From: an uncultured Rubrobacteraceae bacterium
GTDB taxonomy: Bacteria > Actinomycetota > Rubrobacteria > Rubrobacterales > Rubrobacteraceae
Assembly (NCBI GenBank): GCA_902806085.1
Contig: CADCVH010000132.1
Span: 1 to 57,838 of the forward strand
Length of the DNA stretch: 57,838 nt
Reading direction: 5' to 3'
Below, in pieces: positions 1-57,838 of the stretch (position 1 is its first letter; each line of letters begins with the position of its first letter). The notes beneath the pieces were generated by a model, which ran no database searches, was not told the DNA's origin, and saw only the letters and a list, made by a program, of their open reading frames with translations. The translations under genes and the position numbers were made by a program.

Positions 1-791
1 CCGGCTTCGGCGACCGGCGCAAGAGGATGCTCGAGGACATCGCGATCCTCACCGGCGGCGAGGTCATCACCGAGGAGCTCGGCCTCAAGCTCGAGAACAC
101 CCAGCTCAACCAGCTCGGCAGCGCCCGCCGCGTGGTCATCACCAAGGACAACACGGTCATAGTCGACGGCGCCGGTGACGTGGAGGCCATCAAGGGCCGG
201 ATCAACCAGATCCGCTCGGAGATAGAGTCCACCGACTCGGACTTCGATCGCGAGAAGCTGCAGGAGCGTCTGGCGAAGCTGGCCGGCGGCGTCGCCGTCA
301 TCAAGGTCGGTGCCGCGACCGAGACGGAGCTCAAGGAGCGCAAGCACCGCGTCGAAGACGCGCTCTCCGCGACCCGCGCCGCGCTCGAAGAGGGCATCGT
401 CCCCGGCGGTGGCGTAGCGCTTCTCAAGGCGCAGATCCCGGTGGGCGAGCTCGTGGAACAGCTCGACGGCGACGAGAAGACCGGTGCGCGCATCGTGCAT
501 CGCGCCCTCGAGGAGCCGATCCGTCAGATCGCCTTCAACGCAGGCGCCGACGGCTCCATCGTCGTTGACAAGGTCCGCAACCAGGCCGACTCCCAGGGCT
601 TCAACGCCCTGACCGGCGAGTACGAGGACCTGGTCCAGGCCGGCGTCATCGACCCCGCCATGGTCACCAGGAGCGCGTTGCAGAACGCGGCCTCCATCGG
701 TTCGCTCATCGTCACCACCAACGTGGTCGTCGCCGAGCCCGAGGAGGACGCGCCCGCCATGCCCGCCGGCGGCATGGGCGGCATGATGTAA
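1..791 (+). CDS. groL: 60-kDa chaperonin GroEL, C-terminal part (5' end outside window)
   Basis: The reading frame is already open at the window edge (first full codon at position 3, reading [16 protein letters not shown]). This matches the apical/intermediate part of GroEL, so about the last 263 residues of a roughly 540-residue protein are present. Visible family landmarks are the intermediate-domain segment VPGGGVALL (about nt 399-422), the equatorial IVVDKVRN region and the Gly/Met-rich tail ending GGMGGMM. GroEL forms the ATP-driven cytosolic double-ring folding chamber. The Gly/Met tail, rather than a His-rich one, is typical of housekeeping GroEL copies. No groES is visible; it would lie upstream or elsewhere. 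Confidence 0.97.
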
Positions 792-816
792 GGTTCCCCC
801 AACGGGAACTCTTCCG

Positions 817-846
817 GCGGCGTCCCTTCGGGGGCGCCGCTCTTTC
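817..846 (+). terminator. Rho-independent-like terminator after groEL
   Basis: A 10-bp stem (GCGGCGTCCC with GGGGCGCCGC, one G-T wobble) closed by a stable TTCG tetraloop begins 25 nt after the groEL stop and is followed by TCTTTCG. The U tract is short, but the stem and tetraloop are strong. Confidence 0.75.
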
Positions 847-859
847 GTACCCCTCGCAG

Positions 860-888
860 TTTCGCCCGGGTCCCAAAGGGTATATATT
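860..888 (+). promoter_or_regulatory. Possible promoter for the micropeptide genes
   Basis: A TATATT hexamer at 883-888 lies in a locally AT-rich spot in otherwise GC-rich DNA, 17 bp after a poor -35 match (TTTCGC, 860-865). It sits between the groEL terminator and the first micropeptide. The -35 is weak, so this is only a candidate. Confidence 0.35.
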
Positions 889-952
889 GCGCCTAGTCGG
901 CAACGGAGCAAGCTGCAGAGGGGAGGATGGGATCGGTAGGGGACTTGGCATA

Positions 953-1015
953 ATGATCGTTGCTCTGACGGTCGGCCTTTTCATCGTGCTCGTGTTGCCG
1001 TACGTATTCGGCTAA
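953..1015 (+). CDS. 20-residue hydrophobic micropeptide A
   Basis: The ATG-to-TAA frame encodes 20 residues that are almost entirely hydrophobic (MIVALTVGLFIVLVL...), enough for one membrane span. It is preceded by AGGGG at 939-943. It also overlaps the stop codon of an 8-codon mini-frame (927-953) in a TAATG arrangement, which could allow termination-reinitiation. It is followed at 30 and then 40 nt by two more genes of the same kind, which is the main reason to believe it. Function is unknown. Small integral peptides of this sort can be accessory subunits, regulators of membrane proteins, or type I toxin-like; nothing here decides. It is the weakest of the three because its Shine-Dalgarno is modest. 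Confidence 0.5.
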   Translation: MIVALTVGLFIVLVLPYVFG

Positions 1016-1045
1016 GAGAAAAGTTTCGGTAAGGGAGGTGAGCAT

Positions 1046-1126
1046 ATGCGGGGCGGGCTTATACCTATACTTGTGGTGATTATTCTGGTGATCGTGGCCT
1101 TACTGCTGCTATCGCGCCTTCTCTAG
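1046..1126 (+). CDS. 26-residue hydrophobic micropeptide B
   Basis: ATG to TAG, 26 residues. A short polar start (MRGG) is followed by about 20 Ile/Leu/Val/Ala residues and a final SRLL. This is a single transmembrane span with positive charge at both ends. A near-perfect Shine-Dalgarno, GGGAGGTGA, sits 5 nt before the ATG, the best initiation signal in the stretch. It is the middle of three tandem micropeptides, all in one direction and apparently one transcript. The strong ribosome site and conserved architecture argue that it is translated. I do not recognise a family, and no function can be assigned. Confidence 0.65.
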   Translation: MRGGLIPILVVIILVIVALLLLSRLL

Positions 1127-1166
1127 TACCGGGTCGCTGATCCGAGCAGGTACTCAGGGAGGTCGT

Positions 1167-1256
1167 ATGGGCGGCAATAACCTGGTCACCATCATCGTGG
1201 TGGTCATAATAGTGATAGTGGTGTTGGCCCTTCTGGGGATCATCCCTCTGTTCTAA
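1167..1256 (+). CDS. 29-residue hydrophobic micropeptide C
   Basis: ATG to TAA, 29 residues. MGGNNLVT leads into a continuous Ile/Val/Leu stretch ending GIIPLF, again one membrane span. AGGGAGGTCGT places an excellent Shine-Dalgarno (GGGAGG) about 5 nt before the ATG. It resembles micropeptide B in layout (Gly-rich start, span, very short tail) but not closely in sequence, so these are either diverged duplicates or convergent one-span peptides. The gap to guaB3 contains a large palindrome that may end this transcript. Function is unknown. Confidence 0.65.
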   Translation: MGGNNLVTIIVVVIIVIVVLALLGIIPLF

Positions 1257-1338
1257 AAGGACCGGCCGCCGCTTGACCGCCGCGCCGGTCGCGGTGTAGC
1301 ATTAACTGGATTTGCAGCGGTCGACGGAAAAGTTTATC

Positions 1339-1370
1339 GAGGCCCACGGGGTACGTACCCCGTGGGCCTC
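1339..1370. terminator. 32-bp perfect palindrome, probable terminator or operator
   Basis: GAGGCCCACGGGGTAC is followed directly by its exact reverse complement: 16-bp arms with no spacer. In RNA it would fold into a very stable hairpin, followed by GTCTTGCTCG, which is only mildly U-rich. It lies 45 nt before guaB3, so it may end the micropeptide transcript or serve as a binding site or attenuator for the guaB3-guaA unit. Confidence 0.55.
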
Positions 1371-1414
1371 GTCTTGCTCGCCTTCGAAGAGCGGAAAGGA
1401 GCACCGTTCCCCTT

Positions 1415-2575
1415 ATGGATATTGAGATCGGAAGAGGAAAAACCGCCCGCCGGGCCTACGGCCTGGACGAGCTAGCCATAGTGCCGAGCCGGAGGACCCG
1501 CGACCCGGAGGACGTAGACATCTCCTGGGCTTTAGGGGATCTACGCCTGGACCTGCCCTGCCTCGCCTCGGCGCTCGACGCGGCCGTGGACCCGGCGACG
1601 GCCGGGATCATCGGCGACCTCGGCGGCCTCGCGGTCCTGAACCTCGAAGGCCTGCAGACGCGCTACGAGGACCCGGGCCCGGTCTTCGAGGAGATAGCGA
1701 GCCTGCCGGAGCACAAGGCCACGCGGGTCATGCAGGATCTGTACGCAGAGCCCATAAAAGAGGAGCTCATCTTCCGCCGCGTGCAGGAGATAAAAGACCG
1801 CGGCGTCATAGCCGCCGCCTCCCTTACGCCCCAGCGGGTGGAGCGTTACCACGGGGCCGCCATAGAGGCGGGGCTGGACGTGCTCGTGATCCAGGGCACC
1901 GTCGTCTCGGCGGAGCACGTCTCCCGGACGGTCAAGCCCCTGAACCTGATGGAGTTCGTGCCGTCCCTCAACGTCCCCGTCGTCGTCGGCGGCTGCGCGA
2001 GCTACTCGACGGCGCTTCACCTCATGCGGACGGGGGCCGTCGGCGTGCTCGTCGGCGTGGGACCCGGGCGCATTTGCACGACCCGCGGCGTCATAGGGGT
2101 CGGGGTGCCGCAGGCCACCGCCATCTCCGACGCCGCCGCGGCGCGGATGCGCCACTACCTGGAGACCGGCGAGTACGTCAACGTCATAGCCGACGGCGGG
2201 ATGCGCACCGGCGGCGAGATCGCCAAGGCCATAACCTGCGGCGCCGACGCCGTGATGCTCGGCAGCGCCTTCGCGAAGGCCGAGGAGGCGCCCGGGCGGG
2301 GCTACTCCTGGGGCATGGCGACCTTCCACCCGACCCTGCCGCGCGGCACGCGCATCCAGACAAAGGTCTCGGGGAGCATCGAGGAGATACTCGTCGGCCC
2401 GGCCAGGGAGAACGACGGCACCCTCAACCTCATGGGCGCCTTGAAGATGAGCATGGCGACCACCGGCTACCAGAACATAAAGGAGTTCCAGAAGGCCGAG
2501 GTCATGTTCGCGCCCTCCCTCGCCACCGAGGGCAAGACCGAGCAGTCCGCCCAGCGCGTCGGGATGGGCAAGTAA
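1415..2575 (+). CDS. guaB3: GuaB3-type IMP dehydrogenase-like protein (no CBS domains)
   Basis: The 386-residue protein has the IMPDH/GMP reductase TIM-barrel fold. The active-site loop is [11 protein letters not shown], with the catalytic Cys that forms the covalent nucleotide intermediate, and the phosphate-binding segment is [23 protein letters not shown]. The pair of CBS domains found in housekeeping GuaB is absent, and length and sequence fit the actinobacterial GuaB3 subfamily. It lies 3 nt before guaA, which consumes XMP, so a role in guanine nucleotide metabolism is very likely. Whether it makes XMP, reduces GMP or acts otherwise cannot be read from sequence. A Shine-Dalgarno AAAGGAG precedes the ATG at a rather long spacing of about 13 nt. 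Confidence 0.92.
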
Positions 2576-2578
2576 GCC

Positions 2579-4105
<1,527 letters not shown>

Positions 4106-4168
4106 CGCGATCCCGCCCCCGCGAGCCCGTCGAAGGCCTCGGCATTCGGGGCCTGACACCTGAACCCC

Positions 4169-4199
4169 GTTTAACCTCGATTTAGCCTGGAGTTTACAT
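4169..4199 (+). promoter_or_regulatory. PHO-box-like direct repeats upstream of pstS
   Basis: Three near-repeats, GTTTAACC (4169), ATTTAGCC (4180) and GTTTACAT (4192), are spaced 11 and 12 bp apart. Actinobacterial PhoP binds direct repeats of about 11 bp with a GTTxACC-like core, normally around the -35 region. Position upstream of pstS fits phosphate-starvation induction, but the exact match to a PhoP consensus is inferred. Confidence 0.5.
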
Positions 4200-4292
4200 A
4201 ACTGCAACTAAATGCCGGGCCACATCCCATATCATCCTGCCTTGAACGCCGAAGGACTGTCTTTTGTAGTCGTAGCGTGGGGAGGATGCGGG

Positions 4293-5339
4293 TTGAGTAG
4301 GATCTTGCGTGCGAGGCTCGTTGTGGGGGTGGCTCTGGTGCTGGCCTTGTCGCTTGTCGTGGCCGCTTGCGGCGGTGGCGGTGGTGGCGGAGGAAGCCAG
4401 GGCGGTGGAGGCAGTGAACCGGTCTCCGGTGAGATTGCCATCGAGGGATCGAGCACGGTGCAGCCGATAACGCAGGCGGCGGCGGAGTTGTTCCGGGAGC
4501 AGAATCCGAAGGCTCGCATCAGCGTCGGTGGGGCGGGGACCAGCGACGGGTTCGAGGCGTTCTGCCAGGGCGACACCCAGATCTCCGACGCTTCCAGGCC
4601 GATAGACGTGGCCGAAGAGGTGCCCGTGTGCGAGGAGAACGGGGTGGAGTTTATCGAGATCCCGGTGGCCTTCGACGGCATCTCGGTGGTGGTCAACGAG
4701 CAGAACGACTTCGCGTCGGACGTGACCAGCGAGCAGCTCAAGACGCTGTGGGAGCCGGCCGCGGAGGGCGAGATCACGCGGTGGAGCCAGGTGAACCCGC
4801 AGTGGCCAGACGAGGAGATCAGCCTCTACGGTCCCGGCACGGAGTCCGGCACCTACGAGTTCTTCAACGAGACCATCGTCGGGAACGAGGAGGAGGTCAA
4901 CCGCACGGACTACGAGGCCAGCGAGGACGACAACGTTCTCGTGCAGGGCGTGGCCGGCGACCAGAACGCCCTCGGCTACTTCGGCTTCTCGTACTACGAG
5001 AACAACCTGGGCAAGCTCAAGGCGCTCTCCCTCGACGGCGTGAAGCCTTCCGCCGAGACCATCCGGTCCGGCGAGTACGGCCTCTCGCGCCCGATCTTCA
5101 TCTACGTGAGCACCAAGGCGCTGAAGAACAACGACGCGGTGAAGCCGTTCGTGGACTTCTACCTCTCGGAGCAGAACCTCGACCGGCTGGTCGAGGCCGC
5201 CAAGTACGTGACGTTGCCGGGCAGCCTCGCCGACGAGTCGCGGGCGCAGTACCAGGACCGGACCACCGGCACGGTCTTCACCGAGGCGGGCGAGCCGAAG
5301 GGCGGCGACCTGGAAGCGGCGCTCAAGCAGGCACAGTAG
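4293..5339 (+). CDS. pstS: Phosphate ABC transporter substrate-binding lipoprotein PstS
   Basis: The extracytoplasmic lipoprotein captures phosphate for PstCAB. From the TTG start at 4293, with Shine-Dalgarno GGGGAGG 8 nt upstream, the signal peptide LSRILRARLVVGVAL... ends in the lipobox LVVAAC. A Gly/Ser-rich linker follows, then the PBP-like domain with EGSSTVQPI, GAGTSDGFEAFC and GPGTESGTYEFF, which form the phosphate site. An ATG in frame at 4212 is less likely because it lacks a ribosome site and would precede the signal peptide with about 27 polar residues. The mature protein is about 320 residues, normal for PstS. It is first gene of the pst-phoU operon. Confidence 0.95.
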   Translation: MSRILRARLVVGVALVLALSLVVAACGGGGGGGGSQGGGGSEPVSGEIAIEGSSTVQPITQAAAELFREQNPKARISVGGAGTSDGFEAFCQGDTQISDASRPIDVAEEVPVCEENGVEFIEIPVAFDGISVVVNEQNDFASDVTSEQLKTLWEPAAEGEITRWSQVNPQWPDEEISLYGPGTESGTYEFFNETIVGNEEEVNRTDYEASEDDNVLVQGVAGDQNALGYFGFSYYENNLGKLKALSLDGVKPSAETIRSGEYGLSRPIFIYVSTKALKNNDAVKPFVDFYLSEQNLDRLVEAAKYVTLPGSLADESRAQYQDRTTGTVFTEAGEPKGGDLEAALKQAQ

Positions 5340-5386
5340 CGGTTTGTCGCAGGGGGCTACGGGTTGTTAAAATAGCGACCGTCGAC

Positions 5387-5410
5387 GGGGGCCGGCTTAC
5401 CACCGGCCCC
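5387..5410 (+). other. Intercistronic hairpin between pstS and pstC
   Basis: GGGGCCGG pairs perfectly with CCGGCCCC across a 7-nt loop, followed by TCGTCCTGCGTATTTT. It may be an attenuator or an mRNA 3'-end stabiliser, keeping PstS more abundant than the membrane subunits, as is common for binding-protein operons. Confidence 0.5.
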
Positions 5411-5484
5411 TCGTCCTGCGTATTTTGGTCGGGCTCTACCGACACTGGTCGGGCGTAGGCAGGAAATGTTGGAGGGATCAGAGA

Positions 5485-6417
5485 TTGGCCGTTGAGACGC
5501 AAGGGGCGAGGTCCAGGGAAGGCGACTGGCACCGCAACAGCCGCGCCAGGCAGGCCCGGGAGCGGATAATAAAGTTCCTGCTCACGGCGTGCGCGTACGT
5601 GTCCATCTTCACGACCATCGGTATCGTCGTGGTCCTCTTCGAGGAGACCCTCCGGTTCTTTCTCGACGTCTCGATCGTGGAGTTTCTGACCACGACCCGT
5701 TGGGCGCCGCAGCAGGGCGACTTCGGGGTGCTGCCGCTCGTCTACGGGACGTTGATGGCGACCTTTATCGCCATAGCCGTGGCGCTGCCGGTGGGGCTGC
5801 TCACGGCCATATATCTCAGCGAGTATGCCCCGAAGCGGCTGCGGCGGTGGCTCAAGCCGGCGCTCGAGATCCTGGCCGGCGTGCCCACCGTGGTCTACGG
5901 GTACTTCGCGCTGACGTTTATCACCCCGTTCTTCAGGGACAGTGTTTTGCCTGGCATCGGGTCCTTCAACGCGCTCGCCGCCGGCCTCATCATGGGCGTC
6001 ATGATCATCCCGACGGTCGCGTCGGTGAGCGAGGACGCGATCTACGCGGTGCCGCGTAGTCTGAGGGAGGGCGCCTACGCGCTCGGTGCCACCAAGCGCG
6101 AGACGGCGACCAAGATCGTGGTCCCGGCCGCGCTCTCGGGGATAGTGGCGGCGGTGATACTCGGGATCTCGCGGGCCATCGGGGAGACGATGATCGTGAC
6201 CATCGCGATGGGTTCGCAGCCGAACTTCGGCGGGAGCCCCACGGAGAGCATGCAGGCGATGACGGCCTACATCGTTCAGGTGGTCGGCGGCGAGACGCCG
6301 CGCGGGTCTATAACCTTCGAGTCCATCTTCGCCGTGGGGTCGGCGTTGTTCCTGATGACGCTCGCCCTCAACCTGGCGAGCTACTGGTTTGTCCGGCGAT
6401 TCAGGGAGATCTACTAG
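5485..6417 (+). CDS. pstC: Phosphate ABC transporter permease PstC
   Basis: The 310-residue inner-membrane permease has about six membrane spans. The EAA-type loop [26 protein letters not shown], read in shorter pieces, gives the contact site for Pst[11 protein letters not shown] and [10 protein letters not shown] are PstC/PstA family signatures. The TTG at 5485 is chosen because GGAGGG sits 8 nt upstream; an in-frame GTG at 5425 would add 20 residues overlapping the intercistronic region. The gene overlaps the pstA start by one base. Confidence 0.94.
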
Positions 6418-7337
6418 TGGCGCAGGGTACGCAGGTAAAGAAGCGGGGAGAGGGGACCGAAGGGCCGCAGTTCAAGGCGAACATGTCCGCCCGGTACGGG
6501 CTCGACAGGGTCTTTAGCGTGGTGGTGACCCTGGCGGCGCTCGTGGGCATCGTGGTGCTGGCGGTGCTGCTCGTGGACGTGACCCGGGACGGCTCCAGCA
6601 TGCTGAGCGCGAACTTCCTGACGAGCTTCCCGTCCCAGATCTTCCCCGAAAACGGCGGCATCTACCCGGCGCTCGTCGGCTCGTTGTGGCTTCTCGGCCT
6701 GACGTTCCTGATCAGCGTCCCGCTCGGGCTCGGGGCGGCGGTTTACCTCGAAGAGTACGCGGAAGACACGCGCATCAACCGCCTGATCGAGATCAACATC
6801 TCCAACCTGGCCGGGGTGCCGTCGATCATCTACGGCCTGCTGGGCCTGGGCATCTTCGTGCAGTTGCTGGCGCCCATAACGGGCGGCGGGAGCGTGCTCT
6901 CGGGCGCGCTGACGTTGAGCTTGCTGATCCTGCCGGTCATCATCGTCGCGACCAGGGAGGCGCTGCGGGCCATACCCAGGGCCATCCGGGAGGGCGGGTA
7001 CGCGCTCGGGGCGACGAAATGGGAGGTGATCCGGAGCCACCTGCTCCCCATGGCGTTGCCTGGCGCGCTTACGGGCATGATCCTGGCGCTCTCCAGGGCC
7101 ATCGGCGAGGCGGCCCCGCTCCTGGTCGTCGGGGTCGCGCTCTACCAGACGTACGCCACCAGCGGCCCCTTGGACGGTTACATGGCGCTGCCAACCCAGA
7201 TCTACGACTGGATCAGCCGCCCGCAGCAGATCTTCCAGGACTCCGCCGCAGCGGGCATCGTGGTGGTCATGGTGGTGCTGCTCGTCGCGAACTCCGTGGC
7301 GATACTGCTCAGGAACAGATTCCAGAGGTCCAGTTAG
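6417..7337 (+). CDS. pstA: Phosphate ABC transporter permease PstA
   Basis: The 306-residue permease partner of PstC has a long polar N-terminus (about 30 residues), then six predicted spans. [13 protein letters not shown] and [21 protein letters not shown] mark the PstA fold and the cytoplasmic coupling loop to PstB, and [15 protein letters not shown] is a family signature. Its GTG start shares the last base of the pstC TAG, implying coupled translation and equal amounts of the two permeases. Confidence 0.94.
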
Positions 7338-7374
7338 TGAGACGATCCGTTTGCAAAGGAAAGGTGCTAGCCTA

Positions 7375-8244
7375 GTGGAGACCAAGAAGACCAGGGAGGG
7401 GCGCGGGGTGTCCGAGGTTTCCGATGAGCGCAGAGAGGTGAGGCCGGAAACGGGCGGCGCGGCCCCGGGCGGCGGCTCTACCCTGGGCATGAAGATAGAG
7501 AACCTCGCCGCGTTCTACGGCTCGTTCAGGGCCGTCACGGACATCAGCATGGACATCCAGGCCAACAAGGTGACCGCGCTCATCGGGCCGTCGGGTTGCG
7601 GGAAGAGTACCTTCATCCGCTGCCTGAACCGGATGCACGAGGTCATCCCCGGCGCGCGGGCCGAAGGCAAGGTGGCGCTCGGGGAGCAGGACATCTACGC
7701 CAAGAACTCCGATCCCGTCGTGATCCGGCGCAGGGTCGGCATGGTCTTCCAGAAGCCGAACCCGTTCTCCAAGTCCATCTACGACAACGTGGCCTGGGGC
7801 GCCAAGATCAACGGCTTCCGCGGCAACGTGGACGAGCTGGTGGAGCGCTCCTTGCGCCAGGCCGCCCTGTGGGACGAGGTGAAGGACCGCCTGAAAGAGA
7901 GCGGTTTCGGCCTCTCCGGCGGCCAGCAGCAGCGTCTGTGCATCGCCCGGACGCTCGCGGTGGAGCCGGAGGTCATCCTGATGGACGAGCCGGCCTCGGC
8001 CCTGGACCCGGTCTCGACCCAGAAGATCGAGGACACCATGTCCGAGCTAAAGAAGAGCTACACGGTCGTTATCGTGACGCACAACATGCAGCAGGCCGCC
8101 CGCATCTCGGACTACACGGGCTTTTTCTACATCGAGAACATGGGCGATCCGGGCCACCTCTGGGAGTTCGACGAGACGGAGAAGATCTTCTCGAACCCCG
8201 ACCGCAAGGAGACAGAGGACTACGTTACCGGCCGGTTCGGCTAA
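7375..8244 (+). CDS. pstB: Phosphate ABC transporter ATPase PstB
   Basis: The cytoplasmic ATPase powers the Pst system. It has Walker [10 protein letters not shown] (about residue 71), Q-loop VFQKPNPF, signature LSGGQQQR, Walker B VILMDEP and the switch His in VTHNMQQA. The PstB-specific [12 protein letters not shown] is present. A Gly/Pro-rich N-terminal extension of about 40 residues precedes the usual start near [14 protein letters not shown] 7375 (AGGAAAGG upstream) and GTG 7408 (GGGAGGGG upstream) are both plausible starts; the longer is given. Confidence 0.93.
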
Positions 8245-8259
8245 GGAGGGATTTTCGGG

Positions 8260-8958
8260 ATGCCGCGGGAGAGTTTTCAGCAGGAGCTCGACCGGCTTAT
8301 CGACGACGTTCTCGATCTCGGCAAGGAGGTCGGGGGCTCGCTGGAGAACATGGTCAAGGCGATGGAGAGCCACGACGGCGAGCTGGCCGCGAAAGAGCTC
8401 GGGGTGGACGTCCGCTACAAGGCGCGCGGGGCGGAGATCGAGCGCGACTCCATGATCCTGCAGGCCCGCCAGGCGCCGGTCGCCAGGGACCTCAGGCTCC
8501 TGTACACCACCCAGTCCCTCACGAACCACCTCGTCCGCTCGGGCGCCCTCACCGAGCACATCTGCCAGGCGCTCTCGGAGACCGCGGGGGCCGAGCGGGA
8601 CGAGGACCTGGAGGCCGCCCTACTTGAGATGGCCCGCACGGCGCGCAACATCTTCAACGAGGGGCTCGACATCTTCAGGGACCGGGACATCGAGCGCGCC
8701 CGCGACCTGCAGGCCAAGGACGACAAGGTGGACCTCCTATACTCTGAGGCCCTCAACCTTATCGCGAACCCCTCGGAGACCGGGGCCGGCGATCCGGAGT
8801 GGCGGATGCGGGCCGCCCTCATCGTTCACTACCTGGAACGTATCGCCGACCACGGCGTGGACGTCGGCGGCAGCACGGTCTTCCTCGTGACCGGCGAACG
8901 CATAGAGGACGCCATGCGCCAGTACCTGGAAAGGGAGATCGGCCGGAACGGAGAATAG
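8260..8958 (+). CDS. phoU: Phosphate signalling protein PhoU
   Basis: The 232-residue all-helical protein consists of two PhoU three-helix repeats. Conserved segments are AKELGVDVRYKARGAEIE and ERIADHGVDVGG near the end of the second repeat, the metal-binding E/DxxxD-type helix. In the family PhoU links PstB to a PhoR-type kinase and limits phosphate uptake; no kinase gene is in this window. It starts with ATG behind TAAGGAGGG, 15 nt after pstB, and is the last gene of the operon, followed by a strong hairpin. Confidence 0.94.
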   Translation: MPRESFQQELDRLIDDVLDLGKEVGGSLENMVKAMESHDGELAAKELGVDVRYKARGAEIERDSMILQARQAPVARDLRLLYTTQSLTNHLVRSGALTEHICQALSETAGAERDEDLEAALLEMARTARNIFNEGLDIFRDRDIERARDLQAKDDKVDLLYSEALNLIANPSETGAGDPEWRMRAALIVHYLERIADHGVDVGGSTVFLVTGERIEDAMRQYLEREIGRNGE

Positions 8959-8960
8959 CC

Positions 8961-9002
8961 GTCAGCACGGCGCCGCCTGGCGCCGCCTGGCGCCGTGCTG
9001 AC
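8961..9002. terminator. Terminator-like hairpin after phoU
   Basis: 14-bp perfect arms (GTCAGCACGGCGCC and its complement) enclose a 14-nt loop that itself holds repeats of GCGCCGCCTG. There is no U tract. It separates the pst operon from the next promoter. Confidence 0.6.
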
Positions 9003-9013
9003 AAGCTAATTGG

Positions 9014-9043
9014 CTGACCGCCCCAACGGCTGTCTGCTACAAT
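9014..9043 (+). promoter_or_regulatory. Promoter of the Rrf2-family regulator gene
   Basis: CTGACC (9014) is 18 bp from TACAAT (9038-9043), which is preceded by TGC, an extended -10. The start codon follows 38 nt later. Rrf2 regulators often repress themselves, so an operator may overlap, but I see no clear dyad. Confidence 0.55.
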
Positions 9044-9081
9044 CGGGGCCAATACGTTTGGCAAGCGGGTGGTGTTGTGTC

Positions 9082-9576
9082 ATGAGGCTTACGCAGAAAA
9101 GCAAGTACGCGGTTAGGGCGCTGGTCGAGCTCGCCGTTAGCGGGCACGAGGGGCCGCTAGGCGTGGCGGAGATCGCGCGTTTGCAGCGCATCCCGGAGAG
9201 GTTTCTGGAGCAGATCCTGTGCGAGCTCAGGCGCGAGGGGTTGCTCGAGAGCCGGCGCGGGGCGCACGGTGGCTACAGGTTCGCGATGCCTCCGGAGGAG
9301 ATCTCCGTGCTGGACGTCGTGGAGGTTCTGGACGGGGCGGTCCGCCCGGCCCGATGTTCCGCCGGCGGCGTCTGCTACATTGCCGACGCCCCCCTGTGCG
9401 TGACGAGCAAGGTGTGGGACGAGGCCCGCGAGGCGCTCGAAGGGGTCTTCGGCCGCTACAGCATAGCCCAGCTCGCCGAGACCGAGCGCGCAAGCCGGGC
9501 CGAGCACGAGGGCTCAGAGCACGAGGGCTCAGAGCACGAGGGCTCAGAGCACGAGGCCGCCCACGTCGGCCGATAG
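9082..9576 (+). CDS. Rrf2-family transcriptional regulator with Fe-S ligand cysteines
   Basis: The 164-residue protein has a winged helix-turn-helix in residues 1-65 (MRLTQKSKYAVRALVELA is the family opening). Cysteines at 92, 98 and 106 (C-x5-C-x7-C) occupy the position of the IscR [2Fe-2S] ligands, so an iron-sulfur sensor of IscR/RsrR type is likely. No isc or suf gene is nearby, so its targets are unknown. The C-terminus is odd: a run of EHEGS units encoded by a 15-bp tandem repeat gives a His/Glu-rich tail that normal family members lack. The ATG follows a weak GGTGGTG ribosome site. Confidence 0.9.
   Translation: MRLTQKSKYAVRALVELAVSGHEGPLGVAEIARLQRIPERFLEQILCELRREGLLESRRGAHGGYRFAMPPEEISVLDVVEVLDGAVRPARCSAGGVCYIADAPLCVTSKVWDEAREALEGVFGRYSIAQLAETERASRAEHEGSEHEGSEHEGSEHEAAHVGR
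9502..9555 (+). repeat. 15-bp in-frame tandem repeat (3.6 copies)
   Basis: The unit GAGCACGAGGGCTCA occurs three times in perfect tandem plus nine bases of a fourth copy. It encodes EHEGS repeats at the end of the Rrf2-family protein. Such a tract can change copy number by replication slippage without breaking the frame. Confidence 0.95.
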
Positions 9577-9622
9577 CCTGGCGGCCCACCTCAAGGGCCG
9601 CACCCAACTCGCCGAGTCCGTC

Positions 9623-10237
9623 ATGGAGGTGGATGGCAGGGCCTACCAACTGGTTCACCCCTCCGTCGCGGACGCCCTGATCGACGAAGAGGAGTTCGAC
9701 GAGGACGAGCGGCTCCCGTACTGGGCCGAGATCTGGCCGAGCGCCATAGCCCTGGCCCGCCGGCTCTGGCGGGAAGATTTGAAGGACAGGCGGGCCGTCG
9801 AGCTCGGCTGCGGCGTCGGCCTCTCTACCCTCGCCGCCCTCGACCGCGGCGCCCGCGTCCTCGCCACCGACTACTACGGGGCCGCCCTGGATTTCACCCG
9901 CCACAACGCCCGGAAAAACGGGCTCCCGGAGCCGGACACGGCGCTCCTGAACTGGCGCGCCCCCGACGTGGAGGGTTTCGGGGCCTTCGATCTAGTGTTC
10001 GCGGCCGACGTTCTCTACGAGGAGGACAGCGCCCGGGCTCTGGCGGACCTCGTGCCATCGCTGCTGGCGCCTGACGGCGAGGCGCTCTTCGCCGACCCAG
10101 GGCGGCGCTACGAGCCGCTCTTCCGCGAGCTGATGGGCGGGGCCGGTTTCCGGTTCGATACGCAAGAGACGAACGTGGAGGTCGAGGGGCTGGAGAGGGG
10201 GGCGACGGTGGTGTTGCACCGCGTCCGGCGCCGGTAG
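9623..10237 (+). CDS. Class I SAM-dependent methyltransferase (lysine-methyltransferase-like, METTL/PF10294 type)
   Basis: About 204 residues from ATG 9623. Motif I is VELGCGVGLSTLAALDRGA and motif II is VLATDYYGAAL, both for SAM binding. FDLVFAADVLYEED has the spacing of the family that includes eukaryotic METTL21-like and ETFB lysine methyltransferases; DERLPYWAEIWPSAIALA just before motif I is typical. The substrate is unknown, with protein lysine likeliest by family. The ATG lacks a ribosome site and the coding-like sequence HLKGRTQLAESV precedes it in frame, so the true start may be a CTG at 9578, two bases after the preceding stop. Confidence 0.8.
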   Translation: MEVDGRAYQLVHPSVADALIDEEEFDEDERLPYWAEIWPSAIALARRLWREDLKDRRAVELGCGVGLSTLAALDRGARVLATDYYGAALDFTRHNARKNGLPEPDTALLNWRAPDVEGFGAFDLVFAADVLYEEDSARALADLVPSLLAPDGEALFADPGRRYEPLFRELMGGAGFRFDTQETNVEVEGLERGATVVLHRVRRR

Positions 10238-10238
10238 G

Positions 10239-10775
10239 GTGACGGGGGCGATCGAGGCGGCAAGGGCCCGGCCCCCCGACCTCGGCACCGTGCTTTCCAT
10301 CCTGGATTCCATCCTGGAGGAGGCGGCCCCGTGGCTGGCCTCGCGGGGGACACGCCAGTGGGAGCCGGGGACCCTCTCCCACGGGCGGATCGGGCTCCGG
10401 ATCGGGCGCGGGGAGGTGTACCTGTTCGTGCTGGGCGGCCCGGCCGTCGGGACCCTGGTGCTGCAGTGGTCCGACGAGGAGACCTGGGGCGACGTGCCCG
10501 ACGACGTGCCCGACGACGACGCCGGTTGCGTGCGCGGGCTCGCGGTCCGCCGGGAGGGGGCCGGCAAGGGGCTCGGACGCGAACTCCTCCGCCGGGCCGA
10601 GGTTCGCGTGGCTGATGCGGGTAGGGCGTACCTGCGCCCCGACTGTGGCGCGGAGAACCGGGCGCCCAACGATTACTACGCGGGGGCGGGTTTCCGTTGC
10701 CGCGGGCGGGCGCGCGTTTGCGGGGTGGAGGTGTCCCTTTACGAGAAGACGGTCGGTGCCGCGGCGGGAGGATAG
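10239..10775 (+). CDS. GNAT-family N-acetyltransferase
   Basis: 178 residues. The acetyl-CoA pyrophosphate loop is visible as RREGAGKGLGRELLRRAE (Q/RxxGxG/A pattern) after the strand CVRGLAV, followed by LRPDCGAENRAPNDYYAGAGF, the typical motif B ending. The substrate is unknown. The GTG start lies one base after the methyltransferase stop, so the two genes are probably cotranscribed and coupled. A DVPDDVPDDD acidic stretch, from a short GACGTGCCCGAC repeat, lies before the core and looks like a flexible insertion. Confidence 0.85.
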   Translation: MTGAIEAARARPPDLGTVLSILDSILEEAAPWLASRGTRQWEPGTLSHGRIGLRIGRGEVYLFVLGGPAVGTLVLQWSDEETWGDVPDDVPDDDAGCVRGLAVRREGAGKGLGRELLRRAEVRVADAGRAYLRPDCGAENRAPNDYYAGAGFRCRGRARVCGVEVSLYEKTVGAAAGG

Positions 10776-10790
10776 CGAGACTCCCCCTGC

Positions 10791-10796
10791 TATACT
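10791..10796 (+). promoter_or_regulatory. Extended -10 element of pcrA, probable leaderless start
   Basis: TGC-TATACT ends only 9 nt before the pcrA ATG, so transcription should start within about 0-3 nt of the start codon. No Shine-Dalgarno precedes the ATG, consistent with a leaderless mRNA. Confidence 0.6.
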
Positions 10797-10805
10797 TTTC
10801 CACCG

Positions 10806-12953
10806 ATGCTCCTGGACTCGCTAAACCCGACGCAACTGGACGCCGTGGAGCACACGGAAGGGCCGCTCCTCATCCTCGCGGGTGCCGGTAGCGGGAAGAC
10901 CCGCGTGCTAACGCATCGCGTCGCCCACCTCATAGACCAGGGGTTGGCCGCGCCGGAGGAGATACTCGCGATCACCTTCACCAACAAGGCCGCCCGCGAG
11001 ATGAAGGACCGCGTCGCCCTACTCGTAGGCCCCGACTCCCGCAAGATGTGGGTCTCGACCTTCCACGCGTTCTGCGCCCGCATCCTGCGCGTCCACGCCG
11101 AAAAACTCGGCTACAAACGCGAGTTCACCATCTACGACGGCGCGGACCAGGTGAGGCTCGTCAAGCGTTGCATCGTCGAGCTCGGTAAGGACCCGAAGCG
11201 GTTCAACCCGCGCTCCTTCCAGGCCCAGATAAGCTCCGCGAAAAACGTCCTCATGGCCCCGGACGACTTCCTGCGCAGCACCGAGGGCTACATCGCCGAG
11301 AACGTCGCCGAGGTCTACGACCTCTACCAGCGCCGCCTCTACGAGAACAACGCGATGGACTTCGACGACCTCATCATGCAGACCGTTGCCCTCATCGAGC
11401 TCTTCCCCGAAGTACGCGACCGCTACCAGACCCGCTTCAAGTACGTCCACGTCGACGAGTACCAGGACACAAACCACGCCCAGTACCGCCTCGTCAACAC
11501 CCTCGCCGCCAAACATCGTAACTTGTGTGTCGTTGGTGATGACGATCAGTCAGTCTATAGCTGGCGAGGGGCGGATATCCGGAACATCTTGGACTTCGAG
11601 CGGGACTACCCCGAGGCCGAGGTGGTGAAGCTGGAGCAGAACTACCGCTCGACGCAGACCATCCTGGACGCGGCGAACGCGGTCGTGGCGAACAACGCCT
11701 CGCGCAAGGCCAAGGAGCTGTGGACCGCCGGGGGCCAGGGGGAGCGCATCCGGGTGTTCGCGGCCTCGGACGAGTACGCGGAGGCGCGGTTTGTCGTGTC
11801 CGAGATCGAGAAGTTGACGGGTGGCGGGGCTTCGCCGAGGGACATCGCGGCGTTCTACAGGACCAACGCGCAGAGCCGGGCTCTGGAAGACGTTCTGGTG
11901 CGGGAGGGGGTTCCGTACCAGATCGTGGGCGGGGTCAGGTTCTACGAGCGGGCCGAGATCAAGGACGCGATGGCCTACCTCGCCGTAATCTCCAACCCCG
12001 CGGACTCCGTGGGCCTGGAGCGCATCATAAACGTCCCGAAGCGCGGCCTCGGCAACACCTCCGTCGCGAAGCTCCAGGACCACGCCCGCCTGAACGGGAT
12101 CCCGCTGTACGAGGCGCTCGCCGAAGCCCCCGCGGCAGGTCTCGCGGGCAAGGCGGCGAAGGCCTGCGCCGGCGTGAGGGAACTCTTCGAGGGGTGGCGG
12201 GTCGCGGCGCGGGAAGTCCCGCCGGCGGAGCTTATAGGGGCGGTCCTCGACGAGTCCGGGTACCGGGGGGAGTTGCGCAACGAGAACACCATAGAGTCGG
12301 AGTCCCGGCTGGAGAACCTCGAAGAGCTCATAAACGCGGCCCGCGAGTACGAGCGCGTCGAGCCGGAGCCCACCCTGGACGGCTTTTTGCAGGAGCAGGC
12401 GCTCTACTCTGCCCAGGACTCCATCACCTCGGAGGGGGGCAGCGTGACGCTCATGACGCTGCACAACGCGAAGGGCCTGGAGTTCGACCACGTGTTCGTG
12501 GTGGGGATGGAGGAGGGGACTTTCCCCCACTCCCGCTCGCTGGACGAGCAGAACCTCGAAGAGGAGCGCAGGCTGGCCTACGTCGGGATCACGCGGGCCA
12601 AGAAGACCCTCACGCTCACGCACGCCAAGCTCCGGTCGAACTGGGGCGAACGGGAGTACCGGATGCCCTCGCGCTTCCTCTCGGAGATACCCGACGAGTA
12701 CAAGTCCGGCACCGTGCCCACCGGGTCGGCCGCGGGACGCGGTGGCTGGGGGGTCGCGTCGTTCGGGCAGCGCGGGGGAGGGTTCCAGAAGGCCGGGACC
12801 GCCGGCGTGGACTACAGCGCGGGGGAGAAGGTCCGGCACGCCAAGTTCGGGGTCGGGCAGGTCGTCGAGGCCGGCGGCGGGAAGGTCATCGTCAGGTTCG
12901 GCAACCAGGAGAGGACCTTCGTCCCGGAGATGGCGCCGTTGAGCAAGGTGTGA
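10806..12953 (+). CDS. pcrA: ATP-dependent DNA helicase PcrA/UvrD
   Basis: The 715-residue SF1A 3'-5' helicase acts in nucleotide excision repair, replication restart and plasmid or RecA-filament clearance. Walker A is AGAGSGKT (residues 25-32), motif II/III is CVVGDDDQSVYSWRGAD, motif IV region LEQNYRST and motif V/VI TLHNAKGLEFDHVF...YVGITRAKK. The C-terminal Tudor-like PcrA domain (GEKVRHAKFGVGQVVE) is known in the family to contact RNA polymerase. Length is normal. Codon usage shifts sharply around nt 11513-11580, exactly at motif II/III, from almost all C-ending to AT-ending codons, then to more G-ending codons. Confidence 0.96.
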   Translation: MLLDSLNPTQLDAVEHTEGPLLILAGAGSGKTRVLTHRVAHLIDQGLAAPEEILAITFTNKAAREMKDRVALLVGPDSRKMWVSTFHAFCARILRVHAEKLGYKREFTIYDGADQVRLVKRCIVELGKDPKRFNPRSFQAQISSAKNVLMAPDDFLRSTEGYIAENVAEVYDLYQRRLYENNAMDFDDLIMQTVALIELFPEVRDRYQTRFKYVHVDEYQDTNHAQYRLVNTLAAKHRNLCVVGDDDQSVYSWRGADIRNILDFERDYPEAEVVKLEQNYRSTQTILDAANAVVANNASRKAKELWTAGGQGERIRVFAASDEYAEARFVVSEIEKLTGGGASPRDIAAFYRTNAQSRALEDVLVREGVPYQIVGGVRFYERAEIKDAMAYLAVISNPADSVGLERIINVPKRGLGNTSVAKLQDHARLNGIPLYEALAEAPAAGLAGKAAKACAGVRELFEGWRVAAREVPPAELIGAVLDESGYRGELRNENTIESESRLENLEELINAAREYERVEPEPTLDGFLQEQALYSAQDSITSEGGSVTLMTLHNAKGLEFDHVFVVGMEEGTFPHSRSLDEQNLEEERRLAYVGITRAKKTLTLTHAKLRSNWGEREYRMPSRFLSEIPDEYKSGTVPTGSAAGRGGWGVASFGQRGGGFQKAGTAGVDYSAGEKVRHAKFGVGQVVEAGGGKVIVRFGNQERTFVPEMAPLSKV

Positions 12954-12992
12954 TCCCGCACCGCAGAAGAGCAGCCTGACAGGAGAACCGCA

Positions 12993-14615
12993 ATGCCACA
13001 CGTTTACGTCACAGGCCACAAGAACCCGGACACCGACACGATAGCGTCGGCCATCGGGTACGCGGAGTTCAAGAACCTCGTCGACGCGGAGAACGAGTAC
13101 GCGCCGGCCCGCCTGGGCAAGGTCAACCCCCAGACGGCGTGGGCCCTGAAAACGAGCGGGGCGGGTGAGCCGAAGCTTCTGGAGCACATAATGCTCAGGG
13201 TAAAGGACGTGATGGCGCGCGACGTCGCGGTCGCCCACAAGAACGACCCGCTTCGCAACGTGGGCCTGACGATGGCCGGGCGGAACATAAGCCAGTTGCC
13301 CATAGTCGACGACGACGGGTCGCTCGTCGGGCTCATCACGGAGCGGAACCTGGCGCGCATGTACGTCAGGGAGTCCAGGGGGGCTTCGTCTTTCAGGGAG
13401 AGCCCGGTCAGCGTCGGGGCGATGCTGGAGGTGCTCGAAGGGGATCTGCTCGTCGGGGAGGACCGGGAGAGCGAGGGCCAGCTGTGGGTGATCTCCATGG
13501 GCGTGGACTCGATGGGCCAGTCCATGACGCGGGGAGACGTCGTGGTCGTCGGGGACCGCCCTGAGGCCCAGAGGCGGGCCATAGAGATCGGGGCCGGGGT
13601 GCTCGTCGTCTCCAACGGGGTGAGGCCCGAGGACGAGATCCTGAAGATGGCCGGGGAGCGCGGGACGACGGTGGTGCTCTCCCCTTTGGATTCTTACGTG
13701 ACCAGCCGCCTCATACAGCTCTCGGTCCCGTGCTGGGAGGTGATGAGCGAGAACCCGCTGACCGTCCACCCCGACGACCTGATAACGGACATAACCGAGC
13801 AGGTCATGGAGGTCCACTACCGCGCCGCCATCGCCGTCGACGGAAACCTGGTCCCCATCGGCGTCGTAACCAGGACCAACCTCCTGAACCCCAAGCCCCG
13901 GCGGGTGCTCCTCGTGGACCACGCCGAGGTCGGGCAGAGCGTCAAGGGCGTTGAGGGGGCCGAGGTCGTGGAGATCCTGGACCACCACCACGTCGGCGAC
14001 ATAGAGACGGCCTCCCCGATACCGGCCACCTTCGACCCCGTGGGCTCGACGGCGACCCTCATCGTCGAGCGCTTCAAGACGGCCGGCCTGCGTCCCGAGG
14101 AACCCACCGCGAAGATGCTGCTGGCGGCTATCTTATCTGACACCGTGATCCTGAACTCTCCAACCACCACCGACCGCGACCGCGAGGTCGTGAAGGCCCT
14201 CGAAGACTTCCTCGACCTCGACGCGGAGGCCTTCGGCCGGGAGATGTTCGAGGCCTCCTCCGACGTCTCGGACCTCTCCGGGGAGGAGATAGTGGGCCGG
14301 GACGCCAAGGAGTACGGTACGAGCTCCGGCGCCAGGGTTAGCGTCTCCCAGATAGAGACCGTCGGCCCCGGCCTGCTCGAGCGCAAAGACGAGCTCGTCG
14401 CCGCCCTCGAAGACCTCCGCGGCAAGAACGGCTACGTCTTCTCGGCGCTCATGGTCACGGACATCACCCAGGGCGGCACCCAGCTCCTGTGCACCGGGGA
14501 CTGCTCCTCCGTGCACCAGGCCTTCGACTCCCGGCCCCAGAACGGCGTCATAGAGCTGCCCGGCGTGATGAGCCGCAAGAAGCAGGTGGCGCCCGCGCTG
14601 CTGGCGATCTTGTAG
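12993..14615 (+). CDS. ppaC: Family II inorganic pyrophosphatase with CBS-DRTGG-CBS insert (CBS-PPase)
   Basis: 540 residues. The DHH-family catalytic domain (GHKNPDTDTIASAIGYAEF at the start, ILDHHHVGD near residue 329) is split by an insert. The insert holds a CBS motif (LMARDVAVAHKNDPL...), a DRTGG domain and a second CBS (ENPLTVHPDDL). The DHHA2 domain closes the protein (SRKKQVAPALLAIL). It hydrolyses PPi with Mn2+ or Co2+. In studied CBS-PPases adenine nucleotides bind the CBS pair as inhibitors or activators, and diadenosine polyphosphates activate enzymes that have DRTGG. The plain family II enzyme is about 310 residues, so the insert accounts for the size. Shine-Dalgarno AGGAGAA precedes the ATG. 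Confidence 0.92.
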   Translation: MPHVYVTGHKNPDTDTIASAIGYAEFKNLVDAENEYAPARLGKVNPQTAWALKTSGAGEPKLLEHIMLRVKDVMARDVAVAHKNDPLRNVGLTMAGRNISQLPIVDDDGSLVGLITERNLARMYVRESRGASSFRESPVSVGAMLEVLEGDLLVGEDRESEGQLWVISMGVDSMGQSMTRGDVVVVGDRPEAQRRAIEIGAGVLVVSNGVRPEDEILKMAGERGTTVVLSPLDSYVTSRLIQLSVPCWEVMSENPLTVHPDDLITDITEQVMEVHYRAAIAVDGNLVPIGVVTRTNLLNPKPRRVLLVDHAEVGQSVKGVEGAEVVEILDHHHVGDIETASPIPATFDPVGSTATLIVERFKTAGLRPEEPTAKMLLAAILSDTVILNSPTTTDRDREVVKALEDFLDLDAEAFGREMFEASSDVSDLSGEEIVGRDAKEYGTSSGARVSVSQIETVGPGLLERKDELVAALEDLRGKNGYVFSALMVTDITQGGTQLLCTGDCSSVHQAFDSRPQNGVIELPGVMSRKKQVAPALLAIL

Positions 14616-14767
14616 GTTCTAGGTTTTGAGGTTACAAGGTTTGAGGTTATAAGGCATAAGGTGTTGTGGAGGACCCTGGAACCGGCGGCCTGTTCGCGCG
14701 GCGGGCGTACGGCGGGTGCCCGCAGGCGCGGAGAAGCCCCGCCAACCGTCCCTCAAAACCTAGAACC
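14615..14767. repeat. Inverted-repeat element, copy 1 (AGGTTTTGAGG family)
   Basis: Perfect 17-bp arms GGTTCTAGGTTTTGAGG (14615-14631) and CCTCAAAACCTAGAACC (14751-14767) enclose 119 bp. The left arm begins on the last base of the pyrophosphatase stop codon and continues into degenerate repeats (GGTTTGAGG, GGCATAAGG). A related structure is at 23681-23845. It is possibly a small non-autonomous element or a long regulatory hairpin. Confidence 0.85.
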
Positions 14768-14848
14768 TCAAAGCCTCTGCGGCAAATCCTCTAAGATAAG
14801 ATGAGGTTGCGAAAAAGACGCCGTTGCGAAGATAATCGGGAGGCCGAG

Positions 14849-15130
14849 ATGATATCCGAGGAGCAGGTGCGGCACGTGGCCAGCCTGGCACGGCTGGGTT
14901 TGACGGAGGACGAGATAAAGGAGATGGGGGGGCAACTGGATGCCATCCTGGACAGCATCGAGAAGATCCGGGAGCTCGACCTCGCGGACACCCCGCCGAC
15001 GGCGAACCCGCTGAACCTCTCGAACGTCCTGCGCCCGGACGAACCCCGCCCTGAGCTGCCCCGGGAGGAGGCCCTCGCCCCGGCCCCCGACCCCGCCGAC
15101 GACCTCTTCGCCGTGCCGAGGATCGACTGA
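14849..15130 (+). CDS. gatC: Asp/Glu-tRNA amidotransferase subunit GatC
   Basis: The 93-residue small subunit stabilises GatA in the GatCAB complex, which amidates Glu-tRNA(Gln) and/or Asp-tRNA(Asn). The opening ISEEQVRHVASLARLGLTEDEI and the central TPPTANPLNLSNVLRPDEP are family hallmarks. The ATG at 14849 is chosen because GGGAGG lies 5 nt upstream; in-frame codons back to 14801 would add a basic stretch unlike GatC. It overlaps gatA by one base. Confidence 0.94.
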   Translation: MISEEQVRHVASLARLGLTEDEIKEMGGQLDAILDSIEKIRELDLADTPPTANPLNLSNVLRPDEPRPELPREEALAPAPDPADDLFAVPRID

Positions 15131-16578
15131 TGGAAGGCCTCTTGAACCTCACCGCCCGCGAACTGTCCGGGAAGATCGGCGCGGGCGAACTCTCCGTCCG
15201 CGAGGCGGCCGAGGCCGCCAACGCGCGCGTCGAGGAGGTGGAAGGGGACCTCAACTCCTTCGTCACTACCACGCCGGAGCTGGCGCTGACCCGGGCCGGG
15301 CGGGTGGACGAACGAGTGCGGAACGGCGGCGTGAAGCCCTGGGAGGGCGTGCCCCTCGTGGTCAAAGACGTCCTCAGCACGCGCGGGGTCAGGACGACTT
15401 GCGGGTCCAAGATCCTCGAAGACTTCACGCCCCTCTATGACGCCTCGGCCCTCAGGAGCTTCGGCGAGAGCCCGGTGATGGTCGGCAAGTCGAACATGGA
15501 CGAGTTCGCGATGGGCTCGTCGACGGAGAACTCCGCCTACGGCCCGACGAGGAATCCCTGGGACACGAACAGGGTGCCGGGCGGGTCTTCGGGCGGGTCG
15601 GCCGCCGCGGTGGCGGCGGGCGAGGGCTGGTGGGCGCTCGGGACGGACACCGGCGGGTCGGTGCGGCAGCCGGCGGCCCTGTGCGGCATAGTGGGGCTAA
15701 AGCCCACCTACGGGCGGGTCTCCCGGTACGGTTTGATCTCCTTCGGCTCCTCCCTCGACTGCATAGGCCCGATGACCCGCGACGTGAGGGATTGTGCGCT
15801 GCTTTTGCAGGCCACGGCCGGCCACGACCCCCGCGACTCCACGAGCGCCAACGTCGAGGTCCCGGACTACCTGGCGGGCCTCGAAGACGGCGTCGAAGGG
15901 TTGCGGGTCGGGGTCGTGACGGAGCTTATGGACGAGCGCATAGACGCCGGCGTGCGCGAGGTGACGAGTAAGGTGGCCGCAGGCCTGGAGGCCGCCGGGG
16001 CAGAGGTGGGAGAGGTCAACCTGCCGCACGCCTACTACGCGCTGGAGGCCTACTACATCATCGCGCCGGCGGAAGTCTCCTCGAATCTTGCCCGCTTCGA
16101 CGGGGTCCGGTACGGCCTCCGGGTGCCGGCCGACGGGGTGCACGAGATGTACCGGAAGACCAGGGAGGCCGGTTTCGGGGCGGAGGCGAAGCGCCGGATC
16201 ATGCTCGGCACCTACGCCCTCTCCTCGGGCTACTACGACGCCTACTACGCCCAGGCCCAGAAGGTGCGTACGAAGATCATAGAGGACTTCCGCGGGGCCT
16301 TTTCGCGCTACGACGTCCTCGTCTCCCCGACCTCGCCGTCCGTGGCCTTCGAGATCGGGGCCAAGACCGACGACCCGCTCGCCATGTACCTGCAGGACAT
16401 CTGCGCCGTCCCGGCCTCCCTGGCTGGCGTCCCCGCCATAAGCATCCCCGGCGGCCTCTCCGAAGGCCTCCCCGTCGGCGTGCAGCTCATGGGCGACCAC
16501 TTCACCGAGCCGATGCTCCTCCGCGCCGCCCGCGCCGCCGAGCAGGCCGCGAACTTCCGGTTCTCGCCCAGGCCGTAG
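15130..16578 (+). CDS. gatA: Asp/Glu-tRNA amidotransferase subunit GatA
   Basis: The 482-residue amidase-signature enzyme releases ammonia from glutamine for GatB. The Ser-cisSer-Lys triad is visible: Lys in PLVVKDVLSTRG, the Gly/Ser-rich signature PGGSSGGSAAAVAAG, and the nucleophile Ser in GTDTGGSVRQPAALCG. The gene is fused to gatC by a TGATG overlap. gatB is not next but 700 bp on, behind its own promoter and a Uma2 gene, so the three subunits are not one strict operon. Confidence 0.96.
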   Translation: MEGLLNLTARELSGKIGAGELSVREAAEAANARVEEVEGDLNSFVTTTPELALTRAGRVDERVRNGGVKPWEGVPLVVKDVLSTRGVRTTCGSKILEDFTPLYDASALRSFGESPVMVGKSNMDEFAMGSSTENSAYGPTRNPWDTNRVPGGSSGGSAAAVAAGEGWWALGTDTGGSVRQPAALCGIVGLKPTYGRVSRYGLISFGSSLDCIGPMTRDVRDCALLLQATAGHDPRDSTSANVEVPDYLAGLEDGVEGLRVGVVTELMDERIDAGVREVTSKVAAGLEAAGAEVGEVNLPHAYYALEAYYIIAPAEVSSNLARFDGVRYGLRVPADGVHEMYRKTREAGFGAEAKRRIMLGTYALSSGYYDAYYAQAQKVRTKIIEDFRGAFSRYDVLVSPTSPSVAFEIGAKTDDPLAMYLQDICAVPASLAGVPAISIPGGLSEGLPVGVQLMGDHFTEPMLLRAARAAEQAANFRFSPRP

Positions 16579-16608
16579 ACGAGGGTCGGGTGCGGAGCGC
16601 GGCTGCGC

Positions 16609-16614
16609 TATACT
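16609..16614 (+). promoter_or_regulatory. -10 element of the Uma2 gene, probable leaderless start
   Basis: TATACT ends 6 nt before the ATG at 16621, so the transcript should begin at or next to the start codon. No ribosome site is present. Confidence 0.6.
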
Positions 16615-16620
16615 CTTTAC

Positions 16621-17172
16621 ATGGTCGAGCGCGCCGCCGCACAGGGCTCCTTGAGCGTAGAGGATTACCTCGAAATGGAGAAGACCGCGACCGTGCGTCA
16701 CGAGTACGTGGCCGGCGAGGTCTACGCGATGACCGGGGCCACCCGGCGGCACAACAGGATCGCCGGCAACGTATACAGGCGGCTCGCTGATGCGGCGGCG
16801 GGAAGCCCATGTCGGGTCTACATGGAGACGGTCAAGCTGCGGATCGACGACGTCTTTTACTACCCGGACGTGATGGTCGCCTGCGGTCCCGAGCCGGACG
16901 ATCCCTACTACGAGGCCGATCCGTGCCTGGTGGTCGAGGTCGTCTCCCCGAGCACGGAGACCACAGACCGGCGCGAGAAGCTCGCCGCCTACAAGCGTAT
17001 CCCGGGCCTGAAGGCGTACCTGATCGTGGACCAGGAGCGGATGCGCGTCGAGCGGCATTTCCGGGACGAAGAGGGTGCGTGGCGACGAGGAGATCTGGTC
17101 GACGAGGGGCGTTTCTCCGTCCCCCGCCCGGAGACGTCTATCCCCCTGGCGGAGATCTACGAGGGCCTGTAG
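16621..17172 (+). CDS. Uma2-family putative endonuclease (PD-(D/E)XK fold)
   Basis: 183 residues. The Uma2 signatures are present: DYLEMEKTATVRHEYVAGEVYAMTGA at the start, read in parts, FYYPDVMVAC with the catalytic Asp, LVVEVVSPSTETTDRREK with the E-x-K-type site, and KAYLIVDQERMRVERHF. The family is abundant in Actinobacteria, Cyanobacteria and Chloroflexi, and its biological role is not established. It sits between gatA and gatB but has its own promoter, so it is likely an insertion into the gat neighbourhood. Confidence 0.88.
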   Translation: MVERAAAQGSLSVEDYLEMEKTATVRHEYVAGEVYAMTGATRRHNRIAGNVYRRLADAAAGSPCRVYMETVKLRIDDVFYYPDVMVACGPEPDDPYYEADPCLVVEVVSPSTETTDRREKLAAYKRIPGLKAYLIVDQERMRVERHFRDEEGAWRRGDLVDEGRFSVPRPETSIPLAEIYEGL

Positions 17173-17182
17173 AACCCGGGTC

Positions 17183-17204
17183 TGTAGGGGCGTCCGACGC
17201 CCCT
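17183..17204. repeat. TGTAGGGGCG palindrome, copy 1
   Basis: TGTAGGGGCGT-CCG-ACGCCCCT forms an 8-bp stem directly after the Uma2 gene. The same TGTAGGGGCG opening plus palindrome recurs right after rplI (46978-47002), suggesting a small dispersed palindromic repeat that may also end transcripts. Confidence 0.65.
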
Positions 17205-17233
17205 GACCCCCGATACTGAAGCTCTATCCCCGG

Positions 17234-17242
17234 TGCTAGAAT
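17234..17242 (+). promoter_or_regulatory. Extended -10 promoter of gatB
   Basis: TGC-TAGAAT is a good extended -10. Transcription would start near 17249, about 30 nt before the TTG start used here, and places the in-frame ATG at 17241 inside the promoter. Confidence 0.6.
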
Positions 17243-17279
17243 GGTTCCGAGCAGGCGACGCGTGGCGGAGGAAAACGCT

Positions 17280-18737
17280 TTGCAGACACAGGAGAGACGC
17301 ACCTACCAGGCGGTCATAGGGCTGGAGTTTCACGTGCACCTGGCGACGAGGACGAAGATGTTCTGCGGTTGCCGGGTGACCTACGGAGAGCCGCCGAACA
17401 CCCACACGTGCCCCGTGTGCCTCGGGCACCCCGGGGCGCTGCCGGTCGCCAACGAGAGGGCCATCGAGCTCGGGGTGATGGCGGGGCTCGCGCTGAACTG
17501 CGACGTCTCCCGGCGGGCCGTCTTCGCGCGCAAGAACTACTTCTACCCGGACCTTCCGAAGGGGTACCAGATCAGCCAGTTCGACGAGCCGATCTGCCTC
17601 GGCGGGCATCTGGACGTTCCTCTGGGCGACGAGACCGTCCGGGTTGGCATCACGCGCCTGCACCTCGAAGAGGACGCGGCCAAGAACGTCCACGTCGGCA
17701 CCTCGGGCCGGATGCACGGCTCGGTCGGCTCGCTGGTGGACTTCAACCGCGGCGGCACGCCCCTCATGGAGATCGTCACGGAGCCCGACATCCCCTCACC
17801 GGAGGCCGCCCGCGCCACGGCCAACCACCTCAAGGACATCCTGCGGGCGATAGGGGTTTCGGAGGCGGACATGGAGAAGGGCCAGCTCCGCTGCGACGCC
17901 AACGTCTCCATCCGCAACCCCGACGGCTCGTTCGGCACGAAGACCGAGCTAAAGAACATGAACTCCTTCCGCTTTGTGGAGAAGGGGATAGCCCGCGAGC
18001 TCGAGCGGCAGCAGGAGATCCTGGAATCCGGCGGCCGCATAGAGCAGACCACCCTCCACTACGACCCCGAGACCGACGAGGTCCACGAGCTGCGCAGCAA
18101 GGAGTTCGCCCACGACTACCGCTACTTCCCCGAGCCCGACCTCCTGCCGCTGGAGCTCTCGGGGTCGTACGTCCGGGAGATAGGGGACCGCATGCCCGAG
18201 CTCCCCGACGCCATGCGCGCCAGGTTCGTGGAGCACTACGGCCTCTCCCCGTACGACGCCGCCGTCTTAATCGCGGACCGGGGCCTCGCCGCCTTCTACG
18301 AAGAAGTCGCCGCGGAGGCGGACCCGAAGCAGTCCTCCAACTGGATCTCGGGCGACTTCAGGGCGCTCCTCAACGAGTCCGGCACGGACGTCGGGGGCTC
18401 CAGGGTCACGCCTGGGCACATGGTCGAGCTGATCGGGCTGGTCGGGGACGGCAGGGTCTCCCGCTCGGCCGCGAGAACCGTGCTGGACGAGGTCTTCAAG
18501 ACCGGCGACCGTCCGGCCGAGGTCGTGGAGCGCGAGGGGCTGGGCTCCGTGGAAGCCGACGAGCTCGACGGGGTGGTGGACGGCGTGATCTCATCAAACC
18601 CCGACGAGGCCGAGCGCGTCCGAAACGGCGACAAGAAGGTCGTCGGCTTCTTGATGGGCCAGGTGATGAAGGCGACCCGCGGCAACGCCGACGGCGGGCG
18701 CGCCCGCGAGCTCCTCCTCCAGAAGCTGAGCTCCTGA
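17280..18737 (+). CDS. gatB: Asp/Glu-tRNA amidotransferase subunit GatB
   Basis: The 485-residue kinase/amidotransferase subunit activates the tRNA-bound carboxylate. It has YQAVIGLEFHVHLAT, FCGCRV and CPVCLGHPGALPV (the zinc-binding cysteines CxC...CxxC), FYPDLPKGYQISQ, and the YqeY-like C-terminal tail domain ending VMKATRGNADGGRARELL. The TTG at 17280 is preferred over the ATG at 17241: GGAGG lies 8 nt upstream and the earlier ATG overlaps the promoter -10. FHVHL replaces the common EVHVQL, a mild variation. Confidence 0.95.
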   Translation: MQTQERRTYQAVIGLEFHVHLATRTKMFCGCRVTYGEPPNTHTCPVCLGHPGALPVANERAIELGVMAGLALNCDVSRRAVFARKNYFYPDLPKGYQISQFDEPICLGGHLDVPLGDETVRVGITRLHLEEDAAKNVHVGTSGRMHGSVGSLVDFNRGGTPLMEIVTEPDIPSPEAARATANHLKDILRAIGVSEADMEKGQLRCDANVSIRNPDGSFGTKTELKNMNSFRFVEKGIARELERQQEILESGGRIEQTTLHYDPETDEVHELRSKEFAHDYRYFPEPDLLPLELSGSYVREIGDRMPELPDAMRARFVEHYGLSPYDAAVLIADRGLAAFYEEVAAEADPKQSSNWISGDFRALLNESGTDVGGSRVTPGHMVELIGLVGDGRVSRSAARTVLDEVFKTGDRPAEVVEREGLGSVEADELDGVVDGVISSNPDEAERVRNGDKKVVGFLMGQVMKATRGNADGGRARELLLQKLSS

Positions 18738-18744
18738 GGACCCC

Positions 18745-19983
18745 TTGAAGCCCCCGGCGCCCGCCGTCGGGATACCGTTCTTCGAACCCTCCGCCCACCC
18801 GGACGCCGTCTTCGCCGCCGGGGCCGAGCCCGTCCCGTTGCGCCTGCCGGCGGCCAGGCCGGCAGGCGGTGTTGCCCTCGCGCGGGAATGGGTGGCGGAC
18901 GCGACGGAGGTCTCCTGCGCGGACGCGGGCCTCGACGCCCTGCTCCTCGCCTCGGGGGAACCGGAGGAGCTTTTCGGGATGCTCCTCGCCGCCGCCCGGC
19001 TCGGCCTCCCGGCGGTCTGCGCAGCCCCCGCCACCACGCCGCTGTCGGCCGCCCTTACGGCGCTCGGGTTCGGGCCGCTGTCCGGGGACGCGGCGGGCGT
19101 GGTAACGAGCGTGGCGGCGGGCATCGCGCCGGGCGTGGGGCCGCGCCCGAGCGGGTTGCTGGACAATTTCTCGCTGGCGAACGCGCTGCGGGCCGGCGTG
19201 GCGGCCGGCGGCGGCCCCGAGCTGCTCGTCCACCTCTCCGCCCTGGCCCGCGAGGCGGGCGTCGCGGGGTTTTCGCAGATGGCCCGGGTGCTCGCCCCGG
19301 AGACCCGGGTCGCGGCACCCGCCTGGCTGGCGGAGCACGGGACCCCCGCGCTTCTGGCCTCGCTCGGCGACTCGCTGCACGACGTCCCGACGGTCTCCGG
19401 GCGGTTGAAGGAGGGCCTGCCGGCCGCGCCGCCGGTTACCGATGGGGCGCAACGCTTCGTCTTCGTCCGGGCGAGGGCTTCCGGGGCCGAGGCCGTCTGC
19501 CGGGTCCCCACCGGCGTCCCTGGGGTGGCCGGCCGGTGCCGCGTCTTCTCCGACGAGGAGGGGGCCGTTCGCGCCGTGCACGGGGGGGAGGCCGGGACAG
19601 ACGACGTGCTCGTGGTGCTTGGGTGCGGGCCGCGGGGGGGGCCCGGGCTCCTCAGGCTGGACGCCCTCGGGTCGGCGGTGGGGGAGGCAGAGACGGGCGT
19701 GTCGGTGGTCACGGACGGCCTCGCGCCGGAGGGGGCTGCGGGGGTGTGGGCCTCGCTCTTTTCGCCGGAGGCCGCGGCGGGGGGCGTTATCGCGAGGTTG
19801 CGCGACGGGGACGGCCTGCGGCTGGACCTCGACGGGGGCCGCGTTCGTACCGACGTCGGGAGCGCGGAGTTTGGATCCAGGGAGGCGGCGAACGTCTCCT
19901 CCGGCGGCGCAGCCGGCGCCGGTTATGCCGCCCGCTATGCCCGCTCGGCGCTGCCCGCCATCGAGGGGGCCGGCTTCCGGTAG
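18745..19983 (+). CDS. Divergent IlvD/Edd (dihydroxy-acid dehydratase)-like protein lacking cluster cysteines
   Basis: 412 residues, against about 550-610 for IlvD/Edd. Homology is visible in order: LDALLLASGEPEELFGMLLAAARLGLPAV aligns to the VTACDKxxPGMLMAA region; DNFSLANALRAGVAAGGGPELLVHLSALAREAG to the ALGGSTNAVLH region; LASLGDSLHDVPTVSG to the TVTG region; and SVVTDGLAPEGAAG...SPEAAAGGVIARLRDGD to the C-terminal barrel. The Cys of CDK is Ser or Gly here, GGSTN reads GGGPE, and no clear set of three cluster ligands exists. The Fe-S dehydratase reaction is therefore unlikely. The TTG start is 7 nt after gatB, so it is cotranscribed. It may be a binding or structural paralogue; function is unknown. 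Confidence 0.75.
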   Translation: MKPPAPAVGIPFFEPSAHPDAVFAAGAEPVPLRLPAARPAGGVALAREWVADATEVSCADAGLDALLLASGEPEELFGMLLAAARLGLPAVCAAPATTPLSAALTALGFGPLSGDAAGVVTSVAAGIAPGVGPRPSGLLDNFSLANALRAGVAAGGGPELLVHLSALAREAGVAGFSQMARVLAPETRVAAPAWLAEHGTPALLASLGDSLHDVPTVSGRLKEGLPAAPPVTDGAQRFVFVRARASGAEAVCRVPTGVPGVAGRCRVFSDEEGAVRAVHGGEAGTDDVLVVLGCGPRGGPGLLRLDALGSAVGEAETGVSVVTDGLAPEGAAGVWASLFSPEAAAGGVIARLRDGDGLRLDLDGGRVRTDVGSAEFGSREAANVSSGGAAGAGYAARYARSALPAIEGAGFR

Positions 19984-20220
19984 ACCGGACGCCCTCGTCG
20001 CGGCGCCCAAGACGGATCGTGGGGTCGGTGCTCTCGCCGGCCATCGGCCAGAGAACGCGGAGAGGTCCGGTCTTCTCGCGGACCCCTGGGGCTGATCCGG
20101 GCTCGTGTACGCCTTCGTACACAGCGGGTAACGGCGATGTGTTGTGTTTGTGGCGGTCGTGCACGATGGACCGTCGGTTCCCCGGACGCCGGCAAAGAAC
20201 GGCGGAGCGAGGGTCCTGGG

Positions 20221-20455
20221 ATGAACCACACGAGGATGCTGTTGGATGCCGGCTGGGACCCCTGGTTGGTGGCGCTTTCCTACGTTAGTGGCGCTTTCCT
20301 ACGCGGCATTGGACCTTGCGGGTCGCGTCCTCCGGCGGCCGGGCCAGAAGGTTGTGGCTCGCGGGCGGGGCCCTGGCGATGGACGTGGGCATCTGGTCCA
20401 TGCACTTCACGGGGATGCTCGCCCCCAAGATGGGGATGCCGGTTACCTGCCTAGC
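20221..20455 (+). pseudogene. MHYT-domain signalling gene remnant, frameshifted
   Basis: Three frames together give an MHYT sensor domain start: MNHTRMLLDAGWDPWLVALSY, then ALDLAGRVLRRPG, then RRLWLAGGALAMDVGIWSMHFTGMLAPKMGMPV, each under family expectation. MHYT is a multi-span membrane sensor module with conserved Met-His-Tyr/Phe-Thr motifs; here WSMHFTGM is intact. The first shift comes from a 19-bp tandem duplication (repeat 20269-20284 / 20288-20303), and the second is a small indel around 20330-20345. The homology stops near 20455, where a methyltransferase remnant begins on the other strand. There is no ribosome-supported full frame. Confidence 0.75.
20269..20303 (+). repeat. 16-bp direct repeat causing a 19-bp duplication
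   Basis: GTGGCGCTTTCCTACG occurs at 20269-20284 and 20288-20303 with TTA between. Removing one 19-bp unit restores the MHYT frame, so this is a recent or reversible slippage event. Confidence 0.9.
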
Positions 20456-20525
20456 CTGCCCTGACGAGCCCGGTCCAGACTTCGGCGTTCTCGTCCCAGT
20501 GGCGGCCGACCTCTTCGTGGTCCAT
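20451..20525 (-). pseudogene. N-terminal remnant of a SAM methyltransferase
   Basis: On the minus strand ATG 20525 opens MDHEEVGRHWDENAEVWTGL, followed by VRAG and a stop. This matches the start of a class I methyltransferase group (MDHxEVGRxWDENAExWTxLxRAGYDxYR). The gene is cut after 24 residues, exactly where the MHYT remnant on the other strand ends, so the two fragments were joined by a deletion or rearrangement. Confidence 0.6.
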
Positions 20526-20578
20526 GGGCCCATAGTAGTCGCCTGGGGAGGCCCGCGCCGGTCTCTTTGCCCCTTGCT

Positions 20579-20608
20579 CGAGAGCCGGGGTCGCGGTCGC
20601 GGCTCTCG
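20579..20608. other. Hairpin in the gene-poor stretch 19984-20742
   Basis: CGAGAGCCG and CGGCTCTCG form a 9-bp stem with a 12-nt loop. It may be the old terminator or leader of the decayed genes. Apart from this, the two remnants and the aminotransferase leader, I see nothing functional between 19984 and 20742. Confidence 0.45.
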
Positions 20609-20742
20609 TGCCAAGCTTTCCGGAAAATGCGGGCGAAAGCAACAGTTTGTTAGGAGTCTGAGCCGTTATGTAGCCATTGGCAAGGATCATGGCTACAATG
20701 GAACATCGAGTAGTCCGCATTAAGAGAGGAACCTCCGAAACC

Positions 20743-21900
20743 ATGATGAACAAGTATCGTCTCATGTCGCCCGGACCCACGCCCATACCGCCGGAGGTTT
20801 CGGCGGCGGGCGCTTTGCCGATCATCCACCACAGGACGCCCGAGTTCGGCGAGATCTTTACGCGCGTCAACGATGCCTTGAAGAGGGTCTTCCTGACGGA
20901 GAACGACGTGTTCACCTACGCGGCGAGCGGGACGGGGGCCTTCGAGGGCGCCGTCCAGAACCTCTTCTCGCCCGGCGACAAGATCCTCGTGGTCAACAAC
21001 GGCAACTTCGGCGGGCGTTGGGTGAAGGTCGGCAAGGCCTTCGGCCTGGAAGTGACCGAGCTGAAATACGACTGGGGACAGAAGGCGGACAACGACGAGG
21101 TCGCGGAGGCCCTGGCGAAGGACCCGGAGATCAAGGCCGCCGTCTGCGTGCTCTCCGAGACCTCGACCGGCACGGTGAACGACATCGAGGGCTTCGCGAG
21201 GGCCGCCGGCAACGTCGTCTCCATCGTTGATGCGGTCTCGGGGCTTGGGGCCTGCGAGCTGCGCACGGACGATTGGGGCGTGGACGTGGTCGTCGCGGGG
21301 AGCCAGAAGGCGCTGATGACGCCGCCTGGCCTCGGGTTCGTCAGCGTTAGTCAGAGGGCGATGCGGATGCACGAGGAAGCCCGGATGCCGCGCTTCTACT
21401 TCGACTGGACGGCGGCCAAGAAGGCCTACGCCAAGGACCCGGCCCAGACGGCCTGGACGCCGCCCGTGAGCCTCATCATCCAGCTCGACGTCGCGCTGCA
21501 GCAGCTTCTGGCCGAGGGCGTGGAGGAGGTCTTCCGGCGCCACGTCCTGCTCGGCCGGGCCTCGCGCGAGGGCGTGAAGGGCATGGGCCTGCAACTCTTC
21601 GGGCCCGATGAGGACATGAACAGCGCCGTCACGGCGGTGTGGGTGCCCGAGGGTGTCGACGGCAAGCAGCTCGTGCGCATGATCTTCAGGGATCACGGGA
21701 TACAGGTCGCGGGCGGCCAGGGTGACATGGCGGGCAGGATCTTCCGCATCGGCCACTGCGGCTACTTCGACGCCTTCGACATCATCGCCACGATAGCGGC
21801 CACGGAGCTCGCGCTGGAGTCCCTGGACTTCCCCGTCGAGCTCGGCCGGGGCGTGGGTGCTGCCCAGCGGGTCTTTTCCAAGAGCCGGGTGACCGCTTGA
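20743..21900 (+). CDS. Class V PLP aminotransferase (alanine-glyoxylate / phosphoserine aminotransferase-like)
   Basis: 385 residues, fold type I class V. The opening YRLMSPGPTPIPPEVSAAG, the EVS-like DAVSGLGACELRTDDWGVDVVV and the PLP lysine in VAGSQKALMTPPGLGF are those of the AGT / soluble-hydrogenase-subunit group. It overlaps serA by a TTGA junction. Because SerA makes 3-phosphohydroxypyruvate, the likely job is to transaminate it, as the related MJ0959 does in Methanocaldococcus; serine-glyoxylate exchange is the alternative. Two ATGs are adjacent, and GAGAGGAAC upstream fits the first. TACAAT at 20694 is a possible -10. Confidence 0.9.
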   Translation: MMNKYRLMSPGPTPIPPEVSAAGALPIIHHRTPEFGEIFTRVNDALKRVFLTENDVFTYAASGTGAFEGAVQNLFSPGDKILVVNNGNFGGRWVKVGKAFGLEVTELKYDWGQKADNDEVAEALAKDPEIKAAVCVLSETSTGTVNDIEGFARAAGNVVSIVDAVSGLGACELRTDDWGVDVVVAGSQKALMTPPGLGFVSVSQRAMRMHEEARMPRFYFDWTAAKKAYAKDPAQTAWTPPVSLIIQLDVALQQLLAEGVEEVFRRHVLLGRASREGVKGMGLQLFGPDEDMNSAVTAVWVPEGVDGKQLVRMIFRDHGIQVAGGQGDMAGRIFRIGHCGYFDAFDIIATIAATELALESLDFPVELGRGVGAAQRVFSKSRVTA

Positions 21901-23477
21901 AGGTCCTGATCCCGGAGAAGCTCGCCGACCCCGGCATCGAGCTTCTGAGGAAGGAGTTCGAGGTCGACGTCCTCCTCGACCTGAGCGCCGAAGACCTCTT
22001 AGAGAGGATAGGCGAGTACGACGGCCTCATCATCCGCAGCGCCACGCAGGTGACGGCCGGGGTCATCGAGAGGGCCGATAACCTCAAGGCCATCGGCCGC
22101 GCGGGGATAGGCGTGGACAACATAGACATAGAGGCCGCCACCAAGCGCGGCGTCATCGTCGCCAACGCCCCCGAGAGCAACACGGTCGCCGCCGCCGAGC
22201 ACACTTTGGGTCTCATGCTCGCCGCCGCCAGGCGCATCCCGGCCGCCGACGCCTCGCTCAAGGGCGGGGAGTGGAAGCGGAGCGCGTTCAAGGGTGTCGA
22301 GGTCAGGGAGAAGACGCTCGGCCTCGTCGGCCTCGGGCACGTGGGCGCCATCGTCGCCCGCGGCGCCATCGGCATGGGCATGAGGGTCCTCGCCTACGAC
22401 CCCTACGTCTCCGAGGACCGGATGCGCTCGATGAACGTCGGGCGGGCGGAGACGACCGACGAGGTCTTCGAGAACGCGGACTTCGTCTCCCTGCACGTCC
22501 CGCGCACGCCCCAGACGCTCGGCCTCGTCAACGAGGAGTCCCTCGGGAAGATGAAGCCGACCGCGTACCTCATAAACGTGGCGCGCGGGGGCATCGTTGA
22601 CGAGGCCGCGCTCTACGAGGCATTGAAGGGGGGCGTTATCGGGGGTGCGGCGCTCGACGTTTTCGCCGAGGAGCCGACGACGGAGTCCCCGATCTTCGGC
22701 CTCCCTAACGTCGTCGTCACCCCGCATCTGGGCGCTAGCACCGCGGAGGCCCAGGACCGGGCGGGCATCACGGCGGCCGAGCAGGTCGCGACGGCTCTCA
22801 GGGGCCAGGTCCCCGTACACGCCATAAACGCGCCCGTGCCGGTGGGGGAGGGTGCTGAGTTCGTCGCCCAGTTCTCCGGGCTGTGCGAGGCGCTTGGGAG
22901 CCTGCTCTACCAGCTCACAGACCGCCCCGGGGACACCCTGAAGGTCGAGTACAGGGGCGAGGTGGCGAACTTCGACACCCGCCTGCTCGACGTCTCGGCC
23001 CAGAAGGGGCTCCTGGCCCCGATGGTCCACGAGCCGCTCAACTTCGTGAACACCCCGATACTCGCGAAAGACAGGGGGCTGCGCCTGGAGACCTCGCGCC
23101 TCTCTGAGAGCGCGGAGTACACGAGCCTGGTCGTGCTCAGGATAGCGGGCGGGGACGGGGAGAACGTCGTGAGCGGGACCTTAAGCGGGCCGAAGATGCA
23201 ACCGCGCCTCGTCGAGGCTTTGGGCTTCGACTTCGAGGTGATGCCAGAGAAGCACATGCTCTTTATCCGCAACGAGGACGTGCCCGGCATGATCGGCAGG
23301 GTCGGCTCCATCCTCGGGGAGCACGGCATCAACATCGGCAACATGGCCGTCGGCCGCGGCGAGCCGGGCTCCCGTGCCGCGATGGCCGTCACCGTGGACG
23401 AGCCCGTGCCTGAGGACGTCCTGAAAACCTTCCTCGGGGCGCCCGGCTTCAACGAGGCCCGCGCGGTCACGCTGTGA
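21897..23477 (+). CDS. serA: D-3-phosphoglycerate dehydrogenase, long form
   Basis: The 526-residue enzyme is the first step of serine synthesis, oxidising 3-phosphoglycerate with NAD. The substrate and NAD domains occupy about residues 1-315: GRAGIGVDNIDIEAATKRG, GLVGLGHVGAIVARGA (Rossmann loop) and the catalytic Arg/Glu/His region ending VVVTPHLGASTAEAQ. Then come the allosteric substrate-binding domain (about 320-450) and a C-terminal ACT domain (EDVPGMIGRVGSILGEHGIN), where serine feedback would bind. This is the actinobacterial type of SerA. The TTG start lies inside the aminotransferase stop. Confidence 0.96.
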   Translation: MKVLIPEKLADPGIELLRKEFEVDVLLDLSAEDLLERIGEYDGLIIRSATQVTAGVIERADNLKAIGRAGIGVDNIDIEAATKRGVIVANAPESNTVAAAEHTLGLMLAAARRIPAADASLKGGEWKRSAFKGVEVREKTLGLVGLGHVGAIVARGAIGMGMRVLAYDPYVSEDRMRSMNVGRAETTDEVFENADFVSLHVPRTPQTLGLVNEESLGKMKPTAYLINVARGGIVDEAALYEALKGGVIGGAALDVFAEEPTTESPIFGLPNVVVTPHLGASTAEAQDRAGITAAEQVATALRGQVPVHAINAPVPVGEGAEFVAQFSGLCEALGSLLYQLTDRPGDTLKVEYRGEVANFDTRLLDVSAQKGLLAPMVHEPLNFVNTPILAKDRGLRLETSRLSESAEYTSLVVLRIAGGDGENVVSGTLSGPKMQPRLVEALGFDFEVMPEKHMLFIRNEDVPGMIGRVGSILGEHGINIGNMAVGRGEPGSRAAMAVTVDEPVPEDVLKTFLGAPGFNEARAVTL

Positions 23478-23689
23478 TGGCCAGGCTCGAAGACATCCTC
23501 GCCCGCTACAAGCACTACGGCCCCACCTTCGGCCCCGGCGACAAGGCCCCGTTCTCGGGCACCTACGTCTGCGACCGGGGGACGATGCTGCCCCCGATCC
23601 GGGTCCAACTGGCCAAGGGCGAGGAGTTCCCGGAGGCCGAGAACCTCGGCGAACACACCCGCTGGAAAGAGACGAACATACAGGCATAA
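23477..23689 (+). CDS. Small conserved protein, resembles YjzC-like family
   Basis: 70 residues (71 from the GTG at 23474). GPTFGPGDKAPFSGTYVCDRG and LAKGEEFPEAE resemble the short YjzC-type proteins of Firmicutes, which pair a GDKAPxSGxYxC segment with a KGExFPP segment. Only one Cys remains, so a metal site of its own is unlikely. It overlaps the serA stop and is thus in the serine operon. Function is unknown. Its stop codon (GCA TAA) lies inside the GGCATAAGG repeat motif of the next element. Confidence 0.65.
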   Translation: MARLEDILARYKHYGPTFGPGDKAPFSGTYVCDRGTMLPPIRVQLAKGEEFPEAENLGEHTRWKETNIQA

Positions 23690-23845
23690 GGTTTTGAGGT
23701 TTTAGGCATAAGGTTGCAGGTTTTGGCCGGGAGGCGAAACGTTGGTCCGGCAGCAGATACGCCGTCTTTACGCCTTCTTCTGCCTTGTGGGCGTGGTCGG
23801 GAGGAGGTTGCTGCGTCAGCCTCAAAACCTCGAACCTCAAAACCT
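23681..23845. repeat. Inverted-repeat element, copy 2 (AGGTTTTGAGG family)
   Basis: Left arm AGGTTTTGAGGTT (23689-23701) and right arm AACCTCAAAACCT (23833-23845) are exact complements enclosing about 130 bp. GGCATAAGG occurs twice on the left. It is the same design as the element at 14615, with a different interior, which argues for arms under selection or independent expansions. Confidence 0.8.
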
Positions 23846-23912
23846 GGTGCCTGAAACCTACCCTTTCGGGGTACTCTAGCGAGGTCACGGATCGTTCTTA
23901 CCGGGAGGTTCT

Positions 23913-24863
23913 ATGAAGATCGGGTACTTTCTTTCCTGCGAGGAGTTCGGGCCTGGGGCGCTGGTTGAGCAGGCGCGGATGGCCGAGGGTGCGGGTTTCG
24001 AGGCGCTTTGGATCAGCGACCACTACCACCCGTGGGTCGAGGCGCAGGGCAACAGCCCGTTCGTGTGGAGCGTGATCGGGGGCCTCTCCCAGACCACGTC
24101 GCTCCCCGTAACGACCGCGGTTACGTGCCCGACGATGCGCATCCACCCGGCCGTGATCGCCCAGGCCGCGGCCACCTCCGCGGTGATGCTGGGGGGTCGC
24201 TTCAACCTCGGTATCGGCACCGGCGAGGCGCTCAACGAGCACATCTTCGGCGACGCGTGGCCGTCTGCCGACGTGAGGCTTGAGATGCTGGAGGAGTCTG
24301 TCGAGGTGATGCGGCTGTTGTGGGAGGGCGGCACGAAGGATTACGAGGGCCGGCACTACGTCGTCGAGAACGCCCGCATCTACACGCTGCCGGACGAGCC
24401 GCCGCCCATACTCGTCTCCGGCTTCGGGCCGAAGGCCGTGCGGGTCGCGGCGGAGATCGGGGACGGCTACGTGAACATCGGACCGGACGCGGAGCTTCTG
24501 GAGCTCTACCGTTCCTCGGGCGGCGGGGACAAGCCGGCCCACAGCGCCTTCAAGGCCTGCTACGGGGACGACGAGGCCGAGAGCGTGAGGACGGCGCACC
24601 GCACGTGGCCCAACGAGGCGCTGCCGGGGGAGATGGCGCAGATACTGCCCACACCCCGCCACTTCGAGCAGGCGACCCAGCTCGTGACGGAAGAGATGAT
24701 CTCGCAGTCGATGCCCTGCGGCCCCGACCCGGAGAAGTACCGCGGGATGCTCCGCCAGTTCGCCGAGGCCGGCTACGACGAGGTCTACGTGCAGCAGATA
24801 GGCCCCAACCAGAAGGCCTTCTTCGACTTCTTCGGCAAGGAGATCCTGCCCGAGTTCAGCTAG
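23913..24863 (+). CDS. F420-dependent LLM-class oxidoreductase (FGD-like)
   Basis: The 316-residue TIM barrel is of the luciferase-like monooxygenase superfamily. ALWISDHYHPWVEAQG and RFNLGIGTGEALNEHIFGDAWPSADVR, in parts, match the group that contains F420-dependent glucose-6-phosphate dehydrogenase and its TIGR03557-type relatives. YDEVYVQQIGPNQKAFFDFFGKEILP is the usual ending. F420 as cofactor is inferred from the subfamily, and the substrate is uncertain. CGGGAGG places a good ribosome site before the ATG. It stands alone between the repeat element and the DUF4230 gene. Confidence 0.88.
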   Translation: MKIGYFLSCEEFGPGALVEQARMAEGAGFEALWISDHYHPWVEAQGNSPFVWSVIGGLSQTTSLPVTTAVTCPTMRIHPAVIAQAAATSAVMLGGRFNLGIGTGEALNEHIFGDAWPSADVRLEMLEESVEVMRLLWEGGTKDYEGRHYVVENARIYTLPDEPPPILVSGFGPKAVRVAAEIGDGYVNIGPDAELLELYRSSGGGDKPAHSAFKACYGDDEAESVRTAHRTWPNEALPGEMAQILPTPRHFEQATQLVTEEMISQSMPCGPDPEKYRGMLRQFAEAGYDEVYVQQIGPNQKAFFDFFGKEILPEFS

Positions 24864-24900
24864 AGACCGCTTCGTAAAACCCTCCCTCCCCGCGCGGGGA

Positions 24901-24906
24901 TATACT
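24901..24906 (+). promoter_or_regulatory. -10 element for the DUF4230 gene
   Basis: TATACT lies 40 nt before the GTG start; unlike several other genes here this one has a leader with GGGGAGG. No convincing -35 is seen. Confidence 0.45.
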
Positions 24907-24946
24907 CTTTAGGGATTCTGCTTTTTCTCGCGTGGGGAGGTTTGTT

Positions 24947-25582
24947 GTGGGCAAGAAGGGCGGGAGTTTCGCGACGACGCTGGTCCTGGCGCTCGTCATC
25001 GTCGTGTTGAGCGTGGGGCTCGGCGTCGGGGTAAGCCGCTTCGATTTCGCGGAACGGGTGCCCCTGATCGGGCCTTTGTTGCAAGAGAGGCCCGCGCAAA
25101 CCACGACGTCGCCCGTGGTCGTCGAGGGGATCAGGGGCCTGGACCAACTCGCCACCGTGCGCGTGACCGAGTCGATAATAGTGACACGAGAGAGCGGCGG
25201 AGATTTCCTGGGCCGCCTTTTCTCCGGCGAGAAGGTCCTCCTGGTCGCGACCGGGAACGTCGAGGCGGGGGTGGACCTCTCCGGGGTCGGGGGGAACGAT
25301 GTGCGAGTCACGAACGACACCGTGACCATCCGTCTGCCCGAGCCCGAGGTCCTCTCCGCGAGCCTCGACGAGGACAAGACCCGCGTCTACGACCGCGACT
25401 ACAGCCCGCTGAACCTCCGCCCCGACGACGACCTGGTCGAAGAGGCCCGCTCTACGGCCGAGGAGAGGATCGAGGCCGCCGCCCGCGAGAACGGCATCCT
25501 CGACACCGCCGAGACGAACGCGGAATCCTCCATCCGTGCCTTCGTCAAAGCCCTGGGCTTCGAAGAGGTGCGGTTCGAGTAA
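24947..25582 (+). CDS. DUF4230-family membrane-anchored protein
   Basis: 211 residues. One N-terminal membrane span (TTLVLALVIVVLSVGLGVGV) is followed by an extracytoplasmic domain with GLDQLATVRVTESIIVTRE, LLVATGNVEAGVDLSGV and TIRLPEPEVLSASLDEDKTRVYDR, the DUF4230 pattern. The C-terminal part is helical. Function of the family is unknown. The GTG at 24947 has GGGGAGG 7 nt upstream and is preferred to the GTG at 24932. The last codons VRFE-stop are followed by an imperfect duplication of themselves. Confidence 0.85.
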   Translation: MGKKGGSFATTLVLALVIVVLSVGLGVGVSRFDFAERVPLIGPLLQERPAQTTTSPVVVEGIRGLDQLATVRVTESIIVTRESGGDFLGRLFSGEKVLLVATGNVEAGVDLSGVGGNDVRVTNDTVTIRLPEPEVLSASLDEDKTRVYDRDYSPLNLRPDDDLVEEARSTAEERIEAAARENGILDTAETNAESSIRAFVKALGFEEVRFE

Positions 25583-25605
25583 GGCCGTGCGCTTCGAGTA
25601 GGGCC
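25568..25605 (+). repeat. Imperfect tandem duplication of the DUF4230 gene 3' end
   Basis: Two adjacent 19-bp units (25568-25586, 25587-25605) differ at two bases; the first holds the last codons and stop, and the second would encode VRFE-stop again. Confidence 0.85.
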
Positions 25606-25800
25606 GGCCGGTTCTCGGGGGCGCGTTCGGCGTCTGCGAACGGTAACCTGTAGGCGGTACGGACCCCGACGGGAGTCGGAGCGCGAAGCGATGACGGTAC
25701 CGCACAGCACCGGAGGAGATCCCACGCGGGCGTTCGCCCGCCGCGGCAGGACGGGCGGTTCGCCGCTGCAGCTTTCGGGCTTCGTGGGGAGGCGCTCGCC

Positions 25801-29577
<3,777 letters not shown>

Positions 29578-29606
29578 GTGCCTCTATTCCTCTAGGTTCC
29601 GGGGCC

Positions 29607-31460
29607 TTATGCCTTGAGCCTTATAGCTTCCAACACGTCCCCCGCGAGGTCCGGGGCGCTCGCCGGCGGCATTATGTACGCGCCGTTTACGAGCGGTTGC
29701 GCCTTCGCGAGAAGGTTCTGGGCGACCTCGACGCCGTATCTCGGGGCGTCCTGGGGGGAGAGGGCGGTGAGCCTCTCGCGGACGGGCTTCGGGATGTTCA
29801 CGCCCGGGACCTCGTGGTGGAGGAACTCGGCCTGGCGCGCGCTGCGCAGGGGCATGAGGCCGAGGAGCAGGGAGACGTCGAGGTCGCCCATGCGTTCGAG
29901 GGCCATCTCCAGGGCGCCTATCTCGAAGACGGGCTGCGTCCAGAAGGCGTGGGCGCCGGCCCCGATCTTGCGCCTGAGCTTCTCTATCTCGCCGTCGAGG
30001 TCTTCCGCCGTCGGGTTGAAGGCGGAGCCTATGAGGAAGCCCGCCGGCCCACCGATGGAGTTGCCGGCCAGATCCTCGCTCCCGTTCATCTTCGAGAGGA
30101 CGTGGACAAGCCCCACGGAGTCCGTGTCGAAGACGCCGGTGGCCTCCGGGTAGTCCCCGATCTGGGTCGGGTCGCCCGTGACCGCGAGTATGTTCTTCAC
30201 CCCGAGCGCCGCGGCACCCAGAAGGTCAGACTGGAGGCCTATGATGTTCCGATCGCGACAAGAGATGTGGGCGACGGCCTCGATGCCGACCTCGTCCTGC
30301 ACGATCTTGGCCGCCGCCACCGGGTGCATCCTGAGGCGCGCCCGCGCCCCGTCGGAGATGTCTATGGCGTCAACACCCCGCCCCTTGAGGCGCCTGGCCG
30401 CCTCCACGACCTTCGTGATGTCGTTGCCCCGGGGCAGGTCCACCTCCACGGCGACCGCGAAGCCCGTCCGCAGCTTCTCGGCGAGTTCCGTGGAGGGCCC
30501 GTCGATGGCCTCAGCCGGCCCCTCTTCCTCTATCGTCCTCACGTGCACGCCGCGCGCGGCGGTCGCCTCCGGGCGGAAATCGCGGAGGGCATCAGCGAGG
30601 GCCTTGACGTGTTCGGGGGTCGTGCCGCAGCAGCCGCCGACCAGGCGGGCGCCGGCCGCTGCGAGCCTGCGACCGTAGAGGGCGAAGTGGTCCACGTCGC
30701 GGCGGAAGCGGACCTTGCCATCCACCAGTTGGGGGAGGCCCGGGTTCGGGAAGGCGGCCACCGGGCCGACCTCGGCTGACATCCCTTCCACGATGCCGAC
30801 CATCCGCTGCGGGCCGACCGTGCAGTTCGCCCCGGCGAGGTCCACGCCTAAAGACGAGATCTCGCGCGCGGCGCGGCCGGGGAGCCCCTCCGAGAGCGTC
30901 TCGCCGTCCTCGACGAAGGTTTTGTACGCGACGGTCGGGACCCCGAGGCCCCGGACCGCCTCGTGGGCGATGCGCAGCTCGACCAGGTCCGTGAAGGTCT
31001 CCAGCACCAGCGCGTCGGCGCCGCCCTCGAGGAGCGCCTCGGCCTGCTCCAGGAACACGGCGCGGGCCTCGCTCTCCGTCACGGGGCCGACGGGGCACAG
31101 GGAGCGGCCCAGGGGGCCTACGGCGCCGAGGACCAGCGCCCTGTTACCGTCGCCGGTCTTGACGCCGTCCGCCGCCTTGCGGGCGAGCCGGGCGCCGGCC
31201 TCGTTCACGTCGCGCACCCGCTCTTCGATCTCGTGGACCTCCAGCTTGAAGCGGTTGGCGGAGAAGGTGTTCGTCTCGATCACGCCGGCCCCGGCCCGGA
31301 TGTACTCCTCGTGGATGCCGGCGACCATCTCGGGGTGGGTGACGTTGGCCCGGGCGTAGGGGTGGCCGAAGCCGACGCCGCGCTCCGCGAGCAGCGTGCC
31401 CATCGCGCCGTCCCCGATCAGGACCCGCGAATCCGCCCTCTCCCTGAGATCGAAACTCAA
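29607..31460 (-). CDS. Bifunctional homocysteine S-methyltransferase / methylenetetrahydrofolate reductase (YitJ type)
   Basis: 617 residues. The N-terminal half is an S-methyl-trans barrel with GANCTVGPQ and [10 protein letters not shown] (three Zn-binding Cys), and the C-terminal half is MetF (SCRDRNIIGLQSDLLGA, LAVTGDPTQIGDYPEATGVFD) with an FAD-binding barrel. It reduces methylene-THF to methyl-THF for the neighbouring MetH and may also methylate homocysteine. The frame stays open upstream to 31565 through the riboswitch, but the start must be the TTG at 31460, just after the terminator, with GAGAGG in the terminator 3' arm as ribosome site. The last codons GCA TAA lie in a GGCATAAGG repeat. 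Confidence 0.93.
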   Translation of the reverse strand: MSFDLRERADSRVLIGDGAMGTLLAERGVGFGHPYARANVTHPEMVAGIHEEYIRAGAGVIETNTFSANRFKLEVHEIEERVRDVNEAGARLARKAADGVKTGDGNRALVLGAVGPLGRSLCPVGPVTESEARAVFLEQAEALLEGGADALVLETFTDLVELRIAHEAVRGLGVPTVAYKTFVEDGETLSEGLPGRAAREISSLGVDLAGANCTVGPQRMVGIVEGMSAEVGPVAAFPNPGLPQLVDGKVRFRRDVDHFALYGRRLAAAGARLVGGCCGTTPEHVKALADALRDFRPEATAARGVHVRTIEEEGPAEAIDGPSTELAEKLRTGFAVAVEVDLPRGNDITKVVEAARRLKGRGVDAIDISDGARARLRMHPVAAAKIVQDEVGIEAVAHISCRDRNIIGLQSDLLGAAALGVKNILAVTGDPTQIGDYPEATGVFDTDSVGLVHVLSKMNGSEDLAGNSIGGPAGFLIGSAFNPTAEDLDGEIEKLRRKIGAGAHAFWTQPVFEIGALEMALERMGDLDVSLLLGLMPLRSARQAEFLHHEVPGVNIPKPVRERLTALSPQDAPRYGVEVAQNLLAKAQPLVNGAYIMPPASAPDLAGDVLEAIRLKA

Positions 31461-31510
31461 AAGAAAAACCTCTCTCCTCTTTGGCTGCGCGTCGGCGCGG
31501 AGGAGAGAGG
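31459..31510 (-). terminator. Intrinsic terminator (expression platform) of the SAM riboswitch
   Basis: On the minus strand CCTCTCTCCTC pairs with GAGGAGAGAGG (11 bp) and is followed by TTTTTCTTTT, a textbook terminator. Its 3' arm contains the AGAGAGG that would serve as ribosome site for the TTG at 31460, so folding blocks both transcription and translation. Confidence 0.93.
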
Positions 31511-31529
31511 CCAGTCGATGCGGTTCCGA

Positions 31530-31636
31530 CTCATCTCTCGGAGTATCCTCCGCGGGAGTTGGCACCTGACACGGGGTTGCCCCGCCGGTTGCCGCGGCTT
31601 CAAAGGGCCCATCCCTCCACCGCTCTCGATGAGCGC
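31530..31636 (-). promoter_or_regulatory. SAM-I (S-box) riboswitch aptamer
   Basis: Read on the minus strand, it begins GCGCTCATCGAGAG, continues with the conserved GGTGGAGGGA, GGCCCTTTGAAGCC, CGGCAACC and CAGGTGCCAACTCC, and closes with CGAGAGATGAG, which pairs with the start as P1. All consensus blocks of the S-box aptamer are in order. A terminator follows at 31459-31510. High SAM should turn off the downstream homocysteine methyltransferase/MTHFR and metH. Confidence 0.96.
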
Positions 31637-31667
31637 CCGGGACGGCAAGCCGCCCCCAGACCCCCGA

Positions 31668-31696
31668 ATTACAGCACGGCGTAGGCCCCTTTTCAA
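31668..31696 (-). promoter_or_regulatory. Promoter of the SAM-riboswitch operon
   Basis: On the minus strand TTGAAA and TGTAAT are separated by exactly 17 bp. Transcription would begin near 31661, about 25 nt before the aptamer. Confidence 0.75.
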
Positions 31697-31757
31697 TCCG
31701 GGAGGGGACCCTCTTCCCCCCGAAGCGCGTGATGCCCCGCCCGAAACCGGGGCCAGG

Positions 31758-32687
31758 CTAGCGGTGGGCGGTAGAGCGGGCCAGGATCTCGCGCGGGTCC
31801 CGCGCCGCGCAGCGGGCCGCGACGAAGAGCTTGCGGGGCCGGGAGGTCTCCGCCCGCCCGGAGAACACGTCGTAGTCCCTGGCCTCTATGCGCCCGAGGA
31901 TGCCGGCGTAGAGCTCGCGCGCGACCACCACGGGCCACCGCCTGCCGGGGGGTATGTACTTGATCCCCTCCTCGGAGAACGCGTAGAGCTCTCTCGCCCG
32001 GTCGATCTGGAAGCGCATGAGCGCGACGAACCGCCCGTCCACCACGCCCGCCGCGAGGTCCCCCTCCCGGTACCCGAAGCGCTCCAGGTCTTCGAGGGGC
32101 AGGTAGACCCGCCCGCGGCGCCAGTCCTCGGCCATGTCGCGCAAGAAGTTGGAGAGCTGCATGGCGACGCCCAATGCCTCGGCGTGCGGGTCGGCCCTCC
32201 TGTCTTCGACGCCCAAGACCCGGCACATCATCAGGCCGACGACGGCCGCGCTGCCGTAGGTGTAGACCTCGAGGTCCCTGTACGTCGCGTAGCGGAAGAC
32301 GCGGGTGTCCATCTTCATGCTCTCCATGAAGGCCGCTATGTGGGCCGGCTCTATGCCGCTTTTGCGGACCGTGTCGGCGTAGGCCCGCAGCACGGGGTTC
32401 GCGACGGGCTCGCCGGCCACGGCGGCCATCGTCTCGAGCTCGAAGGCGCGGAGGCCCTCCAGCTGCTCCCCCAGGCTCGTCACGCCGGGGTTGTCCACGA
32501 TCTCGTCGGCGTAGCGCATGAAGGCGTACAGGGCGTGCACCCGCGGGCGGACGTGCGGCGGGAAGAACTGGGTCGAGAAGTAGTACGTGCGGCTGTGGGC
32601 CTTCTGGACCTGGCGGCACAATTCGTAGCTCTCGGCCAGCGAGAGCCCGCCGTCGAGCTTCACGCCGCTCGCCGGGTCGAGCCTCAA
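31758..32687 (-). CDS. crtB: Phytoene synthase
   Basis: The 309-residue squalene/phytoene synthase joins two geranylgeranyl diphosphates. The two Asp-rich motifs are RYADEIVDNP (DxxxD) and NFLRDMAEDWRRGRVYLP (DxxxD), and RTYYFSTQFFPP marks the start. It begins with a TTG inside the crtI stop (TTGA), so the pair is translationally coupled. Together with crtI it would give lycopene or a related backbone; later carotenoid genes are not in the window. Red or pink carotenoids are known from Rubrobacter. Confidence 0.94.
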   Translation of the reverse strand: MRLDPASGVKLDGGLSLAESYELCRQVQKAHSRTYYFSTQFFPPHVRPRVHALYAFMRYADEIVDNPGVTSLGEQLEGLRAFELETMAAVAGEPVANPVLRAYADTVRKSGIEPAHIAAFMESMKMDTRVFRYATYRDLEVYTYGSAAVVGLMMCRVLGVEDRRADPHAEALGVAMQLSNFLRDMAEDWRRGRVYLPLEDLERFGYREGDLAAGVVDGRFVALMRFQIDRARELYAFSEEGIKYIPPGRRWPVVVARELYAGILGRIEARDYDVFSGRAETSRPRKLFVAARCAARDPREILARSTAHR

Positions 32688-34198
32688 ACCCCGACCTCGC
32701 GCCCGATGCGGTCGGCGGCCAGCCTGGCGCCTATGGTGACCAGCGGCACGCCCGTCCCCGGGCGGGTGCTCGCCCCGACAAAGTACATGCCCTCCACGCT
32801 GCGGGAGACCATCGGCGGCCGGAAGTACCCGACCTGGAGGATGCCGTGCCCGATCCCGAACGCCGCCCCCTCCTCAAGGTTGTAGTCGTCCCGCCAATCC
32901 AGCGGCGTCTTGACCTTCTCGTAGACGACCCGGCTCCGGTCCAGCCCGCAGCGCCTCTCCAGCATCCCGTAGACCTTCTCCTTGAAGGCGGGACCGTCGC
33001 GGGTCCAGTCCACGTTCGGACCCAGGTGCGGCACCGGCACGAGCACGAACAGGGCGTCCTGCCCCTCCGGGGCCATGCCCGGCTCGGTCTTCGACGGGAC
33101 GACCGCGTAGAAAGAAGGGTCCTCCGGGAGCCGTCCGTCGCGGAAGATGGCCTCGAAGTTCTCCCGGTACTCGGGGGAGAGGTAGAAGTTGTGGTGGAGC
33201 ATGCCGTCCAGCTTGCCTTCCACCCCGAGGTAGAGCATGAACGCAGACGCCGTGTACTGCAGCTTCTCGCGCCTGCGGAGCTTGAAGTCCGAATCGGCCT
33301 CGCCCCCGAGCAGCTCCCGGTAGGCGTAGGGGAGGTCCGCGTTCGCCAGCACGGCGTCCGCCCCGACCTCCGCTCCGCCGGCCTCGCCCCCCACGCGAAC
33401 GCCGCTGGCGCGGCCCTTCGTCACGACGACCTTTTCGACCGGGCTGTTGAGGCGGAACTTCACGCCGAGCTCGACCGCCAGCCGCTGCATCGCCTCGACG
33501 AGGGCGTACATGCCGCCCTCGGGGAACCAGAGGCCGTCCTCGGCGATCTCCGTGTAAGGCAGGAGGGCGTAGACGGCGGGCGCCGAGAAGGGGGAGAGGC
33601 CCAGGTACATCGTCTGCAGGCTGAACGCCTGCCTGAGCTTGTCCGTGTTGAAGAACTTCGAGACCTGGCGGTAGTAGTTGTTCACGGCCTTCGTCTTGAG
33701 CAACAGCCGCAGGTTCCTGAGCCCGAAGAAATCCTTCGCCTTGTCGAAGTCCCGCTCGACGAACTCGCTGCGGCCGAGCCGGTACTTGTGGCAGGCGTCC
33801 TCGAGGAAGCGGTAGAAGCGCGGGGTGACGCCCGGCTCTATGCGTTCGAGCTCCCCGATCATCTCGGGCAGGGTGCGCCGCATGGTGAGCGTATCCCCAT
33901 CCCCGAAGGTGACCCGGTAGTCCCCGTCCAGCGGGATGAGCCTGACGTAATCGTCGAGGTCCCGGTCCGCGAAGGCGAAGAGCTCGCGGTAGGTGTCGGT
34001 CATGAGCAGCAGGGAGGGCCCGGTGTCGAAGGAGAAACCCTCCGCCTCCAGGCGGCCCATCCGGCCGCCGACCTGGGCGTTCTTCTCGAAGACCTCGACC
34101 TCGAAGCCGATGGCCGCCAACCGGATCGCCGCCGCCAGGCCGCCCATCCCGGCCCCCACGATAACAACCCGCTTCTTCGGCCGCGTCGACGCCGTCAG
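32684..34198 (-). CDS. crtI: Phytoene desaturase (CrtI type), probable CTG start
   Basis: About 504 residues. The FAD-binding dinucleotide fold VVIVGAGMGGLAAAIRLA, then FEKNAQVGGRMGRLEAEGFSFDTGPSLL, and the C-terminal VGASTRPGTGVPLVTIGARLAADRI are CrtI signatures. The first standard start (GTG 34159) falls inside the Rossmann glycine motif and would remove its first strand. Upstream in frame, RPKKRVVI is preceded by a CTG at 34198 with GAGGTGA 5 nt before it, and a stop codon lies beyond. I therefore place the start at this CTG. It is first gene of crtI-crtB. Confidence 0.9.
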   Translation of the reverse strand: MTASTRPKKRVVIVGAGMGGLAAAIRLAAIGFEVEVFEKNAQVGGRMGRLEAEGFSFDTGPSLLLMTDTYRELFAFADRDLDDYVRLIPLDGDYRVTFGDGDTLTMRRTLPEMIGELERIEPGVTPRFYRFLEDACHKYRLGRSEFVERDFDKAKDFFGLRNLRLLLKTKAVNNYYRQVSKFFNTDKLRQAFSLQTMYLGLSPFSAPAVYALLPYTEIAEDGLWFPEGGMYALVEAMQRLAVELGVKFRLNSPVEKVVVTKGRASGVRVGGEAGGAEVGADAVLANADLPYAYRELLGGEADSDFKLRRREKLQYTASAFMLYLGVEGKLDGMLHHNFYLSPEYRENFEAIFRDGRLPEDPSFYAVVPSKTEPGMAPEGQDALFVLVPVPHLGPNVDWTRDGPAFKEKVYGMLERRCGLDRSRVVYEKVKTPLDWRDDYNLEEGAAFGIGHGILQVGYFRPPMVSRSVEGMYFVGASTRPGTGVPLVTIGARLAADRIGREVGV

Positions 34199-34232
34199 GG
34201 CGTCACCTCACTTCTCCGGTGGCATCTTTGGA

Positions 34233-34238
34233 AGTATA
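34233..34238 (-). promoter_or_regulatory. -10 element for crtI-crtB
   Basis: TATACT on the minus strand; transcription would start near 34226, giving a leader of about 28 nt before the CTG at 34198. No good -35 is visible, so a regulated or alternative sigma promoter is possible. Confidence 0.45.
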
Positions 34239-34340
34239 CGTCCTCGATGCTAGCAGCGTTTGCCGAACACCCGGGTAAAGCGCCTTACACCCGTCGTCGC
34301 GGGAACGCCGTCTTGCGGCACGTTCGGGCGTACGGGCGCG

Positions 34341-34478
34341 TCATCGCATCTTGCGCTGCATGTACCAGTACGTGCCGACCATCACCACGACCGCCACGAC
34401 GAGGAAACCGCCCGGCACGAGATACTCCTCCGCCGGGCTTAACCTTTCGAGGGCCCTCCTCAACGGGCCGCCCCTCAA
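34341..34478 (-). CDS. 45-residue membrane protein, overlaps upstream gene
   Basis: From TTG 34478 the frame encodes a basic amphipathic N-terminus (RRALERLSPAEEY), one membrane span (VPGGFLVVAVVVMVGTYWYM) and a basic QRKMR tail. The TTG overlaps the TGA of the preceding gene as TTGA, the same junction type as crtI-crtB and aminotransferase-serA, which supports the start. Topology suggests a small bitopic inner-membrane protein. Family and function are not recognised. Confidence 0.55.
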   Translation of the reverse strand: MRGGPLRRALERLSPAEEYLVPGGFLVVAVVVMVGTYWYMQRKMR

Positions 34479-34837
34479 GAACGGTCCTCGCCTACTTCGG
34501 CACCCGAACGCCCGCATCCGACCCCGGTCTCCCCGTGCGGCATGCCGAACAGCGTGAAGAGCTCCAACTCCACCGCGTAAGGCCGCGGGCACCCGGTCCG
34601 GCACTTCTCCGCGCTCGTCACCCGCCAGGTGGTCGCGCGGCAGGTGCCCAAACCGTCCTGCTCCCTCTGGTGCGTCTCGCTCACGGCGTCTATGACGGCT
34701 TGCTGTTCCGCGCCGCGGTAGTCGTCGTAGTTCGTGTCTACGAAGCCTAGAGGAAGAGAGTACCCGAGCAGCAGCACGAGGGACCTCGCGCGGATCGAGA
34801 ATACCACCGCGCCGGATATGAGCGCGACCAGGATCAT
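34475..34837 (-). CDS. Hypothetical exported or membrane-anchored protein
   Basis: 120 residues. An N-terminal hydrophobic stretch (MILVALISGAVVFSIRARSL then LVLLLGYSLPLGF) could be two short spans or a signal anchor. It is followed by a polar domain with DTNYDDYRGAEQQAVIDAV and four cysteines (GTCRATTW, EKCRTGCPRPY, VGCGRS) that could form disulfides outside the cell. GAAGGAGGGG and AAGGTGG lie before the ATG. It probably forms a two-gene unit with the overlapping 45-residue protein. No family is recognised. Confidence 0.6.
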   Translation of the reverse strand: MILVALISGAVVFSIRARSLVLLLGYSLPLGFVDTNYDDYRGAEQQAVIDAVSETHQREQDGLGTCRATTWRVTSAEKCRTGCPRPYAVELELFTLFGMPHGETGVGCGRSGAEVGEDRS

Positions 34838-34897
34838 GCCACCTTTTGCCCCTCCTTCTGTTACGGAGTACCGCCCGGGATAGCGCCCGAGCAGACC

Positions 34898-36337
34898 CTA
34901 ACGCGAGGGTTGTTCCGGAAGCTTGGGGGCGTCCTCGGCCGTCCGGCATTCGGCCCCGCCGCAGGCGCGCAGGTCGTCCATCCGGCCCTCCCAGTAGGCG
35001 CGCGTCCCGGGGTCCACGGAGCCGGGGTCGCTCCGCAACTCGTAGGGGTCGGCGGTCAGGTCGTAGTACTCCTTCTCGCCGTTTTGGAACCTGATGTACT
35101 TTTCGTCGCGCATCCGGAGCGTCTCCCAACGCGGCGGGGGGTTGAGGTCGGGCTCGCGGATGCTCAGGATCGCGGTCCTCTGCCACGGGGTCGTGCCGCT
35201 CTGGGCCAGCGGCAGGACGGAGCGGCCGTCCACGAAGCCGGGGGCCCCGGCGTTGCCCATGTCGGCGATGGTGGGGGCGATGTCGTGGTTGCCGACGAGG
35301 CGGGAGTCCACGACGCCCTTGCGGAGCCCGGGACCGCGCACGATGAGGGGGAAGTTTATGTCCTCCTCGTAGGGCTGGAGCTTGCCGTGGGGCAGGCGGT
35401 GCTGGCCGAAATGGGCGCCGTTGTCCGTGTAGAAGACGAAGTAGGTGTTGTCCATCTCGCCTTTCCTGCGGAGGATCTCGGACGCCTGTCCGATAAACCT
35501 GTCCACCCGTTGCAGGGAGCGCAGGGACTGGCGGTAGTCCGAGTCGAGGGTGGAGATCTCGCCCTGCGTCAGCCGGCCCTGGCGCCGGATCTCGGCGTTC
35601 TTGTCCGATACGTCGGCCTCGTTGAACGCCGGGGTGCGGGGCACGTTGGCCCCCTTGAACTTCTTGGCGTCTTCGGAGGAGTACGGGAACGGTTGGTGCA
35701 TGGCCCCGAAGTTGACGAACGCGAAGAGGGGGCCGGGATCTTGGACCCGGTTCTCCAGGAAGGCCGCGGCGTTGTTCGCGACCAGCACGTCGGCCTGCTG
35801 GCGGTCCAGGTCCTTGACATTGCCCTGGTCGTTGACGGAAGTCCAGCCCTCGTCGACGCCGTTCCAGGCGTACCAGCGATCCCAGCCCGGCGGGATGAGC
35901 CGGTCGCGGTAGTTGTTCATGTACTTGCCGAAGAGGCCGGTCTTGTAGCCGTCGCCGTGCAGCCAGGTCGCCATGGTGCTCCGGTGCAGGCCGGGCCTCT
36001 GAAACTTCTCCCAGCCGCCCTGCGGCTCGGAGTTGCCGTAGATCTTGGTGTTGTGCGGGTACTGCCCGCGCTGGATGGTCGCCCGCCCGGGGCAGCACAA
36101 CGGGTAAGTACTCACCGTGTTGGAGAACTTCGCGCCCCCGGCGACCAGGTTGTTCTGCAGGGCGGGCATCCGGTTCTCCGTGCCCGGCATCTGGTCGTCG
36201 GTGAGCACGAAGACGATGTTGGGACGCCCGGCCGCTTGCCGGCCGAGCCCCTCGGTGATCCCCAGGCCGCCGGCAAGGACCACGCCGACCAGCAGGGACA
36301 GGACGAACGCCAACGTGCTTTTGTAAACGGCTGCCAT
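34898..36337 (-). CDS. Sulfatase-family hydrolase, exported
   Basis: 479 residues. An N-terminal signal or anchor (STLAFVLSLLVGVVLAGGL) is followed by the sulfatase fold: NIVFVLTDDQ (metal-binding Asp pair), the formylglycine motif C-x-P-x-R in YPLCCPGRATIQRGQYPHN, and FYTDNGAHFGQHRLPHGK (second metal and catalytic site). The modified Cys is the first of the CC pair and needs a formylglycine-generating enzyme, which is not in the window. The substrate is unknown; related actinobacterial proteins are annotated arylsulfatase A. The ATG at 36337 is used rather than the GTG nine bases upstream. Confidence 0.9.
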   Translation of the reverse strand: MAAVYKSTLAFVLSLLVGVVLAGGLGITEGLGRQAAGRPNIVFVLTDDQMPGTENRMPALQNNLVAGGAKFSNTVSTYPLCCPGRATIQRGQYPHNTKIYGNSEPQGGWEKFQRPGLHRSTMATWLHGDGYKTGLFGKYMNNYRDRLIPPGWDRWYAWNGVDEGWTSVNDQGNVKDLDRQQADVLVANNAAAFLENRVQDPGPLFAFVNFGAMHQPFPYSSEDAKKFKGANVPRTPAFNEADVSDKNAEIRRQGRLTQGEISTLDSDYRQSLRSLQRVDRFIGQASEILRRKGEMDNTYFVFYTDNGAHFGQHRLPHGKLQPYEEDINFPLIVRGPGLRKGVVDSRLVGNHDIAPTIADMGNAGAPGFVDGRSVLPLAQSGTTPWQRTAILSIREPDLNPPPRWETLRMRDEKYIRFQNGEKEYYDLTADPYELRSDPGSVDPGTRAYWEGRMDDLRACGGAECRTAEDAPKLPEQPSR

Positions 36338-36370
36338 GCGCAACACCCTAAGGAGCCGCGCACCGTTCGT

Positions 36371-36386
36371 CGTGGGAGCCAGGTCC
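36371..36386 (+). repeat. Dispersed repeat CGTGGGAGCCAGGTCC, copy 1
   Basis: Sixteen identical bases recur at 40891-40906, both followed by a short AT-rich run (TATTTTTGG / CATATTTG) and both in intergenic DNA. The pattern recalls REP-type repeats linked to TnpA-REP transposases, but no transposase is in the window. Confidence 0.6.
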
Positions 36387-36512
36387 TATTTTTGGAGTTC
36401 CACGAACGCCGCGTTACGGGTCTTGTGGGCCGCCCCGGAGGAGTTTACGGGCAGGGCACCGCCTCGGTCCTCCGGGTGTGCTATTGGCGATGCTCGCCGC
36501 GTGGGGGAGGCG

Positions 36513-36974
36513 CTACGAGCCCTCGCCGCCCATTCCGGCTTCGCGCGCGAGGACGATGGCCTGGGCCCGATTGGCGGCCCCGAGCTTGGCGAAGACGCGG
36601 GAGATGTGGTTGCGGACGGTGTTGGGGCTCAGGAAGAGGCGGGCAGAGATCCCGGCGTTGTCGACGCCGCGGGCGATAAGGCCCAGTATCTCCCGCTCCC
36701 TGGCGGTCAGCTCCGGAAACGCCCCCGAAGGGTCTGCCGCGGGGTGGCGCAGAAAACCGGTGAGCTTGCGCGCGATCTCCGGCCCGAGCATCTGCAGGTC
36801 CATCAGCACCACGTCGGGCGAGCGCTTCAACGACTTCTCCACCGCCTCGTGCCCGTCCTCCGCCTCGCCGACGACCTCGACGCCGGGGTCTGAGGCCAGC
36901 AGGGCCACCAGCCCGTGGCGGAAGCCGGCGTGGTCGTCTGCCACGAGGACCCGGATCTTCGAGGCCTCAGGCAT
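36513..36974 (-). CDS. LuxR/NarL-type response regulator with internally deleted receiver domain
   Basis: 153 residues against about 210-220 for the family. The receiver starts normally (IRVLVADDHAGFRHGLVALL) and keeps the phospho-acceptor region DVVLMDLQM. It then jumps directly to LGPEIARKLTGFL, which in relatives lies just before the output domain. About 55-60 residues (receiver alpha-3 to beta-5, including the conserved Thr and Lys) are missing in frame. The GerE helix-turn-helix (FPELTAREREILGLIARG...NTVRNHISRVFAKL) is complete. Start ATG overlaps the kinase gene by 8 nt. It may bind DNA without phosphorylation control. Confidence 0.85.
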   Translation of the reverse strand: MPEASKIRVLVADDHAGFRHGLVALLASDPGVEVVGEAEDGHEAVEKSLKRSPDVVLMDLQMLGPEIARKLTGFLRHPAADPSGAFPELTAREREILGLIARGVDNAGISARLFLSPNTVRNHISRVFAKLGAANRAQAIVLAREAGMGGEGS

Positions 36975-39318
36975 CGGGGTTCAGGCTCCTGGTCTTTTTG
37001 GGTTCAGGACGCGCCCCGCGCGCCCGACCCGTATCTTCGATCCCTTGTGCTGCGCCGGGCGTGGGGTCTACGCTTGCTTTTGCGTCGGAGTTTAGGGGTA
37101 TCTCTCCCGGAACCCCCATCGGCAGCCGGGCCAGGACGCGGGCGCCGCCTGGGGTGGATGAGATCTCGCACGTCCCGCCGAGCTCTTCTGCCCGCTCGCG
37201 CATCGAGGTGAGCCCCACGCCCTCGCCGCGGTCCTCCGCCATGCCCACGCCGTCGTCCACGACCTCCACCTCCAGCACGCCATCCCGCGCGGAGAGGCGC
37301 ACCCGGCACGATTGGGCCCGCGCGTGCCTGGCGACGTTGGTGAGCGCCTCCTGCGCCACGCGGTAGGCGGCCACCTCCGTCGCCGCGGGCAGGGCCGGCA
37401 GATCTTCGGAGGCATCCACAAAAAACCTGGGGGCCCCGCTTCGTCCTTCCCGGCCACCGAGTGGACCGTAGGCCTCGGCCTGCTGGCGGATGGCGGAGGC
37501 GAGGCCGAGGTCGTCGAGCGCCGGGGGCCTGAGGCCGTAGACCAGTCGCCGCACGTTCGCAACGGCCTCCTGGGCCTGGTCTTCCAGGTGGGCGAGCAGG
37601 CCGCCGTCGTCCTTCGGCCTCTCGTCCACCAGCCTCCGCGCCGCTTCGAGCCCGAAGGTGAGGCCCGCGAGCGTGGGCCCGAGGCCGTCGTGCAGGTCGC
37701 GGCGCAGGCGCCGGCGCTCCTCCTCCCTGGCCTTGACCATCCGCTCGCGCGAGCGGCGGAGGTCCGCGGTCAGCCTCACGGCGTGGACGGCCGCCTCCGC
37801 CTGGCGGGCGAGGTCGCGGAGGAGGCGGTGGTCGGCCGGGGAGAACTGCTCGTTCGGGGCCGGGGGGGAGAGGATCATGCGCCCCACCTGATCCGCGCCG
37901 TGAGCGAGCGGCAGGACGGTGGGCTCCCCCGCGGGGGAGCCGTGGGCCGCGACGGTCTCGTACCCGGCTTCGCCCTTGAGGGCTATCGCGACGTACGGGA
38001 CCTTCATCGCGTGGGCCACGGTCTCCACGATGGTCGGCAGCACGTCCTCGGGCGCGAGCGCGGCCTCCAGGCGTTCCCCGAGCCGCGAGAGCGCCTCGTA
38101 AGGGTCGCGGCGTTCGCCGTACAGGAGGTGGTCCACGCCGCGTTGCAGGCGGGCGCGCAGCGGCTGGAAGAGGACGGCGACCAGTCCCGTCGCGAGCAGC
38201 GAGACCAGCAAGTTGCCCCCGGTGCCGATCCCGAACAGGCCACCAAGGCCGGCCACCAACAGGACGTACAGGGCCGCCACGACCGCGGTAAGCGCCCCGT
38301 AGACCAGGGCGCGGTTGATGACCGCGTCTATGTCGTAGAGGCCGTGACGCAAGATGGCGACGCCCGTAAAGACCGGAACCGCGAACAGCGCCGTCACGGA
38401 GAGAAGCTCGAAGGTCGTCTCCAGCCGCAACTCCACCAGGGGTCCCAGGACCCTGTCCTCCCTGACGAACAGATCCAGCTCCCCGGCCGCCCGCAGCACG
38501 GGCCGGAACGGGGCGTCTAGAAAGAGGAGCGAGAACCTCTGAACGGCCCGGTCCAGCAGCATAACGGCCGCCCCGAGCAACGCCGGGACCGCGGCGCAGG
38601 CGAACCACCCGAGTTGCTGACGCTCGTCCCCCCGGGCCCTCCGCAGGCGCAAGACCAGCAGCACGACCGAGGCCGCACAGGCGAACGAGAGCATGACGCC
38701 GCCCACCAGGCCGCACGCCTCCGTCGCCCCCGCCGAGCCGGGTATACCTAACGGGTTGTTGGCGTAGTAGTACGTTGGCAGCGGGCCGAACCGGAGGGCA
38801 TCCGCGAGGCACACGAGCGCGGCCCCGGCCGCGGCGACTGGGGCCGCCACGCGCGCCGGGCCCGAGGACAGGCGGCCGCCGGGAAAGAGCAGCAACAGGA
38901 AGACCCCCGCCGCCATCAGGACCGGGAACCCGAGCCAGGTCGAGGTCCAGGCCGCGTATTCTCCCGCGGGCAGCCAGGGCCGGGCGAGCAACGCCTGGTC
39001 CGCGTATGACGCCGCCAGGCGCCGCGTCCCGTAGAGCAGGCCCACACCGCAGAAGATCCAGCCGGTAGGGTTCCTGGGGAGGCGCGAGGCGACGAGCGCG
39101 CCCACGCTCGGGCAGGCCAGCGAGAGCAGGGCCGTGGAGATGGCGAAGAGCGGACCCGGCCTCTCCGGCGGGACCAGGAAGTCCGGGGTGAGCGCGTCGA
39201 GGAGGAGGCCGGAGAAGATCAGGGCCGCGCAAACCGCCCACAAGGACCACGCCAGGCGCGCGGCGGGCCGGGCCTCCACCACGGACGCCCACGGAGCTTT
39301 CGCGGCGGCCTCTCTCAA
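36967..39318 (-). CDS. NarL/DegS-type sensor histidine kinase with membrane N-terminus and GAF domain
   Basis: 783 residues. About nine membrane spans occupy the first half, ending with ILRHGLYDIDAVINRALVYG, typical of an actinobacterial kinase group. A GAF-like domain (SRLGERLEAALAPEDVLPTI...) follows, then HisKA_3 with the phospho-His in RRDLHDGLGPTLAGL (near residue 540) and the HATPase (EALTNVARHARA, VVDDGVGMAEDRGEGVGL). The TTG at 39318 is chosen because GGAGGGG sits 5-6 nt upstream; the frame is open further but runs antisense through the RTX gene. Its partner regulator overlaps its 3' end. The signal is unknown. Confidence 0.9.
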   Translation of the reverse strand: MREAAAKAPWASVVEARPAARLAWSLWAVCAALIFSGLLLDALTPDFLVPPERPGPLFAISTALLSLACPSVGALVASRLPRNPTGWIFCGVGLLYGTRRLAASYADQALLARPWLPAGEYAAWTSTWLGFPVLMAAGVFLLLLFPGGRLSSGPARVAAPVAAAGAALVCLADALRFGPLPTYYYANNPLGIPGSAGATEACGLVGGVMLSFACAASVVLLVLRLRRARGDERQQLGWFACAAVPALLGAAVMLLDRAVQRFSLLFLDAPFRPVLRAAGELDLFVREDRVLGPLVELRLETTFELLSVTALFAVPVFTGVAILRHGLYDIDAVINRALVYGALTAVVAALYVLLVAGLGGLFGIGTGGNLLVSLLATGLVAVLFQPLRARLQRGVDHLLYGERRDPYEALSRLGERLEAALAPEDVLPTIVETVAHAMKVPYVAIALKGEAGYETVAAHGSPAGEPTVLPLAHGADQVGRMILSPPAPNEQFSPADHRLLRDLARQAEAAVHAVRLTADLRRSRERMVKAREEERRRLRRDLHDGLGPTLAGLTFGLEAARRLVDERPKDDGGLLAHLEDQAQEAVANVRRLVYGLRPPALDDLGLASAIRQQAEAYGPLGGREGRSGAPRFFVDASEDLPALPAATEVAAYRVAQEALTNVARHARAQSCRVRLSARDGVLEVEVVDDGVGMAEDRGEGVGLTSMRERAEELGGTCEISSTPGGARVLARLPMGVPGEIPLNSDAKASVDPTPGAAQGIEDTGRARGARPEPKKTRSLNPDA

Positions 39319-39343
39319 AACCGCCCCTCCGGCACGACCGTTG

Positions 39344-39919
39344 TCACGGGCCCTCACAGCCCACGACCCTGTCGAACTCGTCCACGGACGCGGCGTCGTT
39401 GGCGCCGGGACCGCAATCCACGGTCTCGCGCATCCCGTCGACCGCGTAGAGAGAGTCGTCGCCTTCCCCGCCCAGTAGTCTGTCCCGGCCGGACTCCCCG
39501 AAGAGGGAATCTCCTCCCTTTCCTCCTTCCAGGGTGCCCTTGCCCGCGCCGCCCTCCAGGCGGTCGTCGCCGGAGGCGCCGGAGATCTCGTCCACGCCGG
39601 CCCCGCCGTCCAGGCGATCGAGCCCGTAGCCCCCGAGGAGCTCGTCCTTGCCCGGGCCTCCCTGGGCGGTGCCCCCGGCACCGCCGGTGTAAAGACGGTC
39701 GTTGCCCGCGTGGCCGAAGAGGCCGTCCGGCGACCCGTTGCCGTGGAGGCGATCGTCGCCCGCGTACCCGCGCAACTCGTCGATGCCGGATCCGCCCCGC
39801 AGGACGTCCTCGCCGCCCGTGCCGTAGATGGTGGCCGGCCCCGCCCCGCCGATGAGGAAAGCCGCGGCCCCGATCAGGACCGCGCAGGCCCCCACCACCA
39901 GTAGCCCCCGTCTCGCCAT
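39344..39919 (-). CDS. Exported RTX / hemolysin-type calcium-binding repeat protein
   Basis: 191 residues. A signal peptide or anchor (MARRGLLVVGACAVLIGAAA) precedes about a dozen GGxGxDxLxG-type nonapeptide units (GTGGEDVL, GGSGIDEL, GYAGDDRL, GNGSPDGL, GHAGNDRL...), which fold as a calcium-loaded parallel beta roll. Some units are degenerate. The C-terminal CGPGANDAASVDEFDRVVGCEG has two Cys that may bridge. ATG 39919 sits 7 nt after a -10 element. The next gene, the histidine kinase, follows after 25 nt, so the Ca-binding protein may feed the sensor. That link is inference only. Confidence 0.85.
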   Translation of the reverse strand: MARRGLLVVGACAVLIGAAAFLIGGAGPATIYGTGGEDVLRGGSGIDELRGYAGDDRLHGNGSPDGLFGHAGNDRLYTGGAGGTAQGGPGKDELLGGYGLDRLDGGAGVDEISGASGDDRLEGGAGKGTLEGGKGGDSLFGESGRDRLLGGEGDDSLYAVDGMRETVDCGPGANDAASVDEFDRVVGCEGP

Positions 39920-39926
39920 GCCAGAA

Positions 39927-39932
39927 ACTATA
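39927..39932 (-). promoter_or_regulatory. -10 element of the RTX-kinase-regulator operon, probable leaderless start
   Basis: TATAGT on the minus strand ends 7 nt before the ATG at 39919; no ribosome site is present. Confidence 0.55.
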
Positions 39933-40098
39933 CTAGCCGCCCACCCACGCCCGGAGCCGGGCGTGGTGACCGGAACGGGTGCCCGCGTCTCGTCGGGACG
40001 GACCACGGCTCACGATCAACCGCGGCCCCAGGAAGGCCGTCACACCGGGCCCGTCAACGATGCCCACGACGCACGGACGGGGTTGGGCCGGCAAAGAC

Positions 40099-40581
40099 CT
40101 ACCATTCGCCCGTCCGCAAGCGGTGCGCCACCAACCGCAAGCCCGCGCCGAAAGTGCAGAGCGCCGTCGCCACGGACCCAAGCAGGATCGCGAAAGCCAT
40201 CGACCCGAACACCACGCCCGGCCACCCGTGGGCGCCGTCCGGAACGATGTCCAAACCGGCCACCGACTCCAGCCAGAGGAAGTGCGCCACGCCCGCGAAG
40301 GGATACGTCAGGAGCAGGGCCGTCCCCCACAGGTAGAAGCGCCTGGGAAAGAGGAGACCCGAGAGCACCGCAAAGAGGATGTAGAGGTTGGTCCCCAGGT
40401 AGAACGGGAAGCCGTAGGTGAAGGGCCTGTCCTCGAAGGACCCACCCAAGAACGGGGCGCCGCCAGACGGGTCCGCGCCCATCCCCCACGCCAGGAGCCC
40501 CAAGACCACGAGAACCACGAACACGAGCGCCTGCCGCCACCCCGGGATCCAGAACCGCGGCGTCGATAGCCACCCTACCAT
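40099..40581 (-). CDS. Four-span membrane protein of unknown function
   Basis: 160 residues with four predicted spans (ALVFVVLVVLGLLAWGM, FYLGTNLYILFAVLSGLL, FYLWGTALLLTYPFAGVAHFLWL split by a polar loop, VVFGSMAFAILLGSVATALC). Between the first two is an extracytoplasmic loop DPSGGAPFLGGSFEDRPFTYG. Start ATG 40581 has a G-rich AGTAGGGGG upstream. No family is recognised. It is a single gene on the minus strand, 92 nt from the start region of the RTX gene. Confidence 0.7.
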   Translation of the reverse strand: MVGWLSTPRFWIPGWRQALVFVVLVVLGLLAWGMGADPSGGAPFLGGSFEDRPFTYGFPFYLGTNLYILFAVLSGLLFPRRFYLWGTALLLTYPFAGVAHFLWLESVAGLDIVPDGAHGWPGVVFGSMAFAILLGSVATALCTFGAGLRLVAHRLRTGEW

Positions 40582-40937
40582 CCCCCTACTCCCCGAACGC
40601 CGCGGCCTCTATCCGTGGGGACGCCGCGACACCAAACGGCGGGCCGCGCATCGTTCGGGGCGACTGCTCCTGAGGCACCGTCCCCGGATGCCGGACTGTT
40701 GTGCGTCACCATCAGGTTGTTGCCGACGCCGCCGCTATCGCCAGGCACACTAGCATCGCCCTCTTTGCAACGCGTTTGCCCCTCTAGTGGCCTGAGCACC
40801 GCAGATCCTCAGCCTCCCCTTGCCAAGAGGCCCGATGCCTGCCTCACGGGTCCCGTGGTGCCCATAGTAGGACGGGAGGCTACCGGTTCGCGTGGGAGCC
40901 AGGTCCCATATTTGTCGAGAACCCTCGCCTTTGCGCC
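40582..40937. other. Gene-free stretch
   Basis: About 355 nt with no frame I can support on either strand. It holds the second CGTGGGAGCCAGGTCC repeat (40891) and otherwise looks like decayed or spacer DNA of mixed composition. Confidence 0.5.
40891..40906 (+). repeat. Dispersed repeat CGTGGGAGCCAGGTCC, copy 2
   Basis: Identical to 36371-36386, also preceded by GTTCG-type sequence and followed by an AT-rich CCATATTTG. Confidence 0.6.
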
Positions 40938-41307
40938 GTGCAGCGATGTGAGCTGGAGCCCGGGAGTATGTGCCGGGCAACCGGAGAGGACCAGGTGCGC
41001 TGCCCGAACTGCAGCACATGGAACGGAGATGCTCGCCGGCGCCGCTGCCCGAATTGCGGGACCGTTTTGGAGCCGTGCCCGATCATACGAAACGGGCGAT
41101 CGTCGCGCCCTTGCTCTGCTCGGTAGTTGGCCTCGTCTCCGTCTACGTCCCCGTACTGACGAACCTCTCGCGGCGGGCCATTACTTCGAGGCGAGGAGGC
41201 ACTCCCGGCTGGCGCGGGCGCGGGCCAACGCGGCGCTCTGGATCGTGCTGGCGGCTTCGTTGTTCTTCGGTGCCATCACCCTGCTGGCCGGGATCGGCAA
41301 TCCCTGA
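40938..41307 (+). pseudogene. Zinc-ribbon / CD225 (dispanin)-like membrane protein, two frameshifts
   Basis: A first frame gives a zinc ribbon, VRCPNCSTWNGD...RRCPNCGTVLEP. At about 41070 a one-base loss moves the reading to PDHTKRAIVAPLLCSVVGLVSVYV. Near 41160 a second shift moves it to LAAGHYFEARRHSRLARARAN and the final span ALWIVLAASLFFGAITLLAG with a stop at 41307. Joined, this is the common actinobacterial layout of zinc ribbon, CD225-type two-span domain and short tail. Both shifts are in the same direction. It appears recently broken because all parts remain readable. Confidence 0.75.
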
Positions 41308-41379
41308 CCCCGGGACGAGGCGCGAGGCTTTCGCCGGGACCCGTGCGTTGCGCGGCCGCCGACCGGACCTCCGGACGAT

Positions 41380-43935
41380 CTACTCGTAGCCCACGGCCTC
41401 GACGATGGTCTTGCGGGCGGCGGAGCGGGCGGGGAGGAGGCCGGCGAAGATGCCTATAAAGAGGCCGGAGAAGAGGGCGGCGAGCGCGGGCAGCCTCGGG
41501 TAGTAGAACTCGATCTCGAACCCCCCGGCGCCTGAGCCCTGGACGAACAGGTAGCCGAGCAAGGAGCCAAGGACCACGCCGACGAGGCAGCCGATCAGGC
41601 TGATAACGACGCCCTCGTCGACGATGAGCCGGCCGATCTGGAGGCGCGTCGTCCCGATGGCCCTGAGGATGCCGATCTCCCGCGTCCTCTCGAAGACGCT
41701 CATGGAGAGCGTGTTGACCACCCCGAACGCCGAAACCGCCACCGAGACGCCCATGATGGCGTAGAAGAAGACGTACTGGCGGTTGAAGTCGTCCTCGATG
41801 CGCGCCTTCCACTCGGCGTTTGAGTAGAGCGTGAACTGCGGGTAGTCCCGCAACACCTCCACGATCCCATCGGACAACGCCCCCCGGTCGGATCCCGGAC
41901 GGGCCTTTACGGCGAGGAACTCGCCCTCGGTCTCGTTGAAGTCCCTGGCGAGGGCCCGCTTCGAGAGGTAGACGCCGGTCCCGCCGCCGACGAGGTCGTT
42001 CTCCAGGATGCCCTCCACGGGGTACTTCTTCTCTCCCCGGGGCCCGGCCAACTCTATGCTCTCGCCCACCCGCAGCCCGCGAGACTCCGCCAGTTGCTTG
42101 CCGATCAGGGCGCCGCCCTCGTCCAGCCTGTCGAAGGCGCCGGGCGGGGTGCCCGGGGCGAAGTCCGTGCGGAAGATTTCCGGGTAGTTCCCGTCCACGC
42201 CGAAGACGATATCCACCTTCTCGCCGCTGCGGCGGAAGCTCGAGACGATGCTCGTCGTGCTCTCGACGCCCTCCACGGCCCCGACCCTCTCGGGCAGGCT
42301 TGCCGAGAAGCCGGCGCCCGAGTTCTGCTGGGTGGGCTGCACGACGTAGTCGCTGCCCAAAGAGTCGTCGAGGTAGGCCCGGATCGAGCCGAGCAGGCTC
42401 CCGCCGAGTGCCGCGAAAGCCACCACGAGCGAGATCCCGACCATGAGCGCCGAAGCCGTGAGCGCCGTCCTCCCCCGGTTCCTGGTCGCGTTCGCCGCCG
42501 CCATCCGTCCCTCCACCCCGAAGAGTAGCCGCAACACGGGGGAGAACAGGGAAGCCAGCGGCCGGACGAGGGCGGGGATGAGCAGCGAGACGCCGAGAAA
42601 GGTCGCGATGACGCCGGCTATCCCCGAGGCGTAGACCAGGCCGTCGAGGTTGGCCGAGAGGTTCTTGGCGAGGTAGTAGATCCAGGGCACCCCGACGCCC
42701 GCCAGCGCCAGGCCGAGCACCGGCGCCAGGAGCGAGGCCCTCCGCCTTCCCCCGCCGCCGGCGCGCGAGCGCATCGCCTCAACCGGGCTTACCCTCCCGG
42801 CCCGCAGCGCCGGGAGCAGGGCGGCTACGACCGTGACGGCGATGCCGACGACCACCGCGGAGACGAGGGCGAAGGGGGAGAGGATGAGCGTCGTGATCTC
42901 GAACAGGTAAGCCCTCCCGAAGAGGTAGACGAGCCCCTTCGCCATCCCGTACCCGAAGAGCAGCCCGAGCACGGAGCCGAAGACGCCGAGCAGCGCCGCC
43001 TCCAGGATGACCGAGCGCGCGATCATTGCCCGCGTCGAACCGAGCGCCCGCAGCATGCCAAGCTCCCTGGTCCGCTCCAGCACGGTCATGGAGAGCGCGT
43101 TGAACACCAGAAAAGCCCCCACGAAGAGCGCCGTCCCCGCGAAGAAGAGCAGCGCCAGCCTGAACCCCTGCAACTGCCCCGTGACGGCCTGGGTCCGCGT
43201 CTCCGACCGCTCGGCCTGCAATCCCTCGCCCAGATCCCTGTCCAGCCGCTCCCGCAACCCCCCGACCGGCACGCCCTCCTCCGCCTCGACGGAGATGCCG
43301 GAGACCTGGTCTGGCTTGTCGAAGGCCTCCTGGACGAAGGGCAGCGGCGCCATCCCGAAGGCGAGCCCGCCGAAGGAGCCGCCCGGTATCCTGAGCAGCC
43401 CGACCACCTCAGCCTCCTTCGGGCCGCCCGGGGTGCCGAGCGTCACCTCGTCCCCGATTTCGAGCCCCGCGCCCTCGGCCGCCGCGCCGTCGAGGGTGAG
43501 CTCGCGCCCGTTCCTCGGGAACCTGCCGTCCGTCAGCTCGAAGCCGGTCGCGAGCTCCGCGGATTCCGGCTCCACGCCGAAGAGGCGCATGCTCTGGATC
43601 TCCGGCAGCCCGGCCTCCGTCTTGCGGTCAAGGATGAGGGAGGCGGAGCTCGCGTACCGGGGCGCCGCGGACTCGACGCCCTCGAAACCGCGCACCCTGT
43701 CGACCGTCCCTTCGTCGAAGCCCCCCGAGCCACCGGCGGCGGTCACGGTGAGGTCGGCGGAGCCGTAGGCGCGGGAGAAGAGCTGCTGGAAGGTGCCGGA
43801 CATCGTGTTGGAGAGCGTCAGCACCCCGAAGACGATCCCGACGCCAAGCACGATGCCGACCGCGGTCAGCAGCGTGCGCTGCGCCCGGGCCCGCAGGTTG
43901 CGCAGGCTCAAGCCCGAGAAGCGACGCAGCTTCAC
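41380..43935 (-). CDS. MacB/FtsX-type ABC transporter permease
   Basis: 851 residues with two FtsX cores. An N-terminal span (LLTAVGIVLGVGIVFGVLTL), a large periplasmic MacB-core domain and a four-helix block (FNALSMTVLERTRELGMLRALGSTR) are followed by a second copy (VNTLSMSVFERTREIGILRAIGTTR) and the last two spans. ELGMLRALG / EIGILRAIG are the ATPase-coupling motifs. Such permeases export lipids, peptides or drugs with a LolD-like ATPase, here the gene at 44976-45725. The partner gene is separated by a GNAT and an opposed small membrane gene. Confidence 0.93.
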   Translation of the reverse strand: MKLRRFSGLSLRNLRARAQRTLLTAVGIVLGVGIVFGVLTLSNTMSGTFQQLFSRAYGSADLTVTAAGGSGGFDEGTVDRVRGFEGVESAAPRYASSASLILDRKTEAGLPEIQSMRLFGVEPESAELATGFELTDGRFPRNGRELTLDGAAAEGAGLEIGDEVTLGTPGGPKEAEVVGLLRIPGGSFGGLAFGMAPLPFVQEAFDKPDQVSGISVEAEEGVPVGGLRERLDRDLGEGLQAERSETRTQAVTGQLQGFRLALLFFAGTALFVGAFLVFNALSMTVLERTRELGMLRALGSTRAMIARSVILEAALLGVFGSVLGLLFGYGMAKGLVYLFGRAYLFEITTLILSPFALVSAVVVGIAVTVVAALLPALRAGRVSPVEAMRSRAGGGGRRRASLLAPVLGLALAGVGVPWIYYLAKNLSANLDGLVYASGIAGVIATFLGVSLLIPALVRPLASLFSPVLRLLFGVEGRMAAANATRNRGRTALTASALMVGISLVVAFAALGGSLLGSIRAYLDDSLGSDYVVQPTQQNSGAGFSASLPERVGAVEGVESTTSIVSSFRRSGEKVDIVFGVDGNYPEIFRTDFAPGTPPGAFDRLDEGGALIGKQLAESRGLRVGESIELAGPRGEKKYPVEGILENDLVGGGTGVYLSKRALARDFNETEGEFLAVKARPGSDRGALSDGIVEVLRDYPQFTLYSNAEWKARIEDDFNRQYVFFYAIMGVSVAVSAFGVVNTLSMSVFERTREIGILRAIGTTRLQIGRLIVDEGVVISLIGCLVGVVLGSLLGYLFVQGSGAGGFEIEFYYPRLPALAALFSGLFIGIFAGLLPARSAARKTIVEAVGYE

Positions 43936-44007
43936 GAGGGTGTGCCCCGTCGGGCGCGTGCTAACCTACACGCGGTCGGAGCGCAGGCGTCAAAGCGGGG
44001 AGGGTCG

Positions 44008-44430
44008 ATGGAAGAGCACGGCGGGCCGACGAGGGTCTCCGGCGGGCGGGGCGGGCACTCGCGGCTGGGCATAGCGTCCTTCGTCATCGCCGTCCTGACC
44101 ACGGTGTTGGTCGTCGTGCTGTGCGTGGTGATCTTCAGCGCTGGCGGGGAGTTGCTGGGGGGCGAGGACCCGCAGAGCGTCACGCCCCAGGACATACAGC
44201 GCAACCTCGAAGACTCGCCCGGAACGGCGGGCGTACTCGGGATCGCTGGCTTCGGGCTGGCGGCCAGCCCCCTGCTGTACCTGCTTGGCGTCGCGCTCGG
44301 CATCGCCGGCCTGGTACAGAAGCGCCGCGGCAGGCTGTTCGCCGTGCTGGGGACCGTCGCCAACGGCCTGATCCTGCTCGGCCTGCTCGCCCTCGTCCTG
44401 CTCCTCGTGGTCGTCGGCACCACGATCTGA
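44008..44430 (+). CDS. Small membrane protein, DUF4190-like
   Basis: 140 residues. A polar start (MEEHGGPTRVSGGRGGHSRLG) is followed by IASFVIAVLTTVLVVVLCVV, an extracytoplasmic loop (SPEDPQSV-like acidic segment) and two closing spans around GIAGLVQKRRGRLFAVLGTVANGL. The latter has the GxIxxxxGRRxAxxGxxLxxL pattern of DUF4190 proteins. Function is unknown. ATG 44008 has GGGGAGGG 4 nt upstream; an in-frame ATG at 43942 lacks such a site. It points against its neighbours, lying between the ABC permease and GNAT genes. Confidence 0.75.
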   Translation: MEEHGGPTRVSGGRGGHSRLGIASFVIAVLTTVLVVVLCVVIFSAGGELLGGEDPQSVTPQDIQRNLEDSPGTAGVLGIAGFGLAASPLLYLLGVALGIAGLVQKRRGRLFAVLGTVANGLILLGLLALVLLLVVVGTTI

Positions 44431-44476
44431 CCGGGACCGGCCCCGCGGATCGCATCCCTCGATGGCGCGGCCGTCC

Positions 44477-44974
44477 TCACGCCTCGCGCCCCATCGATAG
44501 AAACGGATACTCGCCGCCGTTCGTCCGCTGCGCAAAACCTTCGCCCCGCCGAAAACCGACGCGCTCGTAGACGCGGATCGCACGCTCGTTAGGGGCCGCC
44601 ACCGAGAGCGTGAAACGCCGGGGCGCGAACCGCCGGGGCGCGAACCGCCGGGGCGCGAACCGCCCCCGCGCGAACTCCAGCCCCGCCGGGCAGAACCCCA
44701 TCCCGATCCCTCCTCCGGTCAAGTCCGGCCTGAGCCCCAGGCCGACGTCCACGGTTTCGTCTCCCTTCTCGAACTGGAAGAATCCTACGAGGTCTCCCCT
44801 CCGGTCCAGCACGGAGAAGTAGACGCCTTCCCTGCTCTGGGGGTCCAAGAGCTCCGCGAGGTCCTCCGGGTCCGCGTCCGAATCGTAGAAGTCGTAGGGG
44901 GGCTCGTACCGCCAGCCGGCGACCCTGTTCGCGTCCGCGTCGTCCATCTGCCGGAAGAGGTAGCCGGGGGGCAT
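44477..44974 (-). CDS. GNAT acetyltransferase with expanded APRRF repeat
   Basis: 165 residues, RimJ/RimL-like GNAT. YFSVLDRRGDLVGFFQF, VDVGLGLRPDLTGGGIGMGF (acetyl-CoA loop) and LSVAAPNERAIRVYERVGFR are the core motifs. Between them, where relatives carry one copy of RFAPRRF, three to four tandem units encoded by a 15-bp repeat add about 10-15 residues and may disturb the fold. It starts one base after the ABC ATPase stop, so it is cotranscribed. The substrate is unknown. Confidence 0.85.
   Translation of the reverse strand: MPPGYLFRQMDDADANRVAGWRYEPPYDFYDSDADPEDLAELLDPQSREGVYFSVLDRRGDLVGFFQFEKGDETVDVGLGLRPDLTGGGIGMGFCPAGLEFARGRFAPRRFAPRRFAPRRFTLSVAAPNERAIRVYERVGFRRGEGFAQRTNGGEYPFLSMGREA
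44616..44675 (-). repeat. 15-bp in-frame tandem repeat (3 perfect + 1 degenerate copy)
   Basis: On the plus strand CGCCGGGGCGCGAAC repeats at 44616, 44631 and 44646, with a degenerate copy at 44661. On the coding strand it encodes APRRF-type units in the GNAT gene. The unit length equals that of the repeat in the Rrf2-family gene. Confidence 0.95.
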
Positions 44975-44975
44975 C

Positions 44976-45725
44976 TCAGCCGGGGGGTTCCAGGGTCCTG
45001 AGGCGCTCCAGGATGTCGTCTGGGTTGGGGTCGCGGGCCTCGTCCACCACCCGGCCGTCGGAGAGGAAGACCGCCCGGTCCGCGGCCGAGGCGGCGCGAG
45101 GGTCGTGGGTGACCATGAGGATCGTCTGGTCGTAGCGGGAGGCCGACTCTTTCAGCAGGTCGAGCACCTCGGCGCCGGTCCTCGAGTCGAGGTTGCCGGT
45201 CGGCTCGTCGGCGAGGATGATATCCGGGAAGCGTATGAGGGCCCGGGCTATGGCGACCCGCTGCTGCTCGCCGCCGGAGAGTTCGTCCGGCAGGTGAGAG
45301 CGGCGGCCCGACAGGCCGACGAGGTCCAGAAGTTCGTCCAGCCTCCTGGCGTACTTGCCCGGCTTTCGGCCGGAGATCAGGATCGGCAGCAGCACGTTCT
45401 CCTCGGCCGAGAGCGTCGGTATGAGGTTGAAGAACTGGAACACGAACCCCATCCGCTCCCTTCTCAGCAGCGTGAGCTCCCTGTCCGAGAGCCCCGACAA
45501 CTCGGTCCCGCCCACGACGACTCGCCCGCCCGTCGGCTTGTCCAAGGCGCCCAAGATGTGGAGGAGCGTGCTCTTGCCCGAGCCGCTAGGACCCATGATC
45601 GCGGCGAACTCCCCGTTTGGAAACCCCAAAGATACGTCGTCCAGCGCCCGCACCGCCGTCGAGCCCTCCCCGAAGACCTTGCGCAGGCCCACCGTCTCGA
45701 CAGCGTTTGGGGAACCGTTCTCCAC
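44976..45725 (-). CDS. LolD/MacB-type ABC transporter ATPase
   Basis: 249 residues. Walker A is [19 protein letters not shown]-loop [16 protein letters not shown], signature [15 protein letters not shown], Walker B IILADEP, followed by TGNLDSRTG and the switch His VTHDPRAA, all typical of the MacB/LolD subgroup that pairs with FtsX-like permeases. The GTG at 45725 is used because a TATACT -10 ends 6 nt before it, which excludes the longer frame back to 45833. The permease partner is 41380-43935. Confidence 0.92.
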
Positions 45726-45731
45726 CCGCCG

Positions 45732-45737
45732 AGTATA
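45732..45737 (-). promoter_or_regulatory. -10 element of the ABC ATPase gene, probable leaderless GTG start
   Basis: TATACT on the minus strand lies 6 nt before GTG 45725, leaving no room for a ribosome site. Confidence 0.6.
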
Positions 45738-45788
45738 TCCGCGACCGCGGGCCGTACGGTGACAGGCAAAAACAGGCGCCCGGGCGGT

Positions 45789-45817
45789 TTGTAACACCTG
45801 CGCCCCGCTGGTAGACT
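45789..45817 (+). promoter_or_regulatory. Promoter of rpsF-rpsR-rplI
   Basis: TTGTAA and TAGACT separated by exactly 17 bp. Transcription would start near 45824, giving a leader of about 70 nt. Confidence 0.7.
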
Positions 45818-45841
45818 CTCGCGGCTTGTACATAAGCCCCT

Positions 45842-45869
45842 GCTCCGCCGGGCACGAGGCCCGGGGAGC
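45842..45869 (+). promoter_or_regulatory. Leader hairpin of rpsF, candidate ribosomal-protein autoregulatory site
   Basis: GCTCC-CCGGGC pairs with GCCCGG-GGAGC, 11 bp with a single bulged G and a 5-nt loop, within the rpsF leader. S6:S18 autoregulation through leader hairpins is known in bacteria, but I cannot confirm that this one matches the known motif. Confidence 0.45.
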
Positions 45870-45894
45870 CGATTCTAGACCGGAGGAGGCAGAA

Positions 45895-46239
45895 ATAACT
45901 ACCTACGAAGCCATGCTCATAGTCATCCCGGAGCTCGACGAAGAACAGGTCGGGAACACGGTCGGGCGTTTTCGCACGGTTATCGAGCGCACGGGCGGCG
46001 AGGCCGGGGAGCCCAACCACTGGGGCCGCCGCAAGCTCGCCTACGAGATAGACCACCGCACGGACGGCTTCTACGTCGTCATGGAGTTCACCGCGGGCGA
46101 GCGCACCCTGGTCGAGCTCAAGCGCATCCTGCGCGTCTCCGACGACGTGTTGCGCCACACGATAGTCAAGCTCCCGCCGAACTACGCCCACAAGCCGCTG
46201 CCGGCGGAGGCGTTGGAGACGGAAGAGGCCCCGGCTTGA
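45895..46239 (+). CDS. rpsF: 30S ribosomal protein S6, apparent ATA start codon
   Basis: 114 residues. TTYEAMLIVIPELDEEQVGN, NHWGRRKLAYEIDHRTDGFYVVMEF and RHTIVKLP are S6 hallmarks; S6 pairs with S18 on the 30S platform. Family alignment places the start directly before TTYEA, where the codon is ATA (45895) with GGAGGAGG exactly 5 nt upstream. The only standard alternatives are TTG 45826, two bases after the predicted transcript start and with no ribosome site, and ATG 45913, which deletes the first half of strand 1. ATA (cf. AUU of infC) is therefore the best-supported start unless the base is misread. Confidence 0.9.
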   Translation: MTTYEAMLIVIPELDEEQVGNTVGRFRTVIERTGGEAGEPNHWGRRKLAYEIDHRTDGFYVVMEFTAGERTLVELKRILRVSDDVLRHTIVKLPPNYAHKPLPAEALETEEAPA

Positions 46240-46269
46240 TGCCGCTCGAGAAGATCCAGGAGGTCACGA

Positions 46270-46521
46270 ATGGGTAGGAAAAGAGGGGGCCCGCCCCGCG
46301 GGGGCCGGCCGGTAAAGAGCAAGCCGTGCGTCTTCTGCAAGGAAGACGTCGCTTACGTCGACTACAAGGACTACAACGTGCTGCGCCGGTTCGTCTCGGA
46401 CCGCGGCAAGATCCGGGCCCGCAGGGTCACGGGCCTCTGCCCGCAGCACCAGCGCGAGGCCGCCACGGCGATCAAGCGCGCCCGCGAGATGGCCTTGTTG
46501 CCCTACGTGGTCGGAAGGTAG
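46270..46521 (+). CDS. rpsR: 30S ribosomal protein S18
   Basis: 83 residues. The Gly/Arg-rich start and [33 protein letters not shown], in parts, show the zinc-type S18 (CxxC here, then LCPQHQR). AGGAGGTCACGA gives a strong ribosome site. Only 30 nt separate it from rpsF; ssb, which usually lies between them in bacteria, is absent. Confidence 0.95.
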
Positions 46522-46531
46522 GGGGCACGCC

Positions 46532-46981
46532 GTGCAGGTGATACTGACCCAGGACGTCGACAAGATCGGCCAGAGGGGCGACATCGTGGACGTCAGCCGC
46601 GGCTACGTCCGTAACTTCCTCGTCCCCCGCAACCTCGCCGAGGTTGCGACGCCGGGCAAGATGGAAGAGGCCCGCCGCGAGATGGCCGAGAGCGAGGAGC
46701 GGGACCGCCGCCTCGCCGAGCGCGCCGAAGAGGTGGCCGCCACCCTCAACAAGACCGTCATAACCATCGAGGCCCGCACCGGCGAGGACGAGCGCCTCTT
46801 CGGCTCGGTCACCGCCGCCAACGTGGCCGCCGCGGTCGAGAAGGCCCGCGGCGTCCGCCTCGACCGGCGAAGGGTCCGCCTCGAAGAGCCCATAAAGTCC
46901 CTCGGCACCCACCAGGTCCCGATCCAGGTCCACGGCGACGTCGAGGCCAGCGTCAAGGTCATCGTAGTCCCCAAATTGTAG
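46532..46981 (+). CDS. rplI: 50S ribosomal protein L9
   Basis: 149 residues. MQVILTQDVDKIGQRGDIVDVSRGYVRNFL (read in parts) is the N-terminal rRNA-binding domain; a long helix (EEARREMAESEERDRRLAE) links to the C-terminal domain DRRRVRLEEPIKSLGTH. The GTG start is 10 nt after rpsR. The stop codon TAG overlaps the TGTAGGGGCG palindrome. Confidence 0.95.
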   Translation: MQVILTQDVDKIGQRGDIVDVSRGYVRNFLVPRNLAEVATPGKMEEARREMAESEERDRRLAERAEEVAATLNKTVITIEARTGEDERLFGSVTAANVAAAVEKARGVRLDRRRVRLEEPIKSLGTHQVPIQVHGDVEASVKVIVVPKL

Positions 46982-47002
46982 GGGCGTTTCGCGAAACGCC
47001 CC
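46978..47002. repeat. TGTAGGGGCG palindrome, copy 2
   Basis: GGGGCGTTTCG is followed directly by its complement CGAAACGCCCC (22-bp perfect palindrome, 46981-47002), preceded by TGTA. The rplI stop lies inside it. Compare 17183-17204. Confidence 0.7.
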
Positions 47003-47061
47003 CCGTGCCGGGCGTCTCTGCGGCTCTACTTTAGGTTCATACGCTACCTGGACCACAGGGT

Positions 47062-47091
47062 AAAGGCCCCCGTCTTGTAACGGGGGCCTTT
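47062..47091 (+). terminator. Rho-independent terminator between rplI and dnaB
   Basis: AAAGGCCCCCG and CGGGGGCCTTT form an 11-bp perfect stem with an 8-nt loop, ending in GTGTTG. The A/T-ended stem suits termination in both directions. Confidence 0.85.
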
Positions 47092-47112
47092 GTGTTGCAT
47101 CCTAGACCGTCT

Positions 47113-49764
47113 ATGGAGCGCCGGGGAAGGATGCGGAGCGTTGAGACGGGGGCCGATGCGTCCCGCGTGCCGCCGCATGACTTGGACGCCGAGCGGGCGG
47201 TTATAGGGGCGTTGCTGGTCTCGGAGACGGCGGTGGCCGCCGTGGCGGAGCAGCTCTCCCCCGAGGACTTCTATTCGGAGACGCACCGGATCATCTACGG
47301 GTCCATGATGCGGCTCTACTCGCGCGGGGACCGCATAGACCAGATCACGCTGACCAACGAGCTCAGCTCCATCAACGAGTTCGAGCGCGTCGGCGGCCGG
47401 GCCTACGTCTTCCAGATAGTGGAGAGCGTCCCGACCGCCTCGAACGCCGCCCGCTACGCCGAGATAATCCGCGGCAAGGCCCTGCTTCGGGCCGTCATAG
47501 ACGTCGGCAGCCGCATCACGGAAGACGCCTTCCGCGAACCCGAGGACGTGACCGAGGCGCTCGACTCCGCCGAGCAGCTCATTTACGGCGTCTCCAACCG
47601 TACGCTCAAGCAGCACCTGGCCCCCGTCTCCGAGCTCGCGCCGGGGGCTTTAGAGATGATCCAACGCCTCTACGAACAGGAAGGCGAGGTAACGGGTGTC
47701 GAGACCGGCTTCGAGGACCTCGACCGCCTCACCACCGGCTTCCACAAGAGCGACCTCGTCGTCCTCGCCGCCAGGCCGGCTATGGGAAAAACAGCCATGG
47801 CCCTCAATGCTATATGGCACGCGAGCGGCGAAAAAAAGATGCCGGTGGCGATCTTCTCGCTGGAGATGAGCAAGGAGCAGCTCGTGCAGAGGCTCATCTC
47901 GCAGACGACCCGCATCCCGGCCCAGGCGCTTCGAAGCGGCAACGTCAAGGCCGAGGACTGGCCGAAGCTCCTTCGCGGCGTGGCGCAGGTGAGCGAGGCT
48001 CCCATCTGGATCGACGACACCGCCGGCGTCACGTTGATGGAGATGCGGGCCAAGGTGAGGCGTCTGGCGAGCCAGCTCAGCGCGCTGAGCGGCCCGCCGC
48101 TTTCGCTGGTCGTGGTGGACTATTTGCAGCTCATGGTCGGGCAGGGGAGCCGCAACGACAACCGCCAGCAGGAGATCGCCGAGATCAGCCGCGGCCTGAA
48201 AGTCCTCGCCCGCGACCTCGACGTCCCCGTCCTCGCCATCGCCCAGCTCTCCCGCGCCGTCGAAGCCCGCCACGACAAACGCCCCATGCTCTCAGACCTT
48301 CGAGATTGCGTAACCGGGGATACGCCCGTGCTGCTGGCGGATGGGCGTCGCGTGCCCGTGCGGGAGCTCGTAGGCACGACGCCGCGTGTGCTCGCCATGT
48401 CGCCCGGAGGAAAGATCATCGAAGCCGAGAGCGACCGTGTGTGGTCGGTCGGACGACGTCCGGTCTCCATCGTAAGGCTTGCCAGCGGACGCGAGGTCAG
48501 GACCACGACCAGGCACCGGCTCTTCGGCCCGGACGGCTGGGTCCGGGTGGGCGAACTGCGTCCCGGCGACAGGCTCGCCTTGGCGCGTGGCGTGCCGGAG
48601 CCGGCGGATGCCGGTGGGTGGTCCGAAGCCCGCCTGGCACTGCTCGGACACCTGATCGGGGACGGCAGCTACTTGAGCGGGCAACCGATGCGCTACTGCA
48701 CGACGTCTGAAGAGAACAGTCGCCTCGTCGCCGAGGCGGCCATCGGCGAGTTCGGCATGGAGGTGAACCGTTACGCCGGGAGGGGCAATTGGCATCAACT
48801 CGTCCTGAGCGGCAACGGCAACAGATGGCATCCCGCCGGAGTAAACCGCTGGCTGCGCGAGCTCGGCATTTTTGGACAGAGGTCCCACAGAAAACGTATC
48901 CCGGAATCCGTTTTCGGCCTCAGCAACAGGTCCATAGCCGTTCTCCTCAAGCACTTGTGGGCGACGGACGGGACGATCTTTGCCCGTAAGCCGGGCACGC
49001 GTGGTTCCTCCACGATCTGTCTCTCCACAAACAGCAAGGATCTCGCGGAAGACGTCGCTGCCTTGCTTCTGCGCCTAGACATCGTGGCCCGGCTTCGTAA
49101 GGTCGCTCAGGGCAAACACCGTCCGATGTTCACCATCTCGGTCTCCGGCACCCGCGACCAGGGGCTCTTCCTGCAACGCGTGGGGGCTTTCGGTCCGCGT
49201 CGGGCCGGTGCGGAGAAACTCGCCCAGATCCTGATGACCCGCCACGACAGCACCAACGTAGACACGCTACCTGTCGAATTCTTTGAGAAGGTCAAGACGA
49301 GCATGGCCGCACGCGGCGTCTCCCATCGCGCGATGTCCGCGGTCAGGGGTACGTCTTACGGCGGCTCGTCGCGCTTCCGGTTCGCGCCCTCGCGCCCTCT
49401 GATGGCCGAATACGCCGCGCTCCTCGAAGACGAAACGCTACTCGCGAATGCGGCGAGCGACATCTTCTGGGACCGCGTGAAAGAAGTGATCCCTTCGGGA
49501 GAGGAAGAGGTCTTCGACCTCACCGTGCCCGGCCCCGCCTCCTGGCTCGCCGATGGCATCGTTAGCCACAATTCGGGCGCCATCGAGCAAGATGCAGACA
49601 TGGTAATGTTTTTGTATCGGGACGAATATTACAACCCCGATTCGGACGACAAGGGCATAGCCGAGGTTATAGTGGGCAAGCACCGCAACGGGCCGACGGG
49701 CAAGGTGCAGCTCGCGTGGCTGGAGCAGTACACCAAGTTTGCCTCGCTCGCGCGCCGCGGCTAA
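47113..49764 (+). CDS. dnaB: Replicative DNA helicase DnaB, interrupted by an intein
   Basis: 883 residues as translated, 461 after removing a 422-residue intein. Residues 14-180 are the N-terminal primase-interacting domain (PPHDLDAERAVIGALLVSE). Walker A is ARPAMGKTAMALN, Walker B LVVVDYLQLM, and the intein splits MLSDLRD from SGAIEQDADMVMFLYRDEYY, two conserved RecA-fold segments. ATG 47113 is given; frames further up run into the terminator, and ATG 47131 is an alternative. The replicative hexamer needs splicing, so the intein must be active. AT-richer codons occur at the P-loop (47776-47830) and just after the intein. Confidence 0.95.
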   Translation: MERRGRMRSVETGADASRVPPHDLDAERAVIGALLVSETAVAAVAEQLSPEDFYSETHRIIYGSMMRLYSRGDRIDQITLTNELSSINEFERVGGRAYVFQIVESVPTASNAARYAEIIRGKALLRAVIDVGSRITEDAFREPEDVTEALDSAEQLIYGVSNRTLKQHLAPVSELAPGALEMIQRLYEQEGEVTGVETGFEDLDRLTTGFHKSDLVVLAARPAMGKTAMALNAIWHASGEKKMPVAIFSLEMSKEQLVQRLISQTTRIPAQALRSGNVKAEDWPKLLRGVAQVSEAPIWIDDTAGVTLMEMRAKVRRLASQLSALSGPPLSLVVVDYLQLMVGQGSRNDNRQQEIAEISRGLKVLARDLDVPVLAIAQLSRAVEARHDKRPMLSDLRDCVTGDTPVLLADGRRVPVRELVGTTPRVLAMSPGGKIIEAESDRVWSVGRRPVSIVRLASGREVRTTTRHRLFGPDGWVRVGELRPGDRLALARGVPEPADAGGWSEARLALLGHLIGDGSYLSGQPMRYCTTSEENSRLVAEAAIGEFGMEVNRYAGRGNWHQLVLSGNGNRWHPAGVNRWLRELGIFGQRSHRKRIPESVFGLSNRSIAVLLKHLWATDGTIFARKPGTRGSSTICLSTNSKDLAEDVAALLLRLDIVARLRKVAQGKHRPMFTISVSGTRDQGLFLQRVGAFGPRRAGAEKLAQILMTRHDSTNVDTLPVEFFEKVKTSMAARGVSHRAMSAVRGTSYGGSSRFRFAPSRPLMAEYAALLEDETLLANAASDIFWDRVKEVIPSGEEEVFDLTVPGPASWLADGIVSHNSGAIEQDADMVMFLYRDEYYNPDSDDKGIAEVIVGKHRNGPTGKVQLAWLEQYTKFASLARRG
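48307..49572 (+). mobile_element. DnaB intein with LAGLIDADG homing endonuclease
   Basis: 422 residues. It starts CVTGDTPVLLADGRRVPVREL (block A, Cys1). Block B is TTTRHRLF (His about 70), and two dodecapeptides of the LAGLIDADG nuclease are ALLGHLIGDGS (about 111-121) and LLKHLWATDG (about 213-222). Block F is EEVFDLTVPGPASWLADG and it ends IVSHN, followed by the +1 Ser of the extein. All splicing residues (Cys1, block B His, penultimate His, terminal Asn, Ser+1) are present and both nuclease acidic residues remain, so self-splicing and possibly homing are intact. Codon use is a little less GC-rich than the host gene. Confidence 0.95.
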
Positions 49765-50226
49765 TTGTCTTCGGGCTTCGACTACTCCCTCGACTACAAG
49801 AACCTCGACCTGCGCGAGGAGCCGCACCTGTACAGGGTGGGGAAGGGGGAACAGGGGGTTCTCCTCGTCGAGCCGTACAAGTCCGAGATCCTGCCGCACT
49901 GGCGTTTCAGGACCGAAGAGGTGGCGCGCGGGTCGTCGGAGAAGATCTACGCCATGTTCCTCTCCTACAAGGAGCAGGACGACTTCGTGGGCATGGACCT
50001 GGCGCGCAAGTTCCTCCAGATGGGCTACACGAGGGCCAGGCGCTACGCCAACCACCGATCCGGCAAGAAGTACGACGAAGACGGCCGGGTGCGCCCGCAA
50101 GAGCCCGACGCCCTCGACGGCGAGAAGGCCCGCGCCGCCCGCGTCTTCTACGAAAAGTACGTACGGGCCCGCGAAGACGAACACTACAAGCGGCGCAGAA
50201 GAGAATGGGTCGAGCGGTACGGTTAG
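49765..50226 (+). CDS. DUF4385-family protein
   Basis: 153 residues from a TTG that directly follows the dnaB TAA. SGFDYSLDYKNLDLREEPHLYRVGKGEQGVL, YKSEILPHWRF, MDLARKFLQMGYTRARRYANHRSGKKY and the KARAARVFYEKY tail match DUF4385, a short family of unknown function found across bacteria and phages. There is no ribosome site, so reinitiation after dnaB is likely. The following 260 nt to fabI hold no complete gene. Confidence 0.8.
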   Translation: MSSGFDYSLDYKNLDLREEPHLYRVGKGEQGVLLVEPYKSEILPHWRFRTEEVARGSSEKIYAMFLSYKEQDDFVGMDLARKFLQMGYTRARRYANHRSGKKYDEDGRVRPQEPDALDGEKARAARVFYEKYVRAREDEHYKRRRREWVERYG

Positions 50227-50439
50227 GGCCGGGCCGTCCGGTAATCTCTACCAAGACTTTCGCGGGGTGAAGTATTCCTGCCCCCAGGTCTTCGAAGGCG
50301 CGGGGGAGGTCTTCGGCGTCGACGCGCAGGTCGAAGATCCCCTCCTCCAACCCCGTCTCCACCCCAAGCGCCGGGGAGTGGTCAGGAGCAGGGAACGTCG
50401 TTGCGCGACCTTACTACCAACGATCCGAAACCCTGACCA

Positions 50440-50459
50440 GCCGGCCTTTTCCCGCCGGC
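50440..50459 (-). terminator. Weak hairpin downstream of fabI
   Basis: GCCGGC arms flank GGGAAAAG on the minus strand, 28 nt after the fabI stop, without a U tract. It is a possible terminator. Confidence 0.35.
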
Positions 50460-50487
50460 CAACCCGCCCCGTCCAACCTTCCGAAAC

Positions 50488-51267
50488 CTACCTTATCGGC
50501 GCCCCCATCGCGTGGTATCCGCCGTCAACGTGGATCAGCTCGCCGGTGGTCGCCGGCCACCAGTCGGAGAGGAGGCTCACGACGGCCTTCCCCACGGGCT
50601 CAGGGTTGGTGGTCTCCCAGCCGAGGGGCGCCTGACGGCCCCACTCGCCCTCTATCTCCTCGAAGCCGCTGATGCCCTTGGCGGCCAGCGTCTTTACGGG
50701 GCCGGCCGAGACGAGGTTTACCCTGATGCCCTTCTCTCCGAGGTCGCGGGCCAGGTAGCGCGAGGTCGACTCCAGGGCCGCCTTCGCCACCCCCATCCAG
50801 TCGTAGGAGGGCCAGGCGACCCGGGCGTCGAAGTCCAGGCCGACGATGGAGGCGCCCGGCTGCATGAGGTCCGAGAGGCCGACGGCCAGGGCTTTGAGGG
50901 AGAAGGCCGAGGTCTGGACGGCGGTGGCGACGGAGGGCCACTCCGCGGTCAGGAAGTTGCCGCCGAGGGCGTCTTCCGGGGCGAAGGCGACGGCGTGGAC
51001 GACGCCGTGGAGCTCGCCCCAGCGCCCTCTGAGGTCCTCGGCGACGGCCCGGATATCCTCGGGCTTGTTCACGTCGAGCTCGAGGATGGGGGGCTGGGGG
51101 TCAAGCTTTCTGGCGGTGCGTTCGGTGAGGCTGCGGGCGCGTCCGAAGCTGCTCAGGGCCACCTCCGCGCCCTGCTCGGCCGCCAGCCGCGCGGCCGAGT
51201 AGGCGATGGAGCGGCGGTCCAGGACGCCCGTGACCAGCACCTTCTTGCCTTCGAGCAGTCCGGACAT
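50488..51267 (-). CDS. fabI: Enoyl-ACP reductase FabI (InhA-like)
   Basis: The 259-residue SDR enzyme reduces the enoyl-ACP double bond in type II fatty acid synthesis using NAD(P)H. The FabI-type dinucleotide motif is GVLDRRSIAYSAARLAAEQGAEV, the HAVAFAPEDALGG segment follows strand 4, and the catalytic pair lies in YDWMGVAKAALE (Tyr and Lys with the FabI spacing). GPVKTLAAKGISGF is the substrate loop. ATG 51267 is chosen with GGGAGG just upstream. It is monocistronic. Confidence 0.93.
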   Translation of the reverse strand: MSGLLEGKKVLVTGVLDRRSIAYSAARLAAEQGAEVALSSFGRARSLTERTARKLDPQPPILELDVNKPEDIRAVAEDLRGRWGELHGVVHAVAFAPEDALGGNFLTAEWPSVATAVQTSAFSLKALAVGLSDLMQPGASIVGLDFDARVAWPSYDWMGVAKAALESTSRYLARDLGEKGIRVNLVSAGPVKTLAAKGISGFEEIEGEWGRQAPLGWETTNPEPVGKAVVSLLSDWWPATTGELIHVDGGYHAMGAPIR

Positions 51268-51340
51268 CTCGCCTCCCAAAGCTTCGTTCTACAAAAGGTC
51301 CGGCACAGTCTAGGGAAAGAGGTCGAACGCTGCCAGGGAC

Positions 51341-53299
51341 CTACTCGGAGGCGTTCGTCTCTTCCTGGGGGCGCTGCTGGTCGTAGGAGGACCCTACGCG
51401 GGCCTCCCAGGCCAGCAGGTCGTCGCGGAGGTCTTCTATCTTCTTCTCGCCCTGGTCCGCGATCAGGTTCTTCCTCTCCTTCGGGTCCGTCGAGAGGTCG
51501 TAGAACTCCTCGCCCCGGTTCCCGTAGGAGTAGATGTACTTCTCGTCCCCCTCGATGCTCGCCAGGCACGTCCGCTCGTGGTAGCAGCTCGCCATGAGCT
51601 TCCTGTCCTCCGGCGGCGAGAGCATCGAGAAGCCTGGGTAGTCTCCGCCTTCGACCTCGTACCCGAGCACGTCCGCGACCGTCGGCAGGACGTCGAGCTC
51701 GTTCGTGAGCTCCCCGACGCGCCGGGGCTCGGGTTTCTTCGGGTCGTGGATGAGGAGCGGGATGTGCAACCCCTCCTGGTAGATGGTGTTGTCGTGCTGC
51801 TTGAGGCCGTGCTCGCCGAAGCCCTCGCCGTGGTCGCCCAGGATCACGAACACGGTGTCTTCGTAGAGCCCGAGGTCCTTGTACTGCTCAAAGAGCTTCT
51901 TGAGGAAAAAGTCCTGGTAGCGCACGGTGTTCAGGTACCTGTTCAACTCCGGGTCTGAGGAGTATTTTTTCGTGCCGTAGCGGCCCGGAACCACGTACTG
52001 GTGGTGGGGCGTTACCGTCAGATAGCTCGTCATGAACGGGCCGTCGTCGCCGTTTTTCTCCAGCCACTCGCGGCTGGGCTTCAGCATGATCTCGTCCTCG
52101 TACCCGAAGTAGTTGACCCTCTGGTAGCCCGTCTTGTCCATGCCTTCTATCGCCTGGAAGTGGTCGTACCCGAAGTTCTCCACGAGTTGCGGTCGCCGCT
52201 CGAAGGTCTTCGTGGCCGACTGGAAGAAGGCGCTGTTGTAGCCCTGTTCTTCCAGCAACTCCGGCAGGCACCTGCCGGGGATTATGCCCGGCTCGGACTC
52301 GGTCTTCTGGGTGTCGAGGGGGGGCTCTACGCCGCAGGTGGTCGCCAGGAGGGCCTTGGAGGTGTGGGGGACGACCGCGTGGGCGCGTTCCGCCATCAGG
52401 CTCTCCCTGGAGAGCTCGTCGAGGAACGGCGTCGTGTCCAGTTCCTCGTTGTACGGCGTCGTCGATTGGGCGCGGGTGGACTCCAGGAAGATCATCACGA
52501 CGTTGCGCTTCTCGGTCCCGGGCGTGGGGGAGAGGCTCGTGTCCGTGGGGAGGGATTCGGGCGGGACCGTGGCCTCGACCTCCGTGGTCGCGACCTCGTT
52601 GACGACCATGTTCGCCAGGGGGTCCCGGGCGAAGGCGTTTCCTGCGTTGGTCACGCTCGGCACCACGGAGAGGGAGAAGAGCAGGAGGGCCGCCAGGGCA
52701 ACCGTGAGCGGCGCGCGCCCCGGGCGGCCCTCCTGCTCCGCCGGGGAACCCCAGGTGCCGGTTAGGAGACGGGTCAACAGGGCCGGGCCCGCCAGGGTGT
52801 AGAAGAGGACGGCGGAGATCAGGGCCCAGTGAAGGGTGGTCGTCTCGGATCCTATGGCGCCCTGGATCTCCCCCAGGGAAGAGACGGAGACGATCACGAA
52901 GCTCAAGTCCAGCGTCGAGCCGGTTGTCGTGTAGAAGAAGTGGGCGCTGGTCGTCAGGATCACGACGACGACAACGGAGAGGTGGAAGAGCCCCAGGACC
53001 GCGCGCCGGGGCCAACCGCCCCTAACGACGGCGAAGACGCCGACCCAGAGCGCGGCGAACCCGAGGTTGAAGAGCAGGTCCGAGCGAACCTGGTCCACAA
53101 AGCCGAGAACGCCGGGCGGGTCGGGCCGGGTGACGATGCGGATCACCTTCAGGGCGACGTTGTAGACGAACAGGGGCACGAGGAGGCTCGCGAGGTAGAT
53201 CCAATCCCCACGCGTCAGCAGCCTATCGAAGCGCTTCACGGCGCCCACGTTTCCCTCGTTTGCCGCCTCAAATGCGGCAGAGTTTAACAAAATTTTCAT
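51341..53299 (-). CDS. LtaS-like membrane sulfatase / phosphoglycerol transferase
   Basis: 652 residues. About five N-terminal spans (from DWIYLASLLVPLFVYNVALKV to LLFSLSVVPSV) precede an extracytoplasmic alkaline-phosphatase-fold domain with NVVMIFLESTRAQS (metal and Thr nucleophile site), RYQDFFLKKLFEQY and FVILGDHGEGFGEHGL (metal). The family includes lipoteichoic acid synthases and related phosphotransferases; the substrate here is unknown. Start: ATG 53299 gives the longest family-like frame, but its first 18 codons are unusually AT-rich and lack a ribosome site. GTG 53254 or 53245, after GAGGGAAAC, may be the true start. Confidence 0.85.
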   Translation of the reverse strand: MKILLNSAAFEAANEGNVGAVKRFDRLLTRGDWIYLASLLVPLFVYNVALKVIRIVTRPDPPGVLGFVDQVRSDLLFNLGFAALWVGVFAVVRGGWPRRAVLGLFHLSVVVVVILTTSAHFFYTTTGSTLDLSFVIVSVSSLGEIQGAIGSETTTLHWALISAVLFYTLAGPALLTRLLTGTWGSPAEQEGRPGRAPLTVALAALLLFSLSVVPSVTNAGNAFARDPLANMVVNEVATTEVEATVPPESLPTDTSLSPTPGTEKRNVVMIFLESTRAQSTTPYNEELDTTPFLDELSRESLMAERAHAVVPHTSKALLATTCGVEPPLDTQKTESEPGIIPGRCLPELLEEQGYNSAFFQSATKTFERRPQLVENFGYDHFQAIEGMDKTGYQRVNYFGYEDEIMLKPSREWLEKNGDDGPFMTSYLTVTPHHQYVVPGRYGTKKYSSDPELNRYLNTVRYQDFFLKKLFEQYKDLGLYEDTVFVILGDHGEGFGEHGLKQHDNTIYQEGLHIPLLIHDPKKPEPRRVGELTNELDVLPTVADVLGYEVEGGDYPGFSMLSPPEDRKLMASCYHERTCLASIEGDEKYIYSYGNRGEEFYDLSTDPKERKNLIADQGEKKIEDLRDDLLAWEARVGSSYDQQRPQEETNASE

Positions 53300-53359
53300 G
53301 CAACCCCGCCCTCGCCCGGCCCGCGGCGGGCCACGATCTTCCGCGGGAGATGCCAAAGA

Positions 53360-53388
53360 TTGACCGGCGGCGCAGCGGGTAATATTGT
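53360..53388 (+). promoter_or_regulatory. Promoter of acsA
   Basis: TTGACC and TATTGT separated by 17 bp. The start would be near 53395, leaving a leader of about 125 nt before the acsA ATG. Confidence 0.6.
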
Positions 53389-53521
53389 ACGGGCAGTATG
53401 GGTGACGTGGAAAGGGAACCCGTGAAGACGACAAGCAGGCGGCGGCCCGAAGGCGGGCCCGAACGGGGCGACCCTCGCCCATAGGGCAGCCCTGCCGCGT
53501 GGCACGAAGAAAGGGAGGAAG

Positions 53522-55447
53522 ATGGCCGAGGAGACCGAGATCCGCACCTACGACCCGCCGGAGGAGTTCGTCCGGCAGGCCAACGTAAAAGACGCTTCGG
53601 TGTACGACGAGGCGGAGAAGGACTACGAAGGCTTCTGGGAAGAGAGGGCCAGGCAGCTCCACTGGTTCAAGGAGTGGGACCAGGTGCTCAAGTGGGACCC
53701 GCCCGAGGCCCAGTGGTTTGTCGGCGGCAAGCTCAACGTCGCCTACAACTGCCTTGACTACCAGGTCGAGCAGGGCCGGGGGGATAAGGCCGCCCTCGTC
53801 TGGGAGTCGGACGAGCCGGGCGAGGGGAAGAGCTACACCTACTCCGAGCTCACGGCGGAGGTCTCGAAGTTCGCCAACGTGCTCAAGGGCCTCGGGGTGA
53901 AGAAGGGCGAGCCCGTGGCGATCTACCTGCCCATGATCCCGGAGCTCCCGATCGCCATGCTGGCCTGCGCCCGCATCGGCGCCCCGCACTCGGTGGTCTT
54001 CGGCGCCTTCTCGGCCGACTCCCTCAGGGACCGCATCAACGACTGCGAGGCCAAGGTCCTCGTCACCGCCGACGAGGCCCCCCGAGGCGGCCGTAAGACC
54101 CCCCTGAAGAAGAACGCCGACGAGGCGCTTGCGGACACGCCGAGCATCGAGAACACGGTGGTCGTGCGGCGCACCGGGGAAGACGTCGATTTCACCGAGG
54201 GCCGCGACAACTGGTACGACGAGCTCATGCAGGAGGCCGACGCCGAGTGCCCGGCCGAGGAGGTCGACTCCGAGGACATCCTCTACATCCTCTACTCTTC
54301 CGGCTCGACCGGCAAGCCCAAGGGGATCGTCCACACCTCGGGCGGCTACCTCACGCACGTCAAGGCGACGACGAGCTGGGTGCTCGACGTCAAAGACAGC
54401 GACGTCTACTGGTGCACGGCGGACGTCGGCTGGGTGACGGGGCACTCCTACCTCGTCTACGGGCCGCTCTCCAACGGGGCGACGAGCCTCATCTACGAGG
54501 GGACGCCGAGCTACCCGGAGGCCGACCGCTTCTGGGACATCATCGAGCGGCACGGGGTCAACATCCTCTACACCGCGCCCACCGTCATCCGGGCGTTCAT
54601 GAAGGGCGGCACCGAGGACCTCGAAAAGCACGACCTGACGAGCTTGCGGCTGCTTGGGACGGTCGGCGAGCCCATCAACCCGAGGGCGTGGGAGTGGTAC
54701 CACGAGAACGTCGGCGGCGGGCGGTGCCCCATCGTGGATACGTGGTGGCAGACGGAGACGGGGGGCATCATGATCTCACCGCTCCCCGGCATCACGGCGA
54801 CGAAGCCAGGTATGGCCACGCTCCCGTTCCCCGGCATCTCCGCCGGGCTCTTCGACGAGGAGGGCAACGAGATAGAGGGCCCCTCAGACTCCGGCAACCT
54901 CGTCGTCAAGAGGCCTTGGCCCGGGATGCTCCGCACCCTCTACAAGGACCCCGCCCGCTACAAGGAGACGTACTGGGAGAAGTACGGTGACGTGTACTTC
55001 GCGGGCGACGGGGCCAGGCGCGACGAGGACGGCTACTACTTGATAACGGGCCGGGTCGACGACGTCATGAACATCTCCGGCCACCGCATCAGCACCGCCG
55101 AGGTCGAGAGCGCGCTCGTCGGCCACCAGGCCGTCGCCGAGTCCGCCGTTATCGGCAGGCAGGACGAGGACACGGGCCAGGCCATCGTCGCCTACGTGAT
55201 CCTCGAAGGCGACAGGGAGGGCTCGGACGAGTTGATCCAGGAGCTCAACCAGCAGGTCCGCCGGACCATCGGCGCCCACGCCCGCCCCAAGGAGATCATC
55301 TTCACCCCCGACCTCCCGAAGACCCGCAGCGGCAAGATCATGCGCCGCATCCTCCGCGGCGTCGCCGAAGGCGAGCAGGACCTCGGGGACACCTCGACCC
55401 TGGCCGACCCGTCCGTGGTCGACGACCTGAAGGCGGCCCGCCAGTAA
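53522..55447 (+). CDS. acsA: Acetyl-CoA synthetase
   Basis: The 641-residue AMP-forming ligase converts acetate, ATP and CoA to acetyl-CoA. The P-loop-like [31 protein letters not shown] (acyl pocket with the conserved Trp), the hinge [14 protein letters not shown] and the C-terminal [14 protein letters not shown] with the catalytic Lys, a known acetylation site in the family, are all present. Length matches Acs. AAAGGGAGGAAG lies before the ATG. A hairpin follows the gene. Confidence 0.96.
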
Positions 55448-55477
55448 GCCGCGCCACGGACAGACGCCCCCGATACC

Positions 55478-55507
55478 GGGGCGGGGGGCCTTCGGGTTCT
55501 CCGCCCC
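55478..55507 (+). terminator. Terminator-like hairpin after acsA
   Basis: GGGGCGG and CCGCCCC form a 7-bp stem across a 16-nt loop, 30 nt after the stop; no U tract. A short direct repeat TCCGGTATT occurs twice just downstream. Confidence 0.4.
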
Positions 55508-55585
55508 GCTCTCCGGCCTCCCGCGTCCGGTATTACCTCCGGTATTGCCGAAACCTTCGGGCCGTTTCGACGTACCTGCGTGTAG

Positions 55586-55591
55586 TAGAAT
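55586..55591 (+). promoter_or_regulatory. -10 element for the Zn peptidase gene
   Basis: TAGAAT lies 35 nt before the TTG start; the -35 region is poor. Confidence 0.4.
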
Positions 55592-55626
55592 AGGCGCATC
55601 GGATAACAGGTTCTAGGAGGAACGCG

Positions 55627-56316
55627 TTGTTAGGCTTTTACGTCGTAATGTTCGCCGGTATGGCCATCTCCGGTGTCGTCGCCATCTGGCTCAAGAGGAC
55701 CTACTCTAAGTACTCCAAGCAGAGGAGCTACAGCGGCATGTCCGGGGCCCAGGTGGCCCGGGCCATACTCGACCGCAACGGCCTGAACAACGTGCCGGTC
55801 GAGCCGGTGGCCGGCCAGCTCACGGACCACTACGACCCGCGCAGCAAGGTCGTGCGGCTGTCGGAGGGGAACTTCCGCAGCGACTCCATCGCCGCCGCCA
55901 GCGTGGCGGCCCACGAGGTCGGCCACGCCATCCAGGACGCCTCGGGCTACGTGCCGATGAAGCTCCGCTCGGGGATCGTGCCGATCGTGAACTTCAGCAA
56001 CCAGCTCTTCATGCCGCTCCTGTTCGGCGGCTTTATCCTCGGCGGCTTCAGCGGCCAGGGCGGCCTGGGCCAGATGCTCGTGCTCGGCGCGGCGGTCGTC
56101 TTTATGGCGGTCTTCGCCTTCCACGTCGTCACCCTGCCCGTCGAGATCAACGCCTCGACCCGGGCCTACGGCCAGCTTACCCGCTACGGCTTCCTCTCCA
56201 GCACCGAGGCCGCGGGCACCAAGCGCGTCCTCTCCGCGGCGGCCATGACCTACATAGCGGCGGCCCTGACCTCGCTGCTGATGGTGGTGTACCTGCTGCT
56301 CGCCGCCCGCCAGTAA
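55627..56316 (+). CDS. YugP-like neutral zinc metallopeptidase (membrane)
   Basis: 229 residues of the Zn_peptidase_2 (PF04298) type. An N-terminal span (MLGFYVVMFAGMAISGVVAIWLK in parts), then AARAILDRNGL-type and DHYDPRSKVVRLSEGNF segments, the zinc site AAHEVGHAIQDA (HExxH), and further spans with LPVEINASTRA (the third ligand Glu lies here). Substrates are unknown. TTG start with AGGAGGAACGCG upstream. A perfect terminator follows. Confidence 0.9.
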   Translation: MLGFYVVMFAGMAISGVVAIWLKRTYSKYSKQRSYSGMSGAQVARAILDRNGLNNVPVEPVAGQLTDHYDPRSKVVRLSEGNFRSDSIAAASVAAHEVGHAIQDASGYVPMKLRSGIVPIVNFSNQLFMPLLFGGFILGGFSGQGGLGQMLVLGAAVVFMAVFAFHVVTLPVEINASTRAYGQLTRYGFLSSTEAAGTKRVLSAAAMTYIAAALTSLLMVVYLLLAARQ

Positions 56317-56339
56317 GAGGGACGCGGACGGGGTAACCG

Positions 56340-56366
56340 GGCGGGGCCTTCGGGCCCCGCCTTTTT
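56340..56366 (+). terminator. Rho-independent terminator after the Zn peptidase gene
   Basis: GGCGGGGCC-TTCG-GGCCCCGCC, a 9-bp perfect stem with TTCG tetraloop, followed by TTTTT. Confidence 0.95.
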
Positions 56367-56413
56367 CTTGCCCCGGGTTCCCCAAGGCGCGGGCGAGGCG
56401 CCCGAACAGGTTG

Positions 56414-56419
56414 TAGAAT
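56414..56419 (+). promoter_or_regulatory. -10 element, probable leaderless start of the next gene
   Basis: TAGAAT ends 9 nt before ATG 56429, with no ribosome site between. Confidence 0.5.
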
Positions 56420-56428
56420 ACCCCCGTT

Positions 56429-57049
56429 ATGGAAGACGTTCGACGGATAACGAAGAGGCGGCGCAGGCTCCGGACGGTGGGCGAGCCGCACCCGTGGGAA
56501 CCGCGCCACATGCGCCTCGCGGGGATGCGCTTCGCCGAGTCGGTCGGCAAGCCGGCGGCCCGCCGCAACGTGACTTTGGGGGTCGTGAAGCACCTGTGGC
56601 GCTCCCCGGTGCCCTTCGTGGGCTTCTACCCGCCCGAGGGCGTCAAGGTTACCCGGCATCGCAAGTACGCGCCCCGCTCGCCGCGCCGGGTGGACGACAC
56701 GGATTACCTCGCCGGCGTCGAGGCCCACAAGAGGTCTTTCGCGAAGGACCTCCAGGACGGCATGGTCCCCGCGGGGCACCTTCCCGGGTACTTCGAGGTG
56801 CCGACGGACGAGGGCTGGCGCATCACCCTGGACCTCGTGGAGGGGCGCCTGGGGCTGGCGGACGCCTGGGGCCTGGACACCGAGTCGAAGGTGGTGGGGG
56901 ATCTCGCGCCGTTCGTCTGGGCCTACCGGCACTGCGGCTTCTGCATCGTCAGCCTCTACGATAAGGACGTCGACGCCCTGCGCGACGACCTCCTCTTCGT
57001 CGCCAAACGCCAGGGCGTGGAGCTCCGGTGGCGCGAGACCGCCGCCTGA
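56429..57049 (+). CDS. Hypothetical soluble protein
   Basis: 206 residues, no signal peptide or membrane span. A very basic start (ITKRRRRLRTVG) is followed by WEPRHMRLAGMRFAESVGKPAARRN, a central region rich in Arg/Pro (RKYAPRSPRRVDDTDYLAG) and a C-terminal part WAYRHCGFCIVSLYDKDVDALRDDLLFVAKRQGV. Codon usage is normal for the region and it has its own promoter and flanking terminator, so it is a real gene. I do not recognise the family. The basic N-terminus could contact nucleic acid, but this is a guess. Confidence 0.75.
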   Translation: MEDVRRITKRRRRLRTVGEPHPWEPRHMRLAGMRFAESVGKPAARRNVTLGVVKHLWRSPVPFVGFYPPEGVKVTRHRKYAPRSPRRVDDTDYLAGVEAHKRSFAKDLQDGMVPAGHLPGYFEVPTDEGWRITLDLVEGRLGLADAWGLDTESKVVGDLAPFVWAYRHCGFCIVSLYDKDVDALRDDLLFVAKRQGVELRWRETAA

Positions 57050-57126
57050 AACCGCGAACAAGAGCGCTTACAGGAACGATTCTCGAAAAAGTACACCAGA
57101 ATATGCATTACGGGGTCGCTAGGCGC

Positions 57127-57145
57127 TAGAATGTTTGGGTATAAT
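57127..57145 (+). promoter_or_regulatory. Promoter region of the CRP/FNR gene
   Basis: TAGAAT (57127) and a consensus TATAAT (57140) lie in an unusually AT-rich stretch; no clear -35 for either. Transcription from the second would begin near 57152, about 54 nt before the ATG. Confidence 0.5.
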
Positions 57146-57205
57146 GGTGCCGCCCGGCACGAAGTGTTGGGGGCAGGGGGTCTCTTAGAGAGGTAGAAGA
57201 GCAAG

Positions 57206-57838
57206 ATGCTTTTGAGCCATAACACCGGGGGATTTGCCGCGACCACCGCGCCCGAGGGGTTCAGCCTCGAAGACTTCGAGGAGGCGGGCCTCAGGACCGT
57301 GGAGCGCAGGTTTTCGCCCAAAGACACCATCTTCGCGCCGGGGGACCCGGACGACCAGCTCTACTTTCTGCTCTCCGGCACCGTGCGGCTGTACAAGATC
57401 TACGGCGACTTCAAGGAGGCCACGACGGCGCTCCTCAAGAACGGCGGCATCTTCGGCAAGCTCAACCTCGTCGAGGGCCGCTGGCAGAACGTGTTCGCCG
57501 AGGCCGTCACCGAGGCGCGGGTCGCCAGCATCCAGAAGAGCTCCCTCGAGATGGTCATCAAGAGGGACCCCTCGTTCGCCCTCAAGCTCTTCTCGTCCTT
57601 TTCCGAGCGGCTGCGGCAGTCCGACGAGGTCATAGAGAGCCTGCTGCACCGGGAGGTCTCCACCCGGCTCGCGACCTTGCTCACCAACCTCGGGGACCGC
57701 TTCGGCCAGGAGAACGGGAGTGGCACGCTCATAGACGTGCGGCTCACGCACCAGGACCTGGCGAACATGATCGCCTCCACCAGGGAGGCCGTCTCCAAGG
57801 TGATGAGCGAGTTCCAGCGCGAGGGCGTCATAGAGAAC
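57206..57838 (+). CDS. CRP/FNR-family transcriptional regulator (3' end outside window)
   Basis: 211 codons are visible and the frame is open at the edge. The cyclic-nucleotide-binding-like barrel (FSPKDTIFAPGDPDDQLYFLLSGTVRLYKI, LLKNGGIFGKLNLVEG) is followed by the dimer helix and a helix-turn-helix LTHQDLANMIASTREAVSKVMSEFQREGVI. The barrel lacks the cAMP phosphate-binding FGExxL/RxA set, and no N-terminal Cys cluster for Fe-S is present, so it is neither classical CRP nor FNR. It could be NtcA-like or respond to another ligand. Start ATG with GAGAGG about 10 nt upstream. Confidence 0.9.
   Translation, partial: MLLSHNTGGFAATTAPEGFSLEDFEEAGLRTVERRFSPKDTIFAPGDPDDQLYFLLSGTVRLYKIYGDFKEATTALLKNGGIFGKLNLVEGRWQNVFAEAVTEARVASIQKSSLEMVIKRDPSFALKLFSSFSERLRQSDEVIESLLHREVSTRLATLLTNLGDRFGQENGSGTLIDVRLTHQDLANMIASTREAVSKVMSEFQREGVIEN

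Follow-up and report, generated by a model that had tools for sequence, protein, structure and literature searches.

A conserved tandem set of single-span micropeptide genes with a sigma-B-type promoter and a likely non-AUG start between groEL and guaB3 in Rubrobacteraceae

Most of what is known about small membrane proteins produced under stress comes from model bacteria, and a role is known for few of them. Listeria Prli42, a single-span micropeptide found at the stressosome, is tied to the sigma-B pathway. E. coli YohP, a protein of 27 aa, reduces both membrane potential and membrane fluidity and aids survival (PMC12719787). On the regulatory side, the sigma-B consensus of B. subtilis is GTTTAA-N15(+/-2)-GGGTAT (PMC9847131), the SigB homologues of S. 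coelicolor recognise a B. subtilis promoter of this kind (PMC8346170), and Streptomyces sigR has a GTC start codon repressed by IF3, keeping the SigR dose low (PMC5472188).

Here we describe a locus of an uncultured Rubrobacteraceae bacterium whose micropeptides resemble YohP in size, single span and stress link (PMC12719787), a likeness of features that makes YohP a plausible model of their action. Unlike YohP, a single gene in another phylum, they form tandem paralogues behind a sigma-B-type promoter. We class them as a new family within an already known kind, the stress-related small membrane proteins. Two things about it are unusual, the tandem paralogous set and a conserved and likely non-AUG start on the first gene. 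Profiles from Pfam, NCBIfam, PHROGs and the PDB gave no family for the micropeptides, no YohP-named family appeared among the Pfam or NCBIfam matches at E<=1, and against the model of the Thivi_2564 family membrane protein (NF041949) a relative's peptide reached 17.5 bits, below the cut-off of 33. A literature search found no papers on Rubrobacter small proteins.

The window, by which we mean the whole stretch of 57,838 nucleotides analysed, contains, one after another, the groEL 3' end, a terminator, three short frames, the guaB3 promoter and guaB3, all features of the locus lying on the plus strand. The tandem hydrophobic frames that a sequence-only reading had placed between the groEL terminator and guaB3 are all present. 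The upstream boundary of the operon is a rho-independent groEL terminator (816..845), inferred from a GC hairpin and its T-rich tail, and the downstream boundary is a guaB3 housekeeping promoter, TTGACC-N18-TAGCAT (1273..1302). Micropeptide 1, [I/M]GRGLGIMIVALTVGLFIVLVLPYVFG, would occupy 932..1015 and follow the Shine-Dalgarno sequence AGGGGAGG (919..926), with a 5-nt spacer to ATC 932. Micropeptide 2, with 26 aa (MRGGLIPILVVIILVIVALLLLSRLL, 1046..1126), is preceded by GGAGGTGA at 1034..1041, which is conserved in relatives, and micropeptide 3, with 29 aa (MGGNNLVTIIVVVIIVIVVLALLGIIPLF, 1167..1256), by GGGAGG at 1157..1162, the strong ribosome sites noted earlier for two of the frames being those of the second and third. 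Each peptide is little more than a helix of Val, Ile and Leu, long enough to span a membrane and often carrying a single Arg close to one end. Across both strands of the window, only these three frames pass a filter combining a length of 18-45 aa, a Shine-Dalgarno-like site and a mean hydropathy of at least 3 over 15 residues, and no frame passed it in 60 windows simulated by a first-order Markov model with the dinucleotide composition kept. The 8-codon mini-frame that had been described as overlapping frame 1 through TAATG (927-953) can be read in the DNA, but relatives lack its ATG, so its presence here is due to chance.

The leader of guaB3 (1273-1370) holds, besides its TTGACC/TAGCAT promoter, a conserved TTGCAGCGG stretch and a hairpin formed by GCCCACGG...CCGTGGGC, seen in practically every one of 29 aligned sequences and with compensatory changes at 6 of its 13 pairs. 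The leader gave no Rfam match, and its hairpin may act on guaB3 as an attenuator or cis-regulatory RNA. Elsewhere in the window, a SAM riboswitch (RF00162) lies on the minus strand at 31528-31635.

An initial DNA search with positions 780-1300 found matches in 13 of 41 relatives. With guaB3 as an anchor in 39 Rubrobacteraceae genomes and the groEL-guaB3 stretch read in each, single-span micropeptides were found at 29 loci in 28 genomes, covering 11 of 13 genera, with one to three per locus (two or three at most loci), mostly strong Shine-Dalgarno sites and a length of about 24-29 aa. One rule set applied to the 29 loci gave 69 one-span frames, of which about 68 are true micropeptides, one frame in G003 being the tail of a longer CD225-type frame. 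Peptides of the frame-2 type (MRGGLIPILVVIILVIVAILLLSRLL) differ little from genus to genus and are identical between two of them, and subfamilies defined by their C-terminus (LPY/LPF, SRLL, LLGxx) are found next to one another in many genomes. The differences among relatives in frames 2 and 3 cluster at third codon positions and are mostly synonymous, with pS 0.45, pN 0.09 and pN/pS 0.20 for frame 2 in seven genomes, and pS 0.57, pN 0.16 and pN/pS 0.28 for frame 3 in four. All three frames also survived a search of relatives for the stops or frameshifts that would speak against them. Thus, conservation and codon bias strongly support reading the micropeptides as genuine, conserved one-span membrane peptide genes of a kind that usually goes unannotated, as had been proposed.

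A profile search at E<=1 recovered the peptides in 31 of 39 family genomes, which represent 11 of 13 genera. Run against 396 Actinomycetota genomes, the profile matched in 29 Rubrobacteraceae genomes, with no confident match outside the family and three marginal ones only (E 0.004-0.009). The marginal match in G025, outside the family, proved on reading to be a different one-span frame. In Thermoleophilia and Acidimicrobiia relatives, the loci upstream of guaB3 are without the peptides. Within the family, the set is dispensable, because no copy could be detected in G019 or in three genomes, 96-99% complete, that belong to a single genus; groEL and guaB3 lie about 10 kb apart in two of those three, and in the remaining genomes without a match the region is broken or unassembled. 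Some neighbouring small genes were seen in passing. Between groEL and the micropeptide operon, G004 and G003 (L010, L012) carry a CD225/dispanin-type membrane gene, whose G004 copy matches PF04505, and a 57-aa membrane frame, and a similar pair occurs in L037 (G011). Upstream of guaB3 in an actinobacterial MAG and an Acidimicrobiales MAG, unrelated-looking frames of 19-20 aa with Shine-Dalgarno sites, MYIGIGTLILIIILIILLA and MYIGLGTIVIIIIIIILLRS, were found at L071:3163-3222 and L096:3393-3455.

The operon carries a sigma-B-type promoter, read here as a sequence motif, a near-perfect GTTT-N15-GGGTAT at 859..883. Of 31 loci, each represented by its best match within the 110 nt that precede the first frame, 17 match ten consensus bases, 11 match nine and 3 match eight, against 0.1% of shuffled controls with all ten bases and 1.3% with nine. 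The spacer measures 15 at most loci and 16 or 17 at some, and the boxes persist while spacer sequences diverge between genera. In the 4.4 Mb genome, exact GTTT-N14-16-GGGTATA occurs at two sites, and the looser GTTT-N14-16-GGGTA at 41 compared with 29 in a reversed control; this excess being modest, the evidence for the promoter rests on conservation at the locus across genomes. The looser motif also precedes several genes of a stress kind, among them those for a dodecin, a PRC-barrel protein and an Asp23-like protein (a weak match), as well as a gene for a DUF2795 protein. The other exact site (G000:C115:58583-58608; L119, L176) stands before a 54-aa frame with hydrophobic stretches. A SigB/F/G-class sigma factor gene lies at G000:C55:37001-37675, its product scoring over the cut-off of TIGR02980 with sigma-70 regions 2, 3 and 4 present, and the SigBFG model is exceeded at its curated cut-off in 33 of 39 genomes, this one included. 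Both marks of a general stress regulon, a GTTT-N14-17-GGGTAT-like promoter and a SigB/F/G-class sigma factor gene, are therefore found.

A paralogue of the micropeptides, MPNNLVYVLVVIILVLVALLLLSQLI, sits on contig 69 of the same genome (G000), flanked by genes for DUF2382 and CsbD proteins, and in Rubrobacter marinus a paralogue likewise precedes CsbD, a protein named for its sigma-B control in B. subtilis. The paralogues found are those within the reach of the profile, so that others in the genome may have been missed.

The first gene differs from the earlier description, in which frame 1 encoded 20 aa from ATG 953 (953-1015). Micropeptide 1 probably has 27 aa, starting at ATC 932, as the seven codons upstream of that ATG are constrained. 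In nine genomes, the codons before the position of ATG 953 spell a start codon followed by G-R-G-L-G-I, with slight variation, and at the homologous first position stands ATC in the window, ATA in seven relatives and ATG in G014. Codons 1-7 vary almost solely at third positions in five close genomes (pS 0.48, pN 0.05), and the hypergeometric chance of at least five of seven variable columns falling there is about 0.02, for a small set with relatedness ignored. G002 and G005 have an in-frame TGA three codons before the ATA, and G003 and G004 have no in-frame ATG, GTG or TTG ahead of it; with no canonical start covering the conserved stretch in these four genomes, its translation would need a near-cognate start. 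In our reading of G017, CTG is the best-placed start. The paralogues of G023 and G011 begin with M-G-R-G-L at the homologous place, where paralogue starts read MGRGL or MSRGL.

Initiation at ATG 953, with the upstream conservation reflecting its ribosome site only, would fit the ATG, GTG or TTG found at the codon-8 position in seven of nine genomes and the AGGGGA-like stretch that precedes it in most. The other two genomes have GTA and ATC there, a range of codons expected of an inner hydrophobic residue, and the AGGGGA stretch is lost in G003; together with the third-position pattern of codons 1-7 and the paralogue starts, this leaves the shorter form improbable, though with some weight. The conserved non-AUG start is likely and not proven, because the sequence set is small. 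It recalls sigR, likewise the first gene of an actinobacterial stress operon with a non-canonical start (PMC5472188), but the proposed start here is ATC or ATA instead of GTC and the product a micropeptide instead of a sigma factor.

Of the three functions offered by the sequence-only reading, a stress peptide family has gained support from the conserved sigma-B-type promoter and from the paralogue beside the CsbD and DUF2382 genes, while the other two have lost ground. The peptides could instead be constitutive accessory subunits of membrane complexes, one partner per peptide, in the manner of CydX, KdpF and AcrZ, which are also short one-helix proteins; size and single span fit, and distinct C-terminal subfamilies side by side would be expected if the partners differ. 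Positional and sequence support for a subunit of a known complex are both absent, however. KdpF is encoded with kdpABC, whereas the micropeptides are linked to no membrane complex, their neighbours being groEL and guaB3; the KdpF profile (PF09604) has no match in the genome, no Pfam, NCBIfam or PDB profile adds one for the peptides, and the conserved promoter is of the stress type. We therefore consider this role unlikely.

Type I toxin-like peptides restrained by antisense RNA would share the length and hydrophobic helix of the Ibs and TisB classes, and toxin sets also hold tandem paralogues. Yet the place is conserved in 11 genera, with strong Shine-Dalgarno sites, synteny and purifying selection on codons, a sequence scan of the minus strand at 780-1420 found no sigma-70-like promoter, the Ibs_toxin profile (PF13956) has no match in the genome and no toxin family stands among the Pfam matches, all of which makes a toxin very improbable. 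Scarcely better placed is a membrane tether or modulator of stress signalling, with the operon as a feedback element of the sigma-B pathway: the micropeptides share with Prli42 a single span and a sigma-B link, here a sigma-B-type promoter in the same operon, but they have no charged cytoplasmic tail, most showing at best one Arg near the N-terminus.

The probable explanation, in our judgement, is a general-stress operon whose one-span membrane peptides act in the manner of YohP. From the observed frames, coding constraint, promoter motif, synteny and sigma factor gene, we infer stress induction, membrane insertion, non-AUG initiation and an effect on the membrane. A SigB/F/G-class sigma factor, freed under stress, would read GTTT-N15-GGGTAT after the groEL terminator, yielding one mRNA for as many as three paralogous peptides, each 24-29 residues long. 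Each Val/Ile/Leu-rich helix would then insert in the cytoplasmic membrane, singly or oligomerised, and under stress may alter membrane order, membrane potential or how active membrane complexes are, in the way of YohP in E. coli. The non-AUG start, a weak one that reads ATC in this genome and ATA in relatives, would hold the dose of peptide 1 below those of peptides 2 and 3. Sequence alone does not separate a role in membrane order from the binding of a partner. A bolder version, which we regard as doubtful, would have the peptides form stress-induced hetero-oligomeric transmembrane assemblies whose subunit ratio depends on a conserved and IF3-sensitive AUA/AUC start in the first gene and which aid desiccation, heat or radiation survival of Rubrobacteraceae.

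The micropeptides constitute a family of short proteins, conserved across an extremophile actinobacterial family, linked to a recognisable stress promoter and present as one to three copies that have diverged. Should the AUA/AUC start prove true, it would be a natural non-AUG start retained over much synonymous change, in a gene too short for usual annotation, and IF3-dependent dosing of a stress operon would become directly testable.
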